Assembly (NCBI GenBank): GCA_022072255.1
Contig: JAJVHZ010000076.1
Coordinates: 1 to 64,000, forward strand
DNA from: Gammaproteobacteria bacterium
Lineage (GTDB): Bacteria > Pseudomonadota > Gammaproteobacteria > JAJPIJ01
DNA length: 64,000 nucleotides
Direction: 5' to 3'
A program made the position numbers and the translations under genes. Under the pieces are notes generated by a model that saw only the letters and a program-made list of their open reading frames with translations, searched no databases and was not told the DNA's origin. Below are positions 1 to 64,000 of the stretch, piece by piece. Numbering within the stretch: position 1 is the stretch's first letter; the number at the start of each line of letters is the position of its first letter.

Positions 1-1725
1 CCGCAGATCCTCGCCCTGGGCATGCGCGGCCTTCAGCTCCTCCGCGAGGCGCTCCATGCGGCGTCGCTCGCCGTCGCGCTCGGCAGTGAGTCTTGCCTGC
101 TCCGCGCGCGCCTGCTCCTGCGCCTGCTCCTGCGCCTGCGTGACGGCCTCGAGCTGACGCCGCAGCTCCGCGGCCTCGCCGCGCGCCCTCTGCAGATCGC
201 CTGACTGCGATCGCGCCTCCGCAAGCTGCGCCGTCGCCACATCCAGGCGCCCCTGCGCGGCCACGAGTTCCTTGCGCAATCTCTCGAGATCGGCGGCCGC
301 GGATTTCAGATTGTTCGTCTCGGCGCTGGCCGCCTTCAGCCTCGCGCGCAGATCGGCCGCCTCGGCCCTGGCCCTGTCGAGCTCGCTCGCCGCGCCCTGC
401 AGCCGCTCCAACTCGGCCACCGTGGCGCCAAGACGCGCCCTGGTGTCTTCATGCTCGTTCGCCTGCGCCTCCTGCGCCCGCCTCGCGGCATCCAGCTCGC
501 GGCGTATCCGTTCCGCCTGCACGCCGGTCTGTTCGAGTTCGGTGATGCGCGCCCGCAGCGCCCCGATCTCCTGCCCGGCCTCATCCAACCTTTCCCGCAG
601 TGCGCCGTACTCGAGCTGCGCGCGTCTGGCCTCGCTCGTCGCGGCCTCCTGCGTTTCATGAGCGGCCTGCAGCTGCGCCCGCAGCTGCGCAGCCTCGGCC
701 TGCGCACCCTCGAGTTGACGCTCGTGCTGCGCCCTGGCGCCGTGCCGAGCGTCGGCGGCCGCCTGCAACTGCTCGCGCAGCTGCTGAGTCTGGAGCTGCG
801 CCGCATCGAGGGCATCTGCCGCCGCGGTCAGCTTCGCCACCTGCTCCTCGGCGCCGCCGAGCCTCGCGCGCAGGTCCTGCGCCTCGGCGCGCGCCTCCTC
901 GAGCGCCGACTTCGCGTCCTTCTGCCGATCGAGCTCGCCGACGGCGTTCTGCAGCCGGGCGCGCAGGTCCTCCTGCTCGCTGCGCAGACGATCGGCCTCG
1001 GCATGGGCCGCGCCCTGACCGGCAATCACTGCCTCGAGCTGCGCGCGTGCCTCCTGCAGCGCGGCGTCCAGTCCCCGGTTGGCCTCGGCCTCGCGCTGCA
1101 GCTTGGCGAGCTGATCGGTTGTCGCCTCCAGGCGCTGGCGCGCCTGCCTCGACTCGGGGATCTCGCGGCGCAGCGACTCCAGCTCCTCGCGATCGGCGCC
1201 CAGTCGCGCCAGTTCCTGCTTCATGGCCTGGAGTTCGCCGCGGGCCTCCTCGACCTCACGCCGGGCCACCTCCAGCTCGAGCTGGCTCTCGCCGACATCG
1301 TGGGCCTGCGCGCGCAGGGCGCTGACCTCTGCGCGCGCGGACTCGAGCGCACCGCGCATCTCCTCGAGATCGCCGGGCACCACCGCGGCCCCGCCTTCGG
1401 CGCGCAGCATCTCGTTCTCCGAGCGCAGGCGCTCGTAATCGGACCGCAGACTCTCGTGCTGCCGTTCGCCGGCTTCGAGCTTTTTCCTTGTCTCCTCACC
1501 CGCGGCAAGCGCAGCCTCGAGATCGGCGCGTGCCTTGTCTGTGGCGTTCTCGTAGTTGTGGATCCGGTAACGCCAGGTGTCGAGCTCCGACTGCAGCCGC
1601 GCCGTGCGTTGCGCCACCCGGCGACGCCAGTACCACCAATCGATGAGCCATTCGGCCAGCCATCCGACAATGAGCCCCACGACCAGCCAGGCCATCGGAC
1701 TCATCTGGAGCTGCACTTGCCACAT
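1..1725 (-). CDS. Membrane-anchored coiled-coil protein, 3' end outside window
   Basis: Only the first 575 codons are visible. The frame opens at ATG 1725 and has no stop down to base 1. An ideal ribosome-binding site (AGGAGGAG, 1728-1735) fixes the start. Residues about 12-31 form one hydrophobic, Trp-rich helix (core VVGLIVGWLAEWLIDWW) followed by RRR. This suggests a single membrane anchor with the bulk of the protein in the cytoplasm. The rest is an almost unbroken Ala/Glu/Arg/Gln/Leu heptad pattern (for example EELESLRREI, RSEQEDLRARLQ), so a very long coiled coil. I do not recognise a named family, and any C-terminal domain lies beyond the window. A role as scaffold or envelope tether is only a guess. 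Certainty is high that it is coding and low on function. Confidence 0.75.
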   Translation of the reverse strand, partial: MWQVQLQMSPMAWLVVGLIVGWLAEWLIDWWYWRRRVAQRTARLQSELDTWRYRIHNYENATDKARADLEAALAAGEETRKKLEAGERQHESLRSDYERLRSENEMLRAEGGAAVVPGDLEEMRGALESARAEVSALRAQAHDVGESQLELEVARREVEEARGELQAMKQELARLGADREELESLRREIPESRQARQRLEATTDQLAKLQREAEANRGLDAALQEARAQLEAVIAGQGAAHAEADRLRSEQEDLRARLQNAVGELDRQKDAKSALEEARAEAQDLRARLGGAEEQVAKLTAAADALDAAQLQTQQLREQLQAAADARHGARAQHERQLEGAQAEAAQLRAQLQAAHETQEAATSEARRAQLEYGALRERLDEAGQEIGALRARITELEQTGVQAERIRRELDAARRAQEAQANEHEDTRARLGATVAELERLQGAASELDRARAEAADLRARLKAASAETNNLKSAAADLERLRKELVAAQGRLDVATAQLAEARSQSGDLQRARGEAAELRRQLEAVTQAQEQAQEQARAEQARLTAERDGERRRMERLAEELKAAHAQGEDLR

Positions 1726-1984
1726 AACTCCTCCTGGGAACCTTATGACTAGCGGTGAGTGGCGCGCGGTACGCCCGTGTTCACGGCGGAGTCTCGCCGC
1801 AGCCTGCCTGTGTATCGACCCTCGCGCCGGGCCCACCGTGGGAGCCGGAATATTACCTACCCCAGCCCATTTTCTCAAAGAAACAGGCTACTATACCGCT
1901 GTGCTCAACCTGAGCGCGATGTCGTGCCGACGCCGGCGGCAACCTCGCCGGCCAGCGCTCCGGAACACAACCTGACACTGACAC

Positions 1985-3214
1985 ATGACGCACGCCAGCC
2001 AGGGCGATTCGCGCACCCCCCACGTGGATCGCCGGGACGGGCTGGCCTCGTGGGGCATGGTGTCGGTGCTCGGCGCGCAGTTTCTCTCCGCGCTGGCCGA
2101 CAATGCGCTGCTGTTTGCCGCGATCGCGGCACTGAAGGCCGATACCGCCCCGGCCTGGACCACGCCGCTGCTCCAGGATTTCTTCGTGGTCTCCTACGTC
2201 CTGCTCGCCCCGTGGGTCGGCCCCTTCGCCGATGCCCTGCCGAAAGGGTGGGTGATGATGATCGGCAACCTCATCAAGCTGTGCGGCGCAGTGCTCGTGC
2301 TCGTGGGCGTGCACCCGCTGCCCGCCTACGGCCTGGTCGGACTCGGCGCCGCGCTCTACTCGCCGGCGAAGTACGGGATACTGAGTGAGCTGGTGCCCGC
2401 CGGGAAGCTGGTCAAGGCCAACGGACTCATCGAGGGCTCGACGATCGTGGCGATCCTGATGGGCACGATCGCCGGCGGGATCATCGCCGACCACTCGGTG
2501 CGATTGGCGTTCGTCTCCGTCGCGGTGTGTTATCTGCTCGCGGCCCTGGCGAATCTCGGGATCCCGCGGCTGCCGCCGGCGCACCCCATGTCCGAGTTCG
2601 ACCTGCGCAGCATACTGCGCGACTTCAGCGACGCGGTGCGCATGTTCTGGCGCGCGCGCGACAGCCGCTTCGGATTGCTCGGCGCCAGCCTGTTCTGGGG
2701 GGCCGGCAGCACCCTGCGCTTCCTGCTCGTGGCGTGGGTGCCCGTGGCGCTGCACATCAGCGACACGCAGACCCCGGCCAAGCTCAACGCCGCGGTGGCC
2801 ATCGGCGTGGCCGTCGGCGCGGCGCTGGCCGCGAGACACATCTCCCTTCCCCGGATCAACCGCGTGCTGGTCCCGGGCTTCCTGATGGGAGTGCTGGTCG
2901 CGCTCCTCGCGCCGCTGCAGTCGCTGCCGGCCGCGGCGCTGCTGCTGGTCCTGCTGGGCGCCGCCAGCGGCATGTTCATCGTGCCCATCAATGCCCTGCT
3001 GCAGGAGTGCGGGCACGCCACCATCGGCGCCGGGCACGCCGTCGCGGTCCTGAATCTCTTCGTCAATCTCTCGATGCTCATTACCGTTGCCCTCTACACC
3101 GCCGTGACGCATGCGGGCGCGCCGGTCGTGCCGACGGCGTACGGCTTTGGCATCGTCATCATGGTGGGAATCGCAGCCCTCGGAGTGTGGCGGTTGCGCG
3201 GCGCGGGCCGCTAG
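1985..3214 (+). CDS. lplT: Lysophospholipid transporter LplT (MFS)
   Basis: A 409-aa major-facilitator protein. It matches E. coli LplT along its length: ADNALLF (38-44), the membrane/loop segment with PKGWVMM, and SPAKYGILSEL (126-136) followed by KLVKANGL. LplT flips lysophospholipids such as 2-acyl-GPE into the cytoplasm for reacylation by Aas. About twelve membrane segments are visible. In E. coli lplT is followed by aas; here the next gene is kdsB on the other strand, so any acyltransferase partner must be elsewhere. The 259-bp divergent region upstream holds a possible -10 (TACTAT near 1889) but no clear Shine-Dalgarno. The first ATG in frame is used. The charged N-terminal 20 residues may be partly untranslated. 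Confidence 0.88.
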   Translation: MTHASQGDSRTPHVDRRDGLASWGMVSVLGAQFLSALADNALLFAAIAALKADTAPAWTTPLLQDFFVVSYVLLAPWVGPFADALPKGWVMMIGNLIKLCGAVLVLVGVHPLPAYGLVGLGAALYSPAKYGILSELVPAGKLVKANGLIEGSTIVAILMGTIAGGIIADHSVRLAFVSVAVCYLLAALANLGIPRLPPAHPMSEFDLRSILRDFSDAVRMFWRARDSRFGLLGASLFWGAGSTLRFLLVAWVPVALHISDTQTPAKLNAAVAIGVAVGAALAARHISLPRINRVLVPGFLMGVLVALLAPLQSLPAAALLLVLLGAASGMFIVPINALLQECGHATIGAGHAVAVLNLFVNLSMLITVALYTAVTHAGAPVVPTAYGFGIVIMVGIAALGVWRLRGAGR

Positions 3215-3263
3215 ACCGGGCGGCCCGCGCGCGGGAGGCGTCCCGGCCCGGTCCGTCCGGCCC

Positions 3264-4034
3264 TCAGACCGCGCCCTGTGCTTGCAGCAGGGCGCGCACA
3301 CGTTCGGCATCCGCCGGCGTGTCGACGCCAACACCCGTGGGCGCCCGGGCCTCGGCGACCGCGATCGTGTAGCCGTGCTGCAGGACCCGCAGCTGCTCCA
3401 GCGCCTCGAGCGACTCCAGAGTCGTCGGCGCGAGCCCGCTGTAGACACGCAGGAAGCCGGCGCGGAAGGCGTACAGCCCGATGTGACGGAAATATGGCTG
3501 TGCCGGCGGCAGCGCCGCGGGGGTTCCCGCGAACGCGGCACGCGCCCACGGTATCGGGGCGCGGCTGAAATACAGCGCGCGTCCCTGCTCGTCCATCACC
3601 ACCTTCACGATATTGGGATCGAAGACCTCGCGCGCGTCGTGGATGCGCTCGCATACCGTGGCCATCACCGCCCGGTCATCCCGCGCGAGCAGGTCGGCGA
3701 CCTGGTGCAGGACCTCGGCGGGCATCAGCGGCTCGTCCCCCTGCAGGTTGACCACGACGTGCTCCGCGTCGAACCGCAGCACCTCGACCACCTCGGCAAT
3801 TCGATCGGTTCCCGACGGATGCTCCGCGGAGGTCATCACCACCTCGGCGCCGAAGCCGCGCGCCACCGCCGCGATGCGCCCGTCGTCCGTGGCGATGACG
3901 ACCCTCCCGGCGCCGCTGCCGCAGGCGCGCCGGTGCACATGCTGCAGCAGCGGCATGCCGGCGATGTCCACCAGAGGTTTGCCGGGAAACCGGCTGGAGC
4001 CGTAGCGTGCCGGGATGATGACGGTAAAGGGCAT
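3264..4034 (-). CDS. kdsB: CMP-KDO synthetase (3-deoxy-manno-octulosonate cytidylyltransferase)
   Basis: A 256-aa cytidylyltransferase that activates KDO with CTP for lipid A-core assembly in the cytoplasm. The nucleotide-binding signature IIPARYGSSRFPGKPL lies at residues 6-21. SAEHPSGTDRIAE (69-81) and NLQGDEP (96-102) are the substrate and magnesium-binding motifs of the family. The length equals that of other KdsB proteins. It is the last gene of the minus-strand run exbB-exbD-lpxK-ycaR-kdsB, 37 bp after ycaR. This is the same order as in Pseudomonas, which supports joint expression of lipid A genes. Confidence 0.95.
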   Translation of the reverse strand: MPFTVIIPARYGSSRFPGKPLVDIAGMPLLQHVHRRACGSGAGRVVIATDDGRIAAVARGFGAEVVMTSAEHPSGTDRIAEVVEVLRFDAEHVVVNLQGDEPLMPAEVLHQVADLLARDDRAVMATVCERIHDAREVFDPNIVKVVMDEQGRALYFSRAPIPWARAAFAGTPAALPPAQPYFRHIGLYAFRAGFLRVYSGLAPTTLESLEALEQLRVLQHGYTIAVAEARAPTGVGVDTPADAERVRALLQAQGAV

Positions 4035-4071
4035 GAACTCTGCTCGGCGCCGACAGCCTCATGCACCCGCT

Positions 4072-4260
4072 TCAGCGCAGGCGCTCGTACTCCTCGTCGC
4101 TCAGCGGTCTCGCCTCCTCCTCCAGCATCACCGGTATGCCGTCGCGTATCGGATAGGCCAGTCGCGCGGCCTTCGAGATGAGCTCCTGCCGTTCCTTGTC
4201 GTAGATGAGCGGCCCCTTGGTGACGGGGCAGGCCAGAATGTCCAGCAGGCGTTTATCCAT
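4072..4260 (-). CDS. ycaR: YcaR/Trm112-like small protein
   Basis: A 62-aa protein of the UPF0434/Trm112 family. It begins with [14 protein letters not shown] and has [11 protein letters not shown] in the second half, both typical of YcaR. The function is not settled; Trm112 relatives are small zinc-ribbon activators of methyltransferases. Only one of the usual cysteines (Cys11) is present, so this copy probably does not bind zinc like Trm112. It sits between lpxK (overlapping by 8 bp) and kdsB, the standard position in gammaproteobacteria. Confidence 0.9.
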
Positions 4261-5242
4261 GGGAATACCTCTTCAACAGTTCAAGGAGGCGGTGGCCGAA
4301 GACCGGCGGCAATTCCGCCTCGATCGGTTCGAACCAGTGTTCCGGCCCTGCAAAGCGGCTGCATTTCACCGCGTCCTTCTCGGTCATGATAACCGGCAGG
4401 CCGTCATTGAAGCAGATGTCCGTCATCTCGTAGCGATGATGGTCGGGGAAGGCGTGACGGTGCACGCGGTAGCCGCGCGTGCGCAGGGAATTGAAAAAGG
4501 CGTCGGGATTGCCGGTGCCGGCAACCGCGTGCACCGCCACGCCCTGCGCCGGTGCCGGCGGTGTCCCGCCCGGCAGCTCGACGCGCACCTGCCTCATCGG
4601 CATGGTCAGGTATTTCATGGCGAACTCGCCGCGGCCGGCGATCCCGCTGGTGACGATCATGTCGACGCTCTTCAGCCGCGACACGGGCTCGCGCAGCGGA
4701 CCGGCCGGCAGACAGTGGCCGTTGCCGTGACGGCGCACGCCGTCGACGACCGCTATCTCGACGTCGCGCCCGAGACGGTAATGCTGCAGCCCGTCATCGC
4801 TGATGATCACGTCGCAGCGATGGTGTTGCAGCAGCGCCGAGGCGCAGGCCAGACGGTCGGGGCCGACCGCCACCGGTCCGCCGCAGTGGCGCGCGATCAC
4901 CAGCGGTTCATCGCCGACCATGAACGCGTCGCTGTCGGGCCGCACCTGCTGCGGCCAGCTGCGCGCATGGCCGCCGTAGCCGCGGCTGACGACGCCGGGG
5001 CTCAGACCGTGTGCCTTCAGGAACTTGTAGATCCAGATCGTGAGCGGCGTCTTGCCCGTGCCGCCGACGCTGATGTTGCCGACGACGATGACCGGCACCG
5101 GCAGGGCGCCGGCGCGCAGCAGGCCGCTGCGATAAGCGCGGCGCCGCAACCATGCGGCGGCGGCGAAGACCGCGGACAGCGGTAACAGCGGCAGGTAGAG
5201 CGGATGTCCCGTGTACCAGAGCTCTTCGAGCCTTATGCCCAA
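4253..5242 (-). CDS. lpxK: Tetraacyldisaccharide 4'-kinase
   Basis: LpxK phosphorylates the 4' position of the tetraacyl-disaccharide 1-phosphate lipid A precursor at the inner membrane. The Walker A-like motif [13 protein letters not shown] starts near residue 55. VVSRGYGG and [14 protein letters not shown] follow as in the family. A hydrophobic segment near residues 15-30 anchors it to the membrane. The start is uncertain. An upstream ATG (5341) would place 33 poor-quality residues inside exbD, so I use TTG 5242, two codons before RLEELW, where homologues begin. This leaves 10 bp after the exbD stop and gives 329 residues, the usual size. The ribosome-binding site is weak. Confidence 0.9.
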
Positions 5243-5252
5243 GGGCGGGCCC

Positions 5253-5699
5253 TTATTGTCGCGCTGCGCCCGTGGCCTCGCCCTCCGGCCGCACCTCGGT
5301 GGCGAACGACACGTGCACCCAGCCGAGCTGGCGTGCGACATCCAGCACCGTGATCACGGATTGGTGCGTGGTATTGGCATCGGCATGGATCAGGACGCGC
5401 GGCTCCTCCTGGCCGGCCGCCGCCTCGGTCATGCCCTGCCTCAGCGCGGATTCCCCCGTGCTGAGCAGCGCCTTGCCGTTGACGAAATAGCGACCCTCCC
5501 GGTCGATGGTCACGTCAACCGGTCCGGGCGCCTCCTTCTGCTCGCTGTTCCTGCTCGCCGAGGGCAGGGTCAGATTGATGTGCTCGGGATTGAGAAACGT
5601 CGTGGACACCATGAAGAAGATGAGCAGCAGCAACACCACGTCGATGAGCGACGTCACATTGATCTCGATGTTGTCGTCGTGGCCCCGCTGGAAGTTCAT
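5253..5699 (-). CDS. exbD: ExbD/TolR-family proton-channel subunit
   Basis: A 148-aa biopolymer-transport protein. One N-terminal transmembrane helix (about 18-36, VTSLIDVVLLLLIFFMV) contains the conserved Asp20 of the proton path. A periplasmic domain follows. With ExbB it forms the proton-driven motor that energises TonB-type or similar outer-membrane processes. The ATG overlaps the exbB stop by one base, so translation is probably coupled. The location beside lpxK and comEC matches the second exbBD/tolQR-like pair of Pseudomonas, whose energised partner is not known. No tonB gene is in this window. Confidence 0.92.
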   Translation of the reverse strand: MNFQRGHDDNIEINVTSLIDVVLLLLIFFMVSTTFLNPEHINLTLPSASRNSEQKEAPGPVDVTIDREGRYFVNGKALLSTGESALRQGMTEAAAGQEEPRVLIHADANTTHQSVITVLDVARQLGWVHVSFATEVRPEGEATGAARQ

Positions 5700-6415
5700 C
5701 AGGACGCCTCCTTGCGCCCGGCGACCCGCCGCCGCTGGCCCGCGCGGCCGGAGGTCAGATCGACCGAAGCCGCCGGGTCACCCTCTGCGCCGGCCAGGCT
5801 CGACTCCGCATCGCGCTCACCGTGCAGGATCTCCACCATCTTGATCGCCTCCTGCTCCATGTCGACGATCAGCGACTGCACCTTCCCTCGCAGGTAGCGA
5901 TGCATCAGCAGCGCCGGTATCGCGACCGTGAGGCCCGCCGCCGTCGTGATCAGCGCCTGGCCAATGCCGGCCGACAGCTCCTGGGGATTGCCGGCGCCGT
6001 GCGTGGCGACCGCACTGAACATCCTGATCATCCCGAAGACCGTGCCCAGCAGCCCGAGCAGCGGAGATACCGCGGCGATGGAGCCCAGCATGTTCAGATA
6101 TCTCTCGAGTTCGTGCGCGACGTGGCGCCCGACCTCCTCGATCGACTCCTTCATCACGGCGCGGTCGTACTTCAAGTTGACCAGGCCGGCGGCCAGCACG
6201 CGGCCGAGCGGCGAACTCAGGCGCAAAGCCTGCAGCCGCTTTGCATCGAGCACGCCGCTGCGCGCCCAATGCCATACCTGCTCGACCAGCCCGCGCGGTA
6301 TCACGCGCTTGCGCTGCAGCGTCCAGAGACGCTCCACACTGATCGCCAGCGCGACGATCGAACATATGACGATGGGCCACATGACCCATCCGCCAGCCTT
6401 GATGATCTCGAACAC
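5699..6415 (-). CDS. exbB: ExbB/TolQ-family proton-channel subunit
   Basis: A 238-aa MotA/TolQ/ExbB protein. The first membrane helix is at residues 10-30 (GWVMWPIVICSIVALAISV). A long cytoplasmic loop follows. The paired helices around LGSIAAVSPLLGLLGTVFGM (residues 110-130) and GQALITTAAGLTVAIPALL (151-169) carry the channel-lining Thr/Pro positions typical of the family. It partners with ExbD encoded directly downstream. The C-terminal about 35 residues are extra, polar and Arg-rich and look disordered. Upstream, 93 bp separate it from comEC, enough for its own promoter, though none is obvious. Confidence 0.92.
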   Translation of the reverse strand: MFEIIKAGGWVMWPIVICSIVALAISVERLWTLQRKRVIPRGLVEQVWHWARSGVLDAKRLQALRLSSPLGRVLAAGLVNLKYDRAVMKESIEEVGRHVAHELERYLNMLGSIAAVSPLLGLLGTVFGMIRMFSAVATHGAGNPQELSAGIGQALITTAAGLTVAIPALLMHRYLRGKVQSLIVDMEQEAIKMVEILHGERDAESSLAGAEGDPAASVDLTSGRAGQRRRVAGRKEAS

Positions 6416-6508
6416 GGGCGATCGCTCCCTTCCTGCGCTTGCTGTGCGGCGCTGACCATAGCAAAGGATGCCCCGCAGGAAAAGCCTGGGTCCTCCGCGC
6501 GCGCGGCG

Positions 6509-8791
6509 CTACTCGTTCATCCAGAACCGGCGGTGCGCGCGCCGGTAACCCTCCGCGCCGATGCCGGAGGCCTGCACGCGCAGTGTCACGGCGCCGTCGC
6601 GGTCGGTGCGGAAGATCTCCGCCCGCACTCGGCGATAACGCTCCACGATCGCAGCGGCCGGAAAGCGCCAGCGATTGCGGTAGCCGACCGGGAAGACGAC
6701 GTAGCGCGGCCGAACGGCGGCCAGCAACGGCGCGGTCGAGGAAGTGGTGCTGCCATGGTGCGGCGCCAGCATGATCTCGTGCCGCAGCCGCGCGCCGTGA
6801 CGATTGATGAGACCGCGCTCGGCGTCGGCCTCGATGTCGCCGGTCAGCAGGGCACCGCCACCGCGCCCCCGCACGCTGAGCACGCACGAGGCATCGTTGC
6901 CGTGCCCGACGAAGCCCGCGGGCGGACCCAGCATCCGGAATTCCACGGCATCCCAGGCCCAGGTCAGGCCGTCGCGGCACTGGCGGGCGTCGGGATGAAG
7001 GATCGGCAGCGGCTCGCCCGACAGTACCGTCGCAACCGGCATCTGCGCGAGCACCGAATCCAGGCCGCCGCGATGATCGAAATCGCCATGGCTGACGACC
7101 AGCCGATCGATCGACGCGACGCCGGTATGGCGCAGATAGGGCACGACGACCGCGGCGCCGGCATCGAAGCGATCGCTGAACCCGGGTCCGGTATCGAACA
7201 GCAGCGTCCGCTCATGCGTCTGCACGACCGCGGCCAGCCCCTGGCCGACGTCCAGGACGGTCAACCAGAAATCGCCCGGCGCCGGTCGCGGCGGGGCATG
7301 CAGAAACAGCGGCGCCATCCACGCCAGACCGAGCGCGCGCGCCGGCAGGCCGCGCGGCGCGAGCAACAGCATCGCACCGACGCCCGCGCAGAACGCTACG
7401 ACCGGTGAAGGATGCGGCAGCACCAGCGCGGCCCAGTCGAGGGCCGCCAGGGGCTGCAGGACCCGCCATGCCAGATCGAGCGCCAGGAGCGCCCCGCGCA
7501 GCAGCCAGTATCCGATGAACGGCAGCGGCGCAAGCAGCGCCGTGCCGGCGAGCGTCAGCGGCACCACGACGAAGCTCACCCACGGCACGGCGAGGAGATT
7601 CGCCAGTGGTCCGGCCAGCGGATGCTGCGAGAAAAAGAAGGCGAGCAGCGGCGCCAGACCGATGGACATGGCGACGTGCACGCGCGCGTAGCGCCGCCAC
7701 CATGACGCGTGCCGCCCGTCGCCGCCGCCGTACATCAATATCGCCACCGCCACGAAGGACAACCAGAACCCCACCGTCATGACGGCCATGGGATCGATCA
7801 ACAGCACGGCGGCCAGCGCCTGCGTCAGCGTATCGAAAGGCCGTGCCCGCCGACTGCGCCACAGCGACAGCGCGACCGCGGTGATCATGATCAGCGTGCG
7901 CTGGGCCGGCACCTCGAACCCGGCAAGCGCGCAGTACGCGGCCGCCGCGATCACCGCGCAGAGCGAACCCACGCGCTGTGCCGGGATCCACAGCACCGTA
8001 TACGCCGGCAGCGACCAGAGCCAGCGGCCAAGAAGGTATCCGAAGGCGGCGATGAGGCCGATGTGCAGGCCCGATATGGCGATGAGATGTCCGGTGTTGG
8101 TACGGGAGAAGACCCGCCATTGCCGCTGATCGATACCCTCGCGCGCGCCGATGGCCAGGGCCATGATGACGCCGGACAGCGGCTCCCCGCCGATCGCCTC
8201 CTGCAGTCGCTCGCGCAGCACCGCGCGCAGCGTGTCCACGGGCGCCGCCTCCCGCCCGAGCCGCACCCTCCGGCCCTCCGCCACGACGTAGCCGGTGGCA
8301 CGAATGCGCTGCTGGAACAGCCAGGCCTCGTAATCGAAGCCGCCCGGATTGCTGAACCCATGCGTGCGCTTGAGGCGCACGTGCAGACGCCAGCGTTCCC
8401 CGGGGGCGAGCACGGGCGGAGAATCGGCCCGCCAGTCCAGCCGTACGGTGCCGCAGCAGTTCCATCGCTTCGCGCCGAGTTCCAGGTCATCGATCCGGAA
8501 CTGGAAGCGGATGCGATCGGCATACCGCTCGGGCAGATCCGCCACGGCGCCGGTGATCACGACGGTCTGTCCTTCCAACTGCGGCGGCAGGGCGTCGGCG
8601 AGCACCAGCGAGGCGCGCCACAACGTCCAGAGCGCACCGGCGACGAACAGGGCGGGCAATCGCAGGCCCGGCCATCGCAGCGCGAGCAGTACGACCGCTG
8701 GCAGCAGCCAGCAATAACGCGTGTCCGGCAATGCTGCCGGCCATTGCGCGGCGAGTACGCCGAGCGCGAAGGCGATCGTCCCTGAACGCAT
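6509..8791 (-). CDS. comEC: ComEC/Rec2 DNA-uptake channel
   Basis: A 760-aa inner-membrane channel for single-stranded DNA in natural transformation. The layout is N-terminal helices plus a DUF4131 OB-like domain (about 1-190), the hydrophobic Competence domain (about 200-470), and a C-terminal metallo-beta-lactamase-like domain from about residue 510 (VLDVGQGLAAVV). The metal motif HGDFDHRGG and the later HHGS are present, so the nuclease-like domain may be active. The length matches full-size Gram-negative ComEC. No other competence gene is nearby; the position between lol and exb genes is the usual gammaproteobacterial one. Start ATG 8791. Confidence 0.93.
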   Translation of the reverse strand: MRSGTIAFALGVLAAQWPAALPDTRYCWLLPAVVLLALRWPGLRLPALFVAGALWTLWRASLVLADALPPQLEGQTVVITGAVADLPERYADRIRFQFRIDDLELGAKRWNCCGTVRLDWRADSPPVLAPGERWRLHVRLKRTHGFSNPGGFDYEAWLFQQRIRATGYVVAEGRRVRLGREAAPVDTLRAVLRERLQEAIGGEPLSGVIMALAIGAREGIDQRQWRVFSRTNTGHLIAISGLHIGLIAAFGYLLGRWLWSLPAYTVLWIPAQRVGSLCAVIAAAAYCALAGFEVPAQRTLIMITAVALSLWRSRRARPFDTLTQALAAVLLIDPMAVMTVGFWLSFVAVAILMYGGGDGRHASWWRRYARVHVAMSIGLAPLLAFFFSQHPLAGPLANLLAVPWVSFVVVPLTLAGTALLAPLPFIGYWLLRGALLALDLAWRVLQPLAALDWAALVLPHPSPVVAFCAGVGAMLLLAPRGLPARALGLAWMAPLFLHAPPRPAPGDFWLTVLDVGQGLAAVVQTHERTLLFDTGPGFSDRFDAGAAVVVPYLRHTGVASIDRLVVSHGDFDHRGGLDSVLAQMPVATVLSGEPLPILHPDARQCRDGLTWAWDAVEFRMLGPPAGFVGHGNDASCVLSVRGRGGGALLTGDIEADAERGLINRHGARLRHEIMLAPHHGSTTSSTAPLLAAVRPRYVVFPVGYRNRWRFPAAAIVERYRRVRAEIFRTDRDGAVTLRVQASGIGAEGYRRAHRRFWMNE

Positions 8792-8940
8792 AATGTCATC
8801 CCTGACGAAAAACCTCGGCGGCCCCCGGCTCGCGGGCCCGCCGTAAGAGAAATCATGCCCTCGCGGGCGTCACCGCCGCCAGGGAACCGGCCTGCCCCGC
8901 CACGCGGCGCGGGGCCTGCGCCGCCCCGCACGCCAGCGCG

Positions 8941-9648
8941 TCACATCGCGGCCGTCGCGTCCAGCTCGCCGTTGGCGCTCAATCTGCCCGTCGACAGGGT
9001 CAGCACGCGATCCATGCGCCGTGCCAGCCTGAGGTCGTGCGTGACGACGACCAGGCTCGCTTGCGTGTCCCGGTTGAGTTCGAGCATCAGCTCGAAGACC
9101 TGCGCGGCGGTCTTCTGATCGAGATTGCCCGTCGGTTCATCGGCCAGGACGCAGCGCGGCGAGGTCACCAGCGCGCGTGCCACGGCGGCGCGTTGCCGCT
9201 CGCCGCCGGACAACTCGCCCGGCTTGTGGCGCACACGCTCGCCCAATCCGACACGCTGCAGGAGCTCCGCGGCCCGCGCGGCCGCGGCCGCCGGCCGCCA
9301 GCCGGCAATGAGCAACGGCATGCTCACGTTCTCGAGCGCCGTGAATTCGGGCAGCAGATGATGGAACTGATAGACGAACCCGAGCGTGCGGTTGCGCAGC
9401 ACGCCGCGCTCGGCCTCCCCCAGCGCGCTCATGCGCTGGCCGGCGATACGCACCTCGCCGGCGCTCGGCACGTCCAGGCCGCCGAGTATGTGCAAGAGGG
9501 TGCTCTTGCCGGAGCCGGATGCGCCGATGATGGCGATGCGTTCGCCCGGCAGCACCGCGAGATCCACACCGCGCAGCACCTCTACGCGCAGGTCGCCGTC
9601 GTCGAACGTCTTGCACACGCCGTGGCAGGCCAGTACGACCTCATTCAT
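8941..9648 (-). CDS. lolD: Lipoprotein-releasing ABC transporter ATPase LolD
   Basis: A 235-aa ATPase that powers extraction of outer-membrane lipoproteins from the inner membrane. Walker [14 protein letters not shown] is at about residues 42-54, the signature [15 protein letters not shown] near 145, and Walker [13 protein letters not shown] near 165. [18 protein letters not shown] is the LolD-type Q-loop region. Its ATG overlaps the TGA of the upstream permease by 8 bp, which indicates translational coupling. It works with the two permeases encoded upstream (9641-12192). Confidence 0.95.
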
Positions 9649-10888
9649 AACGCAAAGCCTCCGCCGGCTGCGTGCGCGCCGCGCGCAATGCCGGATAGAT
9701 CGTGGCCACCAGGGTAAGCAGCACCGAAAGCGCCGTCACCACCGTCACGTCCGACCAGTGCATGTCGGAGGGGACTTCGCAGATGTAGTAGGTGCGGCAG
9801 TCGAGAAACTTGAAATGCAGTCCCTGCTCCAGCCATCGGATGAATTCCCTCAGGTGGGTGGCGAGCCATACGCCGGCGGCGCCGCCGATGAGCGTTCCGA
9901 CGACTCCGATCACGGCGCCCTGCACCACGAACACGCCCATCACCGAACGCGGCGAGAGGCCGAGCGTGCGCAGGATCGCGATGTCGGCCTGCTTGTCGGT
10001 CACCACCATCACCAGTGTGGAGACAATGTTGAAGGCGGCCACGGCGACGATCAACATAAGTATCACGAACATCATCACCTTCTCGGTCTTCAGCGCCTGG
10101 AAAAAGGTCACGTGCTCCTTGGTCCAGTCCTTGACGGCGTAGGCGCCGCCCAGCGCCTTGCCGATCTGCCCGCCGATGCGCGGCGCGTCGAACAGATCGT
10201 CGAATTGCAGCCGTATGCCGGTCACCCCGCTGCCGTACCGGAACAGCCGCGCGGCGTCCTCGATGTGGATCACGGCCAGCGTGGTGTCGTACTCCTGCGC
10301 GCCGACCTCGAACACGCCGACCACGGTGAAGCGCTTGGAGCGCGGGATGTTGCCGGCAGCGGTCGCCACCGGTTGTGGCGAGATGATCATGACCTTGTCG
10401 CCGACGTTCGCGCGCAACGAGCGCGCCAGGGCCCCGCCGAGCACGACCCCGAACCGCCCCGGCTCGAGCGCCTCGAGACGGCCCTCGATCATCTTCTGGC
10501 CGATGATGGAGACCTGTCCCTCGAGCGCGGGGTCCACACCTTGCACCACCACGCCGTTGACGTAGCCGCCGTAGGTCGCCATGGCCTCCGTGCGGATATA
10601 CGGCGCCGCGCCCACGACATGCGGCTGTCGGCGCAGCTTCTCGAGCAGCGGCCGCCAGTCCTGCAGCGTGCCGTCGACGGCCTGCACGCTCGCATGCGAG
10701 GCCATTCCGAGGATGCGCGCGCGCAGCTCCTTCTCGAACCCGTTCATGACCGAGAGGATGATGATGAGCGCAAGCACTCCCACCGCCACGCCGATCATCG
10801 AGGACAGCGAGATGAAGGAGATGAACTGATTGCGGCGCTTGGCGCGCGTGTAGCGCAGGCCGATGCTGACCGAGAGCGGATGAAACAC
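9641..10888 (-). CDS. lolE: LolC/LolE-family lipoprotein-releasing permease (second copy)
   Basis: A 415-aa permease with one N-terminal helix, a large periplasmic domain and three C-terminal helices. Family motifs are [50 protein letters not shown] and the C-terminus [15 protein letters not shown] 10888 is chosen because homologues start at FHPL. AGGGA lies just upstream, and the longer frame back to 10936 would add basic residues of poor quality and overlap the next gene. It is a paralogue of the upstream permease (10933-12192). Which copy is functionally LolC and which LolE cannot be decided by eye, so the symbol is provisional. Confidence 0.88.
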
Positions 10889-10932
10889 GGGTCCCTCAGC
10901 CCCGGTCCGCGCGCGCCGCCTGCACCCGGCGG

Positions 10933-12192
10933 TCATTCATATCGCAGCGCCTCGGCAGGCTGGGTACGCGCAGCGCGCCAGGCCGGGTAAAGCGTCGCCA
11001 GCAGGCTCAGCAGGAATGCGGTGAGGCATACCGCCAGCACGTCGGAGAGGTGGACCTCGTAGGGCAGTTCGCTCAGGAAGTAGACGTCCGCCGGCAACAG
11101 GTCTATGCCGGTGGTCGACTCGATCCAGCGCGCGATGTCCTTGATGTTGGAGGCCAGGGCGATGCCGCAGATCGCGCCCACTACCGTACCGGCCAGCCCG
11201 ATGATGAATCCCTGCACCACGAACACGCCCATGACCGATCGGGGCTTCAGGCCCAGCGTGCGCAGGATGGCGATGTCGGAGCGCTTCTCCTGCACCGTCA
11301 TCACCAGCGTGGAGACGATGTTGAAGGCCGCGACCGCCACGATCATGGTCACGATCACGAACAGCATGGCCTTCTGGCTCTTCAGTGCCTTGAAGAAGTT
11401 GACGTGGAACTCGGTCCAGTCGATGGCGAAATAGTTCGCACCCAGCGCACCGACGATCTCGTTGACGCGCGCGAGGCTGCGCAGGGGGTCGTCGAACTTC
11501 AGGCGGATGCCGCTGACCGCCTTGCCGACCTTGAAGAGGTCCTGGGCATCGGCCAGGTTGAGCAGCGCCAGCGCCGAGTCGTACTCGTACATGCCGATGT
11601 CGAACAGCCCGCGGACCTCGTACGCGCGCAGCTCCGGCGTCACGCCGCCGGGCTCGCCCGTGGGCTGCGGCGCCACCAGCGTCACCCGGTCGCCGAGGCC
11701 GACCTTGAGCTTCTCCGCGAGCGCCGCCCCGAGCACGATGCCGCCGTCACTGCGCAGCACCGAGAGGTCCGCGCCGCCCTGACGCGGATCGCCGAGGACG
11801 GTCACCGTCGGTTCCAGCGCCGGATCGACGCCGTAGACGACCGTGCCGTTCACGCGGTTGTCGTGGGTGGCCATGGCCGCGGAGCGTATGAAGGGAGCGG
11901 CGCCGAGCACGTGCGGCTGGGCGGCGAGTCGCGCATTCAGCGCCTGCCAGTTCTCGATCGGTTCGAAATTGCTGGCAACCGTGCTGTGCGCGGACACGCC
12001 GAGGATCTTGCTGCGCAGTTCCTTCTCGAACCCGTTCATCACCGACAGCACGGTGATGAGGGCCGTGATCCCGAGCGCCATGCCGAGCACCGAGGTCGCC
12101 GCGATGAACGAGAGGAATCGGTTGCGGTGTCGGGTTGCCTTTCCCCCGCGCGTGTATCGCACTCCGATGTAAACCGGCAGCGGATGAAACAT
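10933..12192 (-). CDS. lolC: LolC/LolE-family lipoprotein-releasing permease (first copy)
   Basis: A 419-aa permease with the same plan as its downstream paralogue: an N-terminal helix (LSFIAATSVLGMALGITALI), a periplasmic domain, and three C-terminal helices with [20 protein letters not shown] and the identical ending [12 protein letters not shown]. It receives lipoproteins at the inner membrane and hands them to LolA, together with the other permease and LolD. It is the first gene of the run. The 47-bp region to divergent tsaB must hold its promoter. ATG 12192 follows no strong Shine-Dalgarno. The LolC/LolE assignment is provisional. Confidence 0.88.
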   Translation of the reverse strand: MFHPLPVYIGVRYTRGGKATRHRNRFLSFIAATSVLGMALGITALITVLSVMNGFEKELRSKILGVSAHSTVASNFEPIENWQALNARLAAQPHVLGAAPFIRSAAMATHDNRVNGTVVYGVDPALEPTVTVLGDPRQGGADLSVLRSDGGIVLGAALAEKLKVGLGDRVTLVAPQPTGEPGGVTPELRAYEVRGLFDIGMYEYDSALALLNLADAQDLFKVGKAVSGIRLKFDDPLRSLARVNEIVGALGANYFAIDWTEFHVNFFKALKSQKAMLFVIVTMIVAVAAFNIVSTLVMTVQEKRSDIAILRTLGLKPRSVMGVFVVQGFIIGLAGTVVGAICGIALASNIKDIARWIESTTGIDLLPADVYFLSELPYEVHLSDVLAVCLTAFLLSLLATLYPAWRAARTQPAEALRYE

Positions 12193-12239
12193 GGGCGGGC
12201 ATTATACGTGTGCGGGCCGGCGCCCGCTTGTATGGAATA

Positions 12240-12935
12240 ATGGCGGCAGTGAACCTGCTCGCGATCGAAACCTCCACCGAGGCCTGCTCCGCCGCCGTCC
12301 ATGCCGGCGGCCGCGTTTGCGCGCGCGCGGAGTTCGCCCCGCAGCGGCATGCGGAATTGATCCTGCCGATGTGCGAGGCCGTGCTCGCCGAGGCCGGCCT
12401 GCGGCTGCAGGACCTCGACGGCCTGGCCTTCGGCCGCGGGCCCGGGGCCTTCACCGGCGTGCGGATCGCCACCGGCGTGATCCAGGGGATCGCGCTGGGC
12501 ACGGGGCTGAAGGTGGCCGCGGTCTCGTCGCTTGCCGCGCTGGCACAGGGGATCGTGCGCACACGCGCGGCGAGCCACGTCCTGGCGGGCATGGACGCGC
12601 GCATGGGCGAGATCTACATCGCCGCGTACGCGGAACACCAGGGTGCGGCGGCCGCCGTGTCGTCCGAGGAGATCGGCAGGCCCGCCGATGTGCTGCTGCC
12701 GCGGGACGCGACATGGTCGGGCGCCGGCACTGCCTTCGCGGTCTACGAGGAGGTGCTCAGGGCCAGGCTCGGGGATCGCCTGGCAGCGATCTATCCCGAA
12801 TCGTATCCGCTGGCGCAGGACGTGGCGGCGCTGGCGGTGGGGATGTTCGCACGCGGCGAGGCCGTCGAGGCTGAACTCGCACTGCCCGTGTATCTGCGCG
12901 ACCGCGTGGTCGACGCCGTGGCCTTGCAGCCGTGA
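12240..12935 (+). CDS. tsaB: tRNA threonylcarbamoyladenosine biosynthesis protein TsaB
   Basis: A 231-aa ASKHA-fold protein that scaffolds TsaD and TsaE in t6A37 modification of ANN-decoding tRNAs. It opens with LLAIETSTEACSAAV, followed by RHAELILP and the GRGPGAFTGVRI motif near residue 63, all diagnostic of TsaB. ATG 12240 is used: the frame upstream lies in the lolC promoter region, and GGAA sits just before it. It is divergent from lolC with a 47-bp gap. No tsaD or tsaE is in the window. Confidence 0.94.
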   Translation: MAAVNLLAIETSTEACSAAVHAGGRVCARAEFAPQRHAELILPMCEAVLAEAGLRLQDLDGLAFGRGPGAFTGVRIATGVIQGIALGTGLKVAAVSSLAALAQGIVRTRAASHVLAGMDARMGEIYIAAYAEHQGAAAAVSSEEIGRPADVLLPRDATWSGAGTAFAVYEEVLRARLGDRLAAIYPESYPLAQDVAALAVGMFARGEAVEAELALPVYLRDRVVDAVALQP

Positions 12936-12972
12936 GGATACGCCCGCGGCCCCCGGCAGTGAGCGCCGGCTG

Positions 12973-13194
12973 ATGCGGCGTTGGCTGCTCAGCCTGGTGG
13001 TGGCGCTGGCCGCCTATCTGGCAGGCGCGTTCGGGGGCGGCGCCCTGCTGCTGCAGTACTCCTCGAACACGCATGATCGCGGCCTCGAGGCGGCAATGAC
13101 CGGCGCCTTCGTATTCGGCCCTGTGGCCGCCATCATCGGCTTCCTGGTCGCATATCATCGCGCCGGTCGCCGTGGGCCGGACCATCGGGGTTAA
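12973..13194 (+). CDS. Small two-helix membrane protein
   Basis: A 73-aa protein with two predicted membrane helices: about residues 4-28 (LLSLVVALAAYLAGAFGGGA) and 44-63 (TGAFVFGPVAAIIGFLVAYH). It ends in a basic tail. The start is ATG 12973, 37 bp after tsaB. A longer in-frame extension into tsaB is not used because it is Arg-rich and lacks coding character. Third-codon-position GC is high, as in neighbouring genes. The stop overlaps the stop of the convergent DUF1223 gene within a shared TTAA. The function is unknown; it may be co-transcribed with tsaB. Confidence 0.6.
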   Translation: MRRWLLSLVVALAAYLAGAFGGGALLLQYSSNTHDRGLEAAMTGAFVFGPVAAIIGFLVAYHRAGRRGPDHRG

Positions 13195-13973
13195 CGACCG
13201 TCCGCCCAGCCGCCGACGGACTGCAATGGCGCCGGGTCGGCACCGGCGCTCACCCACGCCGCGTAGGCGTAGCGCCCGGCGGGCACGGCGGGCGCAGGCA
13301 ACACCAGTTCCGACACGTATGTCCCGGCCTCGCCCCGCATCGGCACCTGCATGCTGCCGAGGACGACGAAATCATGATCGAGCCGGCGCCCGCGATTCTC
13401 GCCCGCCTCGATCGCCGAGACGAGATCGAGACCGAGCACCGCCACCGTCGCGCGCAGCGCGGCCGCGCGCGACTGCAGGGCCCGGAAGGTCACTCGCGCC
13501 CGCGCCTTGTCGAGGATCTCCAGCGTAAGGTGGCCCGGCAGGTCACTGGCGGGTAGCGGCAGCTCGCGATCCCAGAGCCACCCGCGCCACTCCTGTCCGT
13601 GCACCACGAAGGCCGGCGTATACGCCTGGCTGAGGCCCCCCGTACCCGCGTAGGCCCGCTGCCGCAGGCCGTGCAACGGGGAGCCGTAGCGGTCCGACCA
13701 GCCGAGGTGGTCCCAGTAGTCGACGTGAAACGCGACCGGGACGAAGCGTCGCCACAGGTCCGGGGACCGCTCCAGGCCGGCGAGCCAGTTCTCCGCCGGC
13801 GGACAACTGCTGCAGCCCTCGGAGGTGTAAAGCTCGATGAGCGGGACCACGACCGGCCCGCTGGCCATGACCAGCGGCTCCGCCTGCAGGCGGACAGCCG
13901 CCAGCACGAGCGTCGCAAATATCGTCACGGTCGACAGCGATCGGGGCAGTGATGGCATCCGGATCTCCCGCAT
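13191..13973 (-). CDS. DUF1223 thioredoxin-like exported protein
   Basis: A 260-aa protein with an N-terminal signal peptide (about residues 1-31, ending LQAEP) and a thioredoxin-like DUF1223 domain. The motif LYTSEGCSSCPPAENWL near residue 49 carries the CxxC-type pair (Cys-Ser-Ser-Cys). FHVDYWDHLGW and SQAYTPAFVVHG are also typical of the family. It is likely a periplasmic thiol-active or metal-related protein; the substrate is unknown. Start ATG 13973, although the internal Met6 is also possible. It converges on the small membrane gene at 13194 with overlapping stop codons. Confidence 0.85.
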   Translation of the reverse strand: MREIRMPSLPRSLSTVTIFATLVLAAVRLQAEPLVMASGPVVVPLIELYTSEGCSSCPPAENWLAGLERSPDLWRRFVPVAFHVDYWDHLGWSDRYGSPLHGLRQRAYAGTGGLSQAYTPAFVVHGQEWRGWLWDRELPLPASDLPGHLTLEILDKARARVTFRALQSRAAALRATVAVLGLDLVSAIEAGENRGRRLDHDFVVLGSMQVPMRGEAGTYVSELVLPAPAVPAGRYAYAAWVSAGADPAPLQSVGGWADGR

Positions 13974-14205
13974 TGGGATGGCGGCTGGAACGGGGTGCGG
14001 GCGCCGGCCCCGGGGGTGAGCACCCGGGCTACGGGGCAGACCGCCACCGGACCGATCCGGCCCGCCCCGGTTGGGTGCCGACGGCGGTCTATCCGTTACC
14101 TCTTGTACCGCGCAATCCTGCGTGTCGGGCCCGATCCGCGGGGAAGGTGGCCGGGGCGGCCATGACGCGCGGCTACGCCGACCCGGATGCGTTCGCCGCG
14201 GGCAA

Positions 14206-14433
14206 TCAGCCGCCTGCCGAGAACAGATCCTCGTGCCAGAAGCTCAACAGGGACACCATGAACGAGAACCAGAACGCGGCGTAGCCAATGCCCTGGGCGA
14301 GCGACTCCTTCTGCAGCAGCAGGCCGATGCAGCCCATGCCGGTAAGGAAGAGGAAGAAGCGGCTTTCGACCGGGTAGCGTTTGAAGGCCCGGCGGTAACC
14401 CGCGTGAAGTTTGCGTGCGTACCTCGCGACCAT
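14206..14433 (-). CDS. Small two-helix membrane protein
   Basis: A 75-aa protein with a basic N-terminus (MVARYARKLHAGYRRAFKRY) and two hydrophobic stretches, about residues 26-40 (FFLFLTGMGCIGLLL) and 48-65 (IGYAAFWFSFMVSLLSFW). Third-codon GC is high, which supports coding. It lies 107 bp downstream of cpdA and 232 bp upstream of the DUF1223 gene on the same strand. I do not recognise the family. The 14000-14050 region downstream has GC-rich inverted repeats that could terminate transcription, but without a T-run. Confidence 0.6.
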   Translation of the reverse strand: MVARYARKLHAGYRRAFKRYPVESRFFLFLTGMGCIGLLLQKESLAQGIGYAAFWFSFMVSLLSFWHEDLFSAGG

Positions 14434-14540
14434 GACGGCATTCCGTCCCCGTTCGATTGCAACCTTGAACGGTTAACGGCCGCCATCGGGGCGGGCTTTA
14501 ACGGGCGCCGCGAGTGCGCGACCGGGCGCGTCAACGCGGC

Positions 14541-15371
14541 CTAGGCCTGCGCGTCCCCGCTGCCCTGCCGCACCACCCGCGTGCGGATCCGCCCGTCGGA
14601 GCAGAGGATCAGACGGCGGTGGCCGGCAGCGCGATCGTCGCGTTCGTAGCGAGTGGCTCCGGGTTTGAACTGCACGCAGGTGGACGGTGCACCCCACAGG
14701 CCCACACCGTTGCGCTGCGTCTCGACTTCCTGATGGATGTGACCCCAGAGCACCCCGCGCACCTGTGGGTGCCGGTCGAGCACGGCGAAGAAATCCTCAC
14801 TGTCCTCCAGCCCCATGGCATCCATCCACGGGCTGCCTATCGGCACCGGCGGGTGGTGCATCGCGATGAGCGCATGGCGCTGCGGCCACGCGCTCAGGGC
14901 GGCGTCCAGCGCGGCGAGCCGCCGGGTTCCCAGCCTCCCGCCCTGGCTGCCCTGGAGGTAGGTGCTCAGGAAGATGAGGTGCCAGTCGCCCAGCTGCGCG
15001 GCCTGCGGGCACACCACCCGCCCGCCGGTGAGATATCGCTGCATGGTCTCCGGGTCATCGTGATTGCCGGGGATGCAGAACACGGGGGCCTCCAGCGGCT
15101 GGAGTGCCTCGCGCAAGGCGATGTAGGACTCGGGACTGGCGTCGTGACTGAGATCGCCGGTGGCGAGGATCGCATCCATGCCGGCCTCCTCGCGCCGGAT
15201 CTGCCCGATCAGACAGGCAAGGGATCGGCGAGGATTGACGCCGTCGAATTCGAAGTTCGGGTCGCGCCCGAAATGCGCGTCGGAGATCTGCACCAGACGG
15301 ATGGACTCCGGCGCCGGCGCGCTACCATGGGCGTGCGGCCCCGCACTGTTCGCTGGGCCCATGACGGGCAA
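14541..15371 (-). CDS. cpdA: 3',5'-cyclic-AMP phosphodiesterase (CpdA-like metallophosphoesterase)
   Basis: A 276-aa calcineurin-like phosphoesterase. Metal-binding blocks appear in order: ISDAHFGRD (D-x-H), ATGDLSHD (GD), PGNHDDPE (GNHD), AMHHPPVP and GHIHQEVE (GHxH). The ending PSTCVQFKPG is shared with E. coli CpdA, which hydrolyses cAMP. The first about 25 residues (from ATG 15371) are low-complexity, and the true start may be nearer RLVQISD. The adjacent plus-strand methyltransferase starts 23 bp away, so the two genes share a very short divergent promoter region. Confidence 0.85.
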   Translation of the reverse strand: MPVMGPANSAGPHAHGSAPAPESIRLVQISDAHFGRDPNFEFDGVNPRRSLACLIGQIRREEAGMDAILATGDLSHDASPESYIALREALQPLEAPVFCIPGNHDDPETMQRYLTGGRVVCPQAAQLGDWHLIFLSTYLQGSQGGRLGTRRLAALDAALSAWPQRHALIAMHHPPVPIGSPWMDAMGLEDSEDFFAVLDRHPQVRGVLWGHIHQEVETQRNGVGLWGAPSTCVQFKPGATRYERDDRAAGHRRLILCSDGRIRTRVVRQGSGDAQA

Positions 15372-15394
15372 GACCTCCCACGGAGCAAGACACG

Positions 15395-16075
15395 ATGACC
15401 AACAAGACTATCACGCTCACCGACGCGTTATACGAGTACCTGCTGCGCGTCTCCTTGCGCGAGCCCGAGGTGCTGCGCCGCCTGCGCGAGGAGACCGCGC
15501 GCATGGCAGACGCCAACATGCAGATCGCCCCGGAACAGGGGCAGTTCATGGGGCTGCTGGCGCGCCTCACCGGCGCCCGCCGCGCCCTGGAGATCGGCAC
15601 CTTCACCGGCTATAGCGCGCTCAGCGTCGCCCTGCAGCTGCCGGCCGACGGCAGGCTCATCGCCTGCGACATCAGCACCGAATGGACGGCCGTGGCGCGC
15701 CGCTATTTCGAGGCCGCGGGCGTGGCGGACCGGATCGAGTTGAGGATCGCGCCGGCGCTGCAGACGCTGGACGATCTCCTCGCATGCGGCGCGGCGGGCA
15801 GCATCGACATGGTCTTCATCGACGCTGACAAGGAGAACTATCTCCACTACTACGAACGGGCGCTGCAGCTCCTGCGCACCGGGGGGCTGATCGTGGTCGA
15901 CAACGTGCTGTGGGACGGCAAGGTCGCCGACCCGGCCGCGAGCGACAGCGCCACCGCGGCACTGCGGGCGTTCAATGCCCGCCTGCGGACAGACGAGCGC
16001 GTGATGCTCAGCATGCTTGCCGTTGCCGACGGCATCACCCTCGCATTGAAGCTGCCTGGCGAACCCAAGATCTAG
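15395..16075 (+). CDS. SAM-dependent O-methyltransferase (caffeoyl-CoA OMT-like)
   Basis: A 226-aa class I methyltransferase of the O-methyltransferase 3 family. The SAM site ALEIGTFTGYSAL is at about residues 65-77, DMVFIDADKENY near 138-149, and VVDNVLWDG near 169. The Asp and Asn metal ligands of catechol/caffeoyl-CoA OMTs are kept. The small-molecule substrate is unknown. A purine-rich stretch (GGAGCAAGACACG) precedes ATG 15395. It is a monocistronic gene: a 320-bp regulatory region follows before nrdA. Confidence 0.88.
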   Translation: MTNKTITLTDALYEYLLRVSLREPEVLRRLREETARMADANMQIAPEQGQFMGLLARLTGARRALEIGTFTGYSALSVALQLPADGRLIACDISTEWTAVARRYFEAAGVADRIELRIAPALQTLDDLLACGAAGSIDMVFIDADKENYLHYYERALQLLRTGGLIVVDNVLWDGKVADPAASDSATAALRAFNARLRTDERVMLSMLAVADGITLALKLPGEPKI

Positions 16076-16185
16076 CTTTTCGCGCCGCAGGCCGACACTA
16101 TTCCTAGTAGTTCCAGCCCCGCGCCAGGTTCCCGACGCGGAGCGCCGAGTGCGACAAGCCCCTGAATCCCATGGACCGGGGCGGC

Positions 16186-16205
16186 TTATCCCCAGCTTAT
16201 CCCTC
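16186..16205 (+). promoter_or_regulatory. Two DnaA-box-like sites upstream of nrdA
   Basis: TTATCCCCA (16186-16194) and TTATCCCTC (16197-16205) form an 11-bp-spaced direct repeat of GCTTATCCC. The first differs at one position from the DnaA box TTATCCACA; the second is weaker. E. coli nrdAB is also controlled through DnaA boxes upstream of its promoter, so the placement is meaningful. Binding is inferred, not shown. Confidence 0.4.
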
Positions 16206-16234
16206 GCCTGTTCACCCATTTCTCACAGACTATT

Positions 16235-16250
16235 GCACAAGATATTGTGG
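16235..16250 (+). promoter_or_regulatory. NrdR box upstream of nrdA
   Basis: The 16-bp sequence GCACAAGATATTGTGG matches the NrdR consensus acaCwAtATaTwGtgt at 13 positions, including every strongly conserved one, and is nearly palindromic. A degenerate partner (16267-16282, ending TTGTGG) lies 32 bp away, close to three helical turns, the paired geometry NrdR needs. The sites flank and overlap the predicted promoter, which suits repression of nrdA-nrdB when dATP is high. The nrdR gene is not in this window. Confidence 0.65.
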
Positions 16251-16262
16251 TTGAATGGTTTC

Positions 16263-16291
16263 TTGACCCCTTTTCCTTGTGGTGCTAAAAC
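16263..16291 (+). promoter_or_regulatory. Predicted sigma70 promoter of the nrd operon
   Basis: TTGACC (16263-16268) and TAAAAC (16286-16291) are separated by 17 bp. This is the best -35/-10 pair in the 320-bp region before nrdA, and the degenerate NrdR half-site lies in its spacer. A TTGACA at 16305-16310 has no -10 partner. Transcription would start near 16298, giving a leader of about 100 nt. Confidence 0.45.
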
Positions 16292-16313
16292 TCTTACAGT
16301 CCTTTTGACACTT

Positions 16314-16342
16314 GGGCTGGGCACCGGGGGGTGCGGCAGCCC
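16314..16342 (+). promoter_or_regulatory. Strong stem-loop in the nrdA leader
   Basis: GGGCTG (16314-16319) pairs with CAGCCC (16337-16342), and GCACC (16321-16325) with GGTGC (16330-16334), around a GGGG loop. This gives an 11-bp interrupted stem in the predicted 5' leader. No T-run follows, so it is not a simple terminator. It may stabilise the mRNA or control translation. The rest of the 16076-16395 gap holds the promoter elements listed separately. Confidence 0.4.
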
Positions 16343-16395
16343 GTCCCCGAACAAAACACAAAAGAGATCTCGAAAGATCTTCTGGAGGAAGGCAG

Positions 16396-19293
16396 ATGGC
16401 TGTGGATATTTCCGCTGTCTCTTCGGTCGCCAACAGCACCCGCATCCACGACCAGCAGGACCCCACGGCGCCGGCACTCGATGCGGAGCTGAGCGCCAAC
16501 GCCCCGGGGCAGTACCGGGTGATACGCCGCAACGGCAAGGTCACCTTTTTCGACCGCGACAAGATCACCGTCGCGATGACCAAGGCCTTCCTGGCCGTGG
16601 AGGGCGGCAGCGCCGCCGCCTCCACGCGCATCCACGAGACCGTCGCCGCCCTCACCGAACAGGTGGTGGCGGCCATCACCCGACGCCTGCCGGGCGGCGG
16701 CACGGTGCATATCGAGGACATCCAGGACCAGGTCGAGCTGGCGATGATGCGTGCCGGCGAGCACAAGATCGCGCGCGCCTACGTGCTCTACCGCGAGGAG
16801 CGGGCACGCGAACGGGCGCTCGAGCAGGAACAGGGGCTCGCCAATGGCCGCGCAAGCGCCGCGTCGTACGTCACGACCGCCTCCGGCGATCGCATCGCGC
16901 TGGACGAGGGCCGGCTGGGGCGCCTGGTTGCGGAGGCGTGCGAGGGATTGCCGGAGACGGACCCGCAGCGCATCCTCGAGGAGACCAGGCGCAACCTCTT
17001 CGACGGCGTGGCCGAGGCCGACGTCGCCAGGGCGCTGGTCATGAGCGCGCGCGCCTTCATCGAGAATGAGCCCAGCTACTCCGAGGTCGCCGCGCGCCTG
17101 CTGCTCGACATGCTTCGCAGCGAGGCCCTGAGCTTCATCCACAACCGTCCGACGAGCGCCACGCAGTCGGAGATGGCGCTCGGATACGCCGAGTACTTCA
17201 AGGCCTACGTGCGCCGCGCCATCGACCTGGAGCTCATGGATCCGCGCCTGCGCAATTTCGATCTGGAACGGCTCGGACGCGCCATCAGGCCGGAGCGGGA
17301 TTTCCAGTTCACCTATCTCGGGCTGCAGACGCTCTACGACCGCTACTTCCTGCATGCGCGCGGCATCCGGTTCGAACTGCCGCAGGTCTTCTTCATGCGC
17401 GTGGCGATGGGGCTGGCGATCAACGAGATCGAGCCCGAGCGGCGATCCATCGAATTCTACAGCCTGCTGTCCTCCTTCGACTTCATGTCGAGCACCCCGA
17501 CGCTGTTCAACTCCGGCACGCTGCGACCGCAGCTCTCGTCGTGCTACCTGACCACGGTGCCCGACGATCTCGACGCGATATTCGGCGCCATCAAGGACAA
17601 CGCCCTGCTGTCGAAATTCGCCGGCGGACTTGGCAACGACTGGACGCCGGTGCGCGGCATGGGCGCGCACATCAAGGGAACCAACGGCAGGTCCCAGGGC
17701 GTGGTGCCGTTCCTGAAGGTCGCCAACGATACCGCGGTGGCCGTCAACCAGGGCGGCAAACGCAAAGGCGCGGTGTGCGCATACCTGGAGACCTGGCACA
17801 TCGACGTCGAGGAATTCCTCGAGCTGCGCAAGAACACCGGCGACGATCGCCGCCGCACCCACGACATGAATACCGCCAACTGGGTGCCGGACCTCTTCAT
17901 GCGGCGCGTGGTGGAGGAAGGGGAATGGACGCTGTTCTCGCCGGACGAGGCCACCGAACTGCACGACGCCTGCGGCCGGGAGTTCGAGAAGCGCTACCTC
18001 GCCTGCGAGGAGCGCGCGCGCCGCGGGGAGATGCGCGTGCACAAGACCATGCGCGCCGTGGACCTGTGGCGAAAGATGCTCGCCATGCTGTACGAGACGG
18101 GGCATCCGTGGATCGCCTTCAAGGATCCCTGCAACCTGCGCTCGCCGCAACAGCACGTGGGGGTGGTGCACAGCTCGAACCTGTGCACCGAGATCACGCT
18201 CAACACCTCGACCAGCGAGATCGCGGTCTGCAACCTCGGGTCCGTGAACCTCGCCAACCACATGGCGCGGGATGGCGGCGGGGCGCGCCTGGATCTCGCC
18301 AAGCTCGAGCGCACCGTGCGCACGGCCATGCGGATGCTCGACAACGTCATCGATATCAACTACTACAGCGTCGGCGCGGCGAAGAACTCCAATCTCCGCC
18401 ACCGGCCCGTGGGTCTCGGGGTCATGGGCTTCCAGGACGCGCTCTACGAGCTGCGCATTCCGAACGCCTCGATGGCCGCCGTGGAGTTCGCCGACCGGTC
18501 CATGGAGGCGGTGAGCTATTTCGCCATCAAGGCGTCCACGGAACTCGCCGAGGAGCGCGGCACCTATTCGACCTTCCAGGGCTCGCTGTGGAGCAGGGGG
18601 ATACTGCCGATCGATTCCATCCAGCGCGTCGAGGAAGGCCGCGGCGGATACCTGGAGCAGGATCGCAGCCAGAGCCTGGACTGGGACAACCTGCGCGCCC
18701 GGGTCATGCACGTCGGCATGCGCAATTCCAACACCATGGCGATCGCGCCCACCGCCACGATCTCCAACATCTGCGGTGTGGTGCAGTCCATCGAACCGAC
18801 CTACCAGAACCTGTACGTGAAATCCAATCTCTCCGGCGAGTTTACGGTCGTCAACCCCTACCTCGTGCGCGATCTCAAGTCGCTGGGACTGTGGGACGAG
18901 GTGATGGTCAACGATCTGAAGTATTACGACGGTTCGGTGACCCCCATCGACCGCATTCCGGAGGAGCTCAAGCAGCTCTACGCGACGGCCTTCGAGGTGG
19001 ACCCGCGCTGGCTGGTCGAGGCCGCGTCGCGGCGGCAGAAGTGGATCGACCAGGCGCAGTCGCTCAACCTCTACATGGCCGAGCCCAACGGCAGAAAGCT
19101 CGACAATCTTTACAAGCTCGCCTGGATCCGCGGCCTGAAGACGACCTATTACCTGCGGTCGATCGGTGCCACCCACGTCGAGAAGAGCACGCTGCACGAG
19201 GGCAAGCTCAATGCCGTGAAGAACGATGCCGGCGAGGAGCCCGCGCCGAAGGCCTGCCTGATCGATGATCCCGCCTGCGAGGCCTGCCAGTAG
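16396..19293 (+). CDS. nrdA: Class Ia ribonucleotide reductase large subunit
   Basis: A 965-aa alpha subunit that reduces ribonucleoside diphosphates. An N-terminal ATP-cone spans about residues 35-140 (VIRRNGKVTFFDRDKI onward). A second, more divergent cone-like segment follows at about 155-245. This layout and length resemble P. aeruginosa NrdA. The catalytic core includes STPTLFNSGT and SNLCTEITL with catalytic Cys597, and MAIAPTATISNI. The C-terminal redox cysteines lie in CLIDDPACEACQ (954-965). ATG 16396 is set by TGGAGGAAGG just upstream; an earlier in-frame codon at 16312 lies inside the leader hairpin region. It heads the operon nrdA, 19316 ORF, nrdB, 20930 ORF. Confidence 0.96.
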   Translation: MAVDISAVSSVANSTRIHDQQDPTAPALDAELSANAPGQYRVIRRNGKVTFFDRDKITVAMTKAFLAVEGGSAAASTRIHETVAALTEQVVAAITRRLPGGGTVHIEDIQDQVELAMMRAGEHKIARAYVLYREERARERALEQEQGLANGRASAASYVTTASGDRIALDEGRLGRLVAEACEGLPETDPQRILEETRRNLFDGVAEADVARALVMSARAFIENEPSYSEVAARLLLDMLRSEALSFIHNRPTSATQSEMALGYAEYFKAYVRRAIDLELMDPRLRNFDLERLGRAIRPERDFQFTYLGLQTLYDRYFLHARGIRFELPQVFFMRVAMGLAINEIEPERRSIEFYSLLSSFDFMSSTPTLFNSGTLRPQLSSCYLTTVPDDLDAIFGAIKDNALLSKFAGGLGNDWTPVRGMGAHIKGTNGRSQGVVPFLKVANDTAVAVNQGGKRKGAVCAYLETWHIDVEEFLELRKNTGDDRRRTHDMNTANWVPDLFMRRVVEEGEWTLFSPDEATELHDACGREFEKRYLACEERARRGEMRVHKTMRAVDLWRKMLAMLYETGHPWIAFKDPCNLRSPQQHVGVVHSSNLCTEITLNTSTSEIAVCNLGSVNLANHMARDGGGARLDLAKLERTVRTAMRMLDNVIDINYYSVGAAKNSNLRHRPVGLGVMGFQDALYELRIPNASMAAVEFADRSMEAVSYFAIKASTELAEERGTYSTFQGSLWSRGILPIDSIQRVEEGRGGYLEQDRSQSLDWDNLRARVMHVGMRNSNTMAIAPTATISNICGVVQSIEPTYQNLYVKSNLSGEFTVVNPYLVRDLKSLGLWDEVMVNDLKYYDGSVTPIDRIPEELKQLYATAFEVDPRWLVEAASRRQKWIDQAQSLNLYMAEPNGRKLDNLYKLAWIRGLKTTYYLRSIGATHVEKSTLHEGKLNAVKNDAGEEPAPKACLIDDPACEACQ

Positions 19294-19315
19294 GGATCGG
19301 ACAAGGAGATCGGCG

Positions 19316-19615
19316 ATGACCGACACCATACGCGGCCACGTCCTGAAGGTGATCGATGGCGGCAGCTTCGACATCGAGGTGCGCTACGTCGGCGTGAACA
19401 ACCGGCGCGCCTATCACCGCCGGGAGCGGGTGCGGTTGGCCAACATCGACGTGAGCAATCTGGACGCGCTGGCGTGGCTGTCGCGCCGCAGTGCGCTGGC
19501 GGCGCGGCTGAGCGGTCGCGAGGTTCGCTGCTTCGTGCAGGAACGGGACGCGCGCCAGCAGGTGGTGGCCACGGTGGCGATCGTGAACGCCGCGACGGCG
19601 AGTGCGACCCGATAG
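19316..19615 (+). CDS. Small SNase-like protein between nrdA and nrdB
   Basis: A 99-aa protein with a staphylococcal-nuclease-like beta-barrel pattern: [16 protein letters not shown] at the start, [10 protein letters not shown] in the middle (where SNase proteins have VRLxGID) and [10 protein letters not shown] later. The catalytic Arg/Asp/Glu set is incomplete: Asp of KVIDGGS and the VRLANID loop are present, but the usual second Arg region is shortened. Nuclease activity is therefore doubtful. ATG 19316 follows an AAGGAG site; an upstream in-frame start (19265) would overlap nrdA. It sits 22 bp after nrdA and 35 bp before nrdB, so it is co-transcribed with the reductase. The function is unknown. 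Confidence 0.7.
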
Positions 19616-19650
19616 ACCAACAGAACCGAGATTCAAGGGGAGAGAACCGC

Positions 19651-20904
<1,254 letters not shown>

Positions 20905-20929
20905 GGAGAGGCCGGGCCACGGCGGCACG

Positions 20930-21190
20930 ATGATGACGCCGCGATTGCTGCCGAGGCGCGGGGCGTTGCATTACACGACACAGAGCGGACGGGAGCCGGT
21001 TCACGGTCTGGAACCCGGCGATTCGGTGTACCTGAACTGCGAGGGCCGTCTGATAGCCGTGTCGCTGCTGAGCTGTGTCGACGACCACTGCATCGGCATC
21101 GTCGAGCACGGTGTGAAGGGCACATGCGAGACCGGCGAGAGGATCGAGTTCGACGCCGACGTCATCTACGTCGTGCACAAGGGTCACTAG
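20930..21190 (+). CDS. Small protein at the end of the nrd operon
   Basis: An 86-aa protein with no family I recognise. The central part alternates hydrophobic residues (SVYLNCEGRLIAVSLLS, CIGIVEHGVKG, FDADVIYVVHKGH), suggesting a small beta-barrel. Four cysteines are visible (NCEG, SCVDDHC, TCETG). It starts 25 bp after nrdB (ATG 20930 or 20933, weak ribosome-binding site) and ends 37 bp before a strong terminator. It is therefore the last gene of the nrd transcript. Confidence 0.65.
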   Translation: MMTPRLLPRRGALHYTTQSGREPVHGLEPGDSVYLNCEGRLIAVSLLSCVDDHCIGIVEHGVKGTCETGERIEFDADVIYVVHKGH

Positions 21191-21227
21191 TGGGGGGAAT
21201 TGCGGTTTGGTAGGCGACCGCAGGTTA

Positions 21228-21260
21228 GGCGTCCGGCAAGAGGTCCGGACGCCTTTTTTT
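21228..21260 (+). terminator. Rho-independent terminator of the nrd operon
   Basis: GGCGTCCGG (21228-21236) pairs perfectly with CCGGACGCC (21245-21253) over an 8-nt loop, and seven T residues follow. The strength and position right after the 86-aa gene mark the end of the nrdA-to-20930 operon. Confidence 0.9.
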
Positions 21261-21334
21261 CCACGATTTCACATGCAGACCGGGCGCGGCCAACCGTGAG
21301 CGCACCCCGCACCCGCCGCGCGTGCGCCTGCGTA

Positions 21335-22249
21335 TCAGGCAGCGCGGCGTTCGTCGGAACCCGCGGCCTGGCGCAGGGCGGCGATGCGCTCTTCCAGCGG
21401 CGGATGGGTCATGAACAGCCGCATCAGCCCCTGCCGCAGGTTGCCGGAGATGCCGAACGCGGCCATCTGCCGCGGCAGCTCGCTCGGCCGGTGCAGCGCC
21501 TGCAGGCGCTCCAGCGCGGCGATCATCGCGCCACGGCCGGCCAGCGACGCGCCGCCGGCGTCGGCGCGGAACTCGCGCTGGCGGCTGAACCACATGACGA
21601 TGATGCTGGCGATGATACCGAAGAGCACCTGCATTACCATGGTAGTGATCCAGTATCCCGGCCCATAGCCCTGCCGCTCCTCGCCGCGCGACAGCGCCCG
21701 ATCGACGAACATGGCGACGATGCGCGCCAGGAAGACGACGAAGGTGTTAACCACGCCCTGGATCAGCGCCAGCGTCACCATGTCGCCGTTGGCCACGTGC
21801 GATACCTCGTGCCCGAGCACCGCCTCCGCCTCGGCGCGGTCCATCGAGTACAGCAAACCGGTGCTGACCGCCACCAGTGCGTTGTTGCGATTCCAGCCGG
21901 TCGCGAACGCGTTCACGTCGGCGCTTTCGTAGACGGCCACCTCGGGCATGCCGATGCCTGCGGCCTGCGCCAGGCGCGCGACGGTCGCGACCAGCCACTG
22001 CTCCAGCGGCGTGCCTGGCTGGGCTATCACGCGCGCCCCGGTCGACATCTTTGCGACCGACTTCGACATCAGCAGTGAGACCACCGAGCCGGTCATGCCG
22101 ATGACGGCGCTGGCCGCGAGCAACCCGCCCAGGTTCATGTCGACACCCTGCTGGTACAGGAATCGTTCGAGGCCGAAGACCTTCAGGGCGGCGGAGATCA
22201 CCACCAGCACCGCGATGTTGGTACCCAGGAACAGCATCAATCTCTTCAC
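21335..22249 (-). CDS. htpX: Membrane zinc metalloprotease HtpX
   Basis: A 304-aa M48 protease that degrades misfolded inner-membrane proteins, with FtsH-like quality control. Two N-terminal helices lie at about 4-22 and 33-55. The zinc motif HEVSH is in [14 protein letters not shown], and two more helices follow. [10 protein letters not shown] supplies the third ligand Glu. GTG 22249 is chosen because homologues begin [10 protein letters not shown] and GGGAGGGG lies 8 nt upstream; the longer open frame to 22465 is leader sequence. It is co-directional with parC, from which it is separated by a 357-bp structured region. Confidence 0.93.
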
Positions 22250-22385
22250 GCTACGCCCCTCCCGATCTGTGGGCTCAATCTTGCCACGTCCGCCTTTGAC
22301 AGGCGATTGACGCGCACATTCAATCACCGCAAGGCGGCAGCGGGAAAAAAAACTCAAGAATGGATCGGCCGCGCCGATACCTGAT

Positions 22386-22451
22386 ATTGGAACGGATTCC
22401 CCTCCCCTCCCTGGTCCGTTCCAATTCCGCCGGGGCTCCCCACGCCCCGGC
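22386..22451. promoter_or_regulatory. Two adjacent inverted repeats upstream of htpX
   Basis: ATTGGAACGGA (22386-22396) and its exact inverse TCCGTTCCAAT (22415-22425) flank an 18-bp pyrimidine-rich spacer. Four bases further, GCCGGGGC (22429-22436) pairs with GCCCCGGC (22444-22451). Both lie 137-202 bp before htpX on its strand. They could be an operator, a structured leader or a remnant terminator. The T-run needed for termination is absent. Apart from the direct repeats listed next, the rest of the 22250-22606 gap shows nothing definite. Confidence 0.5.
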
Positions 22452-22511
22452 ACCTTTTCCTTCATGAGTGCCTATAACTCAATGATAGATATTGGTTTTT
22501 TTGCGACACCT

Positions 22512-22622
22512 CGCGTCGTTTCGAGGTGCCGGACTCAATCCGTCGAAACCAAGGCATTCTGACGAATGATGGCACGGTCACGACGCGTCGTTTCGAGGTG
22601 CCGGACTCAATCCGTCGAAACC
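22512..22622. repeat. 39-bp direct repeat duplicating the parC 3' end
   Basis: Bases 22512-22550 and 22584-22622 are identical over 39 bp (from CGCGTCGTTTCG to CGTCGAAACC). The period is 72 bp and the spacer 33 bp. The right copy contains the last codons and stop of parC (TGA at 22607-22609) plus its 3' flank; the left copy is non-coding. Each copy holds GTTTCGA and TCGAAAC as inverted arms. No other copy was noticed in the window. Confidence 0.9.
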
Positions 22623-24853
22623 GTTGCGCGCTCGACGCGCTGATAGCCGCGGGGGAGTTTCTCGCCGCGGCGACCGCGCTCGCCGCGGAATCCGGCCAGA
22701 TCGCCGGATTTCAGGTTCATGTAGCGCTGGCCGCTGTAGATCCGAACCGCCGCGCCGCCCGGCACCGCCAGTACCGCAACCACGCCGTCGGCGCCCCTGG
22801 CGACATCCGCGGCAGGGATCTGGATGAGCTTCAGCCCCTTGCCCTTGTTCATGACCGGCAACTCGCGCAGCGGAAAGACCAGCGCACGCCCCTGGCGGGT
22901 GACGATCAGCACATCGTCGCGATCGGGGTCCGCGACCGGCGCCGGCGCTACCACTCCGCCCTGCGCGACGCTCAGCACCGACTTGCCGGCCTTGTTCTTG
23001 GCGTAAAGGTCCTCCAGCCGGGCGATGAATCCGTAGCCCGCCTCCGTGGCCAGCACGTAGTGCGCTTCCGCGTTCCCGAGCATGGCGCCAGCGAACGTGG
23101 CGCCGTCCGGGGGCGTGAGACGGCCCGACAACGGCTCGCCGAGACCGCGCGCGGAGGGCAGGCTGTGCGCCGCCAGGGAGTAGCACCGGCCGGTCGAGTC
23201 GATGAACACGGCGGTCTGGTTGGATCGTCCCGGGGCGTGCGCCCGGTAGGCGTCGCCGGATCGATAGCTGAGCGCGAGCGGATCGATGTCGTGCCCCTTC
23301 GCCGCCCTGACCCAGCCCATCTGCGACAGCACGACGGTGACCGGCTCGGCCGGGATCAGGTCCGTCTCGCTCATGGCCTGGGCCTGCTCGCGCACGACGA
23401 TCGGCGACATTCTCCTGTCCCCGTACTTCGCCGCGTCGGACTCGATCTCCTTCTTCACCGTCGTGCGCAGCCGGGCGCGCGAGGCCAGCGTCTTCTCGAG
23501 ATCCGCGCGCTCGGCGGCGAGGTCCTTCTGCTCCGCCCGGATCTTCACCTCCTCGAGGCGGGCCAGATGCCGCAGCCTCAGATCGAGTATGGCGTCGGCC
23601 TGCACCTCGCTCAGGCCGAAGCGCGTCATCAACATCGCGCGCGGCTCGTCCTCTCGCCGGATGATGGCGATCACCTCGTCGAGGTTCAGGAAGGCAACGA
23701 GCAGACCCTCGAGGATATGCAGCCTGGCGAGGACCTTGTCGAGCCGGTACTGCAGCCGGCGGCGGACGGTTTCGACGCGGAATTCCAGCCACTCCGCGAG
23801 CAGGGTCCTCAGGTCCTTGACCTGGGGCAGCCCGTTGCCGCCGATGACGTTGAGATTGACGCGATAGCTGCGCTCCAGGTCCGTCGTGGCGAACAGGTGC
23901 GCCATCAGTGGCTCGGCCTCCACGCGGTTGGAGCGCGGGACGAGCACCAGGCGCGTGGGAGTCTCGTGATCGGACTCATCGCGCAGATCCTCGAGCATCG
24001 GCAGCTTCTTGGCGTTCATCTGTTGTGCGATCTGCTCGAGGATCTTTGCCCCGGAGCTCTGGTACGGCAGCGCCGTGATGATGATGTTGCCGTCCTCGCG
24101 CTCGTACACCGCGCGCATGCGCAACGACCCGGTGCCGGTCTCGTAGATCTGCCGGAGTTCCGGCTTCGGCGTGACGATCTCGGCACGGGTCGGGAAATCG
24201 GGCCCCGGCAGATGCCTGCACAACTCCCGGACCGTGGCCTCGGGATTGTCGATGAGGTGGACGCAGGCGGCCGCCACCTCGCGCAGGTTGTGCGGCGGGA
24301 TGTCCGTGGCCATGCCGACGGCGATGCCGGTCGTGCCGTTGAGCAGCACGTTCGGCAGCCTGGCCGGCAGCACGCGGGGCTCCTCCAGCGTGCCGTCGAA
24401 ATTGGGCATCCAGTCCACCGTGCCCTGTCCCAGCTCGCCCAGCAACAGTTCGGCATACCGGGTGAGCTTCGCCTCGGTGTAACGCATGGCCGCGAAGGAC
24501 TTCGGATCGTCCATCGAGCCCCAGTTGCCCTGTCCGTCCACCAGTGGGTAGCGGTAGGAGAACGGCTGCGCCATCAGCACCATGGCCTCGTAGCAGGCGG
24601 AATCGCCATGCGGGTGGAACTTGCCGATCACGTCGCCGACGGTGCGCGCGGACTTCTTGAACTTCGCGCCGGCGTCGAGTCCGAGCTCGGACATCGCGTA
24701 GATGATCCGGCGCTGTACGGGCTTCAGGCCGTCGCCGATGTGCGGCAGGGCGCGATCGAGGATCACGTACATCGAATACGCGAGATAGGCGCCCTCGGTA
24801 AACTGGTGCAAGGGCTGGCGCTCGACGTTTTCGAAACGCGCGGTCGTGCTCAT
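22607..24853 (-). CDS. parC: DNA topoisomerase IV subunit A
   Basis: A 748-aa type IIA topoisomerase subunit that decatenates daughter chromosomes with ParE. The breakage-reunion domain opens the protein; the catalytic Tyr125 lies in [10 protein letters not shown]. The quinolone region reads [13 protein letters not shown] with Ser85 and Glu89, the wild-type (sensitive) residues. The C-terminal beta-pinwheel is shorter than in GyrA and lacks a clear GyrA box, which supports ParC. ATG 24853 with a CGGAGAG site is preferred over the upstream start at 24907. The last five codons lie in a duplicated 39-bp repeat. parE is 3.2 kb upstream on the same strand. Confidence 0.95.
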
Positions 24854-24965
24854 CTGGCTCTCCGGCGGGAACTGCTGGGAAAAAATCAACGCCCCGGCCG
24901 GCGGCAACCGGTCGGGGCGGGAGTTACAGCGGATATCTTAATTGCTGCGGAGAGGAATTGCGCGC

Positions 24966-27698
24966 TCACGCCGTGCTCGGCGCCGGCTGCAGGGCGCCCT
25001 GCGCCGCGGGCCGGGCCGCGCGCTCCGGCAACCCGCTCGCCACGCCCATGGCGAGCGCCGCCAGGTACGGAACGCTCTGCACCATCAGCACCGCCGCCCA
25101 CCACGTGACCTCGGCGCTGTCGGAGCCGTACCGCCACACCGAGGCGGCGGCGGCGGCGAGGAGCGCGACCGCCACGAGCGTCTCCTCCCTCGCCATTGCG
25201 AAGCCGTGCACCCATGCGTGCCTGCTCTCGGATTTGGGCGTGCGCAGGAACGGGCGGGACCTTTGCATCACGCCGGTGAAGATCGCCTTGCCGATGGTGT
25301 GAGTCAGCGCCATGCCGGCGATCGCCGCGCCGATCCGGTCCAGCCATCCACATTTGACACGCGCCTGGTAGAGGGCGAGGCTGTGGAGCAGCTTGAACGC
25401 GAACACGGCCATCACCGGCCAGATGAAATCGCGCATGGGGAAATCGAAGTAGCGAGGCGAGGCGAGGATGCCGATGGTCCAGAATATGCCGCCGACGGTG
25501 AACATGAGGTGCATGGCGTCGGCGAACCACGGCAGCCAGCCGCCTATGAAGTGAAAGCGCTGGCCCGGCGACAGGCCCGGCTGCAGACCGAGCAGCTTGC
25601 GCCAGTGGCCGCGGATGATCTGCATGGCGCCGAACACCCAGCGGAAGCGCTGGTTCTTGTAAGCGGTGAAGGTCTCAGGGGTCAGCCCGCGCCCGAAGAC
25701 GTGATTGACATAGACCGCCTCGTGACCGCCGGAGAGCAGGCGCAGTCCGAGCTCGGCGTCTTCGCAGATGCACCACTCACCCCAGTTGCCACTGGTCTCC
25801 AGCGCGCTGCGCCGGATGAGCGTCATGGTGCCGTGCTGGATGATCGCGTTGCGTTCATTGCGCTGGACCATCCCGATCTCGAAGAAGCCGTTGTACTCCC
25901 AGTTGATCATCTGCCGGAAGACGCTGCTGTCCCAGGCGCGATGATCCTGGGGTGCCTGCACGAACCCCACTTGGCCACGCTCGAAATACGGGATGAGCGA
26001 CGACAGCCAGTTGGCGTCGATGACGTAGTCGCTGTCGATGACGCCGATCACCTCGGCCCGCGGCGCGGTCACGGTCAGACCGAAGTTCAGTGCCCCTGCC
26101 TTGTATCCGGGCCAGTTCTCCAGGTGGAAGAAGCGGAACTTCGCCCCGAGCCGCTCGCAATGCGCCCGCACCGGTTGCCACACGGCCGGATCCCTGGTGT
26201 TGTTGTCGAGCACCAGCACCTCGTAATCCGGGTACTCGAGCCGCGCGAGGCTGTTGAGCGTCTCGATCACGACCTCGGGCGGCTCGTTGTGGATGGGCAG
26301 GTGCAGCGAGACCATCGGGCGATATTCGCCGGCTCCCGCCGGCAGCGGTCTGAAGTGCCGCCGCATGCGCTGCTGCCAGAGCAGCTCGGCCATCTCGAAG
26401 CCGTTGACGAGCACGACGGTCAGCAGCATCAACTGCGCCGGGAACAGCAGGGCCCAGACCACCAGGCTGGCGCCCGAAAGGCCTTCGGCGATGGGCATGA
26501 GCGCGCCGATCACGAGCGCGGCGCCGGTCATCTGTAACAGCGAGGCGAAGAACAGCCGTCCGCCGACGCGCACGTCCTGGCGGCGGCCGGCGAACCAGAG
26601 CATGGGGCCGAGGACCAGCAGCGAGGCGGCCAGGGCCTTCGGCAGCCAGTACTCGTCGTCGACCACCTCGCCGGTCATCGGGAACTTCTGCTCGCGCTCC
26701 GCGGTGAACAGCCCCCAGTGCGGACCGACGCTGCCTTCCTCGAGGCGTTTCCAGGGCTGGTCGTAGGCCTCGACGATGTAGTATTCGAGCTTCCGCGACT
26801 GCGCCTGGTTGAGGAACTGACGGATGAAGCGCGAGGCATTGACCATCGACGGCTTGGCGTCCTTCTTGCGATTGCCGTTGCTGGGCCAGCCGGTCTCCCC
26901 GATCACCACCTTCTTGTTCGGGAAGGCGGCCTGCACCTGGCGATAACGCTCGAAGACCCAGTCGAGCGCCTGCGCCGCCGGCACCCCTTCCCAGTACGGC
27001 AGCACGTGGATGGTGATGAAATCCACCGACCTCGCCAGTTCCGGGTGCTGCAGCCAGATGTGCCACGGCTCGGCGGTGCTCACCGGCTGGCGCACGCGCT
27101 GGCGAACCTTCTTCAGATAGGCCGTCAGCTCCTCCACCGAGAGGTCGTCGCGCAGGATCGCCTCGTTGCCGATGATGACGCGATTGACGTTGGAGTAGCG
27201 CTGTGCGTTCTTGACCGCGTTGACGATCTCCTTGACGTTGTTCTCCCTGCGCTTGTCCAGCCACGCGCCGGCCATCACCTTGATGCCGTATTGCTGCGCC
27301 AGGCGCGGAACGGCCTCGAATCCGTTGGTGGATGAATAGGTGCGGACCGCGGCCACCTTGCCCTGCAGGCGGCGGAGATCGGCATCGATCTCCTCAACGG
27401 AGGGATAGCGCTCCTCGTAGGGGTTGTCCCCGGGCTGGTAGGGACTGAAGGACACGCCGCGGATCATGTCCGCGTAGCCCACCTCCGCGACCGGCCGGTT
27501 CAGCCAGGCCCATGCGCACAGGTGCGTACCGATGACTGCCGCAACGACGAAAAAGGTGGCGGTGACCTGCTTGAGCCGCGCCGCCCACCCGGGGTGCAGG
27601 TGACGCGCCGCGGCGCGCGTCGCTCCGGCGGGACCGCCCATGGCCGAGTTCGAATCCATCCCTGATACCGCAGGGTCCTGCGAATCACGTCGTTCCAC
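24966..27698 (-). CDS. GH17-GT2 membrane beta-glucan synthase (NdvB/NdvC-like)
   Basis: A 910-aa fusion. After one N-terminal helix (about 45-66), a periplasmic glycoside-hydrolase-17-like domain spans about 75-350, with VIIGNEAILRDD and the catalytic-type VVIGETGWPSNG. Three helices follow, then a cytoplasmic family-2 glycosyltransferase domain (about 465-700) with DSDY, EDAELGLRL and QRFRW. Further membrane helices end the protein. Such proteins make periplasmic or cyclic beta-1,3/1,6-glucans from UDP-glucose. GTG 27698 is chosen because GGAGG (27708-27712) is 9 nt upstream. TTG 27707 directly abuts that site. It lies between parE and parC, all on one strand, which is an odd neighbourhood. 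Confidence 0.88.
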   Translation of the reverse strand: MERRDSQDPAVSGMDSNSAMGGPAGATRAAARHLHPGWAARLKQVTATFFVVAAVIGTHLCAWAWLNRPVAEVGYADMIRGVSFSPYQPGDNPYEERYPSVEEIDADLRRLQGKVAAVRTYSSTNGFEAVPRLAQQYGIKVMAGAWLDKRRENNVKEIVNAVKNAQRYSNVNRVIIGNEAILRDDLSVEELTAYLKKVRQRVRQPVSTAEPWHIWLQHPELARSVDFITIHVLPYWEGVPAAQALDWVFERYRQVQAAFPNKKVVIGETGWPSNGNRKKDAKPSMVNASRFIRQFLNQAQSRKLEYYIVEAYDQPWKRLEEGSVGPHWGLFTAEREQKFPMTGEVVDDEYWLPKALAASLLVLGPMLWFAGRRQDVRVGGRLFFASLLQMTGAALVIGALMPIAEGLSGASLVVWALLFPAQLMLLTVVLVNGFEMAELLWQQRMRRHFRPLPAGAGEYRPMVSLHLPIHNEPPEVVIETLNSLARLEYPDYEVLVLDNNTRDPAVWQPVRAHCERLGAKFRFFHLENWPGYKAGALNFGLTVTAPRAEVIGVIDSDYVIDANWLSSLIPYFERGQVGFVQAPQDHRAWDSSVFRQMINWEYNGFFEIGMVQRNERNAIIQHGTMTLIRRSALETSGNWGEWCICEDAELGLRLLSGGHEAVYVNHVFGRGLTPETFTAYKNQRFRWVFGAMQIIRGHWRKLLGLQPGLSPGQRFHFIGGWLPWFADAMHLMFTVGGIFWTIGILASPRYFDFPMRDFIWPVMAVFAFKLLHSLALYQARVKCGWLDRIGAAIAGMALTHTIGKAIFTGVMQRSRPFLRTPKSESRHAWVHGFAMAREETLVAVALLAAAAASVWRYGSDSAEVTWWAAVLMVQSVPYLAALAMGVASGLPERAARPAAQGALQPAPSTA

Positions 27699-27766
27699 CC
27701 TTGCCAACCTCCACGATCGCCGCCATTCGGGCGGCCTTGTCAGCTGCGATGCAGCATTCTTTTCCT

Positions 27767-27796
27767 TTTATCCAACTTACTGATGTTGGCGCACAA
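27767..27796 (-). promoter_or_regulatory. Predicted promoter of the glucan synthase gene
   Basis: Read on the minus strand, TTGTGC (27796-27791) and GATAAA (27772-27767) are 18 bp apart, about 70 bp before the gene start. A small inverted repeat, CCAAC/GTTGG (27772-27789), occupies the spacer and may be an operator. This is a moderate match only. Confidence 0.35.
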
Positions 27797-27816
27797 AAAA
27801 CGTGACCAACGGTCAC
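27795..27816 (-). terminator. Probable terminator after parE (or operator palindrome)
   Basis: On the minus strand GTGACC and GGTCAC pair around a GTT loop, followed by GTTTTTT. This is a compact rho-independent terminator 196 bp after parE. On the plus strand the same element has A6 before and T4 after it, so it may act in both directions. The 15-bp palindrome could instead be a regulator site, because it overlaps the predicted -35 of the next gene. The rest of the 27699-28011 gap is GC-rich and shows nothing else. Confidence 0.55.
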
Positions 27817-28011
27817 TTTTCTGTGTGTCGGGCGATAGTTTGTGGCGCTGCAACTTAACGCGGACTGAACTCCCCGGGGGCTGCCGAGGTGCCGGGAGAC
27901 GGCCGTGCGGAGCCGGCAGCGGGCCGGAGCGGCCGCCGGACCATCTCATTGCCGCAGAGCCGGGTTCCGGCGCGGTACAAGGTGGGGGCGACGGGTCTAC
28001 CGGGACGGCCG

Positions 28012-29973
<1,962 letters not shown>

Positions 29974-30072
29974 CTAACGCAGACGGCGGCGGGCGGTCAA
30001 TAGATGCCGGCGCCGGCGGACACGCACCCCGCCCGCCAATCGCGCGGCCCGAGGATCAACCCCGGAGGGGAA

Positions 30073-30663
30073 TCAGATGGACTCGAGATCCGCGGCCAGC
30101 GAGGCGCGAATGGCCTCGGGGACGCGCGCGAGCGAGAACCGGTACTTCGCATGGTCGATGCCGGCGGCGATGGCCGCGCCGCCTTTCGCCGCGCGAATCA
30201 TGTCGGGCGACAGCTCGAAGCGCAGGAAGTGGACCGCCGAGGTCTTCGCCTCCGTGGCACGCTCGAGATCCTCGTCAGCGAAGGGGGCAAGCTTCGCATG
30301 TCCTTCCACCTGCATCCAGACGCTGTGCTCGATGCCGACCAGCTCGGCGAGCGCGCGCGTCCGTTCCGCCAGATCGGCGTACTCGATCATGAACGTCGCC
30401 TTCCAGTTCCGGCCATCCGGTATCAGCGGGTTGTAGGCCTGCAACTCCGCCTCGATGCCCTCCTCCTCGAAGATGCGTTCGATGCGCAGCATCTCCTGGA
30501 TCTGGTACTGAATGGTCATCCGATCCTCGAAATACAGGGTCGCGTGCTCGCCCAGATGCAGTTGCCGGGTGCGCTTGTGCTCCAGCACCCGTGCGCGGAA
30601 GACCGTGCGCTCCCTGGCGTACTGTTCCAGGGACATCAGGTCTTCGCGGGCCAACGCTCTCAT
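30073..30663 (-). CDS. DUF3501 family protein
   Basis: A 196-aa protein of the DUF3501 family, without a known catalytic motif. It is rich in Glu/Arg/Ala, likely helical, and contains the family-type segments MTIQYQIQEMLRIERIFEEE and MIEYADLAERTRALAEL. It is the third gene of the rubrerythrin operon, 24 bp after the Fe-S protein gene. In many proteobacteria these three genes occur together, which suggests a joint role in peroxide or iron-sulfur redox chemistry. That role is inferred from context only. ATG 30663. Confidence 0.82.
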   Translation of the reverse strand: MRALAREDLMSLEQYARERTVFRARVLEHKRTRQLHLGEHATLYFEDRMTIQYQIQEMLRIERIFEEEGIEAELQAYNPLIPDGRNWKATFMIEYADLAERTRALAELVGIEHSVWMQVEGHAKLAPFADEDLERATEAKTSAVHFLRFELSPDMIRAAKGGAAIAAGIDHAKYRFSLARVPEAIRASLAADLESI

Positions 30664-30687
30664 CGTTGCACTCGTCTCTCGACTCTT

Positions 30688-32034
30688 TCAGATTCCGTAG
30701 GCGTGCCGCAGCAGCGAGAAGGGGCTCTCCGGATGCCGCCTTTCCTTCAGGCCGTTCTCGATCTGGTGGCCGGCCATGGGGCAGTCGCTTACGTAGTGGT
30801 CGCAGCCCGACTGCTCCACGCGGCTGACCACCGGTCCGGCGATCTTCATCGAAATCTTGTGGTATTCGGACTTCACGGCGTAGGTGCCGTCATGCCCCGA
30901 GCAGCGCTCGATGACGTCGATGGTCGTGTCCGGCACCAGCTGCAGGACGTCACGGGTCTTCAGGCCGATGTTCTGCACGCGCTGGTGACAGGGCACGTGG
31001 TAGGCGACCTTGCCGAGCTTGTGCCTGAATTCGGTGTTCAGCGCCCCCGCCTTGTGCCGCAACATCAGGTACTCGAAGGGATCGTACATCGCCTTCCTGA
31101 CCTTCATGACCTGAGGATCCTCGGGGAACAGCAGCGGGATCTCCTGCTTGAACATCAGCACGCAGGAGGGGATCGGAGCGATGAGGTCGTAACCCTCGTC
31201 GACCATCTTTGCGAGCCTCGGAACGTTGAAGTCCTTGAGCTTCTCCACCGTCTCGATGTCGCCGAGCTCCAGCTTGGGCATGCCGCAGCAGCGCTCCTGC
31301 GGCACCAGCGCGACGGGGATCCCGTTGTGCCCGAACACCGCCACGAGATCCTCGACCGCCGAGGGCCCGTTGCGGTTTCCGTAACAGGTGACGAACAGCG
31401 CGACCTTGCCGCGGGTCTGCTCCGTGGGCGTGGCCCCGAGCTCGGGCCGGGCGCGACCCGCGACCCGTTTGCGGGCAGTACGGCTGTGGTATTCCGGCAC
31501 GACGGCATCGGGGTGGATCCCGAGCGCACTGTCCATCAGCCGGCGCACCGGGGGCATCCTGTTGGCGGCGTTGACGATCGGCGCGACCACCGGTATGCCC
31601 GCGAGCGAACCCACAAGGTCGGTCGAGGTCAGCATGCGATCGCGGAACCCCGTCTTGCCCTGCCTGAACTTCTGCGCCTTGGCGCGCAGCATCAGGTGCG
31701 GGAAGTCCACGTTCCATTCGTGCGGCGGCACGTAGGGGCACTTGGTCATGTAGCAAAGGTCGCAGAGGTAGCAGTGGTCGACGACCTTGATGTAATCCTC
31801 CTTCGCGACCCCGTCGACCTCCATCGTGGAGGATTCATCGACCAGATCGAACAACGTCGGGAAGGCGTGGCAGAGGCTGACGCAACGGCGACAGCCATGG
31901 CAGATGTCGTAGACGCGCTCGAGCTCCTTCTCCAATGCGGCCGGCTCCCAGAATTCGCCCTCGCGCCAGGGCACCGGGTGCCGGGTAGGCGCCTGGAGGC
32001 TCCCCTCGCGCGAACCCTCTTTTCCTGCTGCCAT
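30688..32034 (-). CDS. Heterodisulfide-reductase/GlpC-like Fe-S oxidoreductase
   Basis: A 448-aa protein. Two ferredoxin-type [4Fe-4S] motifs lie near residues 43-54 ([11 protein letters not shown]) and about 89-100 ([12 protein letters not shown]). Each is followed by a Pro in ferredoxin style (the second is CPYVPPHEW). Two cysteine-rich CCG-type domains follow ([18 protein letters not shown] and [10 protein letters not shown]), as in GlpC and HdrD. It has no membrane helix and no FAD site, so it likely passes electrons between a soluble donor and a partner such as rubrerythrin. It is the middle gene of the operon. Confidence 0.85.
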
Positions 32035-32090
32035 GCTCTCCCCTCTCCTCGCGGCTTCGGCATCTGGTGCCGCACAAACCCGAAAACCGC

Positions 32091-32113
32091 AGAGCCGGCG
32101 CTTGGCCGGCCCT
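32091..32113 (-). terminator. Intra-operon stem-loop after rubrerythrin
   Basis: GCCGGC (32094-32099) and GCCGGC (32105-32110) form a 6-bp stem with a 5-nt loop, plus two more pairs beyond one mismatch. On the minus strand TTTT follows 8 nt later. This could partly terminate or stabilise mRNA ends, allowing more rubrerythrin than downstream products. It is weak as a full terminator. Confidence 0.35.
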
Positions 32114-32134
32114 GCGTCTGCTATGCGGGCCTCA

Positions 32135-32554
32135 TCAGCCCAGGGAATCGAGCGCCTTCTGGAATCGGTTGGCGTGCGAACGTTCGGCCTTGGCCAGGGT
32201 CTCGAACCAGTCGGCGATCTCCGTGAAGCCCTCTTCGCGGGCAGCCTTTGCCATGCCCGGATACATGTCGGTGTATTCGTGGGTCTCGCCCGCGATCGCC
32301 GCCTTCAGGTTGTTGGACGTGCTGCCGATCGGCAGCCCCGTGGCCGGGTCGCCGACCTGCTCGAGATACTCGAGGTGTCCGTGCGCATGGCCGGTCTCGC
32401 CCTCCGCCGTGGAGCGGAACACCGCCGACACGTCGTTGTAGCCTTCCACGTCGGCCTTCTGGGCGAAGTACAGATAACGCCGATTGGCCTGCGACTCGCC
32501 GGCGAAGGCGTACTTCAGATTCTCTTCGGTCTTGCTGCCTTTCAGTGTTGCCAT
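32135..32554 (-). CDS. Rubrerythrin (short form, no rubredoxin domain)
   Basis: A 139-aa diiron four-helix-bundle protein that reduces hydrogen peroxide. The two ExxH-type metal motifs are visible: GESQAN and [13 protein letters not shown] in the first half, GETHEYTDM and [11 protein letters not shown] in the second. The rubredoxin tail of classic rubrerythrins is missing, so electrons must come from another protein. The Fe-S protein encoded next is the obvious candidate. ATG 32554 has an excellent AGAGGAGGT site, implying strong translation. It is the first gene of the operon, with its own promoter. Confidence 0.92.
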
Positions 32555-32630
32555 TTGGACCTCCTCTTTGACTGCCCCGATGGGTCGTTACGGAATATTG
32601 GTAAAACCGCCTTTGGACTTGGTCTAACGG

Positions 32631-32658
32631 AGTTTAACCCATGCTCGCAGCCTGTCAA
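32631..32658 (-). promoter_or_regulatory. Predicted promoter of the rubrerythrin operon
   Basis: On the minus strand a perfect TTGACA (32658-32653) is followed after 16 bp by TAAACT (32636-32631), about 77 bp before the rubrerythrin start. It is divergent to xseB. I could not recognise an OxyR, Fur or PerR site nearby. Confidence 0.6.
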
Positions 32659-32757
32659 CATTCCGCCGGACCGTCATTGTCATCGGTCAATTTGACCCCG
32701 ATCCCGACACTGGGCTAACTTTGCGCCCGCACGGGATGGGACGGGAGCGGCGGCCAG

Positions 32758-33018
32758 GTGACCAAGAAACGCGAAGGCGTTGATTTCGAAAAATCTATCG
32801 CCGAACTCGAGGCGCTGGTGGAGCGCATGGAGAGTGGCGAGCTGACACTCGAGCAGTCGCTGAAGGATTTCGAGCGCGGCGTCGCGCTCACCCGCTTGTG
32901 CCAGAAGGCGCTCTCCGACGCGGAGCAAAAGGTGAAGATACTCCTGTCCCGTGACGGCGAGGCGGGGCTGCAGGCCTTCGAGGCCGCAGATCCCGACGAC
33001 AACGACAAAGACGAATAA
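32758..33018 (+). CDS. xseB: Exodeoxyribonuclease VII small subunit
   Basis: An 86-aa helical protein that assembles several copies onto XseA in the single-strand DNA exonuclease VII. The family core FEKSIAELEALVERMESGEL and LEQSLKDFERGVAL is intact. The acidic C-terminal tail is extended. The GTG start has GGAG upstream. It is the first gene of xseB-ispA, the usual gammaproteobacterial pairing, with 7 bp to ispA. Confidence 0.94.
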   Translation: MTKKREGVDFEKSIAELEALVERMESGELTLEQSLKDFERGVALTRLCQKALSDAEQKVKILLSRDGEAGLQAFEAADPDDNDKDE

Positions 33019-33025
33019 GGGCCCC

Positions 33026-33916
33026 ATGTCCTTCGATGCCACCGTGCGCTCCCTGCAGGCGCGCAGCGAAACCGCGCTTGATCGCTGGCTGCCCCCGACC
33101 ACCCTGCCGCCCACCATGCTGCACGAAGCGATGCGCTATTCCGTGCTGGGCGGCGGAAAGCGCGTTCGGCCCCTGCTCGTCTACCTGGCCGGGGAGGCGG
33201 TGGGCGCGGAGCTGGAGGCCCTGGACGCGCCGGCCGTAGCGGTCGAGCTCATTCACGCCTACTCGCTGGTGCACGACGACCTGCCCGCCATGGACAACGA
33301 CGACCTGCGGCGGGGACGCCCGACCTGCCACCGCGTCTTCGGCGAGGCGATGGCAATCCTTGCCGGCGATGCGCTGCAGGCGCACGCGCTGCACGTGATC
33401 ACGCAGGCCACCGCGGGCGGTCTCACGCCGGCGCAGCGCCTGGCCATGGTCGATACCCTGGCCGGCGCCAGCGGCTCGCTGGGCATGGCCGGCGGACAGG
33501 CCCTAGACCTCGCCGCCGTGGGCCGTCATCTCACGCTCGCGGAACTGGAGAACATGCACCTGCACAAGACCGGGGCTCTCATCCGCGCCAGTGTTCGTCT
33601 GGGCGCGCTGGCCTCCGCCTCGGTCACCGAAGTGACGCTCGCACGCCTGGACGAGTATGCACGCTGCATCGGCCTGGCATTCCAGGTCCAGGACGATATT
33701 CTCGACATCGAGGGGGCGACCGAGACCATCGGCAAACCGCAGGGCTCCGACGCCGCTCGCAACAAGCCGACCTATCCGAATCTGCTCGGCCTGGAGGGGG
33801 CCAGGGCGGTGGCGGAGCGCCTCTACAAGGACGCCATCGGGGCCATCGCGATACTCGGCGCGCAGGGCGACACCCTGCGGGCGATGGCCGATTACATCGT
33901 CCGCCGCGACCGCTGA
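33026..33916 (+). CDS. ispA: Farnesyl diphosphate synthase
   Basis: A 296-aa all-helical prenyl synthase that condenses DMAPP/GPP with IPP to farnesyl diphosphate. The first Asp-rich motif is HDDLPAMDND (about 86-95) and the second QVQDDILDIEG (about 222-232). GGGKRVRPLL near residue 42 is the IPP-binding segment. ATG 33026 follows AAGG. The frame upstream of it overlaps xseB and is not used. In relatives dxs often follows; here folE2 does. Confidence 0.95.
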   Translation: MSFDATVRSLQARSETALDRWLPPTTLPPTMLHEAMRYSVLGGGKRVRPLLVYLAGEAVGAELEALDAPAVAVELIHAYSLVHDDLPAMDNDDLRRGRPTCHRVFGEAMAILAGDALQAHALHVITQATAGGLTPAQRLAMVDTLAGASGSLGMAGGQALDLAAVGRHLTLAELENMHLHKTGALIRASVRLGALASASVTEVTLARLDEYARCIGLAFQVQDDILDIEGATETIGKPQGSDAARNKPTYPNLLGLEGARAVAERLYKDAIGAIAILGAQGDTLRAMADYIVRRDR

Positions 33917-34050
33917 TGGCCGCAATGCGGAAACTCCTCTAGAATCCGGTCGAACCTGCAAATGCCGTTGAACTCGGTGCGCCGCGCACCCATCTGAACA
34001 CTGGAGAGCCGCCTGCGCCAGCGGGCATCCCGCACAGAGGAGCAAGCCTG

Positions 34051-34890
34051 ATGAACAAGCCCGTCGCGATCGCCGGGACCATCCCCGACACGCAATCCAC
34101 GGAGGACCTGCGCCGCATTTCCATAGATCGCGTCGGCATCAAGGATATCCGTCATCCGGTCGTCGTACGCGACCGATCCGGGAGGGAGCAGCACACCGTC
34201 GCCAAGTTCAACATGTATGTCGGCCTGCCCCACAACTTCAAGGGCACGCACATGTCGCGCTTCGTGGAGATCCTCAACGAGCACGAGTACGAGATCTCGG
34301 TGGAGAGCTTCATGCGCATGGTCAACGAGACGGCCGGCCGCCTGGACGCCCGCGACAGCCACGTCGAGATGACCTTTCCGTACTTCGTCCAGAAGGCCGC
34401 GCCCGTCTCGCGGGTGAAGAGCCTGATGGACTACGACGTGACCTTCGTCGGCGAGGTCAAGAGCGGCCGCCCGGAGATCTGGGTGAAGGTCCTGGTGCCG
34501 ATCACCTCCCTGTGCCCGTGCTCCAAGAGCATCTCCGACTACGGCGCGCACAACCAGCGCTCCCACGTGACCGTCTCCGTGCGGATCCGGAGATTCCTCT
34601 GGATCGAGGAGATCATCGACATGATCGAGAAGATCGCCTCGTGCGAGCTGTACGGGCTGCTCAAGCGCCCGGACGAGAAATATGTGACCGAGCGCGCCTA
34701 CGACAATCCGAAGTTCGTCGAGGACATCGTGCGCGACGTCGCCGTGCAGCTCAACGGCGACGAGCGCATCGCCGCCTACGTGGTGGAGTCCGAGAACTTC
34801 GAATCCATCCACAACCATTCCGCCTACGCGATGATCGCACGCGACAAGGATGATGGGCCGTCCGGCTGTAGCGGTGCGGCCCGGAACTAG
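34051..34890 (+). CDS. folE2: GTP cyclohydrolase I, type IB (FolE2)
   Basis: A 279-aa T-fold enzyme that makes dihydroneopterin triphosphate for folate and queuosine. [18 protein letters not shown] carries the metal-ligand Cys and the conserved region that replaces the FolE zinc site. HNHSAYAMI ends the domain. FolE2 works with metals other than zinc, and in many bacteria it is induced under zinc limitation. I see no clear Zur-type palindrome in the 134-bp gap upstream. AGAGGAG precedes ATG 34051. Confidence 0.95.
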
Positions 34891-35088
34891 CGATGCCGGC
34901 CCCGGTGCCGGCGCCGCTCGCGGCGTCCGCCGGACCTACGCCGGGATCTTGACGGCGCCGGTGGCACGGACGGCGCGCCTCGTATAACTGATTGTTTGTC
35001 CTGACGTTGTGTGGCCTGGCATAGGCGATGCAGGACCCCGGACGTGTAACATCAGTCTAGTGACTGTTGCACTCCTCCCTTGGGTCTT

Positions 35089-35118
35089 GCAGGGCGCCTC
35101 GGGCGCCCTGCTCTTTCC
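35089..35118 (+). terminator. Strong terminator-like hairpin after folE2
   Basis: GCAGGGCGCC (35089-35098) pairs perfectly with GGCGCCCTGC (35102-35111) over a TCG loop, followed by TCTTTCC. It probably ends the xseB-ispA-folE2 transcript or a small RNA from the 34891-35088 gap. That gap (GC-poorer around 34980-35070) has no open frame of quality. Apart from this hairpin I see nothing definite in it. Confidence 0.6.
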
Positions 35119-35219
35119 GTAAGCCTCCGTTCAGCCCCGGCGCAGGATCATATACACGGTAATCAGGCCGCACCGCGCCGTCCCGCGCGCCCATCCAGGG
35201 ACGCCCGAGGCCCAAATCG

Positions 35220-35534
35220 ATGAAGCCAGGATGCTGGTCACCGGTGTTGCCGGCGCTCTTGGCGCTGGTCGGCTCGCTTTGGAGCGCGGCACCGTGCGTG
35301 GCCGGCGAGGTCGACATGCGCGATTACATCATGCTCGAGGAGGGCATGACCGAGGCCGAGGTGCTGTATCGACTCGGTCCGTACGATTACGAGACGGTCT
35401 ACTCGGACTACTATCACATTCCGATCCGCAAGCGCTGGGCGTACATGCCGGCGTATGGAAAGCGGGGCTGGATAACCGAGATCACCTTCGACCATCGGGG
35501 ACGGATCCAGCAGATAGAACGCTACCGGCCCTGA
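35220..35534 (+). CDS. Small exported BamE/DUF2845-like protein
   Basis: A 104-aa protein with a signal peptide (about residues 1-29, LLALVGSLWSAAPCVAG) and a small alpha-beta domain. EGMTEAEVLYRLGPYDYE and WITEITFDHRGRIQQIER follow the BamE/OmlA-type pattern (helix with GMTxxEVxxxLG, then a strand giving a hydrophobic hairpin). A role in the periplasm or outer membrane is likely; the exact partner is unknown. The Cys in the signal region (PCVAG) is not a clean lipobox. ATG 35220. It is convergent with mazG. Confidence 0.75.
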   Translation: MKPGCWSPVLPALLALVGSLWSAAPCVAGEVDMRDYIMLEEGMTEAEVLYRLGPYDYETVYSDYYHIPIRKRWAYMPAYGKRGWITEITFDHRGRIQQIERYRP

Positions 35535-35550
35535 GTCGCCGGCGGCGGCC

Positions 35551-36354
35551 TCATCCGCCGCCGTCAGCGCGCTTCGCCTCCTCCCAGAGTGCCTCCATCT
35601 CCGACGCCGTTGCCTCCGCGATCGCCTTGCCCTGGTTGGCGAGGTTTCTCTCGATGTGAGCGAAACGCCGCTCGAAGCGGCCGTTCGCCCCGCGCAGGGC
35701 CTGTTCCGGATCGACCTCCAGGTGCCGGGCGAGGTTGACACAGGCAAACAGCAAATCGCCGATCTCGGCGACCGTGCGCTCCCGTCCCTGCCCGAGGCTG
35801 TCGCGCACCTCGCGCAGCTCCTCGAGGACCTTGTCGAACACCGGTCCTGGCGCTGGCCAGTCGAAACCGACTTGCGCGGCCCGGCGCTGCAGCTTGGCCG
35901 CGCGGGTGACGGCCGGCAGGCTGAGGGCGATGCCGTCGAGCGTTCCGGCACCCGCGTTTCCGGCACGGCGCTCGCGCGCCTTGATCGCCTCCCACTGCCG
36001 CGACTGTTCCCCGGCATCGTCGACGGCGGCACCGGCGAACACGTGCGGATGCCGGGCAACCAGTTTTTCGCATATCGCCTCGACCACCGAATCGAAACTG
36101 AACCAGCCGCGCTCCTTTGCCATTCGGGCGTAGAACACGATCTGGAACAGCAGGTCGCCGAGCTCGCCGGGCAGCGCGTCGTAACGCCCGCTCTCGATGA
36201 CATCGGCGACCTCGTAAGCCTCCTCCAGCGTATGCGGCGCGATGCTCGCGAAGGTCTGCTGGCGATCCCACGGGCAGCCGCATTCCGGATCCCGCAGGCG
36301 GTCCATGATCTCAAGCAATCGTCCTATGGTCGTCATCTCGATGAGCCCGTTCAT
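35551..36354 (-). CDS. mazG: Nucleoside triphosphate pyrophosphohydrolase MazG
   Basis: A 267-aa house-cleaning enzyme that hydrolyses NTPs and dNTPs to the monophosphates. Two MazG domains are visible. The first (about 18-110) has GCPWDRQQT and EEAYEVADVIES with GELGDLLFQIVF; the second (about 170-250) has EELREVRDSL and EIGDLLFACVNLARH. These supply the ExxE...ExxD magnesium sites. The start may be ATG 36354 or ATG 36336 (TTIGRLLEIM); neither has a clear ribosome-binding site. Confidence 0.94.
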   Translation of the reverse strand: MNGLIEMTTIGRLLEIMDRLRDPECGCPWDRQQTFASIAPHTLEEAYEVADVIESGRYDALPGELGDLLFQIVFYARMAKERGWFSFDSVVEAICEKLVARHPHVFAGAAVDDAGEQSRQWEAIKARERRAGNAGAGTLDGIALSLPAVTRAAKLQRRAAQVGFDWPAPGPVFDKVLEELREVRDSLGQGRERTVAEIGDLLFACVNLARHLEVDPEQALRGANGRFERRFAHIERNLANQGKAIAEATASEMEALWEEAKRADGGG

Positions 36355-36465
36355 CGGCGCGTGGCGGCCGCCGCGGCGGCGCACCCCGGTTGATCTTACC
36401 CGCTAATTCGCATGTAGAATGAACGGCATGCGGGATATTCGGTCGAAACTGGACAGATTGCTGAT

Positions 36466-37047
36466 GTGACCGTCATGTCACCACTCATCCTGAGGCTCGA
36501 CATATCCGGCATACCGATTACCTGGATACCTTGGGAGGATGCGGTGTGCCTGTACAGCCGTGACATGATCGCCTGGACCGCCGGCGAGAGCGTGTTCACT
36601 TTTCACGGCGGCATCTCGCGGCGAACGGGGGTCCCGTCGCTGGTGACGGTCAATTCGATTATCGCCGTCAAGCGCTCCGACCGTCACGGCTACCAGCGCC
36701 GGGGCATCCCGCCGCTGAACAATCGCGAACTGTTCCTGCGTGACGGCAGCCTCTGCATGTACTGCGGTGATGAGCTCCACGACAGCCAGCTCACCCGTGA
36801 CCACGTCATCCCGCTGTCACGGGGCGGCCGGGATTGCTGGTCCAATGTGGTCGCCGCATGCAAGTCGTGCAACGCGCGCAAGGGAAATCGCCTGCCGGAG
36901 GAGGCAGGTGTGAGCCTGCTGGCGATCCCCTACGTCCCCAACTGGGCGGAGTTCCTGGCGCTGAGCAACCGGCGGATCCTGGTGGACCAGATGGAATTCC
37001 TGAAGTCGCAGTTCAAGCAGAAGGGCCGCCTGCTGAGCTTCCAATAG
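36466..37047 (+). CDS. HNH endonuclease family protein
   Basis: A 193-aa protein (GTG 36466; ATG 36475 is an alternative). The C-terminal half has a zinc-ribbon HNH module: CMYCGDEL, TRDHVIPLSRGG (His of the catalytic motif), NVVAACKSCNARKGN. The N-terminal half (IPITWIPWEDAVCLYSRD) is the extension seen in chromosomally encoded HNH proteins of many gammaproteobacteria. These are not linked to restriction systems, and their role is unknown. No neighbouring methylase or toxin-immunity gene is present. Confidence 0.88.
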   Translation: MTVMSPLILRLDISGIPITWIPWEDAVCLYSRDMIAWTAGESVFTFHGGISRRTGVPSLVTVNSIIAVKRSDRHGYQRRGIPPLNNRELFLRDGSLCMYCGDELHDSQLTRDHVIPLSRGGRDCWSNVVAACKSCNARKGNRLPEEAGVSLLAIPYVPNWAEFLALSNRRILVDQMEFLKSQFKQKGRLLSFQ

Positions 37048-37246
37048 CCGCGCGCGGGGATACCCCCAATTCGTATTGCCCCGGCACGGGGTCGCCGGCG
37101 ACCGGCGCGCGCCCCGTGACAGATCCGGTGGCCAGCGATGGCCGAGCCCGGCGGCCCAGGGCGCACCGCGCGGGAAACCCCCGGCATTCCGGTTACAATC
37201 CCCCCATGCATACGTTCATCCCATCAACCGGTCTGCGGGTGCTGCC

Positions 37247-37753
37247 GTGAGCCGGGCCTTCGTCAAGGAACCCGACGGCGATGCCGCCGACACCGATTTG
37301 CCTGAGCGGCCGCTGAGCGAGCACCCGCTCTATGTCACGCCCCGCGGTCTGCGCAAGCTGCAGCAGGAACTGCACGAGTTGCGCGAGCAGCGGCGCGGCC
37401 TCCAGGCCAGCGGCGATGACATGACGGCCATGGCCGAGTTGAAGCGGGTCGAGCGCGACGAGCGCTATCTCGAGCAATGCGTGCAGAACGCGATACTGGT
37501 CGCCCCGCCGGCATCCCACGACGAGATCCGCTTCGGCGCCGCCGTGGATCTCCTGGATGAAGACGGCCATCAGCACCACGTCTTGATCGTCGGCGAACAG
37601 GAAGCCTGCGCGCCAACCGGACTGATAAGCTGGGTGTCACCGCTGGCGCGCTCGCTCATCGGGCGTCGCGTGGGCGACGTCGTCACCTGGGAGCGACCGG
37701 CCGGGAACGTGGAGCTGGAGATTACCGGCATCAGCTATCCCGATCTCAGCTAA
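37247..37753 (+). CDS. greB: GreA/GreB-family factor with shortened coiled coil
   Basis: A 168-aa protein. The C-terminal FKBP-like domain is intact (FGAAVDLLDEDGH, LISWVSPLARSLIGRRVGD). The N-terminal hairpin that enters the RNA polymerase secondary channel is about 14 residues shorter than in E. coli GreB. Its tip reads SGDDMTAMAEL instead of the GDRSENADY type. Two acidic residues remain (Asp57, Asp58 region), but RNA-cleavage stimulation is uncertain. The N-terminal 25-residue extension (SRAFVKEPDGD) is typical of this greB-annotated subgroup in Pseudomonas. GTG 37247 is chosen by that motif; the ribosome-binding site is weak. Confidence 0.85.
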   Translation: MSRAFVKEPDGDAADTDLPERPLSEHPLYVTPRGLRKLQQELHELREQRRGLQASGDDMTAMAELKRVERDERYLEQCVQNAILVAPPASHDEIRFGAAVDLLDEDGHQHHVLIVGEQEACAPTGLISWVSPLARSLIGRRVGDVVTWERPAGNVELEITGISYPDLS

Positions 37754-37800
37754 TCCCTCGGAACCGGCACGCTTCCAGGAGTCTCAGTCACGCGCGTCCG

Positions 37801-38997
37801 ATGGCACCCCCTACACACGGCTCATGGCGGCAGAGCGAGCGCATGCGCGCGGTGCAGACTCCCATCATTCCAACGGTGGGAAAGTGGATCCACGAGCACC
37901 CGGGCACGCTATCGCTCGCGCAAGGCGTGGTCTTCTACCCGCCCCCGCCGGAGGCGCTGCGCGCCGCCGAGCACTACCTGCAGCACGGTCATCACAAGTA
38001 TGGCGCCGTGCAGGGAACCTCGAGACTGCGCGCCGCCATCGCGGCCAAGCTCAGGCACGAGAACGGCATGGAAGTCGACGGCGACGGCGGGCGCATCGTC
38101 GTGACGGCGGGCGGCAACATGGCCTTCCTGAATGCCATGTTCGCGATCTGCGACGAAGGCGACGAGGTCGTGCTGCCGCTGCCGTACTATTTCAACCACG
38201 AGATGGCGATACGCATGGTCGGCGCCCGGCCGGTGCTGGTGCCGACCGCGCCGGATCTCAATCTCGACCTGCAGGCCCTGCGCAATGCGATTACGGCGCG
38301 CACCCGCGCCGTCGTCACCGTCTCACCGAACAACCCCACCGGCATGGTCTACGCCCGGGAGCAATTGAGCGCCGTGAATGCGTTGTGCCGGGACATGGGC
38401 ATATATCACGTCAGCGACGAGGCCTACGAGCACTTCACCTACGCCGGGAGCGCGCATTTTTCCCCGGGTTCGCTGCCGGACAGCGCGTTCCATACCATAT
38501 CCATTTTTTCACTGTCGAAGAGCTTCGGCTTTGCCGCCTGGCGCGTCGGATATATGGTGCTGCCGGAACACCTCCTCGAGGCGGTCATGAAGGCGCAGGA
38601 CACCAACCTCATCTGTGCGAACCTGCTCGCGCAGGAGGCCGCTGCCGTAGTCATCGAGACCGGCACCGCCTACCGGGAGGAACGGCGCCGTACGCTGAGC
38701 GGCGTTCGCGAGGTGGTGATGCGGGAGCTCACGGAGCTCGGCGATTCCTGCCGACTTTCGGCATCGACCGGCGCGTTCTACGTGCTCGTGCGGCTCGATG
38801 CGGAGATGGACCCGCTGTTGCTCACGCAGCGGCTCATCCGCGAGCACCGGGTGGCCGTGTTGCCGGGGTCGGCATTCGGCATCGGGGAGGGCTGCACGAT
38901 ACGAGTGTCCTACGGCGCCCTGGATCCCGACTCCGCCATCGCCGGCGTCAAGCGGCTGGCCAATGGCATTCGCGCCACGCTCCACGATCGCCACTGA
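37801..38997 (+). CDS. PLP-dependent class I/II aminotransferase
   Basis: A 398-aa fold-type I aminotransferase. Markers are VSPNNPTGMVY (the Asn contacting the cofactor), SDEAYEHFTY, and the Schiff-base lysine in FSLSKSFGFAAWRVGY, with RVSYGALD near the end for the substrate carboxylate. The amino donor cannot be told from sequence. ATG 37801 gives the longest product; Met15 (37843) is an alternative, but RMRAVQTPIIP looks conserved and argues for a start before it. No biosynthetic neighbours specify a pathway. Confidence 0.88.
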   Translation: MAPPTHGSWRQSERMRAVQTPIIPTVGKWIHEHPGTLSLAQGVVFYPPPPEALRAAEHYLQHGHHKYGAVQGTSRLRAAIAAKLRHENGMEVDGDGGRIVVTAGGNMAFLNAMFAICDEGDEVVLPLPYYFNHEMAIRMVGARPVLVPTAPDLNLDLQALRNAITARTRAVVTVSPNNPTGMVYAREQLSAVNALCRDMGIYHVSDEAYEHFTYAGSAHFSPGSLPDSAFHTISIFSLSKSFGFAAWRVGYMVLPEHLLEAVMKAQDTNLICANLLAQEAAAVVIETGTAYREERRRTLSGVREVVMRELTELGDSCRLSASTGAFYVLVRLDAEMDPLLLTQRLIREHRVAVLPGSAFGIGEGCTIRVSYGALDPDSAIAGVKRLANGIRATLHDRH

Positions 38998-39060
38998 ACT
39001 CGCTGCCCTGGCAGCAATCCGAGAACCAGAAAACCAACGGACACCAAGGAGACCATCCCC

Positions 39061-39438
39061 GTGCGAGTGAACCTCCTGCTTGCCATCACCCTGCTCCTGC
39101 CCGCAGCAATTTCGGACGCGGCCGACGTCGAGGATCACTACGTCATCTGGGGCCTGGGCCAGAATTCCTGCCACAGTTACAACCAGGCGCGTGCAGCCGG
39201 CGAATTCGAGCACTACCAAGGGTATGTGGCCGGCTACATCACGGCCTACAACGCCTTCATGCCCGAGACCTACAACATCGTTCCGGACATGGATATGAAC
39301 GCGATCGTCGCGTGGCTGGACGCGCACTGCGCCGACAGCCAGACGACGAGTTTCGCCGACGCGATGCATGCCCTCGTCGACGAGATGCACGAGCGGCGGC
39401 AGAAGGCCAGCCCCGAGAACGGCGCGCGGTGGCCCTGA
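39061..39438 (+). CDS. Small exported Rap1a/HdeA-like protein
   Basis: A 125-aa protein with a signal peptide (about residues 1-20, LLLAITLLLPAAISDA). The mature helical domain has two cysteines (NSCHSYNQ and DAHCADS) placed for one disulfide. GYVAGYITAYNAF and MNAIVAWLDAHC resemble the Rap1a/Tai immunity or HdeA-like pattern. No effector gene is adjacent, so an immunity role is not supported. GTG 39061 overlaps no upstream gene. The Nudix gene starts 10 bp before its stop, so the two are coupled. Confidence 0.65.
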   Translation: MRVNLLLAITLLLPAAISDAADVEDHYVIWGLGQNSCHSYNQARAAGEFEHYQGYVAGYITAYNAFMPETYNIVPDMDMNAIVAWLDAHCADSQTTSFADAMHALVDEMHERRQKASPENGARWP

Positions 39439-40103
39439 ATCTTCCGGAAGGCGGGCGCCTGCCTGCGGTCGATCTGGCCGCCGCCCTGCGCGGCTGCCTT
39501 CACGCTGCACCCGAGCGCATGCCGTCGCGGTCCGCGGCGAGCTTGCGTCCGGCCGCGGTATTGATACCGATCGTGAACCGCCGCGGGGGGAACGCCGTGC
39601 TGTTCACCCGCCGGGCGCCGGCGCTGACCCATCATGCCGGCCAGATCTGCTTCCCGGGCGGGACCGTCAGCGAGGCGGACTCGACCTACGCGCAGGCAGC
39701 GCTGCGCGAACTGGAGGAGGAGACCGGGATCGCCCGGCGCCACGTGCACCTCGCAGGCGCACTGCCGGAACTCGACACGCGCACCGGCTTCAGCGTAGTG
39801 CCGGTGGTCGGCGTGGTCGAGGAGGGTTTCCGGCTGGTGTTGCAGCAGACTGAAGTGGCCTCGGTATTCGAGGTTCCCCTGCCATATGTTCTGGATCGCC
39901 GAAATTACCATTTGCGGCCGGTGCCCGATCGCGATCAAGCTCGCGTTTTCGACACCATCCAGTATGGTAATGATCTCATCTGGGGAGCGACGGCGACGAT
40001 GCTCGTCCGTCTGGTCGCGATCCTGAGCAATCTCGCCCCGGATGTGCACGAATCGCTGCACGCCACAAGGGGAAATTGCGATTTCGGAAAAAATGGTTCA
40101 TGA
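39429..40103 (+). CDS. Nudix hydrolase, CoA pyrophosphatase type
   Basis: A 224-aa Nudix enzyme. The Nudix box runs GGTVSEADSTYAQAALRELE followed by EETGI (about residues 78-102). Just before it, LFTRRAPALTHHAGQICFPG is the NuCoA motif that marks coenzyme A diphosphatases such as E. coli NudL. It would hydrolyse CoA or acyl-CoA to phosphopantetheine and 3',5'-ADP. GTG 39429 overlaps the preceding gene by 10 bp; Met31 is a later alternative. The last about 20 residues after the domain look disordered. Confidence 0.86.
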   Translation: MALNLPEGGRLPAVDLAAALRGCLHAAPERMPSRSAASLRPAAVLIPIVNRRGGNAVLFTRRAPALTHHAGQICFPGGTVSEADSTYAQAALRELEEETGIARRHVHLAGALPELDTRTGFSVVPVVGVVEEGFRLVLQQTEVASVFEVPLPYVLDRRNYHLRPVPDRDQARVFDTIQYGNDLIWGATATMLVRLVAILSNLAPDVHESLHATRGNCDFGKNGS

Positions 40104-40129
40104 TCAGTACCTAAAGGTCGAAAGACCTT
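40076..40129 (+). promoter_or_regulatory. Predicted lpp promoter and 5' GAAA-tetraloop hairpin
   Basis: TTGCGA (40076-40081) and CATGAT (40099-40104) are 17 bp apart. Transcription would start near 40111. The first transcribed bases form AAGGTC-GAAA-GACCTT (40114-40129), a stem capped by a stable GNRA tetraloop. A hairpin at the very 5' end commonly protects abundant outer-membrane lipoprotein and porin mRNAs. The ribosome-binding site AGGAGATAAC lies further down. Confidence 0.55.
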
Positions 40130-40168
40130 GGGGCCCTTCGTGATAAGTGATAAACAGGAGATAACATC

Positions 40169-40456
40169 ATGCAGATGAAGTTCGTTAAAGTTTCCGCACT
40201 GGCCATGATCCTCGCGATGGCAGCCGGCTGCCAGCAGATCACCCGTGAAGAGTTCGAGGCCGTGAAGTCGACGGCCGACACGGCGCTGAGCGAGGCACGT
40301 GCGGCCAAGTCTGCTGCTGACGCTGCTGCCTCCGCGGCCAGCGCGGCCCAGGCGTCGGCTGACGAGGCCAAGCGTGCGGCTGACGAAGCCAATGCCTGCT
40401 GCAAGGCCAACAGCGACAAGATCGACCAGCTGTGGAACCGCATCATGCGCAAGTAA
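40169..40456 (+). CDS. Murein-lipoprotein-like (Lpp/OprI) lipoprotein
   Basis: A 95-aa lipoprotein. The signal peptide ends at the lipobox LAMAAGC with lipidated Cys21. The mature chain is an Ala-rich coiled coil (repeats such as ADEAKRAADEA), as in Lpp and OprI, which form trimers. The protein ends in Lys (IMRK), the residue that L,D-transpeptidases join to peptidoglycan in Lpp. A Cys-Cys pair (77-78, NACCKAN) is unusual and could give inter-chain disulfides. It has strong translation and termination signals, which suggests a very abundant protein. A YkuD-type transpeptidase gene is convergent next door. Confidence 0.85.
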   Translation: MQMKFVKVSALAMILAMAAGCQQITREEFEAVKSTADTALSEARAAKSAADAAASAASAAQASADEAKRAADEANACCKANSDKIDQLWNRIMRK

Positions 40457-40498
40457 TTGCGCCTGAGACGACAGCAGCTGCTTAATCTGTAGATGAAT

Positions 40499-40531
40499 CC
40501 CCGGCGATCGCAGGATCGCCGGGGATTTTTT
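40499..40531 (+). terminator. Rho-independent terminator of the lpp-like gene
   Basis: CCCCGGCGATC (40499-40509) pairs perfectly with GATCGCCGGGG (40514-40524) around GCAG, and A then six T follow. It lies 42 bp after the stop and separates the gene from the convergent transpeptidase. Confidence 0.92.
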
Positions 40532-40577
40532 GTGTGCTCGTCGCGCGGTATCGGCCATCCCGATGCCGGGCACCTCG

Positions 40578-41621
40578 TTACCAGACCTGGCCGACGTCCG
40601 TAGCCTGCTCCTGATCGCCAGCGGCGTCCGCCGTGCGTTGCCCGGCCGGCCGATAGAACCACTGTCCTATCCCGACCGGAATTCCGTTGCGCATGCCGAT
40701 GGCGCTCCGCACCTGGTTCCAGTCCACCTCTGATCCGGATTCGCCGATCACCTTGATGAGCTGATTGACGACGTTGTCGTACTGATCGTGCGCGGCGGTC
40801 GGGTCCTCCTCGAGATGGGGATGTGCCTCGAGGTACAACGCGCCATTCAGTCGTCCGAGCTTGATGGGCTGATTGATGATGCGCACCGGCGTGCCGATAT
40901 CCACCTGATGGAACAATGACTCGATGTCCTTGGGATACATGCGGATGCAGCCATGCGTCACCCTCATCCCGATGCCCTCGACCTTCGCCACGTCGGTGCC
41001 GTGAATGTAATACTTCGGTAGTCCGAGCTGCAGCTTGAACAGACCCATCGGATTATTCGGTCCGGGAGGAACCACGGCCGGCAGCGCCTCTCCCCAGTCG
41101 CGCAGATGCTCTGCGCGTATGGATGCCGGCGGTACCCAGGTGGGGTTCTCGATCTTCTTGACCACCTTCGTCACTCCGTGAGGGGTCGTCCAGTCCTCGC
41201 GGCCGATGCTGACGGGATGCGTGACGACCACCTGCGGCTGCCCCTGCGGCCGCTTCGGGTAGTAGTACAGACGCATCTCCGGCACGTTGATGACGATGCC
41301 CTCCCGCGGGCTTTCCGGCAGCACGTACTGGCTGGGCACCACGACTTCCGCGAATGTGTTGTGCGCGATCATGTCCACGCCCGGGTTCGCAATCTTCAAT
41401 TCCTGATAACCCTGGTCGTAGGCCATCGCGACGTCCACGGCGCGGGCGTTCGGTGGCACGGTGGCCATGTTGAGGGCGCCGATGACGTTGTCGCCATTGG
41501 CGGGCAGCACGAACGTCTCCGCCGATACGGACAGACTGGCGAGCAGCATCAGGCCCGCGCTCAGCCCGTGACGCATGCGTGCACTTCGATTCTCAAAGGC
41601 AAAGATTTCCGTCTGACTCAT
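40578..41621 (-). CDS. L,D-transpeptidase (ErfK/YbiS type)
   Basis: A YkuD-domain enzyme, 347 aa from ATG 41621 or 332 aa from the internal ATG 41576, which starts a cleaner signal peptide (MRHGLSAGLMLLASLSVSA). A LysM-like region (about 45-90) precedes the catalytic domain (about 125-265). The active site is YIHGTD and THGCIRMYPKD, with the catalytic Cys in HGC. Such enzymes attach Lpp to meso-diaminopimelate or form 3-3 cross-links. The adjacent Lpp-like gene makes lipoprotein anchoring the likely role. The C-terminal tail after about 300 is polar and disordered. Confidence 0.88.
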   Translation of the reverse strand: MSQTEIFAFENRSARMRHGLSAGLMLLASLSVSAETFVLPANGDNVIGALNMATVPPNARAVDVAMAYDQGYQELKIANPGVDMIAHNTFAEVVVPSQYVLPESPREGIVINVPEMRLYYYPKRPQGQPQVVVTHPVSIGREDWTTPHGVTKVVKKIENPTWVPPASIRAEHLRDWGEALPAVVPPGPNNPMGLFKLQLGLPKYYIHGTDVAKVEGIGMRVTHGCIRMYPKDIESLFHQVDIGTPVRIINQPIKLGRLNGALYLEAHPHLEEDPTAAHDQYDNVVNQLIKVIGESGSEVDWNQVRSAIGMRNGIPVGIGQWFYRPAGQRTADAAGDQEQATDVGQVW

Positions 41622-41762
41622 GAGTTACGCTCGTTCCTGGTCGGGCCCCGCTACAGTTCATCAGATTTTCGACCGGACAAATCCGCCGGTGTTCGCAGTT
41701 CTCGTTCGCCGGGCGCAATCATGCCGTATTTGTCGGATGAAAACCAGTTTCGACACAAGGGC

Positions 41763-42161
41763 TTAGAACCTCGATCCGCCCTCGCCCCGCAGCCTGCCGG
41801 CGGCCATGGCGAGCCATGCCCAGCCCGCGCACAGCAACAAGCCGCCAATCGGGGTCAGGATCCCCCACCATCTCGCGCCGGTCAGCACGAGCAGGTACAG
41901 GCTGCCGCTGAACAGCAGTGCTCCCGCCGTCAGCAACCACGCCGATCGGCGCACCGGCTCCTGGATGGCCGGCGGAACCTGCCATGTGCCGATGACAAAC
42001 AGCGCAAGCGCGTGCAGAAAGTGATAAAGGACTGCGGTGCGAAACGTCGCCATCGCACCGGCGTCGATGCGGGTCCCCAGCGCATGTGCCCCGAAGGCGC
42101 CGGCGACCACGGCCAGGAGCGCCGCCCAGGCCCCCACCCTGAGAAAAACGCCGTTCCTCAC
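41763..42161 (-). CDS. DUF423 membrane protein (YgdD-like)
   Basis: A 132-aa protein with four predicted membrane helices. It has the family pattern GAFGAHAL near residue 22, TAVLYHFLHALALF in the second helix, and FSGSLYLLVLTG and LTPIGGLLL later. It is a conserved inner-membrane protein of unknown function. It is divergent from the phytase-like gene, with 66 bp between. The 141-bp gap to the transpeptidase gene (41622-41762) shows no feature. Confidence 0.87.
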   Translation of the reverse strand: MRNGVFLRVGAWAALLAVVAGAFGAHALGTRIDAGAMATFRTAVLYHFLHALALFVIGTWQVPPAIQEPVRRSAWLLTAGALLFSGSLYLLVLTGARWWGILTPIGGLLLCAGWAWLAMAAGRLRGEGGSRF

Positions 42162-42227
42162 GCCCTGCCCCGTTTCACACCCTCGAGACTACCCTGTCGC
42201 CCACCGAAGTTCGAGTGCAGCTGCGAT

Positions 42228-43280
42228 ATGATTCGAACAATGGGCACGATGCGGAAGTCGGCGGCCGCTCTGCTGGTCGTCGCGACACTGCTTCCCGGCG
42301 CCGGCGTCGCCAAACAGATCGGTGAACCGACGGAGATCTCGGCACGCTATCGCACCGGCGATACCTTCATGGGCATCCGTCTGCTCGGGACGGTTCGCCT
42401 CGCCAACGATCCGGTCGATGGTCACTCCGCGAGCGGCCTGTCCGGCCTGGCCTGGGACGAGGACGAGCAACTGCTCTACGCGGTTTCCGACCGTGGATAT
42501 CTGCTGCACATGCAACCCCGGTTCGACGAGGAGCGCATCGTCGGCGTCGAGCTCACGGCTACGCACGGCCTGCGCGGCAGGAAACAGAACAGGCTGCCGC
42601 ATCATCTCGGCGACGCCGAGGGGCTGGCCATCGTCAACGGCAGTAACGGCGTGGCGGGCGACGCAGAGCTGCTCATCTCCTTCGAGGGTACTCCGCGCGT
42701 CGATCGCTATCGCCCGAACGGGCAGTGGATCGCGAGCGCACCCACACCGGAGATCCTCAGGGACGGATCGCGATATGCGTGCAGCAACTGCCAGCTCGAG
42801 GCCATCGCGCTGGATCCCCTCCTCGGTCTGCTGCTCGCTCCGCAACGCCCGCTGCGCGGCCAGCCCCGCAACCTCCACACCGTCTACGACGGGAGGGCGC
42901 GGGCGTGGAGTTTCCCGGCCATTGCCGAGAGTCACTGTTCGTTGGTCGACCTCGCCAGCACGCCTCGGGGCGGGCTGCTGGTGCTGGAACGCCGCTACAG
43001 GAACGTATTTTCGCCGGTGATCTTCGCCATCCGTCGCCTGCGCGTGGATCCCGCGCGCCAGCCGGGCGGCGGCGCCGCCGCCGTCGAGGACGTGGCGGTA
43101 CTGGACAACACGCAGGGATGGTCGGTCGACAATTTCGAGGGTCTCGCCCACCATCGCGACAACCGCTACTTCATGGTGAGCGACGACAACAACAGCGCGC
43201 TGCAGAGCACGCTGCTGGTCTATTTCGAGATCCTAGACGCAGGGCGGAGCCCGGGATGGCGCCCCCGGGACACGCCGTGA
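42228..43280 (+). CDS. Exported phytase-like/esterase-like beta-propeller protein
   Basis: A 350-aa protein with a signal peptide (about residues 8-30) and an esterase-like-activity-of-phytase domain. SASGLSGLAWDEDEQLLYAVSDRG near 67-90, HHLGDAEGLAIV, SFEGTPRVDRY and DNFEGLAHHRDNRYFMVSDDN are the repeated blade motifs. It is likely periplasmic or secreted, with a phosphatase-type or binding role not yet defined. The start may be ATG 42228, 42240 or 42249; none has a good ribosome-binding site. Its TGA is directly adjacent to the stop of a small minus-strand gene. Confidence 0.82.
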   Translation: MIRTMGTMRKSAAALLVVATLLPGAGVAKQIGEPTEISARYRTGDTFMGIRLLGTVRLANDPVDGHSASGLSGLAWDEDEQLLYAVSDRGYLLHMQPRFDEERIVGVELTATHGLRGRKQNRLPHHLGDAEGLAIVNGSNGVAGDAELLISFEGTPRVDRYRPNGQWIASAPTPEILRDGSRYACSNCQLEAIALDPLLGLLLAPQRPLRGQPRNLHTVYDGRARAWSFPAIAESHCSLVDLASTPRGGLLVLERRYRNVFSPVIFAIRRLRVDPARQPGGGAAAVEDVAVLDNTQGWSVDNFEGLAHHRDNRYFMVSDDNNSALQSTLLVYFEILDAGRSPGWRPRDTP

Positions 43281-43418
43281 TCAGGGGCCGTACCGATCGA
43301 TGAAGTACACCGCCGCCGTGATGCACGAGGACGCCCACAGGTGGTCGAGCTTCCGCGGCGGCCGCATGTACAGCAGAGCGAACGTCGGGGACACGGCGAG
43401 CGTCACCGCCTCCCGCAC
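43281..43418 (-). CDS. Probable 45-aa membrane protein
   Basis: A short frame of 45 codons (GTG 43418; a second GTG four codons later has GGGAG before it). About 43 of 45 third positions are G or C, as in real genes here. The peptide has hydrophobic stretches VTLAVSPTFALLYM and SSCITAAVYFI and ends DRYGP. It fits exactly between the convergent phytase-like gene (stop codons abut as TGATCA) and moaB (73 bp upstream). The family is unknown. The frame above the start reads as non-coding Arg/Cys-rich sequence. Confidence 0.45.
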   Translation of the reverse strand: MREAVTLAVSPTFALLYMRPPRKLDHLWASSCITAAVYFIDRYGP

Positions 43419-43491
43419 GACCTTCGACCGACAGCACCGGCAGGCCGGCGGTCTGCGGCGCGACGGGCATGAATGCCCCTGGCGGGTGATC

Positions 43492-44019
43492 TCAGCGTTC
43501 GAGCAGGCGCGGCATCAGCTCGACCAGATTGCACGGACGCGTGCGGTAATCGAGCTGGTCGCGGATCAGCCGATCCCAGGCCGTGCGGCATGCGCCGGGC
43601 GAGCCGGGAAGGCAGAACACGTACCGGCCGTTGGCCACACCGGCGATGGCGCGGGATTGCAGGGTCGAGGTCTTGATCTCCTCGTAGGACAATACCCGGA
43701 ACATCTCCCCGAAGCCGTCGAGTTCCTTGTCGAACAGTACGCGTACGGCCTCCGGCGTGCCGTCCCGGCCGGTGACGCCCGTACCGCCCGTGAGTAGCAC
43801 GACCTGCAGTTCCGGCTCGATCAGCCAGTTCGAGACGATTGCCCGGATCGCATATACGTCGTCCCGGCAGATCCGACGGCCCGCGACGCGATGACCCGCC
43901 GATTCCAGCCGTTCCACAAGCGTGTCGCCGGACTTGTCGTTGTCCAGTTGTCTCGTGTCAGAAACGGTCAGCACGCCGATGCCGAGCGGTACGAACTGAC
44001 GTTCACTGCGGTGCTCCAT
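43492..44019 (-). CDS. moaB: Molybdenum cofactor biosynthesis protein MoaB
   Basis: A 175-aa MoaB/MogA-fold protein acting in molybdopterin adenylylation. VLTVSDTRQLDNDKSGD, LLTGGTGVTGRDGTPEAV and the late FCLPGSPGACRTAWD are the family motifs. ATG 44019 (MEHRSERQF) is chosen since homologues begin near there. The frame stays open to 44271 but becomes Arg/Ser-rich and runs under hslR. No other moa or moe gene is in the window. It is divergent from hslR with a 70-bp gap. Confidence 0.93.
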   Translation of the reverse strand: MEHRSERQFVPLGIGVLTVSDTRQLDNDKSGDTLVERLESAGHRVAGRRICRDDVYAIRAIVSNWLIEPELQVVLLTGGTGVTGRDGTPEAVRVLFDKELDGFGEMFRVLSYEEIKTSTLQSRAIAGVANGRYVFCLPGSPGACRTAWDRLIRDQLDYRTRPCNLVELMPRLLER

Positions 44020-44089
44020 CGTGTTGCTCACGGTTACGGTGATCGAATCGACCTCGGGTATCATAGCACCGCACCCGCCTCCGGCAGCG

Positions 44090-44503
44090 ATGACAGGCAA
44101 GCTCCCCGATTCCGACGATGACGACCTGCGCCTCGACAAGTGGCTGTGGGCGGCGCGTTTCTTCAGGACGCGCGGACTGGCGCAAGCGGCGATCAAGGGC
44201 GGCAAGATAGAGGTCAACGACGAGCGGCCCAAACCCGCGCGGCCCGTGCGCATCGGCGACATGCTGCGCATACGGCGCGGCCAGTTCGAATCCGTCGTTC
44301 GGGTCGCGGCGCTGTCGCGCCAGCGCGGACCCGCGACCGCGGCGGCGGCGCTCTACGAGGAGACCGTCGGGAGCATCGAGCGCAGACAGGCTCTGGCGCG
44401 CGAGCTGCGGCTGACGGCGGCGAGCGCACCACTGTTCGCCGGCCGGCCGAGCAAGCGCGACCGGCGCCATATCGTGCGCTTCACCCGAAAGCGCGGCGAC
44501 TGA
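44090..44503 (+). CDS. hslR: S4-domain RNA-binding heat-shock protein Hsp15
   Basis: A 137-aa protein. The S4 domain (about residues 10-70) starts LRLDKWLWAARFFRTRGLAQ and continues GGKIEVNDERPKPARPVRIGD. E. coli Hsp15 recycles free 50S subunits carrying nascent peptide after heat shock. The C-terminal tail is very basic (RPSKRDRRHIVRFTRKRGD), as in the family. ATG 44090 lies close to moaB on the other strand, so the two genes share a promoter region. Confidence 0.92.
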   Translation: MTGKLPDSDDDDLRLDKWLWAARFFRTRGLAQAAIKGGKIEVNDERPKPARPVRIGDMLRIRRGQFESVVRVAALSRQRGPATAAAALYEETVGSIERRQALARELRLTAASAPLFAGRPSKRDRRHIVRFTRKRGD

Positions 44504-44633
44504 GCATCCCCTGCCGTCCATCGCACGTTCCGCTCGCGGCAACGCGCGGCCCGCTGACACGCCGCCGCATGGTTGCAATTCGCGGATGAATACCCGATAA
44601 CTGGGCGCGCCACAGCCAGCGCGAGCACCCGAT

Positions 44634-45566
44634 ATGCCCCCCCACGATTCGATCGCCGCCATCGCCGCGAATGTCGAGCAGGTGATTCGCGGCCAGCGCC
44701 CGGCGATCCGGCTGCTGCTCGCCGCGTTCACGAGCGGCGGGCACGTGCTGATCGAGGACTACCCGGGTACTGGCAAGACGACCCTGGCGAAGGCACTGGC
44801 CCGGTCTGTCGACGCACCGTTTCAGCGCATCCAGTTCACCCCCGACCTGCTGCCCTCCGACATCCTCGGCGCCTCGATCTACAATCCCCGCGAACAGAGC
44901 TTTCGGCTGCACCGCGGCCCCATTTTCACCGCGGTGCTGCTCGCCGACGAGATCAACCGCGCCTCGCCGCGCACGCAATCGGCACTGCTCGAGGCAATGG
45001 CGGAGTCTCAGGTCAGCCTGGAGGGGGAGACACACCTGCTCGATGAGCTGTTTTTCGTGATCGCCACCCAGAATCCGGTCGAGACGCATGGCACCTATCC
45101 GCTGCCGGAGGCGCAGCTCGATCGTTTCGCCCTGCGGCTGCACCTGGGATACGTGACGCCGGCGCAGGAGATCGAGATCCTCGACGCGCATCGGGACCAT
45201 CCTCCGCTCGATGACCTGCGCGCGGTGGCGACCGTGGAGGACGTGCACGTCATGCGCCGTGCGGCGACGACGATACGGGTCAGCGAGGAGATCAAACGAT
45301 ACATCGTCGATCTCGTCGCGGCCACGCGCATCGCCTCCGGCGTGCGTCTGGGCGCCAGTCCGCGCGCCTCCATCACGCTGCTGAAGGCCTCGCAGGCACT
45401 GGCGCTCGCGGACGGAATGGACTACGTCTCCCCCGACTATGTCCAGGAACTGGCGGTACCGGTGCTGGCGCACCGGATCGGACTGGAGGCCGAGGCCCAG
45501 TTCGGCGGGCTCTCGGCCGCGCAGATCGTCGAGGGCATCCTCCGGCGGCTGCCGGTGCCGCGCTAG
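44634..45566 (+). CDS. MoxR-family AAA ATPase
   Basis: A 310-aa AAA+ chaperone. Walker A is DYPGTGKTTLAKAL (about 43-56), Walker B VLLADEINRASPRTQS (about 104-119) and sensor 1 FVIATQNPVETHG. MoxR proteins help assemble or activate protein complexes, usually with a VWA or DUF58 partner. The next gene encodes a DUF58 protein 12 bp downstream, so this is the standard MoxR-DUF58-transglutaminase operon. ATG 44634 follows a weak ribosome-binding site (GCGAGCACCCG). Confidence 0.93.
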   Translation: MPPHDSIAAIAANVEQVIRGQRPAIRLLLAAFTSGGHVLIEDYPGTGKTTLAKALARSVDAPFQRIQFTPDLLPSDILGASIYNPREQSFRLHRGPIFTAVLLADEINRASPRTQSALLEAMAESQVSLEGETHLLDELFFVIATQNPVETHGTYPLPEAQLDRFALRLHLGYVTPAQEIEILDAHRDHPPLDDLRAVATVEDVHVMRRAATTIRVSEEIKRYIVDLVAATRIASGVRLGASPRASITLLKASQALALADGMDYVSPDYVQELAVPVLAHRIGLEAEAQFGGLSAAQIVEGILRRLPVPR

Positions 45567-45578
45567 GCGCGAACGCGC

Positions 45579-46955
45579 ATGTGGCGTGCCGCTCAGATGC
45601 TGCTCCTGCGCTGGGGGGCGCACATGGCCCGCGCCCTGCGTCTGCGTTTCACGCCCTCGGGTCGCGCCATCCTGGCCACGGCGATCGTCGCCACCGCATT
45701 CGGCATCGACATCTCACGCACGCGTGCGCTGCAGGTCGCCGCCGCCGCGACCGGCTTGCTGCTGGTGGCGGCGATCTTCCTGCTGCGCCGACGCCTGCCC
45801 CTCGCCTGGTCGCGCGAACTGCCGCGTTACGGCACGGTCGGCGTGGCGCTCGCCTACACGCTGCGGATCACGAATCTCTCGGCCTCCCGATCGCTGCCCG
45901 AATTCGAGCTCGTCGACACGCTGGCCGCATCATGGCCGACGCGCGATGAGTACACGCGCTTCGTCGAGCCCGGCCTCCTCGACGGACCACTGGAGCGCTG
46001 GCTCGGGTTCCGGCGCTGGCTGAGGCTCGCGCTCACGCGCCGCGGCGGGATCATCCCGGCGCAACGCGGCCATGCGCTGCCGCCGCGTGCCGCCGCCTCG
46101 CTGGAGATGACGCTGCAGCCGTTGCGCCGCGGCTATCTGCACTTCGGCCGTGCGAGCCTCGGCATCCCCGACCCGCTCGGACTCGTCAATGCCCTGCAAT
46201 CCGGTGGCGCGCCGGATCGGCTGCTCATACTGCCGCGTCGGTACGCGGTCCCGCGGCTCGACGCCGGCATGTCGCGGCGGCATCAGGCCGGCCGCGTTCG
46301 CCGCGCCAGCAACGTCGGCGACTCGCAGGAGTTCCTTGCGCTGCGGGAGTACATGCGCGGCGATGCATTGCGCCACATCCACTGGCGCAGCTGGGCACGG
46401 ACCGGCACTCCCATCGTCAAGCAGTTCGAGAACGAATACCTGAGCCGGCTGGCATTGATACTCGACACCTGCACGGCGCCGGGTCTGCCGCTCGAGGCGG
46501 CGCTGTCCATCGGCGCGTCCTATCTGGCCGGCGATCAACCCGCCGACGTGGTCATCGACCTGATGCTCATGGGGCCGCGGCTGCTCGAGAGCTCCTCCGG
46601 TCGCGGTCTCGGAACGGTGGACGGTCAGCTTGCGCTGCTGGCCTGCGCCGAACCCGCGCTCCCCGGGGAGTTCCATCGCTTCGCGGGCGCGGTGCTCACG
46701 ATGCTGCCGCGGATCAGCGCAGCGATCGTCATCCTGCCGCAATGGGACGAGGATCGGCGCGCCTTTCTGCGCACGTTGCGGGCGCGCGGCTTGCCGTTGC
46801 AGTGTTTCCTCACCTCGCGGGGGACCTCACCGGCGGCGCCGGTCACGGATGCCGACGGCGTGCTCGAGGTGCGGCCGGAATCCATGGAGGAGGATCTCGC
46901 CCGCCACCGCGCGCGCATCGCGCGCGCCGCGCCAGCCACGGCCGTGCGCGCGTGA
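45579..46955 (+). CDS. DUF58 membrane protein (MoxR partner)
   Basis: A 458-aa protein. Two N-terminal helices lie at about residues 28-45 and 50-67, followed by a beta-rich region. The DUF58 core is near 245-290 (GDSQEFLALREYMRGD and HIHWRSWARTGTPIVKQFE). A VWA-like region follows. These proteins are the usual clients of MoxR. The start could be later (Met9 or Met17). The gene overlaps the next one by 4 bp (GTGA), indicating translational coupling. Confidence 0.9.
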   Translation: MWRAAQMLLLRWGAHMARALRLRFTPSGRAILATAIVATAFGIDISRTRALQVAAAATGLLLVAAIFLLRRRLPLAWSRELPRYGTVGVALAYTLRITNLSASRSLPEFELVDTLAASWPTRDEYTRFVEPGLLDGPLERWLGFRRWLRLALTRRGGIIPAQRGHALPPRAAASLEMTLQPLRRGYLHFGRASLGIPDPLGLVNALQSGGAPDRLLILPRRYAVPRLDAGMSRRHQAGRVRRASNVGDSQEFLALREYMRGDALRHIHWRSWARTGTPIVKQFENEYLSRLALILDTCTAPGLPLEAALSIGASYLAGDQPADVVIDLMLMGPRLLESSSGRGLGTVDGQLALLACAEPALPGEFHRFAGAVLTMLPRISAAIVILPQWDEDRRAFLRTLRARGLPLQCFLTSRGTSPAAPVTDADGVLEVRPESMEEDLARHRARIARAAPATAVRA

Positions 46956-48904
46956 ACGAGCGGCCATTGATCGTCGCCGCCGCACTCCTGCTCTGGGGCT
47001 GGCAGAGCGGGCACATCTACGTGGCACTGCCACTCGCCGTGGTGTTCGAGGCGCGGCCGTTCGTGCACCGTCGCCTCGAGCTGCGCGAGGCCGATTTCCA
47101 GCGCATCGCGGACGTGACCAGTGTTCTGTTCCTCGCGCTGGTGTTCATCGGCTTCAGCGACGACACGGTGGGCGGCATCTACCGCATTCTGGAATGGATG
47201 CCCGCCGTGCTTGCGCCGCTGCTCATCGGGCAACGCTACAGCGTGGACGGCGGCATACCGCTCTCGGCACTGTTCGCGAGCCTCCGCCGCACCGGCGGGA
47301 CCGTGCTGGAGCACGTCGCGAGGGCCGCCGACCTCACGCGGCCCTATGTCATCGTCTGTCTCATCGCCGCCAGCGCCGGCGCAAAGACCGGCGATCTGTT
47401 TCTGCCCGCCGCCTTCGCGCTGCTGGTGGCCATGCTCGTGCCGCCGCGGTGGTCGCGGCGGAGCATCCTGCCGTGGGCTCTCTGCGTGCTGGCGGCCCTG
47501 GGCGCGGGGTTGGCCACGCGCTCGGCGCTCTATCAGCTGCAGGAGGGTGTGGAGGTGTGGGTGATGCGATGGATGCAGGACTCGTTTGTCGCGTCGGTCT
47601 CGCCGAATCAGGCCTTCACGGCAATCGGCATGCTCGGGCGACTGAAGTTCTCCGACCGCGTCCGCCTGCGGATCAAGACCGATGCCGCGCTGAGCGGACC
47701 GCTGCTGTTGCGCGAATCGACCTACGAGGAGTTTCGCCACGGGACCTGGCGCAACACGGACAGCACGATGTCGGCCATCGATCCATATGGGGACGGCCAC
47801 CGCTGGCGCCTGGCGGACGCGCCCGCGCACGCCCTGCGCGCCGTCGTCACCGCGCCCGTGAAAAACGACCCGGAGGTGATCCCTGTCCCACAGGGCGCCT
47901 CCGGGCTGGCGAGCAGGGAGATCCTCGGACTGCAGCGCCACTACGGCAGCGCCCTGCTGGCCGACGCGCGTCCCGGCTTCGTCAGCTACGAGGTGGAATT
48001 CGGCCGGGAGCTGCGCGGCGAGCCCGATCCGCGCCCCGGGGACTTGACGGTTCCGGAGGCGTACCGGCCGGCGCTGTCCCGGGTGAGCGCCGAGCTGGGC
48101 GCCCTGCCCGCCGATGACGACGGCAGACTGAAGGCGATCGAAGCCTACTTCCAGCGAAATTACAGCTACTCGCTGGTGCAGCGCGGTCGCGGGCCCTGGA
48201 CGCAGCCGCTCAACGAATTTCTGCTCCACCGCCGCAGCGGGCACTGCGAGTACTTCGCCACGGCAACCGCGCTGCTGCTGCGCCAGCTCGGGATCCCCGC
48301 GCGCTACGCCGTGGGCTATTCGGTCTCGGAGTACAGTCCGCTCGAGGGCAGCTATGTCGCGCGGCAGCGCGACGCGCACGCATGGGTGGTGGCGCATGTC
48401 GACGGGGCGTGGCGGGTCGTGGATACCACGCCGGCCACCTGGCGTGCCGAGGAGGACGCGGCGTCGAGCCCGCTGCTCCCCTTGACTGACCTCAGGGCGT
48501 GGCTCGGTTACCGGTGGTCGGCGGTTCGCGCCTCGGGCGCCAGCTTGCGCCCGGCACTGCCCTGGATGCTGCCGCTGCTGCTCGCGCTGCTGTTGTGGCG
48601 GCTGCGCCGGACGCGCCGCGCCGGCGCGCACCGCCCCGTGAGCAGGCCGGCCTCGATCCCGATGCGCGGCGCGGATTCGGAATTCTTCGCACTGGTCGAT
48701 CGCCTCAGCCGTCGGCACGCGCCACCGCGCGACGGGGAGACCCTGAGGGCCTGGCTGCGCCGGCTGCCGTCGGCGGATCGAACCGAGATCACGCGCCTTG
48801 CCGCTCTCCTTGATCTGCACAACCGCCACCGCTTCGATCCGCGCGGACTGTCGCCTTCGGAACGCGCCCGACTGCGGCTCGCCGCCAGTCTTGCGCCCGG
48901 CTGA
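46952..48904 (+). CDS. Transglutaminase-like membrane protein (TgpA type)
   Basis: A 650-aa protein. Several N-terminal helices (about 5-210) are followed by a periplasmic transglutaminase-like domain (about 330-510). Its triad is visible: Cys in GHCEYFATATALLLR, His in RDAHAWVVAHVDG and Asp in WRVVDTTPATW. A further helix (about 540-555) and a cytoplasmic DUF4129-like tail (FFALVDRLSRRHAPPRDGET) end the protein. The GTG 46952 start overlaps the DUF58 stop. This third member of the operon probably acts on envelope proteins; the substrate is unknown. Confidence 0.9.
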   Translation: MNERPLIVAAALLLWGWQSGHIYVALPLAVVFEARPFVHRRLELREADFQRIADVTSVLFLALVFIGFSDDTVGGIYRILEWMPAVLAPLLIGQRYSVDGGIPLSALFASLRRTGGTVLEHVARAADLTRPYVIVCLIAASAGAKTGDLFLPAAFALLVAMLVPPRWSRRSILPWALCVLAALGAGLATRSALYQLQEGVEVWVMRWMQDSFVASVSPNQAFTAIGMLGRLKFSDRVRLRIKTDAALSGPLLLRESTYEEFRHGTWRNTDSTMSAIDPYGDGHRWRLADAPAHALRAVVTAPVKNDPEVIPVPQGASGLASREILGLQRHYGSALLADARPGFVSYEVEFGRELRGEPDPRPGDLTVPEAYRPALSRVSAELGALPADDDGRLKAIEAYFQRNYSYSLVQRGRGPWTQPLNEFLLHRRSGHCEYFATATALLLRQLGIPARYAVGYSVSEYSPLEGSYVARQRDAHAWVVAHVDGAWRVVDTTPATWRAEEDAASSPLLPLTDLRAWLGYRWSAVRASGASLRPALPWMLPLLLALLLWRLRRTRRAGAHRPVSRPASIPMRGADSEFFALVDRLSRRHAPPRDGETLRAWLRRLPSADRTEITRLAALLDLHNRHRFDPRGLSPSERARLRLAASLAPG

Positions 48905-48938
48905 GTCCCCGGGCGCCCACGCGGCGCAGGCGCCGCCT

Positions 48939-49667
48939 TCAGCCCGCGGCAACCCGCGCAATCGCCTGTTGCACGGCGCGTCGCTCGCCGTCGGAGAGCG
49001 ACGGCTCGGCGAGATGCTCGCGCGCCGTCTCCACCGGAACCAGGCCGTCCTGCACCAGTCGAGCCTTCTCCTCGACGGTCACCCCGGGCTCGGCGAGGAT
49101 CTCCGCCGGGGTGATGAGACCGGTGCCCAGCATCATCGCCACCTCGCCGGTCTGCCGACGCAGGACCGAGTAACTGCCGCCCAGCCGCCAGTCGAGAAAG
49201 CGGCGCGACACGAGATTCCGTTCGTAGATGCTGCGCACCTCGAGCTTGTAGCTCCCGAGCGTGATCGGGTTGATGGTCGCCTCGATATTCTCCTCCAGCT
49301 GCGAGAGACGCGCCTTGATCAGGTCGGAGAACGCCGTGTCGCCATCGCCCCGTCCGAGCACGGTATAGATGGCGAGTATGTCGTCGATGGGCAGGCCCCG
49401 GTAGGTGTCCGCGACGAAAATCTGGTTGCGGCTCTTCCAGAGGCTGTCGAAATTCGCGTACCCGAGCAGGCGCACCAGAGCCGGGACGCGCAGCAGGTTC
49501 GGGTTGAATCCACAGGCGCAGATGAACTGCCCCCGCTCCAGGCCCAGCTCGCGCGCCTCCTCGTCGAGCAGGCGCTCCTGCTGTCCAGGCACGGGCGGCT
49601 GCAGATGCCGGAATATCCTCGCCAATTCCGCATCGGTTGCGTACAGCAATCGTTCGAATGGCCTCAT
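48939..49667 (-). CDS. Unrecognised 242-aa protein
   Basis: I do not recognise a family. The protein is soluble, mostly helical and acidic-basic mixed. A Cys-containing segment FICACGFNPNLLRVPALVRL lies at about 49-68. A conserved-looking stretch FVADTYRGLPIDDILAIYTV follows, and the Ala/Glu-rich C-terminus has EEKARLVQDGLVP. GGGAT precedes ATG 49667. It is the last gene of the minus-strand operon that starts with the CPA2 antiporter, 61 bp after the Rieske fusion, and it converges with the transglutaminase gene. Confidence 0.75.
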   Translation of the reverse strand: MRPFERLLYATDAELARIFRHLQPPVPGQQERLLDEEARELGLERGQFICACGFNPNLLRVPALVRLLGYANFDSLWKSRNQIFVADTYRGLPIDDILAIYTVLGRGDGDTAFSDLIKARLSQLEENIEATINPITLGSYKLEVRSIYERNLVSRRFLDWRLGGSYSVLRRQTGEVAMMLGTGLITPAEILAEPGVTVEEKARLVQDGLVPVETAREHLAEPSLSDGERRAVQQAIARVAAG

Positions 49668-49728
49668 CGGTATCCCGTCTTCCCCAGCTCCTTGGACCCG
49701 GCGCCGCCCCCAACGCAGCGGAACACGC

Positions 49729-50358
49729 TTACCAGTATGCTAGCAGCGAACCTCCCTCGGTGCGTGACTCGAAGCGGTGCAGCGGCCGATCGCCCTTCTC
49801 CACACAGGCGCCCGAGGCCAGGTCGAACACCCAGCCGTGCCGCGGGCAGACCAGGCGATCGCCCTGCAACGCGAGTTCGGGTATGTTCGTCGCCTGATGC
49901 GGGCAGCGGCTGTCGAAAACCCGGAATTCCAGGTCGCGGCAGGTCACGAACAACTCGCGGCCGTCGCAGGCCAGGCGCCGCACTCCGCGCGCCGGCAGAT
50001 CGGCGATGGTGGCGACGCGGTGCCACTGGCCGGACTGCGCATTCATCGCCTCCAGCCGGAACTCCGGTATGTCCATCGCCAGCAGGAGATCCACGGCCCA
50101 GATGATCCTGCTCAACCCAAGCGCGGGAAAGGCCATCAGCAGGCCATCGAGGATCTCGTTGGCGGAGAGCCCCGCCTGCAGGCCGCGGGCGATGTACTGG
50201 CGGAATCCGTCGTCGGTCTGCGCCGCCACCTTCGTGATGATGGAGATCAACGCGCGGGTCTTGGGATCCAGGTGCTTGCCCGCCTCGCGCAGGAAGCGAA
50301 AATACGCACCCATCGCCTCCGGACGCGCGGCGAGGAGAAAATCCAGCGCCTCGCTCAT
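49729..50358 (-). CDS. AhpD-like/Rieske fusion protein
   Basis: A 209-aa protein with two domains. Residues about 1-95 follow the carboxymuconolactone-decarboxylase/AhpD helical pattern (LDPKTRALISIITKVAAQ, IARGLQAGLSANEILDGLLM). The redox CxxC is replaced by TDDG (48-51), so this half is not a thiol peroxidase. Residues about 110-205 are a Rieske [2Fe-2S] domain with RCPHQATN (Cys152, His154) and LVCPRHGWVFDLASG (Cys171, His174), so the cluster is complete. ATG 50358 overlaps the upstream stop (ATGA). It has no export signal and likely acts in the cytoplasm as an electron carrier or oxygenase ferredoxin. The partner is unknown. Confidence 0.85.
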   Translation of the reverse strand: MSEALDFLLAARPEAMGAYFRFLREAGKHLDPKTRALISIITKVAAQTDDGFRQYIARGLQAGLSANEILDGLLMAFPALGLSRIIWAVDLLLAMDIPEFRLEAMNAQSGQWHRVATIADLPARGVRRLACDGRELFVTCRDLEFRVFDSRCPHQATNIPELALQGDRLVCPRHGWVFDLASGACVEKGDRPLHRFESRTEGGSLLAYW

Positions 50359-50816
50359 GACGCCGCCCCGCCCGCCTCCGCGATCGGCGCGAGCTCGATG
50401 ACCTTCACGGATTCGCCCCACTGCACGATGTCCGGTGTCGTGACCTGCAGGAACAGCCGTTCGTAGTCCGGGTGTATGAACACCAGCACGACGATCGCAT
50501 CCTCGTCCAGCCAGAGCTTCTCGGCGGTCTTGAACCTGAACAGGCGCGAGTATCTCACGCTGCGGTTGACGAGGAAATTCAGGGTCAGCACGCCGTCCCC
50601 GGCCTGCTGCTTCTGTGAACAGGCCTCCTCCGAACGGCGCCGCACGCAGGTGACGTGCACGTCCGTGATGATCCGGCCGGATTCCTTGTCGACGGGCTTC
50701 ACACGCAGGTGCAGAAGGTCGGCCATGTCGACCTGCCGGACGCCGAACAGGCCGAAATAGTCCGCAGCCACCACGCCGAGGAGTGCCATTACGAGGATCG
50801 CGATGATCTTTCGCAT
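50355..50816 (-). CDS. Signal-anchored protein of unknown function
   Basis: A 153-aa protein. Residues 3-22 (KIIAILVMALLGVVAADYF) form a signal anchor or uncleaved signal peptide. The rest is probably periplasmic and beta-rich: LLHLRVKPVDKESGRIITD, VHVTCVRRRSEEACSQKQ with two cysteines, then VLVFIHPDYERLFL. No family is recognised. The stop overlaps the AhpD-like/Rieske fusion start. The gene begins 16 bp after the antiporter stop. The cysteines and the redox neighbour suggest a membrane-linked redox function, by context only. Confidence 0.7.
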   Translation of the reverse strand: MRKIIAILVMALLGVVAADYFGLFGVRQVDMADLLHLRVKPVDKESGRIITDVHVTCVRRRSEEACSQKQQAGDGVLTLNFLVNRSVRYSRLFRFKTAEKLWLDEDAIVVLVFIHPDYERLFLQVTTPDIVQWGESVKVIELAPIAEAGGAAS

Positions 50817-50832
50817 CTTCTGCCCGTGGACT

Positions 50833-52002
50833 TCAGTCGCGCCGCAATCGATCCGCGATCGCCATCGGCGTCGGATATCGCATCACCACCCAGTAGGAGG
50901 ACGCCATGAACGTCAGCAACGTAGCCATTTTAAGCGCATCCGCATGCAGTTGTCCGATCACTCCGGCCTTGAGCGCAACCACCACGACGAACAGCGAGAA
51001 CTCGCTGATCTGGCCAAGGCGAACCCCGATCTCGAAGGACATGCCCGGCTTCTCGCCGGCCTTCGTCAGCAGCATTCGGAATACCAATGGCTTGAGCGCC
51101 AGGCAGCACAGCGCCAGCAGTCCCCCGGTCCATGCGACTTCGGCCAGGGAGGAGAGATTGAAGCTTGCCCCCAGCGCGAAGAAGAACAGCACCAGGAAAA
51201 AGTCGCGCAACGGCTTCAGACTCTCGGCGATGAACTGCGACACCGGGCTGGATGCGAGCGTCACCCCGGCCACGAAGGCGCCGATCTCCCGCGGCAGCCC
51301 CAGCCACGCGCCGAATTCGGCGATTCCGAGGCACCAGGCGATCACCAGCAGGAACAGGTATTCCTGTATGCGATCGAAGCGCGCGATGAGCTTTTCGATC
51401 ACCAGTCGATCGAGCGCCGCCGCCACGATGCCCACGGCCATCAACGCGCCGAGCTGCCGCGCGATGCCGCCGAGAGCGTCCGTCTCGCCGCCGGCGCCCT
51501 GGATGAGCAGAACGATGACGATCGCAATCAGATCCTGCAGCAGCAGCACGCTGATCATGATCTGGCCCATGCGCTGATGATGCAGCGTGGTCGTGGGCAG
51601 CAGCTTCACGCCGATGATGGTGCTGGAGAACATGAGCACGGCGCCGGCCACGAGTGCCTGGATGGTCGTCCAGCCACCGATGCGCGCGACCGCGAAGCCG
51701 ATGAACCCCAGCGCCAGCGAGCTCGCCACGGTCACCCAGAGCGCCTGGCGAAACATGTGGATGAGCTGGGCGGGGGGCAGGTTGAGACCGAGCAGGTAAA
51801 GCAGGAACATGATGCCGATCTCGGCGATCCCGTTCAGCCAGACGACATCGTTCACGAATCCCGCTCCGGCGGGGCCGAGCAGCATGCCGATCACGATGTA
51901 GGCGACGATCATCGCCTGCCGAGCGTACAAGGCCAGCGTGGCCAGCACGGAGGCTCCGACGAAGATCAGGAAGATTGCGTTGGCGATGGAGCCGTCGTGC
52001 AC
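50833..52002 (-). CDS. CPA2-family monovalent cation:proton antiporter (Kef type)
   Basis: A 389-aa membrane protein with about 12 helices and no TrkA-N domain. VLATLALYARQAMIVAYIVI, GIMFLLYLLGLNL and MISVLLLQDLIAIVIVLL fit the CPA2 pattern; the last contains the QD motif of the ion path. FSSTIIGVKLLPTT and LPREIGAFVAGVTLASS are also family features. It probably exchanges K+ or Na+ for H+. GTG 52002 is chosen with GGGGAA upstream; the longer frame to 52206 is low-quality. It is the first gene of a four-gene operon. Confidence 0.87.
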   Translation of the reverse strand: MHDGSIANAIFLIFVGASVLATLALYARQAMIVAYIVIGMLLGPAGAGFVNDVVWLNGIAEIGIMFLLYLLGLNLPPAQLIHMFRQALWVTVASSLALGFIGFAVARIGGWTTIQALVAGAVLMFSSTIIGVKLLPTTTLHHQRMGQIMISVLLLQDLIAIVIVLLIQGAGGETDALGGIARQLGALMAVGIVAAALDRLVIEKLIARFDRIQEYLFLLVIAWCLGIAEFGAWLGLPREIGAFVAGVTLASSPVSQFIAESLKPLRDFFLVLFFFALGASFNLSSLAEVAWTGGLLALCCLALKPLVFRMLLTKAGEKPGMSFEIGVRLGQISEFSLFVVVVALKAGVIGQLHADALKMATLLTFMASSYWVVMRYPTPMAIADRLRRD

Positions 52003-52015
52003 CGATTGCTTCCCC

Positions 52016-52349
52016 TTACATTGGTGAAAACGGGCTGCGCACGCCCGCGCCGCGCCGGAAGAGCTCGGCCTCGCCGAAGACCGCACCGGGCCTGCAGAGT
52101 AGGAATCTGCTCGCGCGCCGCCGTGATCGCACAGCCGTACCGGACCGCGTCGGCCTCGCCCGCCGGTGGCAGCGGCACGAACTCCGCCTGGCGCCGGAAC
52201 CGCCACCGCACCGCCAGTCCCATGACGCCCGCCACCGCCGCGGCGAGCGCCGGCCCGCAGCCATGCCGCCGGCGAACCGGGTCGGTCCGGAACAGGGCAC
52301 GCGCATCGGGGTGTGCGCCGATCAGGGTCAGAGCACCGTCGTTTGTCAC
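52016..52349 (-). pseudogene. Possible frameshifted small membrane-protein gene
   Basis: A weakly supported gene of about 110 codons before the antiporter. From GTG 52349 one frame reads a helix-like GPALAAAVAGVMGLAVRW and EADAVRYGCAITAAREQIPT with high third-position GC. Near 52100 that frame becomes Arg-rich, while the neighbouring frame gains high GC3 and reads AVFGEAELFRRGAGVRSP to a stop at 52016. A single extra base would explain this. The family is unknown. The whole 52003-52443 gap otherwise holds only the start region of the amidotransferase gene. Confidence 0.35.
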
Positions 52350-52443
52350 CAATATCGCATCCCCGCCGCCTCGCGATCGCGGTATCGTCAAGGACGCCTT
52401 CAGCTTGATAGCATGCGCCTCGGATCGAACCGGAGCCGAACCC

Positions 52444-53172
52444 ATGCGCATTCTAGTATTCCAGCACCTCGATATCGAACACCCCGGCATCTTTCGCGAT
52501 TTCCTCGATGCCGACGATATTCCATGGGACGTCGTGGAACTCGACGCAGGGGATCCCGTCCCCGACCTGGACCGGTACACGGCGCTGGTGGTCATGGGCG
52601 GACCGATGGACGTGTGGGAGGAGGACGAGCATCCGTGGCTCGTGCCCGAGAAGCGCGCCATACGCGCGGCGGTCGTCGATCGCCGGATGCCCTACCTGGG
52701 CGTGTGCCTCGGCCACCAGCTGCTGGGCGACGCGCTGGGCGGAAGCGTGGGCAAGGCGCGCGCCCCGGAGGTCGGCCTGATGCAGGTGCAGCTCAACAGC
52801 GCCGGGCAGGCCGACCCGTTGTTCGCCGGCATCTCCCCGACCATGCAGTGCCTGCAATGGCATGCCGCTGCGGTGCTCACTCCGCCGCCCGGGGGCACGG
52901 TCCTCGCCAGCTCGCCGCTTTGCGACGTGCAGGCGATGCGCGTCGGCCAGCATGCCTACGGCATCCAGTTCCACGTCGAGGTCACGGCCGAGACGGTGCC
53001 GCAGTGGTCCGCGGTGCCCGCGTACGAGGCCGCGCTCGAGAAGGTGCTCGGCGCCGGTGCCGCGGCGACCCTGGCGCAGGAGACCGAGGCCAGGCTGCCC
53101 GCCTTTGCACGCGACGCCCGGACCCTGTACGACAACTTCATGCAGATGCTGCGGTCGCGGCCACGACCGTGA
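52444..53172 (+). CDS. Class I glutamine amidotransferase
   Basis: A 242-aa GATase1 protein. The nucleophile Cys is in YLGVCLGHQLLGDALGG (about residue 90), and the His-Glu pair in YGIQFHVEVT near 178. The oxyanion region is VVMGGPMDVW. It belongs to the stand-alone guaA-like group often annotated as GMP synthase-like; the acceptor domain is absent, so the ammonia target is unknown. ATG 52444 is used; the frame upstream has poor content. It converges with hrpA, with 26 bp between. Confidence 0.88.
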   Translation: MRILVFQHLDIEHPGIFRDFLDADDIPWDVVELDAGDPVPDLDRYTALVVMGGPMDVWEEDEHPWLVPEKRAIRAAVVDRRMPYLGVCLGHQLLGDALGGSVGKARAPEVGLMQVQLNSAGQADPLFAGISPTMQCLQWHAAAVLTPPPGGTVLASSPLCDVQAMRVGQHAYGIQFHVEVTAETVPQWSAVPAYEAALEKVLGAGAAATLAQETEARLPAFARDARTLYDNFMQMLRSRPRP

Positions 53173-53198
53173 CGGCGGACGGTTGCGGCCCGTCCTGC

Positions 53199-56100
53199 CT
53201 AACGCCCCTGGCTGGCGGCCGTGAGGTCCTGCCATTCCCGATCGAGCCGCGCGGCGGACACCGCGGCGGCCGTACCCAGCTCCTGCGCGAACAGCGACAC
53301 CCGGAACTCCTCGAGCAGCCACCGGTACGCCGGTAGCGCCCCTGCCGCGGCGGCTCCCTCCTGCCTGCTGCAGTACTCGGCGTAGCGCCGCAGGTAGGGG
53401 CGAAGCTGATCCGCGCGCTGCCTGTCCCTTGCCGGCTCGCGCACGAGCTTCTCCAGGCGCGCGATCGCCGCCTTCAGATAGCGTGGCAGATGGCGGAACC
53501 GCTCCGGCGGGGTGGCGCTCACGAAGCCCGGATACACCAGCGCCTGCATCTGCGCCCGCACGTCAGCCAGCGTCTCCCGCCAGGCCGGCCGTTCGAGCCC
53601 TGCGAGCCGCTGGCGCAGTTGCTGCGCGCGCTCCAGGCATTCCAGCACCTGAGCGCAGAGTGCACCGGCGGCCGGCACGATCCGGGGCCTGCCCCGTTCG
53701 CGCAGGCGCATGAAATCTTCCTGCCTGGCCGGCATGCCGGCGTCGGCGAGAAACACCTGCTCGAAGACCGCCGCGATGATGTCCTCGCGCAGGGTGTCGG
53801 CCTTGCCGAGGGGGGCGAACAGCAGGCTCATCTTCTGGAAGTCCTGCAGGTTCTGGCGGAGGTATTTGACCTGGGCGTTGAGTTCGAGCATGAACAGACG
53901 CCGCAGCCCCGCGCGGCTCAGAACGCTCGCGCGCGCGGCGGTGTCGACCATGCAGAGCTGCACGGCATCGCCCAGATCCTCGATGGCCGGGTAGCCGGTC
54001 ACCTTCGTGCCCGCGCGCTCCACCACTACCGTGGCCGGCAGATCACCGAAGTCCCAGCGCGTGATCCTCCCGGCCCGCGGCTGCCAGCCCGTGGATTGCG
54101 CGAAGGAGGCGCGCACCGATCCGCCCAGCCGCCGTTGCAGTTCCTCGAGATCCCGTCCGGCGGCCAGCACGCGCCCCGTTTCGTCCAGCACACGAAACCG
54201 CATCACGAGATGCTCCGGCAGCACCTCGTTGCGGAAATCCGCCGCACTCAGCCTGAGCCCCGCGGTCTCCCCGAGATGGCGCGCGAGCCCCGCGCTCAGG
54301 TTGCCGGCGCGGAACGGCATCCTTTCCAGGCAGCGGTCGATGGACTGCGGTATCGGCACCAGCGCTCGGCGCTGCGTCTTCGGCAACGAGCGCAGCAGCA
54401 GCCCGACCTTCTCCTTGATGAGCCCCGGCACCAGCCACTCGAACGGCTCCGGCGGGAGCTGCGTCAAGGCGAGCATGGGCACACTCACCGTCACTCCGTC
54501 CTCCTCGTGGCCAGGCTCGAAGCGGTACGAAAGGACCAGATCCAGCGCGCCGACGCGCAGGCGATCAGGGAACAGCCCGGCGGTTACCGGCTCACCGCGC
54601 AGGAGATACTCGCGCGGGATCAGCAGCAGATCCGGGTCGGCGCGCTCCGCCTCCCTCAGCCACTGCTCGAAGGTGCGGCGCTCGCGGACGTTCTCGGGGA
54701 TGCGCTGGTCGTAGAAATCGAAGATGGCCTGCTCGTCGGCGAGGATGTCCAGCCGGCGCGCCTTGTGCTCGAACACGCGCAGTTCCTCGAACAGCGCCCG
54801 GTTGCGGGCGAAGAACTTCGCTTCGGTGTCGAACTCGCCGTTCACCAGCGCCTCGCGGATGAAGATATCGCGCGCCTCGGCAGGATTGATCCGCCCGAAG
54901 TCCACTCTCCGCCCGCTGGCGATCGTCAGGCCGAGCAACGTCGATCTCTCGTAGGCGCTGACGCGGCCGGCGCGGCGCTCCCAGTGCGGATCGCTGTGAC
55001 TGCGCTTCACGAGATGCGCGCCGACCCGCTCGATCCACTCCGGTTCCACGGCCGCCACGTTGCGTGCGTACAGCCGGGAGGTCTCCACGATCTGGGCGGC
55101 CACGAACCACTTGGGCCGTCGCCGGAACTGCGCGGAGCCCGGGAAGATGGCCGGCTTGATGCCGCGCGTCCCGAGGTACTCGCTGGCGTCGGTGCGGAAT
55201 GCGACCTGGCTGAGATATCCCGCCAGCAGGGCGCGGTGCACGGCTGCGTATTCCGCCGGCATCGCGTTGCAGCGGTACCCGAGCCCGGACGCCAGCTCGC
55301 GCAGCTGATCCCAGGTGTCGCGCCACTCGCGCACGCGCGCCGGCGAGACGTAATGCTCGCGGCACCACTGCGCGAGCCGCTTCTTCGACAGCGTGCGCGC
55401 CTGCGCCTCGTGGGCATTCCAGAAATTGACGTACCAGAGAAAATCGGAGCGTTCGTCGTTGAAGACCGCCTGGGCCGCGGCGGCCGCCGCACGCGCGTCG
55501 AGCGGGAACTCACGCGGGTCCTGGATCCCGAGGACGGCGGCGATGATCAGCAGTTCGGCGAGACAGTGGCCTTCATGACCGGCGACGATCAGCCTGCCGA
55601 TACGCGGATCCACCGGCAGGCGCGCCAGCGCGCGGCCGAGCGCGGTGAGCGTTCGCGACTCGTCGACGGCGCCCAGCTCGTAGAGCAGTGTGTAGGCATC
55701 GTTGATGTAGCGCCCCTCCGGCGGGTCCAGAAAGGGGAACTCGTCGACCTCACCGAACCCGAGCGATTCCAGCTGCAGGATGACGGCGGCAAGGTTGGTG
55801 CGCCGGATCTCCGGATCGGTATGGGCGGGCCGGCTGGAGTGATCCTCTTCGCTGTACAGGCGTATGCACACGCCCCGGGCGGTGCGCCCACAGCGGCCCG
55901 CGCGCTGGTTGGCGGAGGACTGCGAGATGCGCTCGATCGGCAGGCGCTGCACCTTGGTGCGCGGACTGTAGCGGCTCACACGGGCGAGTCCGGTGTCGAC
56001 GACGTAGCGCACGCCGGGTACGGTGAGCGAGGTCTCGGCGACGTTGGTGGCGAGCACGATGTGGCGGCGCGGATGCGGTTCGAAGATGCGCTGCTGCTCG

Positions 56101-57080
56101 GCGGCCGTGAGCCGCGCGTAAAGCGGCAGGATCTCCGTGTCGCGGAGCCGCTCCCGGCCGAGCGCCTCGGCGGCGTCGCGGATCTCCCGCTCCCCCGGAA
56201 GAAACACCAGGACGTCGCCGCGGTCGATGCGCGAGAGTTCACCCACCGCCTCGACGACGGCTGCGATGACGTCGACCTCCTCGGCCTCCTCGTCCTGCAG
56301 CGGCGGCCGGTAGCGTATCTCGACCGGGTAGGTGCGCCCGGAGACCTCGATGATCGGCGCGCCGCCGAAATGGCGCGAAAATTTCTCCGGGTCGATGGTG
56401 GCGGAGGTGATGATGACCTTCATGTCGGGCCGCTTCGGCAGCAGCGACTTGAGATACCCGAGCAGAAAGTCGATGTTCAGGCTGCGCTCGTGGGCCTCGT
56501 CGATGATGAGCGTGTCGTAGGCCTCCAGACGGCGATCGGCCCGGGTCTCGGCGAGCAGGATGCCGTCGGTCATGAGCTTGACGTAGGTGTTCTCGCCGAT
56601 CTGCTCGCTGAAGCGCACCTTGTAGCCGACCGCCGCGCCCACCGCGCTGCCCAACTCAGCGGCGATCCGCGCGGCCAGCGTGCGCGCGGCGATGCGGCGC
56701 GGCTGGGTGTGCCCGATGAGACCCCGGATGCCGCGGCCGAGCGACAGGCAGATCTTCGGCAACTGGGTGGACTTGCCCGAGCCGGTCTCCCCGCAGACGA
56801 CGACCACCGGGTGGGCCGCGATGGCGCGCGCGATCTCGTCGCGGCGGGCGCATACCGGCAAATCCTCCGTGTAGCCCGGCACCGGGCACATCTCCGCGCG
56901 CCGTTGCAGCCGCTCGCGGGCACGCGCGAGCCGGGCCTCGAATTCGTCCGCCAGCGGCAGGCCCTCCGGGCGCCCGCGCCGTTGCCGCAGGCGATGCCAA
57001 AGCCGCTGCAGCGCGCGCCGGTCCGCCGGCATACAATCTGCCAGCGCGGCGTTGAGCTCCGCGCGGGTATGGAGGTTCAT
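53199..57080 (-). CDS. hrpA: ATP-dependent RNA helicase HrpA
   Basis: A 1293-aa DEAH-box helicase, close to the 1300 aa of E. coli HrpA. Motif I is CGETGSGKSTQLPK near residue 93, the DEAH box IIDEAHERS, motif III ITSATIDPEKFSRHF, and motif VI SQSSANQRAGRCGRTARG. The C-terminal HA2, OB-fold and DUF3418 regions follow. It acts on mRNA and collided ribosomes. ATG 57080 (NLHTRAEL) is preferred; a TTG start at 57128 would add 16 residues without a better ribosome-binding site. It is a single gene, convergent with the amidotransferase. Confidence 0.95.
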   Translation of the reverse strand: MNLHTRAELNAALADCMPADRRALQRLWHRLRQRRGRPEGLPLADEFEARLARARERLQRRAEMCPVPGYTEDLPVCARRDEIARAIAAHPVVVVCGETGSGKSTQLPKICLSLGRGIRGLIGHTQPRRIAARTLAARIAAELGSAVGAAVGYKVRFSEQIGENTYVKLMTDGILLAETRADRRLEAYDTLIIDEAHERSLNIDFLLGYLKSLLPKRPDMKVIITSATIDPEKFSRHFGGAPIIEVSGRTYPVEIRYRPPLQDEEAEEVDVIAAVVEAVGELSRIDRGDVLVFLPGEREIRDAAEALGRERLRDTEILPLYARLTAAEQQRIFEPHPRRHIVLATNVAETSLTVPGVRYVVDTGLARVSRYSPRTKVQRLPIERISQSSANQRAGRCGRTARGVCIRLYSEEDHSSRPAHTDPEIRRTNLAAVILQLESLGFGEVDEFPFLDPPEGRYINDAYTLLYELGAVDESRTLTALGRALARLPVDPRIGRLIVAGHEGHCLAELLIIAAVLGIQDPREFPLDARAAAAAAQAVFNDERSDFLWYVNFWNAHEAQARTLSKKRLAQWCREHYVSPARVREWRDTWDQLRELASGLGYRCNAMPAEYAAVHRALLAGYLSQVAFRTDASEYLGTRGIKPAIFPGSAQFRRRPKWFVAAQIVETSRLYARNVAAVEPEWIERVGAHLVKRSHSDPHWERRAGRVSAYERSTLLGLTIASGRRVDFGRINPAEARDIFIREALVNGEFDTEAKFFARNRALFEELRVFEHKARRLDILADEQAIFDFYDQRIPENVRERRTFEQWLREAERADPDLLLIPREYLLRGEPVTAGLFPDRLRVGALDLVLSYRFEPGHEEDGVTVSVPMLALTQLPPEPFEWLVPGLIKEKVGLLLRSLPKTQRRALVPIPQSIDRCLERMPFRAGNLSAGLARHLGETAGLRLSAADFRNEVLPEHLVMRFRVLDETGRVLAAGRDLEELQRRLGGSVRASFAQSTGWQPRAGRITRWDFGDLPATVVVERAGTKVTGYPAIEDLGDAVQLCMVDTAARASVLSRAGLRRLFMLELNAQVKYLRQNLQDFQKMSLLFAPLGKADTLREDIIAAVFEQVFLADAGMPARQEDFMRLRERGRPRIVPAAGALCAQVLECLERAQQLRQRLAGLERPAWRETLADVRAQMQALVYPGFVSATPPERFRHLPRYLKAAIARLEKLVREPARDRQRADQLRPYLRRYAEYCSRQEGAAAAGALPAYRWLLEEFRVSLFAQELGTAAAVSAARLDREWQDLTAASQGR

Positions 57081-57252
57081 GGCCAGGGGCTCAGCCTCGG
57101 GGCAGACCGGCGGGGGAAGTTTTGTCAATTCTTAGGTTTGCTGCTAGCATTACCATGTAACCAACTGATAGCATTCGATATAGCGTGTGCGGAGCACGGA
57201 AGCGGGCGGTGCAGGCGCGCGGCCGGCAGGAGCGGCAGGGTCAGTCCAACCA

Positions 57253-57271
57253 CGGGTCAGGTGCTGACCCG
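57253..57271. promoter_or_regulatory. 19-bp palindrome upstream of the PP2C-FGE gene
   Basis: CGGGTCAG (57253-57260) and CTGACCCG (57264-57271) are exact inverses around GTG, 32 bp before the gene start. A short direct repeat ACAGACGGG (57272-57280 and 57284-57292) follows. This could be an operator or an early mRNA hairpin. An AT-rich stretch near 57125-57185 likely holds the promoter. Confidence 0.45.
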
Positions 57272-57303
57272 ACAGACGGGTAACAGACGGGCGACGGTTC
57301 AAC

Positions 57304-59241
57304 ATGGCGCAGACGCTAGACATCTCCGGCTCGCAGATCAACGGGGCACGCGATTATCAGGAAGATGCATTTCTGATCACAACCATCGGCGGCAGCGACG
57401 ACAAGGATTCCGCGTCCCTGGTCATCGTCGCCGACGGCATGGGTGGACACGCAGCCGGCAACGTCGCCAGCAACATGGCGGTGCAGACCTTCAACAAGCA
57501 CGTCACCTCTCACTTCCCCACCACCGACGTAACGGCGATGCTGCAGGCGGCCGTGCGCGCCGCCAACGCCTCGATCACCGATACGGTGCGCGAGACACCG
57601 GCGCTGCGCGGGATGGGCTGCACACTGGTCGCCGCACTGGTCGTAGACCAGAAACTTTTCTGGATAAGCGTCGGCGACAGTCATCTTTACCTGCTGCGCA
57701 GCGGCACGCTGGAGAAGAAGAACGTCTGCCACAGCTACGGCGGGTTTCTCGATCGCATGGCCGCAGCCGGCCGGCCGGTGGAGCCGGAGGCGGGCTTTTC
57801 CCGCAACATGCTCATGAGTGCGCTCTCCGGCGACGAGATCGCCGAGGTCGACTGCCCGGACGAACCGTACGTGCTGCAGCCCGGCGATCGGCTCATCATG
57901 TCCACCGACGGCCTCGATTCGCTGAATGCGGCCAAGATTCTCTCGTACTCCGACGCCGCCAGGGGCGCGCGCGACTTCGTGTCGGTGCTCCTCAAGGGTG
58001 TCGAGGAAGCCGCGATCCCCCGACAGGACAACACCACGGTCGTGGTCATCGACCTGCCCGGGCGCGGCGAGCGCACCGCCAACGGCAAGCCGGTGCTGAA
58101 GGACGTCGTCGCCGAGGGCCGGGCCGTGGGACGGGCGCCGAGCACCGTCAGCGGCCCCGCCGAGTTCCACAGCGCGCCGGTTCCCGAACCCGCCCCCGCG
58201 CCGCGCCCGGTCCGGCGCGCGCCCAGGCGCCGCGATCCGCGCGACGCCTACGTGCGCCCCGGCCGCTGGCTGCGGCTATTGCTGCTGCTGGCGCTGGCGG
58301 GCGGCGCCGTCGCCGCCTATCTGTATCGGGAACAGATCCTGGCCAACCCGACCGTGGCCACCCTGCTCGCCAGCGTGAGTGCGCCGAACTCCACGACCGT
58401 CATACCGGCACCGGAATCCGAACCGGAGCCGCAGGAGCCGGCGCCCGCACCGGCCCTCACCGTGCCGGAGCCGACCGCCGTCCCCGAAGCCGCGCCCGAG
58501 CCGGAACCCGCGGTCGCGACCACGCCGCCTCCACCGCCACCGATCGAGGAATTCCGCGACGGCAACGGCCCGCCGATGGTGTGGGTTCAGGGCGGCAGCT
58601 TCGAGATGGGCAGCGCGGGCAGCTGGCCGGAGCCGAGCGAGCACCCGCGTCACTCCGTCACCCTGCGCCGGTTCGGGATCGGCCGCACCGAGGTCACCAA
58701 TGCCCAGTACGCGCAGTTCCGACAGCCGCCGAACCCCTTTGGCATGGATGACTCCGCCCCCGTCTCCGGGATCAGCTGGAACGATGCGGTGGCTTATACC
58801 CGCTGGCTGTCGGCGCAGACGGGCAAGACCTACCGCCTGGCGACCGAGGCGGAGTGGGAATACGCGGCCGCGGCCGGAACCGATCCGCAGTACTGGTACT
58901 GGGGCCACACACCACAGCCGGGCATGGCGCAATGTTTCGGGTGCTCGCCGGACCTGAAGCCGGTCAAACCCGTGGACGTGGGCAGTTTCGCCCCGAACGC
59001 CTTCGGGCTGTACGACACCGCCGGCAACGTCGCGGAATGGGTGCAGGACTGCTATCTGCCGAACTACGATGGCGCGCCCGCCGACGGCAGCGCGCGTGAG
59101 GCCGGCGAGTGCGCCGATCGCGTCGTACGTGGCGGCAGCTATGACGTGCCGCCGAAATCGATACGTGCCGCCCGTCGCGACAAGTGGCCGGCGGCGCGCG
59201 GGCATGAAAGCATCGGGTTCCGCGTCGTTCGCGAGGAGTAG
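57304..59241 (+). CDS. PP2C phosphatase fused to a periplasmic FGE-sulfatase-like domain
   Basis: A 645-aa protein. Residues 1-250 are a PP2C Ser/Thr phosphatase with DYQED, ADGMGGHAAG (Asp44), ISVGDSHLYLL, MSTDGLDSL (Asp202) and RQDNTTVVV (Asp242), so all metal ligands are present. A Pro-rich basic linker leads to one membrane helix (322-341). A long Pro/Glu/Ala linker (365-418) and an FGE-sulfatase/SUMF1-like domain (424-645) follow, with MVWVQGGSFEMGS, EVTNAQYAQF, ATEAEWEYAA and VVRGGSYDVPP. The catalytic Cys pair of true formylglycine enzymes is absent (RGGSYDVPPKSIRAARRDKW). The phosphatase should be cytoplasmic and the FGE-like part periplasmic, perhaps a ligand sensor. No kinase gene is nearby. 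Confidence 0.9.
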   Translation: MAQTLDISGSQINGARDYQEDAFLITTIGGSDDKDSASLVIVADGMGGHAAGNVASNMAVQTFNKHVTSHFPTTDVTAMLQAAVRAANASITDTVRETPALRGMGCTLVAALVVDQKLFWISVGDSHLYLLRSGTLEKKNVCHSYGGFLDRMAAAGRPVEPEAGFSRNMLMSALSGDEIAEVDCPDEPYVLQPGDRLIMSTDGLDSLNAAKILSYSDAARGARDFVSVLLKGVEEAAIPRQDNTTVVVIDLPGRGERTANGKPVLKDVVAEGRAVGRAPSTVSGPAEFHSAPVPEPAPAPRPVRRAPRRRDPRDAYVRPGRWLRLLLLLALAGGAVAAYLYREQILANPTVATLLASVSAPNSTTVIPAPESEPEPQEPAPAPALTVPEPTAVPEAAPEPEPAVATTPPPPPPIEEFRDGNGPPMVWVQGGSFEMGSAGSWPEPSEHPRHSVTLRRFGIGRTEVTNAQYAQFRQPPNPFGMDDSAPVSGISWNDAVAYTRWLSAQTGKTYRLATEAEWEYAAAAGTDPQYWYWGHTPQPGMAQCFGCSPDLKPVKPVDVGSFAPNAFGLYDTAGNVAEWVQDCYLPNYDGAPADGSAREAGECADRVVRGGSYDVPPKSIRAARRDKWPAARGHESIGFRVVREE

Positions 59242-59254
59242 CGAACGCCCGTAC

Positions 59255-59548
59255 TCACCCCTCGCCGCCGCGATCGCTGTGGCCGAGTTCCATCGCCGGG
59301 GCGATGCGGTCGCGGATGAGCTGCTTGAGCTCCCTGGACTCCGGGAAGCGTCCCTCGTGCTGCCGCGAGAACAGCAGCTCGCCATCGAGGTAGACCTCGA
59401 ACACGCCGCCGGTGCCGGGCACCAGCGCGAGTTCACCCAGCATCTCGCCGAAGGTCATCAGGAGTTCCTGCGCCAGCCAGCTCGCGCGCAGGATGAAACG
59501 GCACCGGGTGCAGTATCTGATCGCCACGCGTGGGCCCTGTCCGTGCAT
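59255..59548 (-). CDS. SelT/SelW/SelH-family thioredoxin-like protein
   Basis: A 97-aa Rdx-family protein. The CxxC motif is in VAIRYCTRCRFILRASWLAQ at the N-terminus; both positions are Cys, with no selenocysteine. GTGGVFEVYLDGELLFSR and FPESRELKQLIRDRI complete the fold. It may be a redox or selenium-handling protein; the partner is unknown. ATG 59548 has a GGAGG site; the upstream extension to 59626 is rejected as it has poor coding content. It is flanked by convergent and divergent genes. Confidence 0.9.
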   Translation of the reverse strand: MHGQGPRVAIRYCTRCRFILRASWLAQELLMTFGEMLGELALVPGTGGVFEVYLDGELLFSRQHEGRFPESRELKQLIRDRIAPAMELGHSDRGGEG

Positions 59549-59634
59549 CGCCTGTGCCTCCGCCCGGCGCTGTCCGCCGCTCCGGAGAGCGACGATGGCA
59601 TGACCCACCGGCGGTGACAAGGGCATAAGAGAAA

Positions 59635-60609
59635 ATGGAAAGCGTCGTCAATTGCGCCATCTACTCCCCGCAGGGCAGACGCGAACGCGACTGCACGGTC
59701 GAGGAGATCAGCGACGTCCTGCCGACGGCCGAGGGGTTCGTCTGGATCGGCCTGCACGAGCCCGGCCAGGCGCTGCTGCGCAAGATCCAGGAGGAGTTCG
59801 CCCTGCATGAGCTCGCCATCGAGGACGCCCACCGCGCCCATCAACGCGCCAAGCTCGAAGCCTACGGCGACGGTCTTTTCATCGTCTTGAAGACCGCGCA
59901 GTTCCGGTCCGGCGAACTGCATTTCGGCGAGACCCATCTTTTTCTCGGCCGCCACTACCTCATCACCGTCCGGCACGGCGCGTCCAGCGCCTACACCGAC
60001 GTGCGCGCCCGCTGCGAGGAGCAGCCCGCGCTCCTGCGCCACGGGTCCTCCTTCGCGCTGTACGCGATCATGGACCGCATCGTTGACAACTACGCGCCGG
60101 TCGTCGACGGCTTCGAGGAGGAGCTCGACAACATCGAGCATCTGGTGTTCGAGGGTTCGTTCAATCGCGCCACGCTGCTGCGCCTGTATCATCTCAGGCG
60201 CGCGCTGGTCGAGCTGCGGCTGGCGGTAGTGCCGGTCATCGAGATCTGCAACCAGCTCATACGGCTGCACGCCAATCTGGTGCCCGACGCTGTGCGCCCC
60301 TACTTCCGCGACATCGCCGACCACGCCACACGCATCAACGAGGCGATCGACACCATGCGCGAGACGCTGACCGGCGCCATGGACGTCAACATCGCCATGG
60401 TGACGATACGCCAGAACGATGTCGTGAAGCGTCTGGCCGGCTGGGCAGGGATCCTGGCATTGCCGACGCTCGTGGCCAGCGTCTACGGCATGAACTTCGA
60501 CTTCATGCCGGAGCTCAGGTGGCGCTGGGGCTATCCCCTGGTACTGGCGCTGACCCTCGGCGCCTGTCTCCTGCTGTACCGGCGCCTGCGCCGCGCCGGC
60601 TGGATCTGA
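59635..60609 (+). CDS. corA: CorA-family magnesium/cobalt transporter
   Basis: A 324-aa CorA protein. The large N-terminal cytoplasmic domain is followed by a long helix and two C-terminal membrane helices. The selectivity signature is SVYGMNFDFMPEL (about 282-294), containing the GMN motif. The family stalk shows EELDNIEHLVF. Other details match: five-fold channel, Mg2+ uptake. ATG 59635 follows AAGAGAAA. It converges with the CbiM-like gene, with only 3 bp between stops. Confidence 0.93.
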   Translation: MESVVNCAIYSPQGRRERDCTVEEISDVLPTAEGFVWIGLHEPGQALLRKIQEEFALHELAIEDAHRAHQRAKLEAYGDGLFIVLKTAQFRSGELHFGETHLFLGRHYLITVRHGASSAYTDVRARCEEQPALLRHGSSFALYAIMDRIVDNYAPVVDGFEEELDNIEHLVFEGSFNRATLLRLYHLRRALVELRLAVVPVIEICNQLIRLHANLVPDAVRPYFRDIADHATRINEAIDTMRETLTGAMDVNIAMVTIRQNDVVKRLAGWAGILALPTLVASVYGMNFDFMPELRWRWGYPLVLALTLGACLLLYRRLRRAGWI

Positions 60610-60612
60610 ACC

Positions 60613-61245
60613 TCAGCGATCGGCCAGATAGCGGCGGTCGTCGAAGGACGCCACCCAGCCGGGCCGGTAGACGACCATGATCGTGATGAGCGCGCCGCTG
60701 ACGAACGCCTCGCCGAACATCATCAGCACGTATGGCATGAGGCGGGCGGACCATTCGTTCCCGTCGGGCACCGCCGAGGGGATCAGCGTCATGCTCGCCG
60801 TGCCCATGGCCAGCATGCTGAGCGCGCCGCCGAGAAAGGCCGAGGCGTAGATGTAGACGAAGAAATTCCGCGGCAGGCAGCGCTCCACGCCGCGCGCCAG
60901 CAGGTAGCTCACCGCCACGGGCAGCACGACGGTGATCCATGCATGGGTGATCGCGGCGGCAACCGGCGGATGCCAGCGCAGGAGGTTCAGGCCGATGGCG
61001 AGGCTGCCGCCGATGATGGCCAGCCGCCACCCGAACATCAGGGTCATCACCGTCGCGCCCAGGAGGTGCAGGTTCAGGCCGAGGATGTCGGCGCGGATCT
61101 GCCAGACGAAGAACTGCACCACCGCGCACGCGAGCAGGCGGTTGAGGTTGCCGCTTCGAAACAGCCACCGCCACTGCACGCCCCACAGTATCCAGGCGAG
61201 CAGCGGCCACCAGGCCCACCGCAGCCAGCCTTCAGCCATTTGCAT
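60613..61245 (-). CDS. Energy-coupling-factor-type permease (CbiM-like)
   Basis: A 210-aa membrane protein with about six helices. LGLNLHLLGATVMTLMFGWR and the C-terminal MMFGEAFVSGALITIMVVYR with RPGWVASFDDRRYL are typical of the gammaproteobacterial CbiM/ECF-permease group. Such proteins usually take up Co or Ni ions with an ATPase and a T component. None is encoded beside it, so the subunits must be elsewhere or the protein acts alone. ATG 61245 or 61239 (MAEGW). Confidence 0.82.
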   Translation of the reverse strand: MQMAEGWLRWAWWPLLAWILWGVQWRWLFRSGNLNRLLACAVVQFFVWQIRADILGLNLHLLGATVMTLMFGWRLAIIGGSLAIGLNLLRWHPPVAAAITHAWITVVLPVAVSYLLARGVERCLPRNFFVYIYASAFLGGALSMLAMGTASMTLIPSAVPDGNEWSARLMPYVLMMFGEAFVSGALITIMVVYRPGWVASFDDRRYLADR

Positions 61246-61365
61246 CGTCCCCGCACACCGGCAAAGTCTAACGGCGGCCGCGCGGGGCGGATTTGATCGT
61301 TGTCATGGCGCGATCCGCGCGGCAGCCTGAGGCGGCGGGGCACGGGCATGAAGTAGAATGCACCC

Positions 61366-62199
61366 ATGTGGACACAACGGGCCCTGCGCGCCGCGAAGAT
61401 GGCCGCCGCCACCGCCGTGGGTCTTCCCCTGTGGATGTACCTGCGGCAGGAGCGCCTGCTGTTCGAACGCAGCACGTTGTCCACCGAGGACGCCGCGCGC
61501 ATCCGCAGCGAGCACGGGCATGCGGAGGAACTGCGCTTCACGGCGCGCGACGGCACCCGATTGCATGGCTGGCTGGTGCGGCCCCGGGTCGGGGCGCCCT
61601 GCCCGCTGCTCATCTATTACGGCGGCAACAACGAGGAGGTGTCCTCGTACATTGCGCAGCAGCAGGCGCTCGGTGGCTGCGCGTTGCTGCTGATGAACTA
61701 TCGCGGTTACGGTCTGAGCCTCGGCAGACCGAGCGAGGCGGCGCTGCTGGACGACGCGCTGCTCATCCACGACGCCGTGGCCGCGCGCGGGGACGTCGAT
61801 GCATGGCGGATCTCCGTGATGGGCCGCAGCCTCGGCAGCGGCGTGGCCGTGCACGTGGCCGCGCGCCGTTCCGTCGGGCACGTCGTCCTCGTCACCCCCT
61901 ACGACAGCATCGTTCATCTCGCCCAGAGGCGCTACCCGTACGTTCCGGTGCGAACGCTGCTGAAACACCCCTTCGACTCGCTGTCGCGCGCCGCCGCGAT
62001 CCGGCAGCCGGCGCTGTTCATCACCGCGACGAACGACGAGGTCATTCCCGCGCTGCATTCGCGCATCCTTCACGATGCCTGGGGCGGGCCGAAGACCTGG
62101 TTGCAGCTGCCGGGCACCGATCACGCCAACATCGCCGATCACGCCCGGTACTGGCCCGCCATCACGAGCTTCCTCGGGACGGGCGCCGTGCGGGACTAG
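61366..62199 (+). CDS. Alpha/beta-hydrolase (BEM46-like)
   Basis: A 277-aa hydrolase with an N-terminal hydrophobic segment (about 12-26) that may anchor it. The nucleophile is Ser in VMGRSLGSGVAVHVA (about residue 151). The Asp is in TATNDEVIPALHS near 225 and the His in GTDHANIADH near 255. LLIYYGGNNEE supplies the oxyanion hole. The substrate is unknown. ATG 61366. It converges with the Nramp-like gene, with 10 bp between. Confidence 0.88.
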   Translation: MWTQRALRAAKMAAATAVGLPLWMYLRQERLLFERSTLSTEDAARIRSEHGHAEELRFTARDGTRLHGWLVRPRVGAPCPLLIYYGGNNEEVSSYIAQQQALGGCALLLMNYRGYGLSLGRPSEAALLDDALLIHDAVAARGDVDAWRISVMGRSLGSGVAVHVAARRSVGHVVLVTPYDSIVHLAQRRYPYVPVRTLLKHPFDSLSRAAAIRQPALFITATNDEVIPALHSRILHDAWGGPKTWLQLPGTDHANIADHARYWPAITSFLGTGAVRD

Positions 62200-62209
62200 G
62201 CCGCGCCGG

Positions 62210-63658
62210 CTATCCGCGCACGCCGAGCACCGCCAGGACGTACATCACCGCCAGCGCCGCGTAGGCGAGGAAACTCGCGCCCAGCAGCCATGCGCGGCCC
62301 GGCCGCGGTCTGGCCCACGGCGGCAGGTGGGCCGGCAGCAGCCGGTAGTTCAACAGGTAGAGCGCAACCGGAAACGTCACCGTGCCGATGAATCCGATGA
62401 CCGCGCTCAACAGGATGAGCGTGCCGGGCTGATCGGCCAGCATGGTCAGGCCGGTGACCGCGGTCAGGACGCAGATGAACAGGAAATACCAGCCGCGCTG
62501 CGAATAACGGCGCGCCGCCGGGAACAGCACCTGCACGATGTCGGCCTGTGTCCGCGCCACCGCGTCGGCGGTGGCCAGCCAGGTATCGGCGAGAAACGCG
62601 GCCGCGACGATGAGGAACAGCACGCGCCCGACCTCGCCGAGGCTCGCCGCAAAGAATTCGCTCTGCACGACGGCGAGTTCGTAATCCTTCGGCAGCAGTC
62701 CCTGCGGGAACAGTAACGCGTACGCCAGCAGGCAGGTCATCATCGTCGTGACGAGGTTGCCGAGGATGCCCATCAGCGTATCGGCTCGCAGATATCTCTC
62801 CCACGCGCGCCAGCGCGCCGCGTCTTCACCGCTATCCTGCGGCAGGCTCCCGCTCACCGCCGCGGTCTCCGCGCGCCCGGTGATGAGCCCGGTGATGCGG
62901 CCGTTGTGTGCGGCCATGCCGCTGCCCTTGTCGCGCAGCCAGTAGGAGTAGAACAGGATCCAGAAGCCGCCCAGACCGGCGAAGGTGATCGCGGTCAGCA
63001 GTCTGGTCGTGTCCCCCGGATCCCACGGCCGCGGCATTGGTCCGCCCCGACCGGCCAGCCCGCCAAGGAATTCAGGCACGACACGCAGCACCTCCGGCTG
63101 CACACAGGCCCACATCAGCCCGAGCACGGTGATCACCGCGACGGCCTTCATGAACCACTCGATGAGCAGATAGACCACCGGGCTGAGCACGATGGCCACG
63201 AAGAAGACGGCAATGGAGGCATAACCCCAGAACAGCGACTGGCCGCGCTGATCCCAGCCGTGCGGAATATCGGTCAATGCCGCAAGTGCGGTGCCGCCGG
63301 CGGAGGCGAAGGCGCCGAACCACAGGAACGAGGCGGTCATCAGTATCCACAGCAGGATGCCGAAGAGCCGATTCAGCCGGATGAAGCCGTGGAAGATGCT
63401 CTCGCCGGTCGCCAGCGTATAGCGCCCTATCTCCACCGTCAGCGGGTATTGCAACAGGCACGCGGGCGCCAGCAGCACCAGGAACGCCAGCCCGTACTTG
63501 GCGACCATGTACGGCCACCAGATTAGCTCGCCGCTGCCCTGCGCCAGCGCCATCCACACCACGCCCGGCCCGAGCGCGGCCAGCCAGCCCGGGAACGCCG
63601 GCACGGCGCGCCGCGGCAGTTCTGGCAGGGGCTCGGTGCCGGTTCGTGATGCGCTCAT
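62210..63658 (-). CDS. Nramp-like (SLC11-related) transporter lacking the DPGN motif
   Basis: A 482-aa membrane protein with about 11-12 helices. The first helix region LAALGPGVVWMALAQGSGEL aligns with the Nramp start, but DPGN is replaced by GSGE (41-44). LTAITFAGLGGFWILFYSYW replaces the TM6 MPH-type motif, so canonical Mn/Fe binding is unlikely. Related non-canonical members transport other substrates. VEIGRYTLATGESIFHGF and FLADTWLATADAVARTQADI also fit the group. ATG 63658 is 13 bp after the ampG stop, so the two may be co-transcribed. Confidence 0.82.
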   Translation of the reverse strand: MSASRTGTEPLPELPRRAVPAFPGWLAALGPGVVWMALAQGSGELIWWPYMVAKYGLAFLVLLAPACLLQYPLTVEIGRYTLATGESIFHGFIRLNRLFGILLWILMTASFLWFGAFASAGGTALAALTDIPHGWDQRGQSLFWGYASIAVFFVAIVLSPVVYLLIEWFMKAVAVITVLGLMWACVQPEVLRVVPEFLGGLAGRGGPMPRPWDPGDTTRLLTAITFAGLGGFWILFYSYWLRDKGSGMAAHNGRITGLITGRAETAAVSGSLPQDSGEDAARWRAWERYLRADTLMGILGNLVTTMMTCLLAYALLFPQGLLPKDYELAVVQSEFFAASLGEVGRVLFLIVAAAFLADTWLATADAVARTQADIVQVLFPAARRYSQRGWYFLFICVLTAVTGLTMLADQPGTLILLSAVIGFIGTVTFPVALYLLNYRLLPAHLPPWARPRPGRAWLLGASFLAYAALAVMYVLAVLGVRG

Positions 63659-63671
63659 GGCAATCGGCCGA

Positions 63672-64000
63672 TCACGGTGCGCCGCCGTTGTTCATGGTCG
63701 ACATCGGCAGGCGGCCGCGCCACAGGTACAGGACCACGAGGCCGGGCAGCGCCGCGGCGAAGGTGACGAGAAAGAACTGCGGCCAGCCCCATGCCTCGAC
63801 CATGTATCCGGCGCGCGCCCCGATCAGGATGCGGCCCACCGCCGCGAGCGCCGACAACAGCGCGAACTGGGTCGCCGAGTAGCGCGCATTGCACAGCGCC
63901 ATGAGCAGCGCGGTCGCGGCGCTGGCGCCCATGCCGGCGGCGAGGTTCTCGAGCGCGACCACCGCGGCCATGCCGAGGTAACTCTTGCCGGCCAGTGCCA
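63672..64000 (-). CDS. ampG: Muropeptide permease AmpG, C-terminal part
   Basis: Only the last 109 codons are in the window; the start lies beyond base 64000. The visible part matches the AmpG C-terminus: GKSYLGMAAVVALENLAAGM, LCNARYSATQFALLSALAAV and a final helix LVTFAAALPGLVVLYLW. AmpG imports GlcNAc-anhydroMurNAc-peptides for murein recycling. The stop is at 63672, 13 bp before the Nramp-like gene. Confidence 0.9.
   Translation of the reverse strand, partial: ALAGKSYLGMAAVVALENLAAGMGASAATALLMALCNARYSATQFALLSALAAVGRILIGARAGYMVEAWGWPQFFLVTFAAALPGLVVLYLWRGRLPMSTMNNGGAP

Follow-up and report, generated by a model that had tools for sequence, protein, structure and literature searches.

Organization of the locus and of the fusion protein

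The window, a 64,000-nucleotide stretch of gammaproteobacterial DNA, contains one intact open frame that joins a PP2C phosphatase to an FGE-like domain (Table 1). The original prediction described the product as a PP2C domain, a transmembrane helix, a Pro-rich spacer and an FGE-like domain, and this order is confirmed by Pfam, hydropathy, AlphaFold and Foldseek. An overlapping frame of 1753 aa (53490–58751, forward strand) runs mostly antisense to the neighbouring helicase gene and is probably a chance frame in GC-rich DNA.

Table 1. Features of the fusion locus, its neighbours and the unlinked candidate kinase
Feature	Position	Strand	Description
HrpA-type DEAH helicase with DUF3418	53199..57128	-	Divergent neighbour; not part of the system
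PP2C-TM-FGE fusion gene	57304..59241	+	645 aa; ATG start, stop included
PP2C (PPM) phosphatase domain	57316..58059	+	Residues 5-252; metal- and phosphate-binding residues invariant in 44 homologues
Disordered Pro/Arg-rich linker	58060..58263	+	Residues 253-320; AlphaFold pLDDT <50; sequence unconserved; putatively cytoplasmic
Single transmembrane helix	58264..58344	+	Residues 321-347, hydrophobic core 322-341
Pro/Glu-rich linker	58345..58551	+	Residues 348-416; from AlphaFold; sequence unconserved; putatively external
FGE-like domain (PF03781, C-type-lectin-type fold)	58552..59238	+	Residues 417-645; catalytic cysteine pair missing; Cys 544, 547, 583 and 603 invariant
Rdx family protein	59255..59626	-	Convergent neighbour; not part of the system
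CorA-like Mg2+ transporter	59635..60609	+	Neighbour; not part of the system
Candidate partner kinase	G000:C30:14837-16231		Kinase, TM, periplasmic helical domain; window genome

PF07228, PF13672 and PF03781 had been named as the Pfam families to look for. In the N-terminal part, PF13672 (PP2C_2) is matched at 5e-13 (49.5 bits, cut-off 24) and PF00481 at 6.2e-10, while PF07228 (SpoIIE) is only the weakest PP2C-type match at 28.2 bits (cut-off 25). PF03781 (FGE-sulfatase) covers residues 423–643 at 4.3e-54 (184.3 bits, cut-off 23.3). Hydropathy finds one membrane helix (residues 322–341) with Arg-rich sequence N-terminal of it, and the AlphaFold model of the full protein (mean pLDDT 70) has a helix at residues 321–347 and places disordered linkers at residues 254–318 and 357–410 on either side of it. 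Foldseek matches the N-terminal end to the PP2Cs PstP and tPphA, and the C-terminal end to PvdO/FGE structures.

The PPM fold and a Pfam match above cut-off place the N-terminal part among the PP2C/PPM phosphatases. As originally predicted, its metal-binding aspartates are all present, as is the phosphate-binding arginine; R16, E20, D21, D44, G45, D125, D202 and D242 are identical in all 44 homologues that were aligned end to end. This putatively cytoplasmic part is predicted to be active on Ser and Thr.

The C-terminal domain has the FGE-sulfatase fold family's Pfam signature and lacks its copper-binding catalytic cysteine pair, a loss that had also been predicted. The catalytic stretch of Streptomyces coelicolor FGE (2q17/6muj), "GGSYlchDSYCNRYR", aligns to "GGSYDVPPKSIRA" in the fusion, which contains no cysteine. 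The pair occurs in 0 of the 44 aligned homologues, one of which has an unrelated cysteine a few residues beyond the site. Judged by this test on sequence, the outer domain is not an FGE (SUMF1) enzyme.

Conservation follows the two domains. The PP2C part has a median identity of 60% to the window protein and 50 invariant residues across the 44 homologues, and the FGE-like part 51% and 33, while the sequence of the linkers and helix is unconserved. The four invariant cysteines are restricted to the FGE-like domain. These cysteines, the helix, and the Arg-rich sequence before it in the window protein argue for an external, periplasmic position of this domain. In only 25 of the 44 homologues does the net charge drop from one side of the helix to the other, a weak positive-inside signal for the family as a whole, so the family-wide topology leans more on the helix and the cysteines.

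It is unlikely, though worth weighing, that the FGE-like domain serves for structure or localisation, for example as a stalk or an outer-membrane or cell-wall scaffold, and that the phosphatase is constitutive at the membrane. The nearest solved relatives include, besides PvdO, the structural FGE-fold proteins PorK/GldK, and the unconserved linkers and helix give no sign of signalling by specific helix packing. Against this, the domain is well conserved and stably attached, although a structural role would fit that observation too.

Distribution and genomic context

The fusion is a stable family, found in numerous uncultured Gammaproteobacteria. An intact orthologue, 88% identical, is found in a genome of the same genus, and within the window's order the fusion is encoded by each of the four genomes searched. 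A genome scan yielded 56 loci. In 20 of them the fusion is a single intact frame; the remainder are broken, cut by a contig end or FGE-only relatives. The original prediction had called for a genome-wide search for similar fusions; in the class sample, the full-length fusion was found in 28 of 274 sampled Gammaproteobacteria genomes from 15 families, in 12 of which at least two sampled genomes carry it.

Two findings had been named beforehand as fatal to the original prediction: homologues that are split genes, and absence of the helix. Neither was found, since 44 homologues align end to end and a hydrophobic helix segment is present in every one, single in the window protein. That an assembly artefact or frameshift joined two genes is a practically negligible possibility. 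Two homologues from metagenome-assembled genomes (MAGs), L065 and L076, are indeed broken, but nothing at the window locus supports such a joining, and the same-genus orthologue together with the end-to-end homologues refutes it. Spread by plasmids was also considered and was dropped, as no plasmid record covers 80% of the fusion protein. Three loci that carry the fusion family (L054, L066 and L071) come from records titled as Klebsiella pneumoniae MAGs; these titles are probably wrong, because related loci come from other Gammaproteobacteria.

The neighbours of the fusion across 27 loci are housekeeping genes for the helicase, transporters and molybdenum cofactor, with the HrpA-type helicase nearby in 19 loci. 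A small, deep group of fusions adjoins hisA/hisF-type genes and polA. No kinase was found among the conserved neighbour families translated from the 27 loci, and the 25 Pkinase matches of the window genome all lie on contigs other than the window's own (C3). The search for a partner in the gene neighbourhood was therefore dropped. The original observation of no kinase nearby holds for this contig, but the genome is rich in kinases and even encodes a kinase-FGE fusion elsewhere (G000:C51).

A role in type VI secretion, like that of PppA opposing PpkA, was also considered, as PppA matches the PP2C part structurally. TssF, a marker of type VI secretion, was detected in just 1 of the 16 fusion genomes in which it was sought. 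Its absence from the other 15 largely refutes this role, which the housekeeping neighbours also speak against; it was rejected as very improbable.

An unlinked candidate partner kinase

Hanks kinases are found in all 28 fusion genomes compared to 176 of the 246 others in the class sample. Among fusion genomes reached by locus, Pkinase matches number 4 to 20 per genome, and a candidate type was picked by comparing the genomes with the fewest kinases with the window genome. In the resulting candidate (Table 1), Pfam recognises only the kinase domain, and the external part has no domain name. Twenty of these kinases were fetched; all contain the HRD and DFG motifs and a single transmembrane segment near residue 300.

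The non-kinase tail of this protein is matched at E<=1e-20 in 21 of 28 fusion genomes and 0 of 246 others (by family, 12 of 15 compared to 0), a line that was set after a score gap between 1e-21 and 1e-17 had been seen. At the preset threshold of 1e-6, the tail is matched in 43 genomes, 22 of which have the fusion. Seven fusion genomes lack the strong match; the search started from the kinase of the window genome itself, and detection drops with distance. The association by genome (p=8.5e-26) is descriptive only, as it ignores shared ancestry and the origin of the query, and shared ancestry may inflate the co-occurrence.

This co-occurrence with one membrane-spanning kinase type suggests that the fusion and the kinase, whose genes are unlinked, form a receptor kinase/receptor phosphatase pair. 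Fusion genomes also encode several other kinases, and those in the window genome that have a C-terminal cNMP domain were considered as partners too.

Rsd/AlgQ is a regulator of sigma-70. By sequence clustering, 12 of the 20 kinase loci have an Rsd/AlgQ gene near the candidate kinase, with two confirmed by Pfam (examples are L261:3242-3745 and L252:4205-4996), and its product is a possible candidate substrate.

Related systems, module exchange and proposed function

The closest known parallel is Mycobacterium PstP, the partner of PknA/PknB. It has the same order of N-terminal PP2C, single transmembrane helix and C-terminal external domain, as far as the predicted orientation of the fusion holds, and is the best PP2C fold match (1txo, TM-score 0.82–0.84 by target). 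Two papers present PstP as a membrane-spanning PP2C that acts together with transmembrane kinases (PMC12088040, PMC6213207). The PknB and PstP genes are adjacent (PMC6213207), while the fusion gene is not adjacent to a kinase and its external part is an FGE-like domain.

Kinase-FGE fusions of Microbulbifer and relatives, and that of G000:C51, likewise place an enzyme domain, a transmembrane helix and an FGE-like domain in one chain, and in the Microbulbifer kinases the FGE part groups close to that of the fusion. However, these systems put the FGE part on the kinase, and their PP2C is encoded by a separate gene of another PP2C clade, adjacent in Microbulbifer and relatives. The G000:C51 region (1-24501; L151, L152) is a second kinase/PP2C/FGE cluster of the window genome, with several Hanks kinases, the kinase-FGE fusion, a PP2C and an FGE protein encoded separately.

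Within the PvdO/FGE (SUMF1) family PF03781, the outer domain matches PvdO at 1e-31, with a Foldseek match as well, and FGE at 1e-22; it differs from that family in lacking the catalytic cysteine pair and in being tethered to a phosphatase. The FGE fold has been proposed as a non-enzymatic recognition domain in DGR targets and TIR/nSTAND conflict proteins (PMC10907252). The outer domain resembles such C-type-lectin sensors, matching TvpA (2y3c), while the DGR-target and TIR/nSTAND proteins are effectors or displayed proteins. One TIR-nSTAND1-FGE protein was seen in a Xanthobacteraceae MAG (L102:277-3102).

No description of a PP2C-FGE fusion or of a cNMP-rhodanese-PP2C protein was found in the open literature searched, and the main text of a 2025 survey of PP2C domain architectures does not mention FGE (PMC12088040). 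By every feature tested the fusion is a PP2C that would, like PstP, oppose transmembrane kinases, in a domain combination not found in that literature.

The class scan also detected the TM-linker-FGE module, at 300–390 bits, on longer proteins. These giants of 1300–2030 aa are built as cNMP-cNMP-rhodanese-coiled-coil-TM-FGE, usually without PP2C. In L191, L192 and L078, Pfam finds cNMP-binding, rhodanese and FGE domains, a single helix is predicted before the FGE part, and the long middle resembles coiled coil when judged by eye. Giants occur in 35 sampled genomes, none of which also has the fusion; this count is of high-scoring non-fusion matches tabulated in the class scan, only part of which were examined individually. 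The probability of such exclusion by chance is 0.02 over all genomes and 7e-5 over cNMP-rhodanese-positive genomes, ignoring ancestry.

In the PP2C tree the fusions form one group (SH-aLRT 99) beside the PP2Cs of genomes G115 and G238 (85), followed by solo PP2Cs, and all of these are far from kinase-adjacent PP2Cs. In the FGE tree the fusions again form one group (99), with a giant, L203, nested inside it, so modules may have moved in more than one direction.

It is quite possible, though we lean slightly against it, that the fusion provides the phosphatase of a cNMP-binding/rhodanese/coiled-coil pathway, with the membrane-anchored protein acting on or regulated by cNMP-cNMP-rhodanese(-coiled-coil) proteins and the giants as a fused form of the same machine. 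An intact 1795-aa chain in G115 (L189:5602-10986), cNMP-cNMP-rhodanese-PP2C-coil-TM-FGE, joins all of these modules, and this is consistent with such a pathway. So are the exclusion between giants and fusions, the solo PP2Cs of the fusion's subfamily in some giant-bearing genomes, the cNMP-domain kinases of the window genome, and the occurrence of cNMP-rhodanese proteins at 1e-60 in 26 of 28 fusion genomes compared to 91 of 246 others (p=7e-9, ancestry ignored). However, the complete joining is a single intact chain, as the G238 version is broken by a stop; many genomes without the fusion also have cNMP-rhodanese proteins; and the gene neighbourhood gives no link. In another search, of 31 genomes at a loose threshold, cNMP-rhodanese proteins were found in every one. 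This pathway would supply a different main partner and is compatible with the receptor-pair reading below.

Two further arrangements were observed. In fusion genomes, cNMP-cNMP-rhodanese proteins whose long tails resemble coiled coil are encoded in divergent pairs (L243:1431-5330 and 5966-8407; L245; L246). In G118, a VWA-domain protein (L194:3516-4511) overlaps or follows a solo PP2C of the fusion's subfamily, with a chemotaxis-like receiver protein close by.

The fusion is probably best explained as a receptor-type Ser/Thr phosphatase opposing a co-inherited transmembrane receptor kinase. Its cytoplasmic PP2C would strip phosphate from Ser and Thr, one helix would span the inner membrane, and a flexible Pro-rich stalk would hold the catalytically dead FGE-like domain in the periplasm, where binding of a ligand or partner would alter how active or how clustered the phosphatase is. 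The unlinked Hanks kinase of matching topology would be its likeliest opponent, and the two receptors, with different external domains, would jointly determine how far the kinase itself, shared substrates or both are phosphorylated. Of the original prediction, a transmembrane receptor phosphatase whose external domain is non-catalytic survives as the best-supported reading, while the co-occurring kinase and the module exchange were missing from that picture. A more elaborate version is tentative and somewhat doubtful: a split system in which the unlinked kinase and the pseudo-FGE phosphatase read different periplasmic cues antagonistically, and cNMP-rhodanese coiled-coil proteins, sometimes physically joined to it, add a further input.

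To our knowledge, few descriptions exist of bacterial transmembrane PP2Cs that carry a structured sensor domain, and phosphatase-side signal control in Hanks signalling is little understood. The present family is stably kept in 15 gammaproteobacterial families of the sample and provides a named candidate kinase, and its module exchange links Ser/Thr phosphorylation to cNMP and rhodanese modules.
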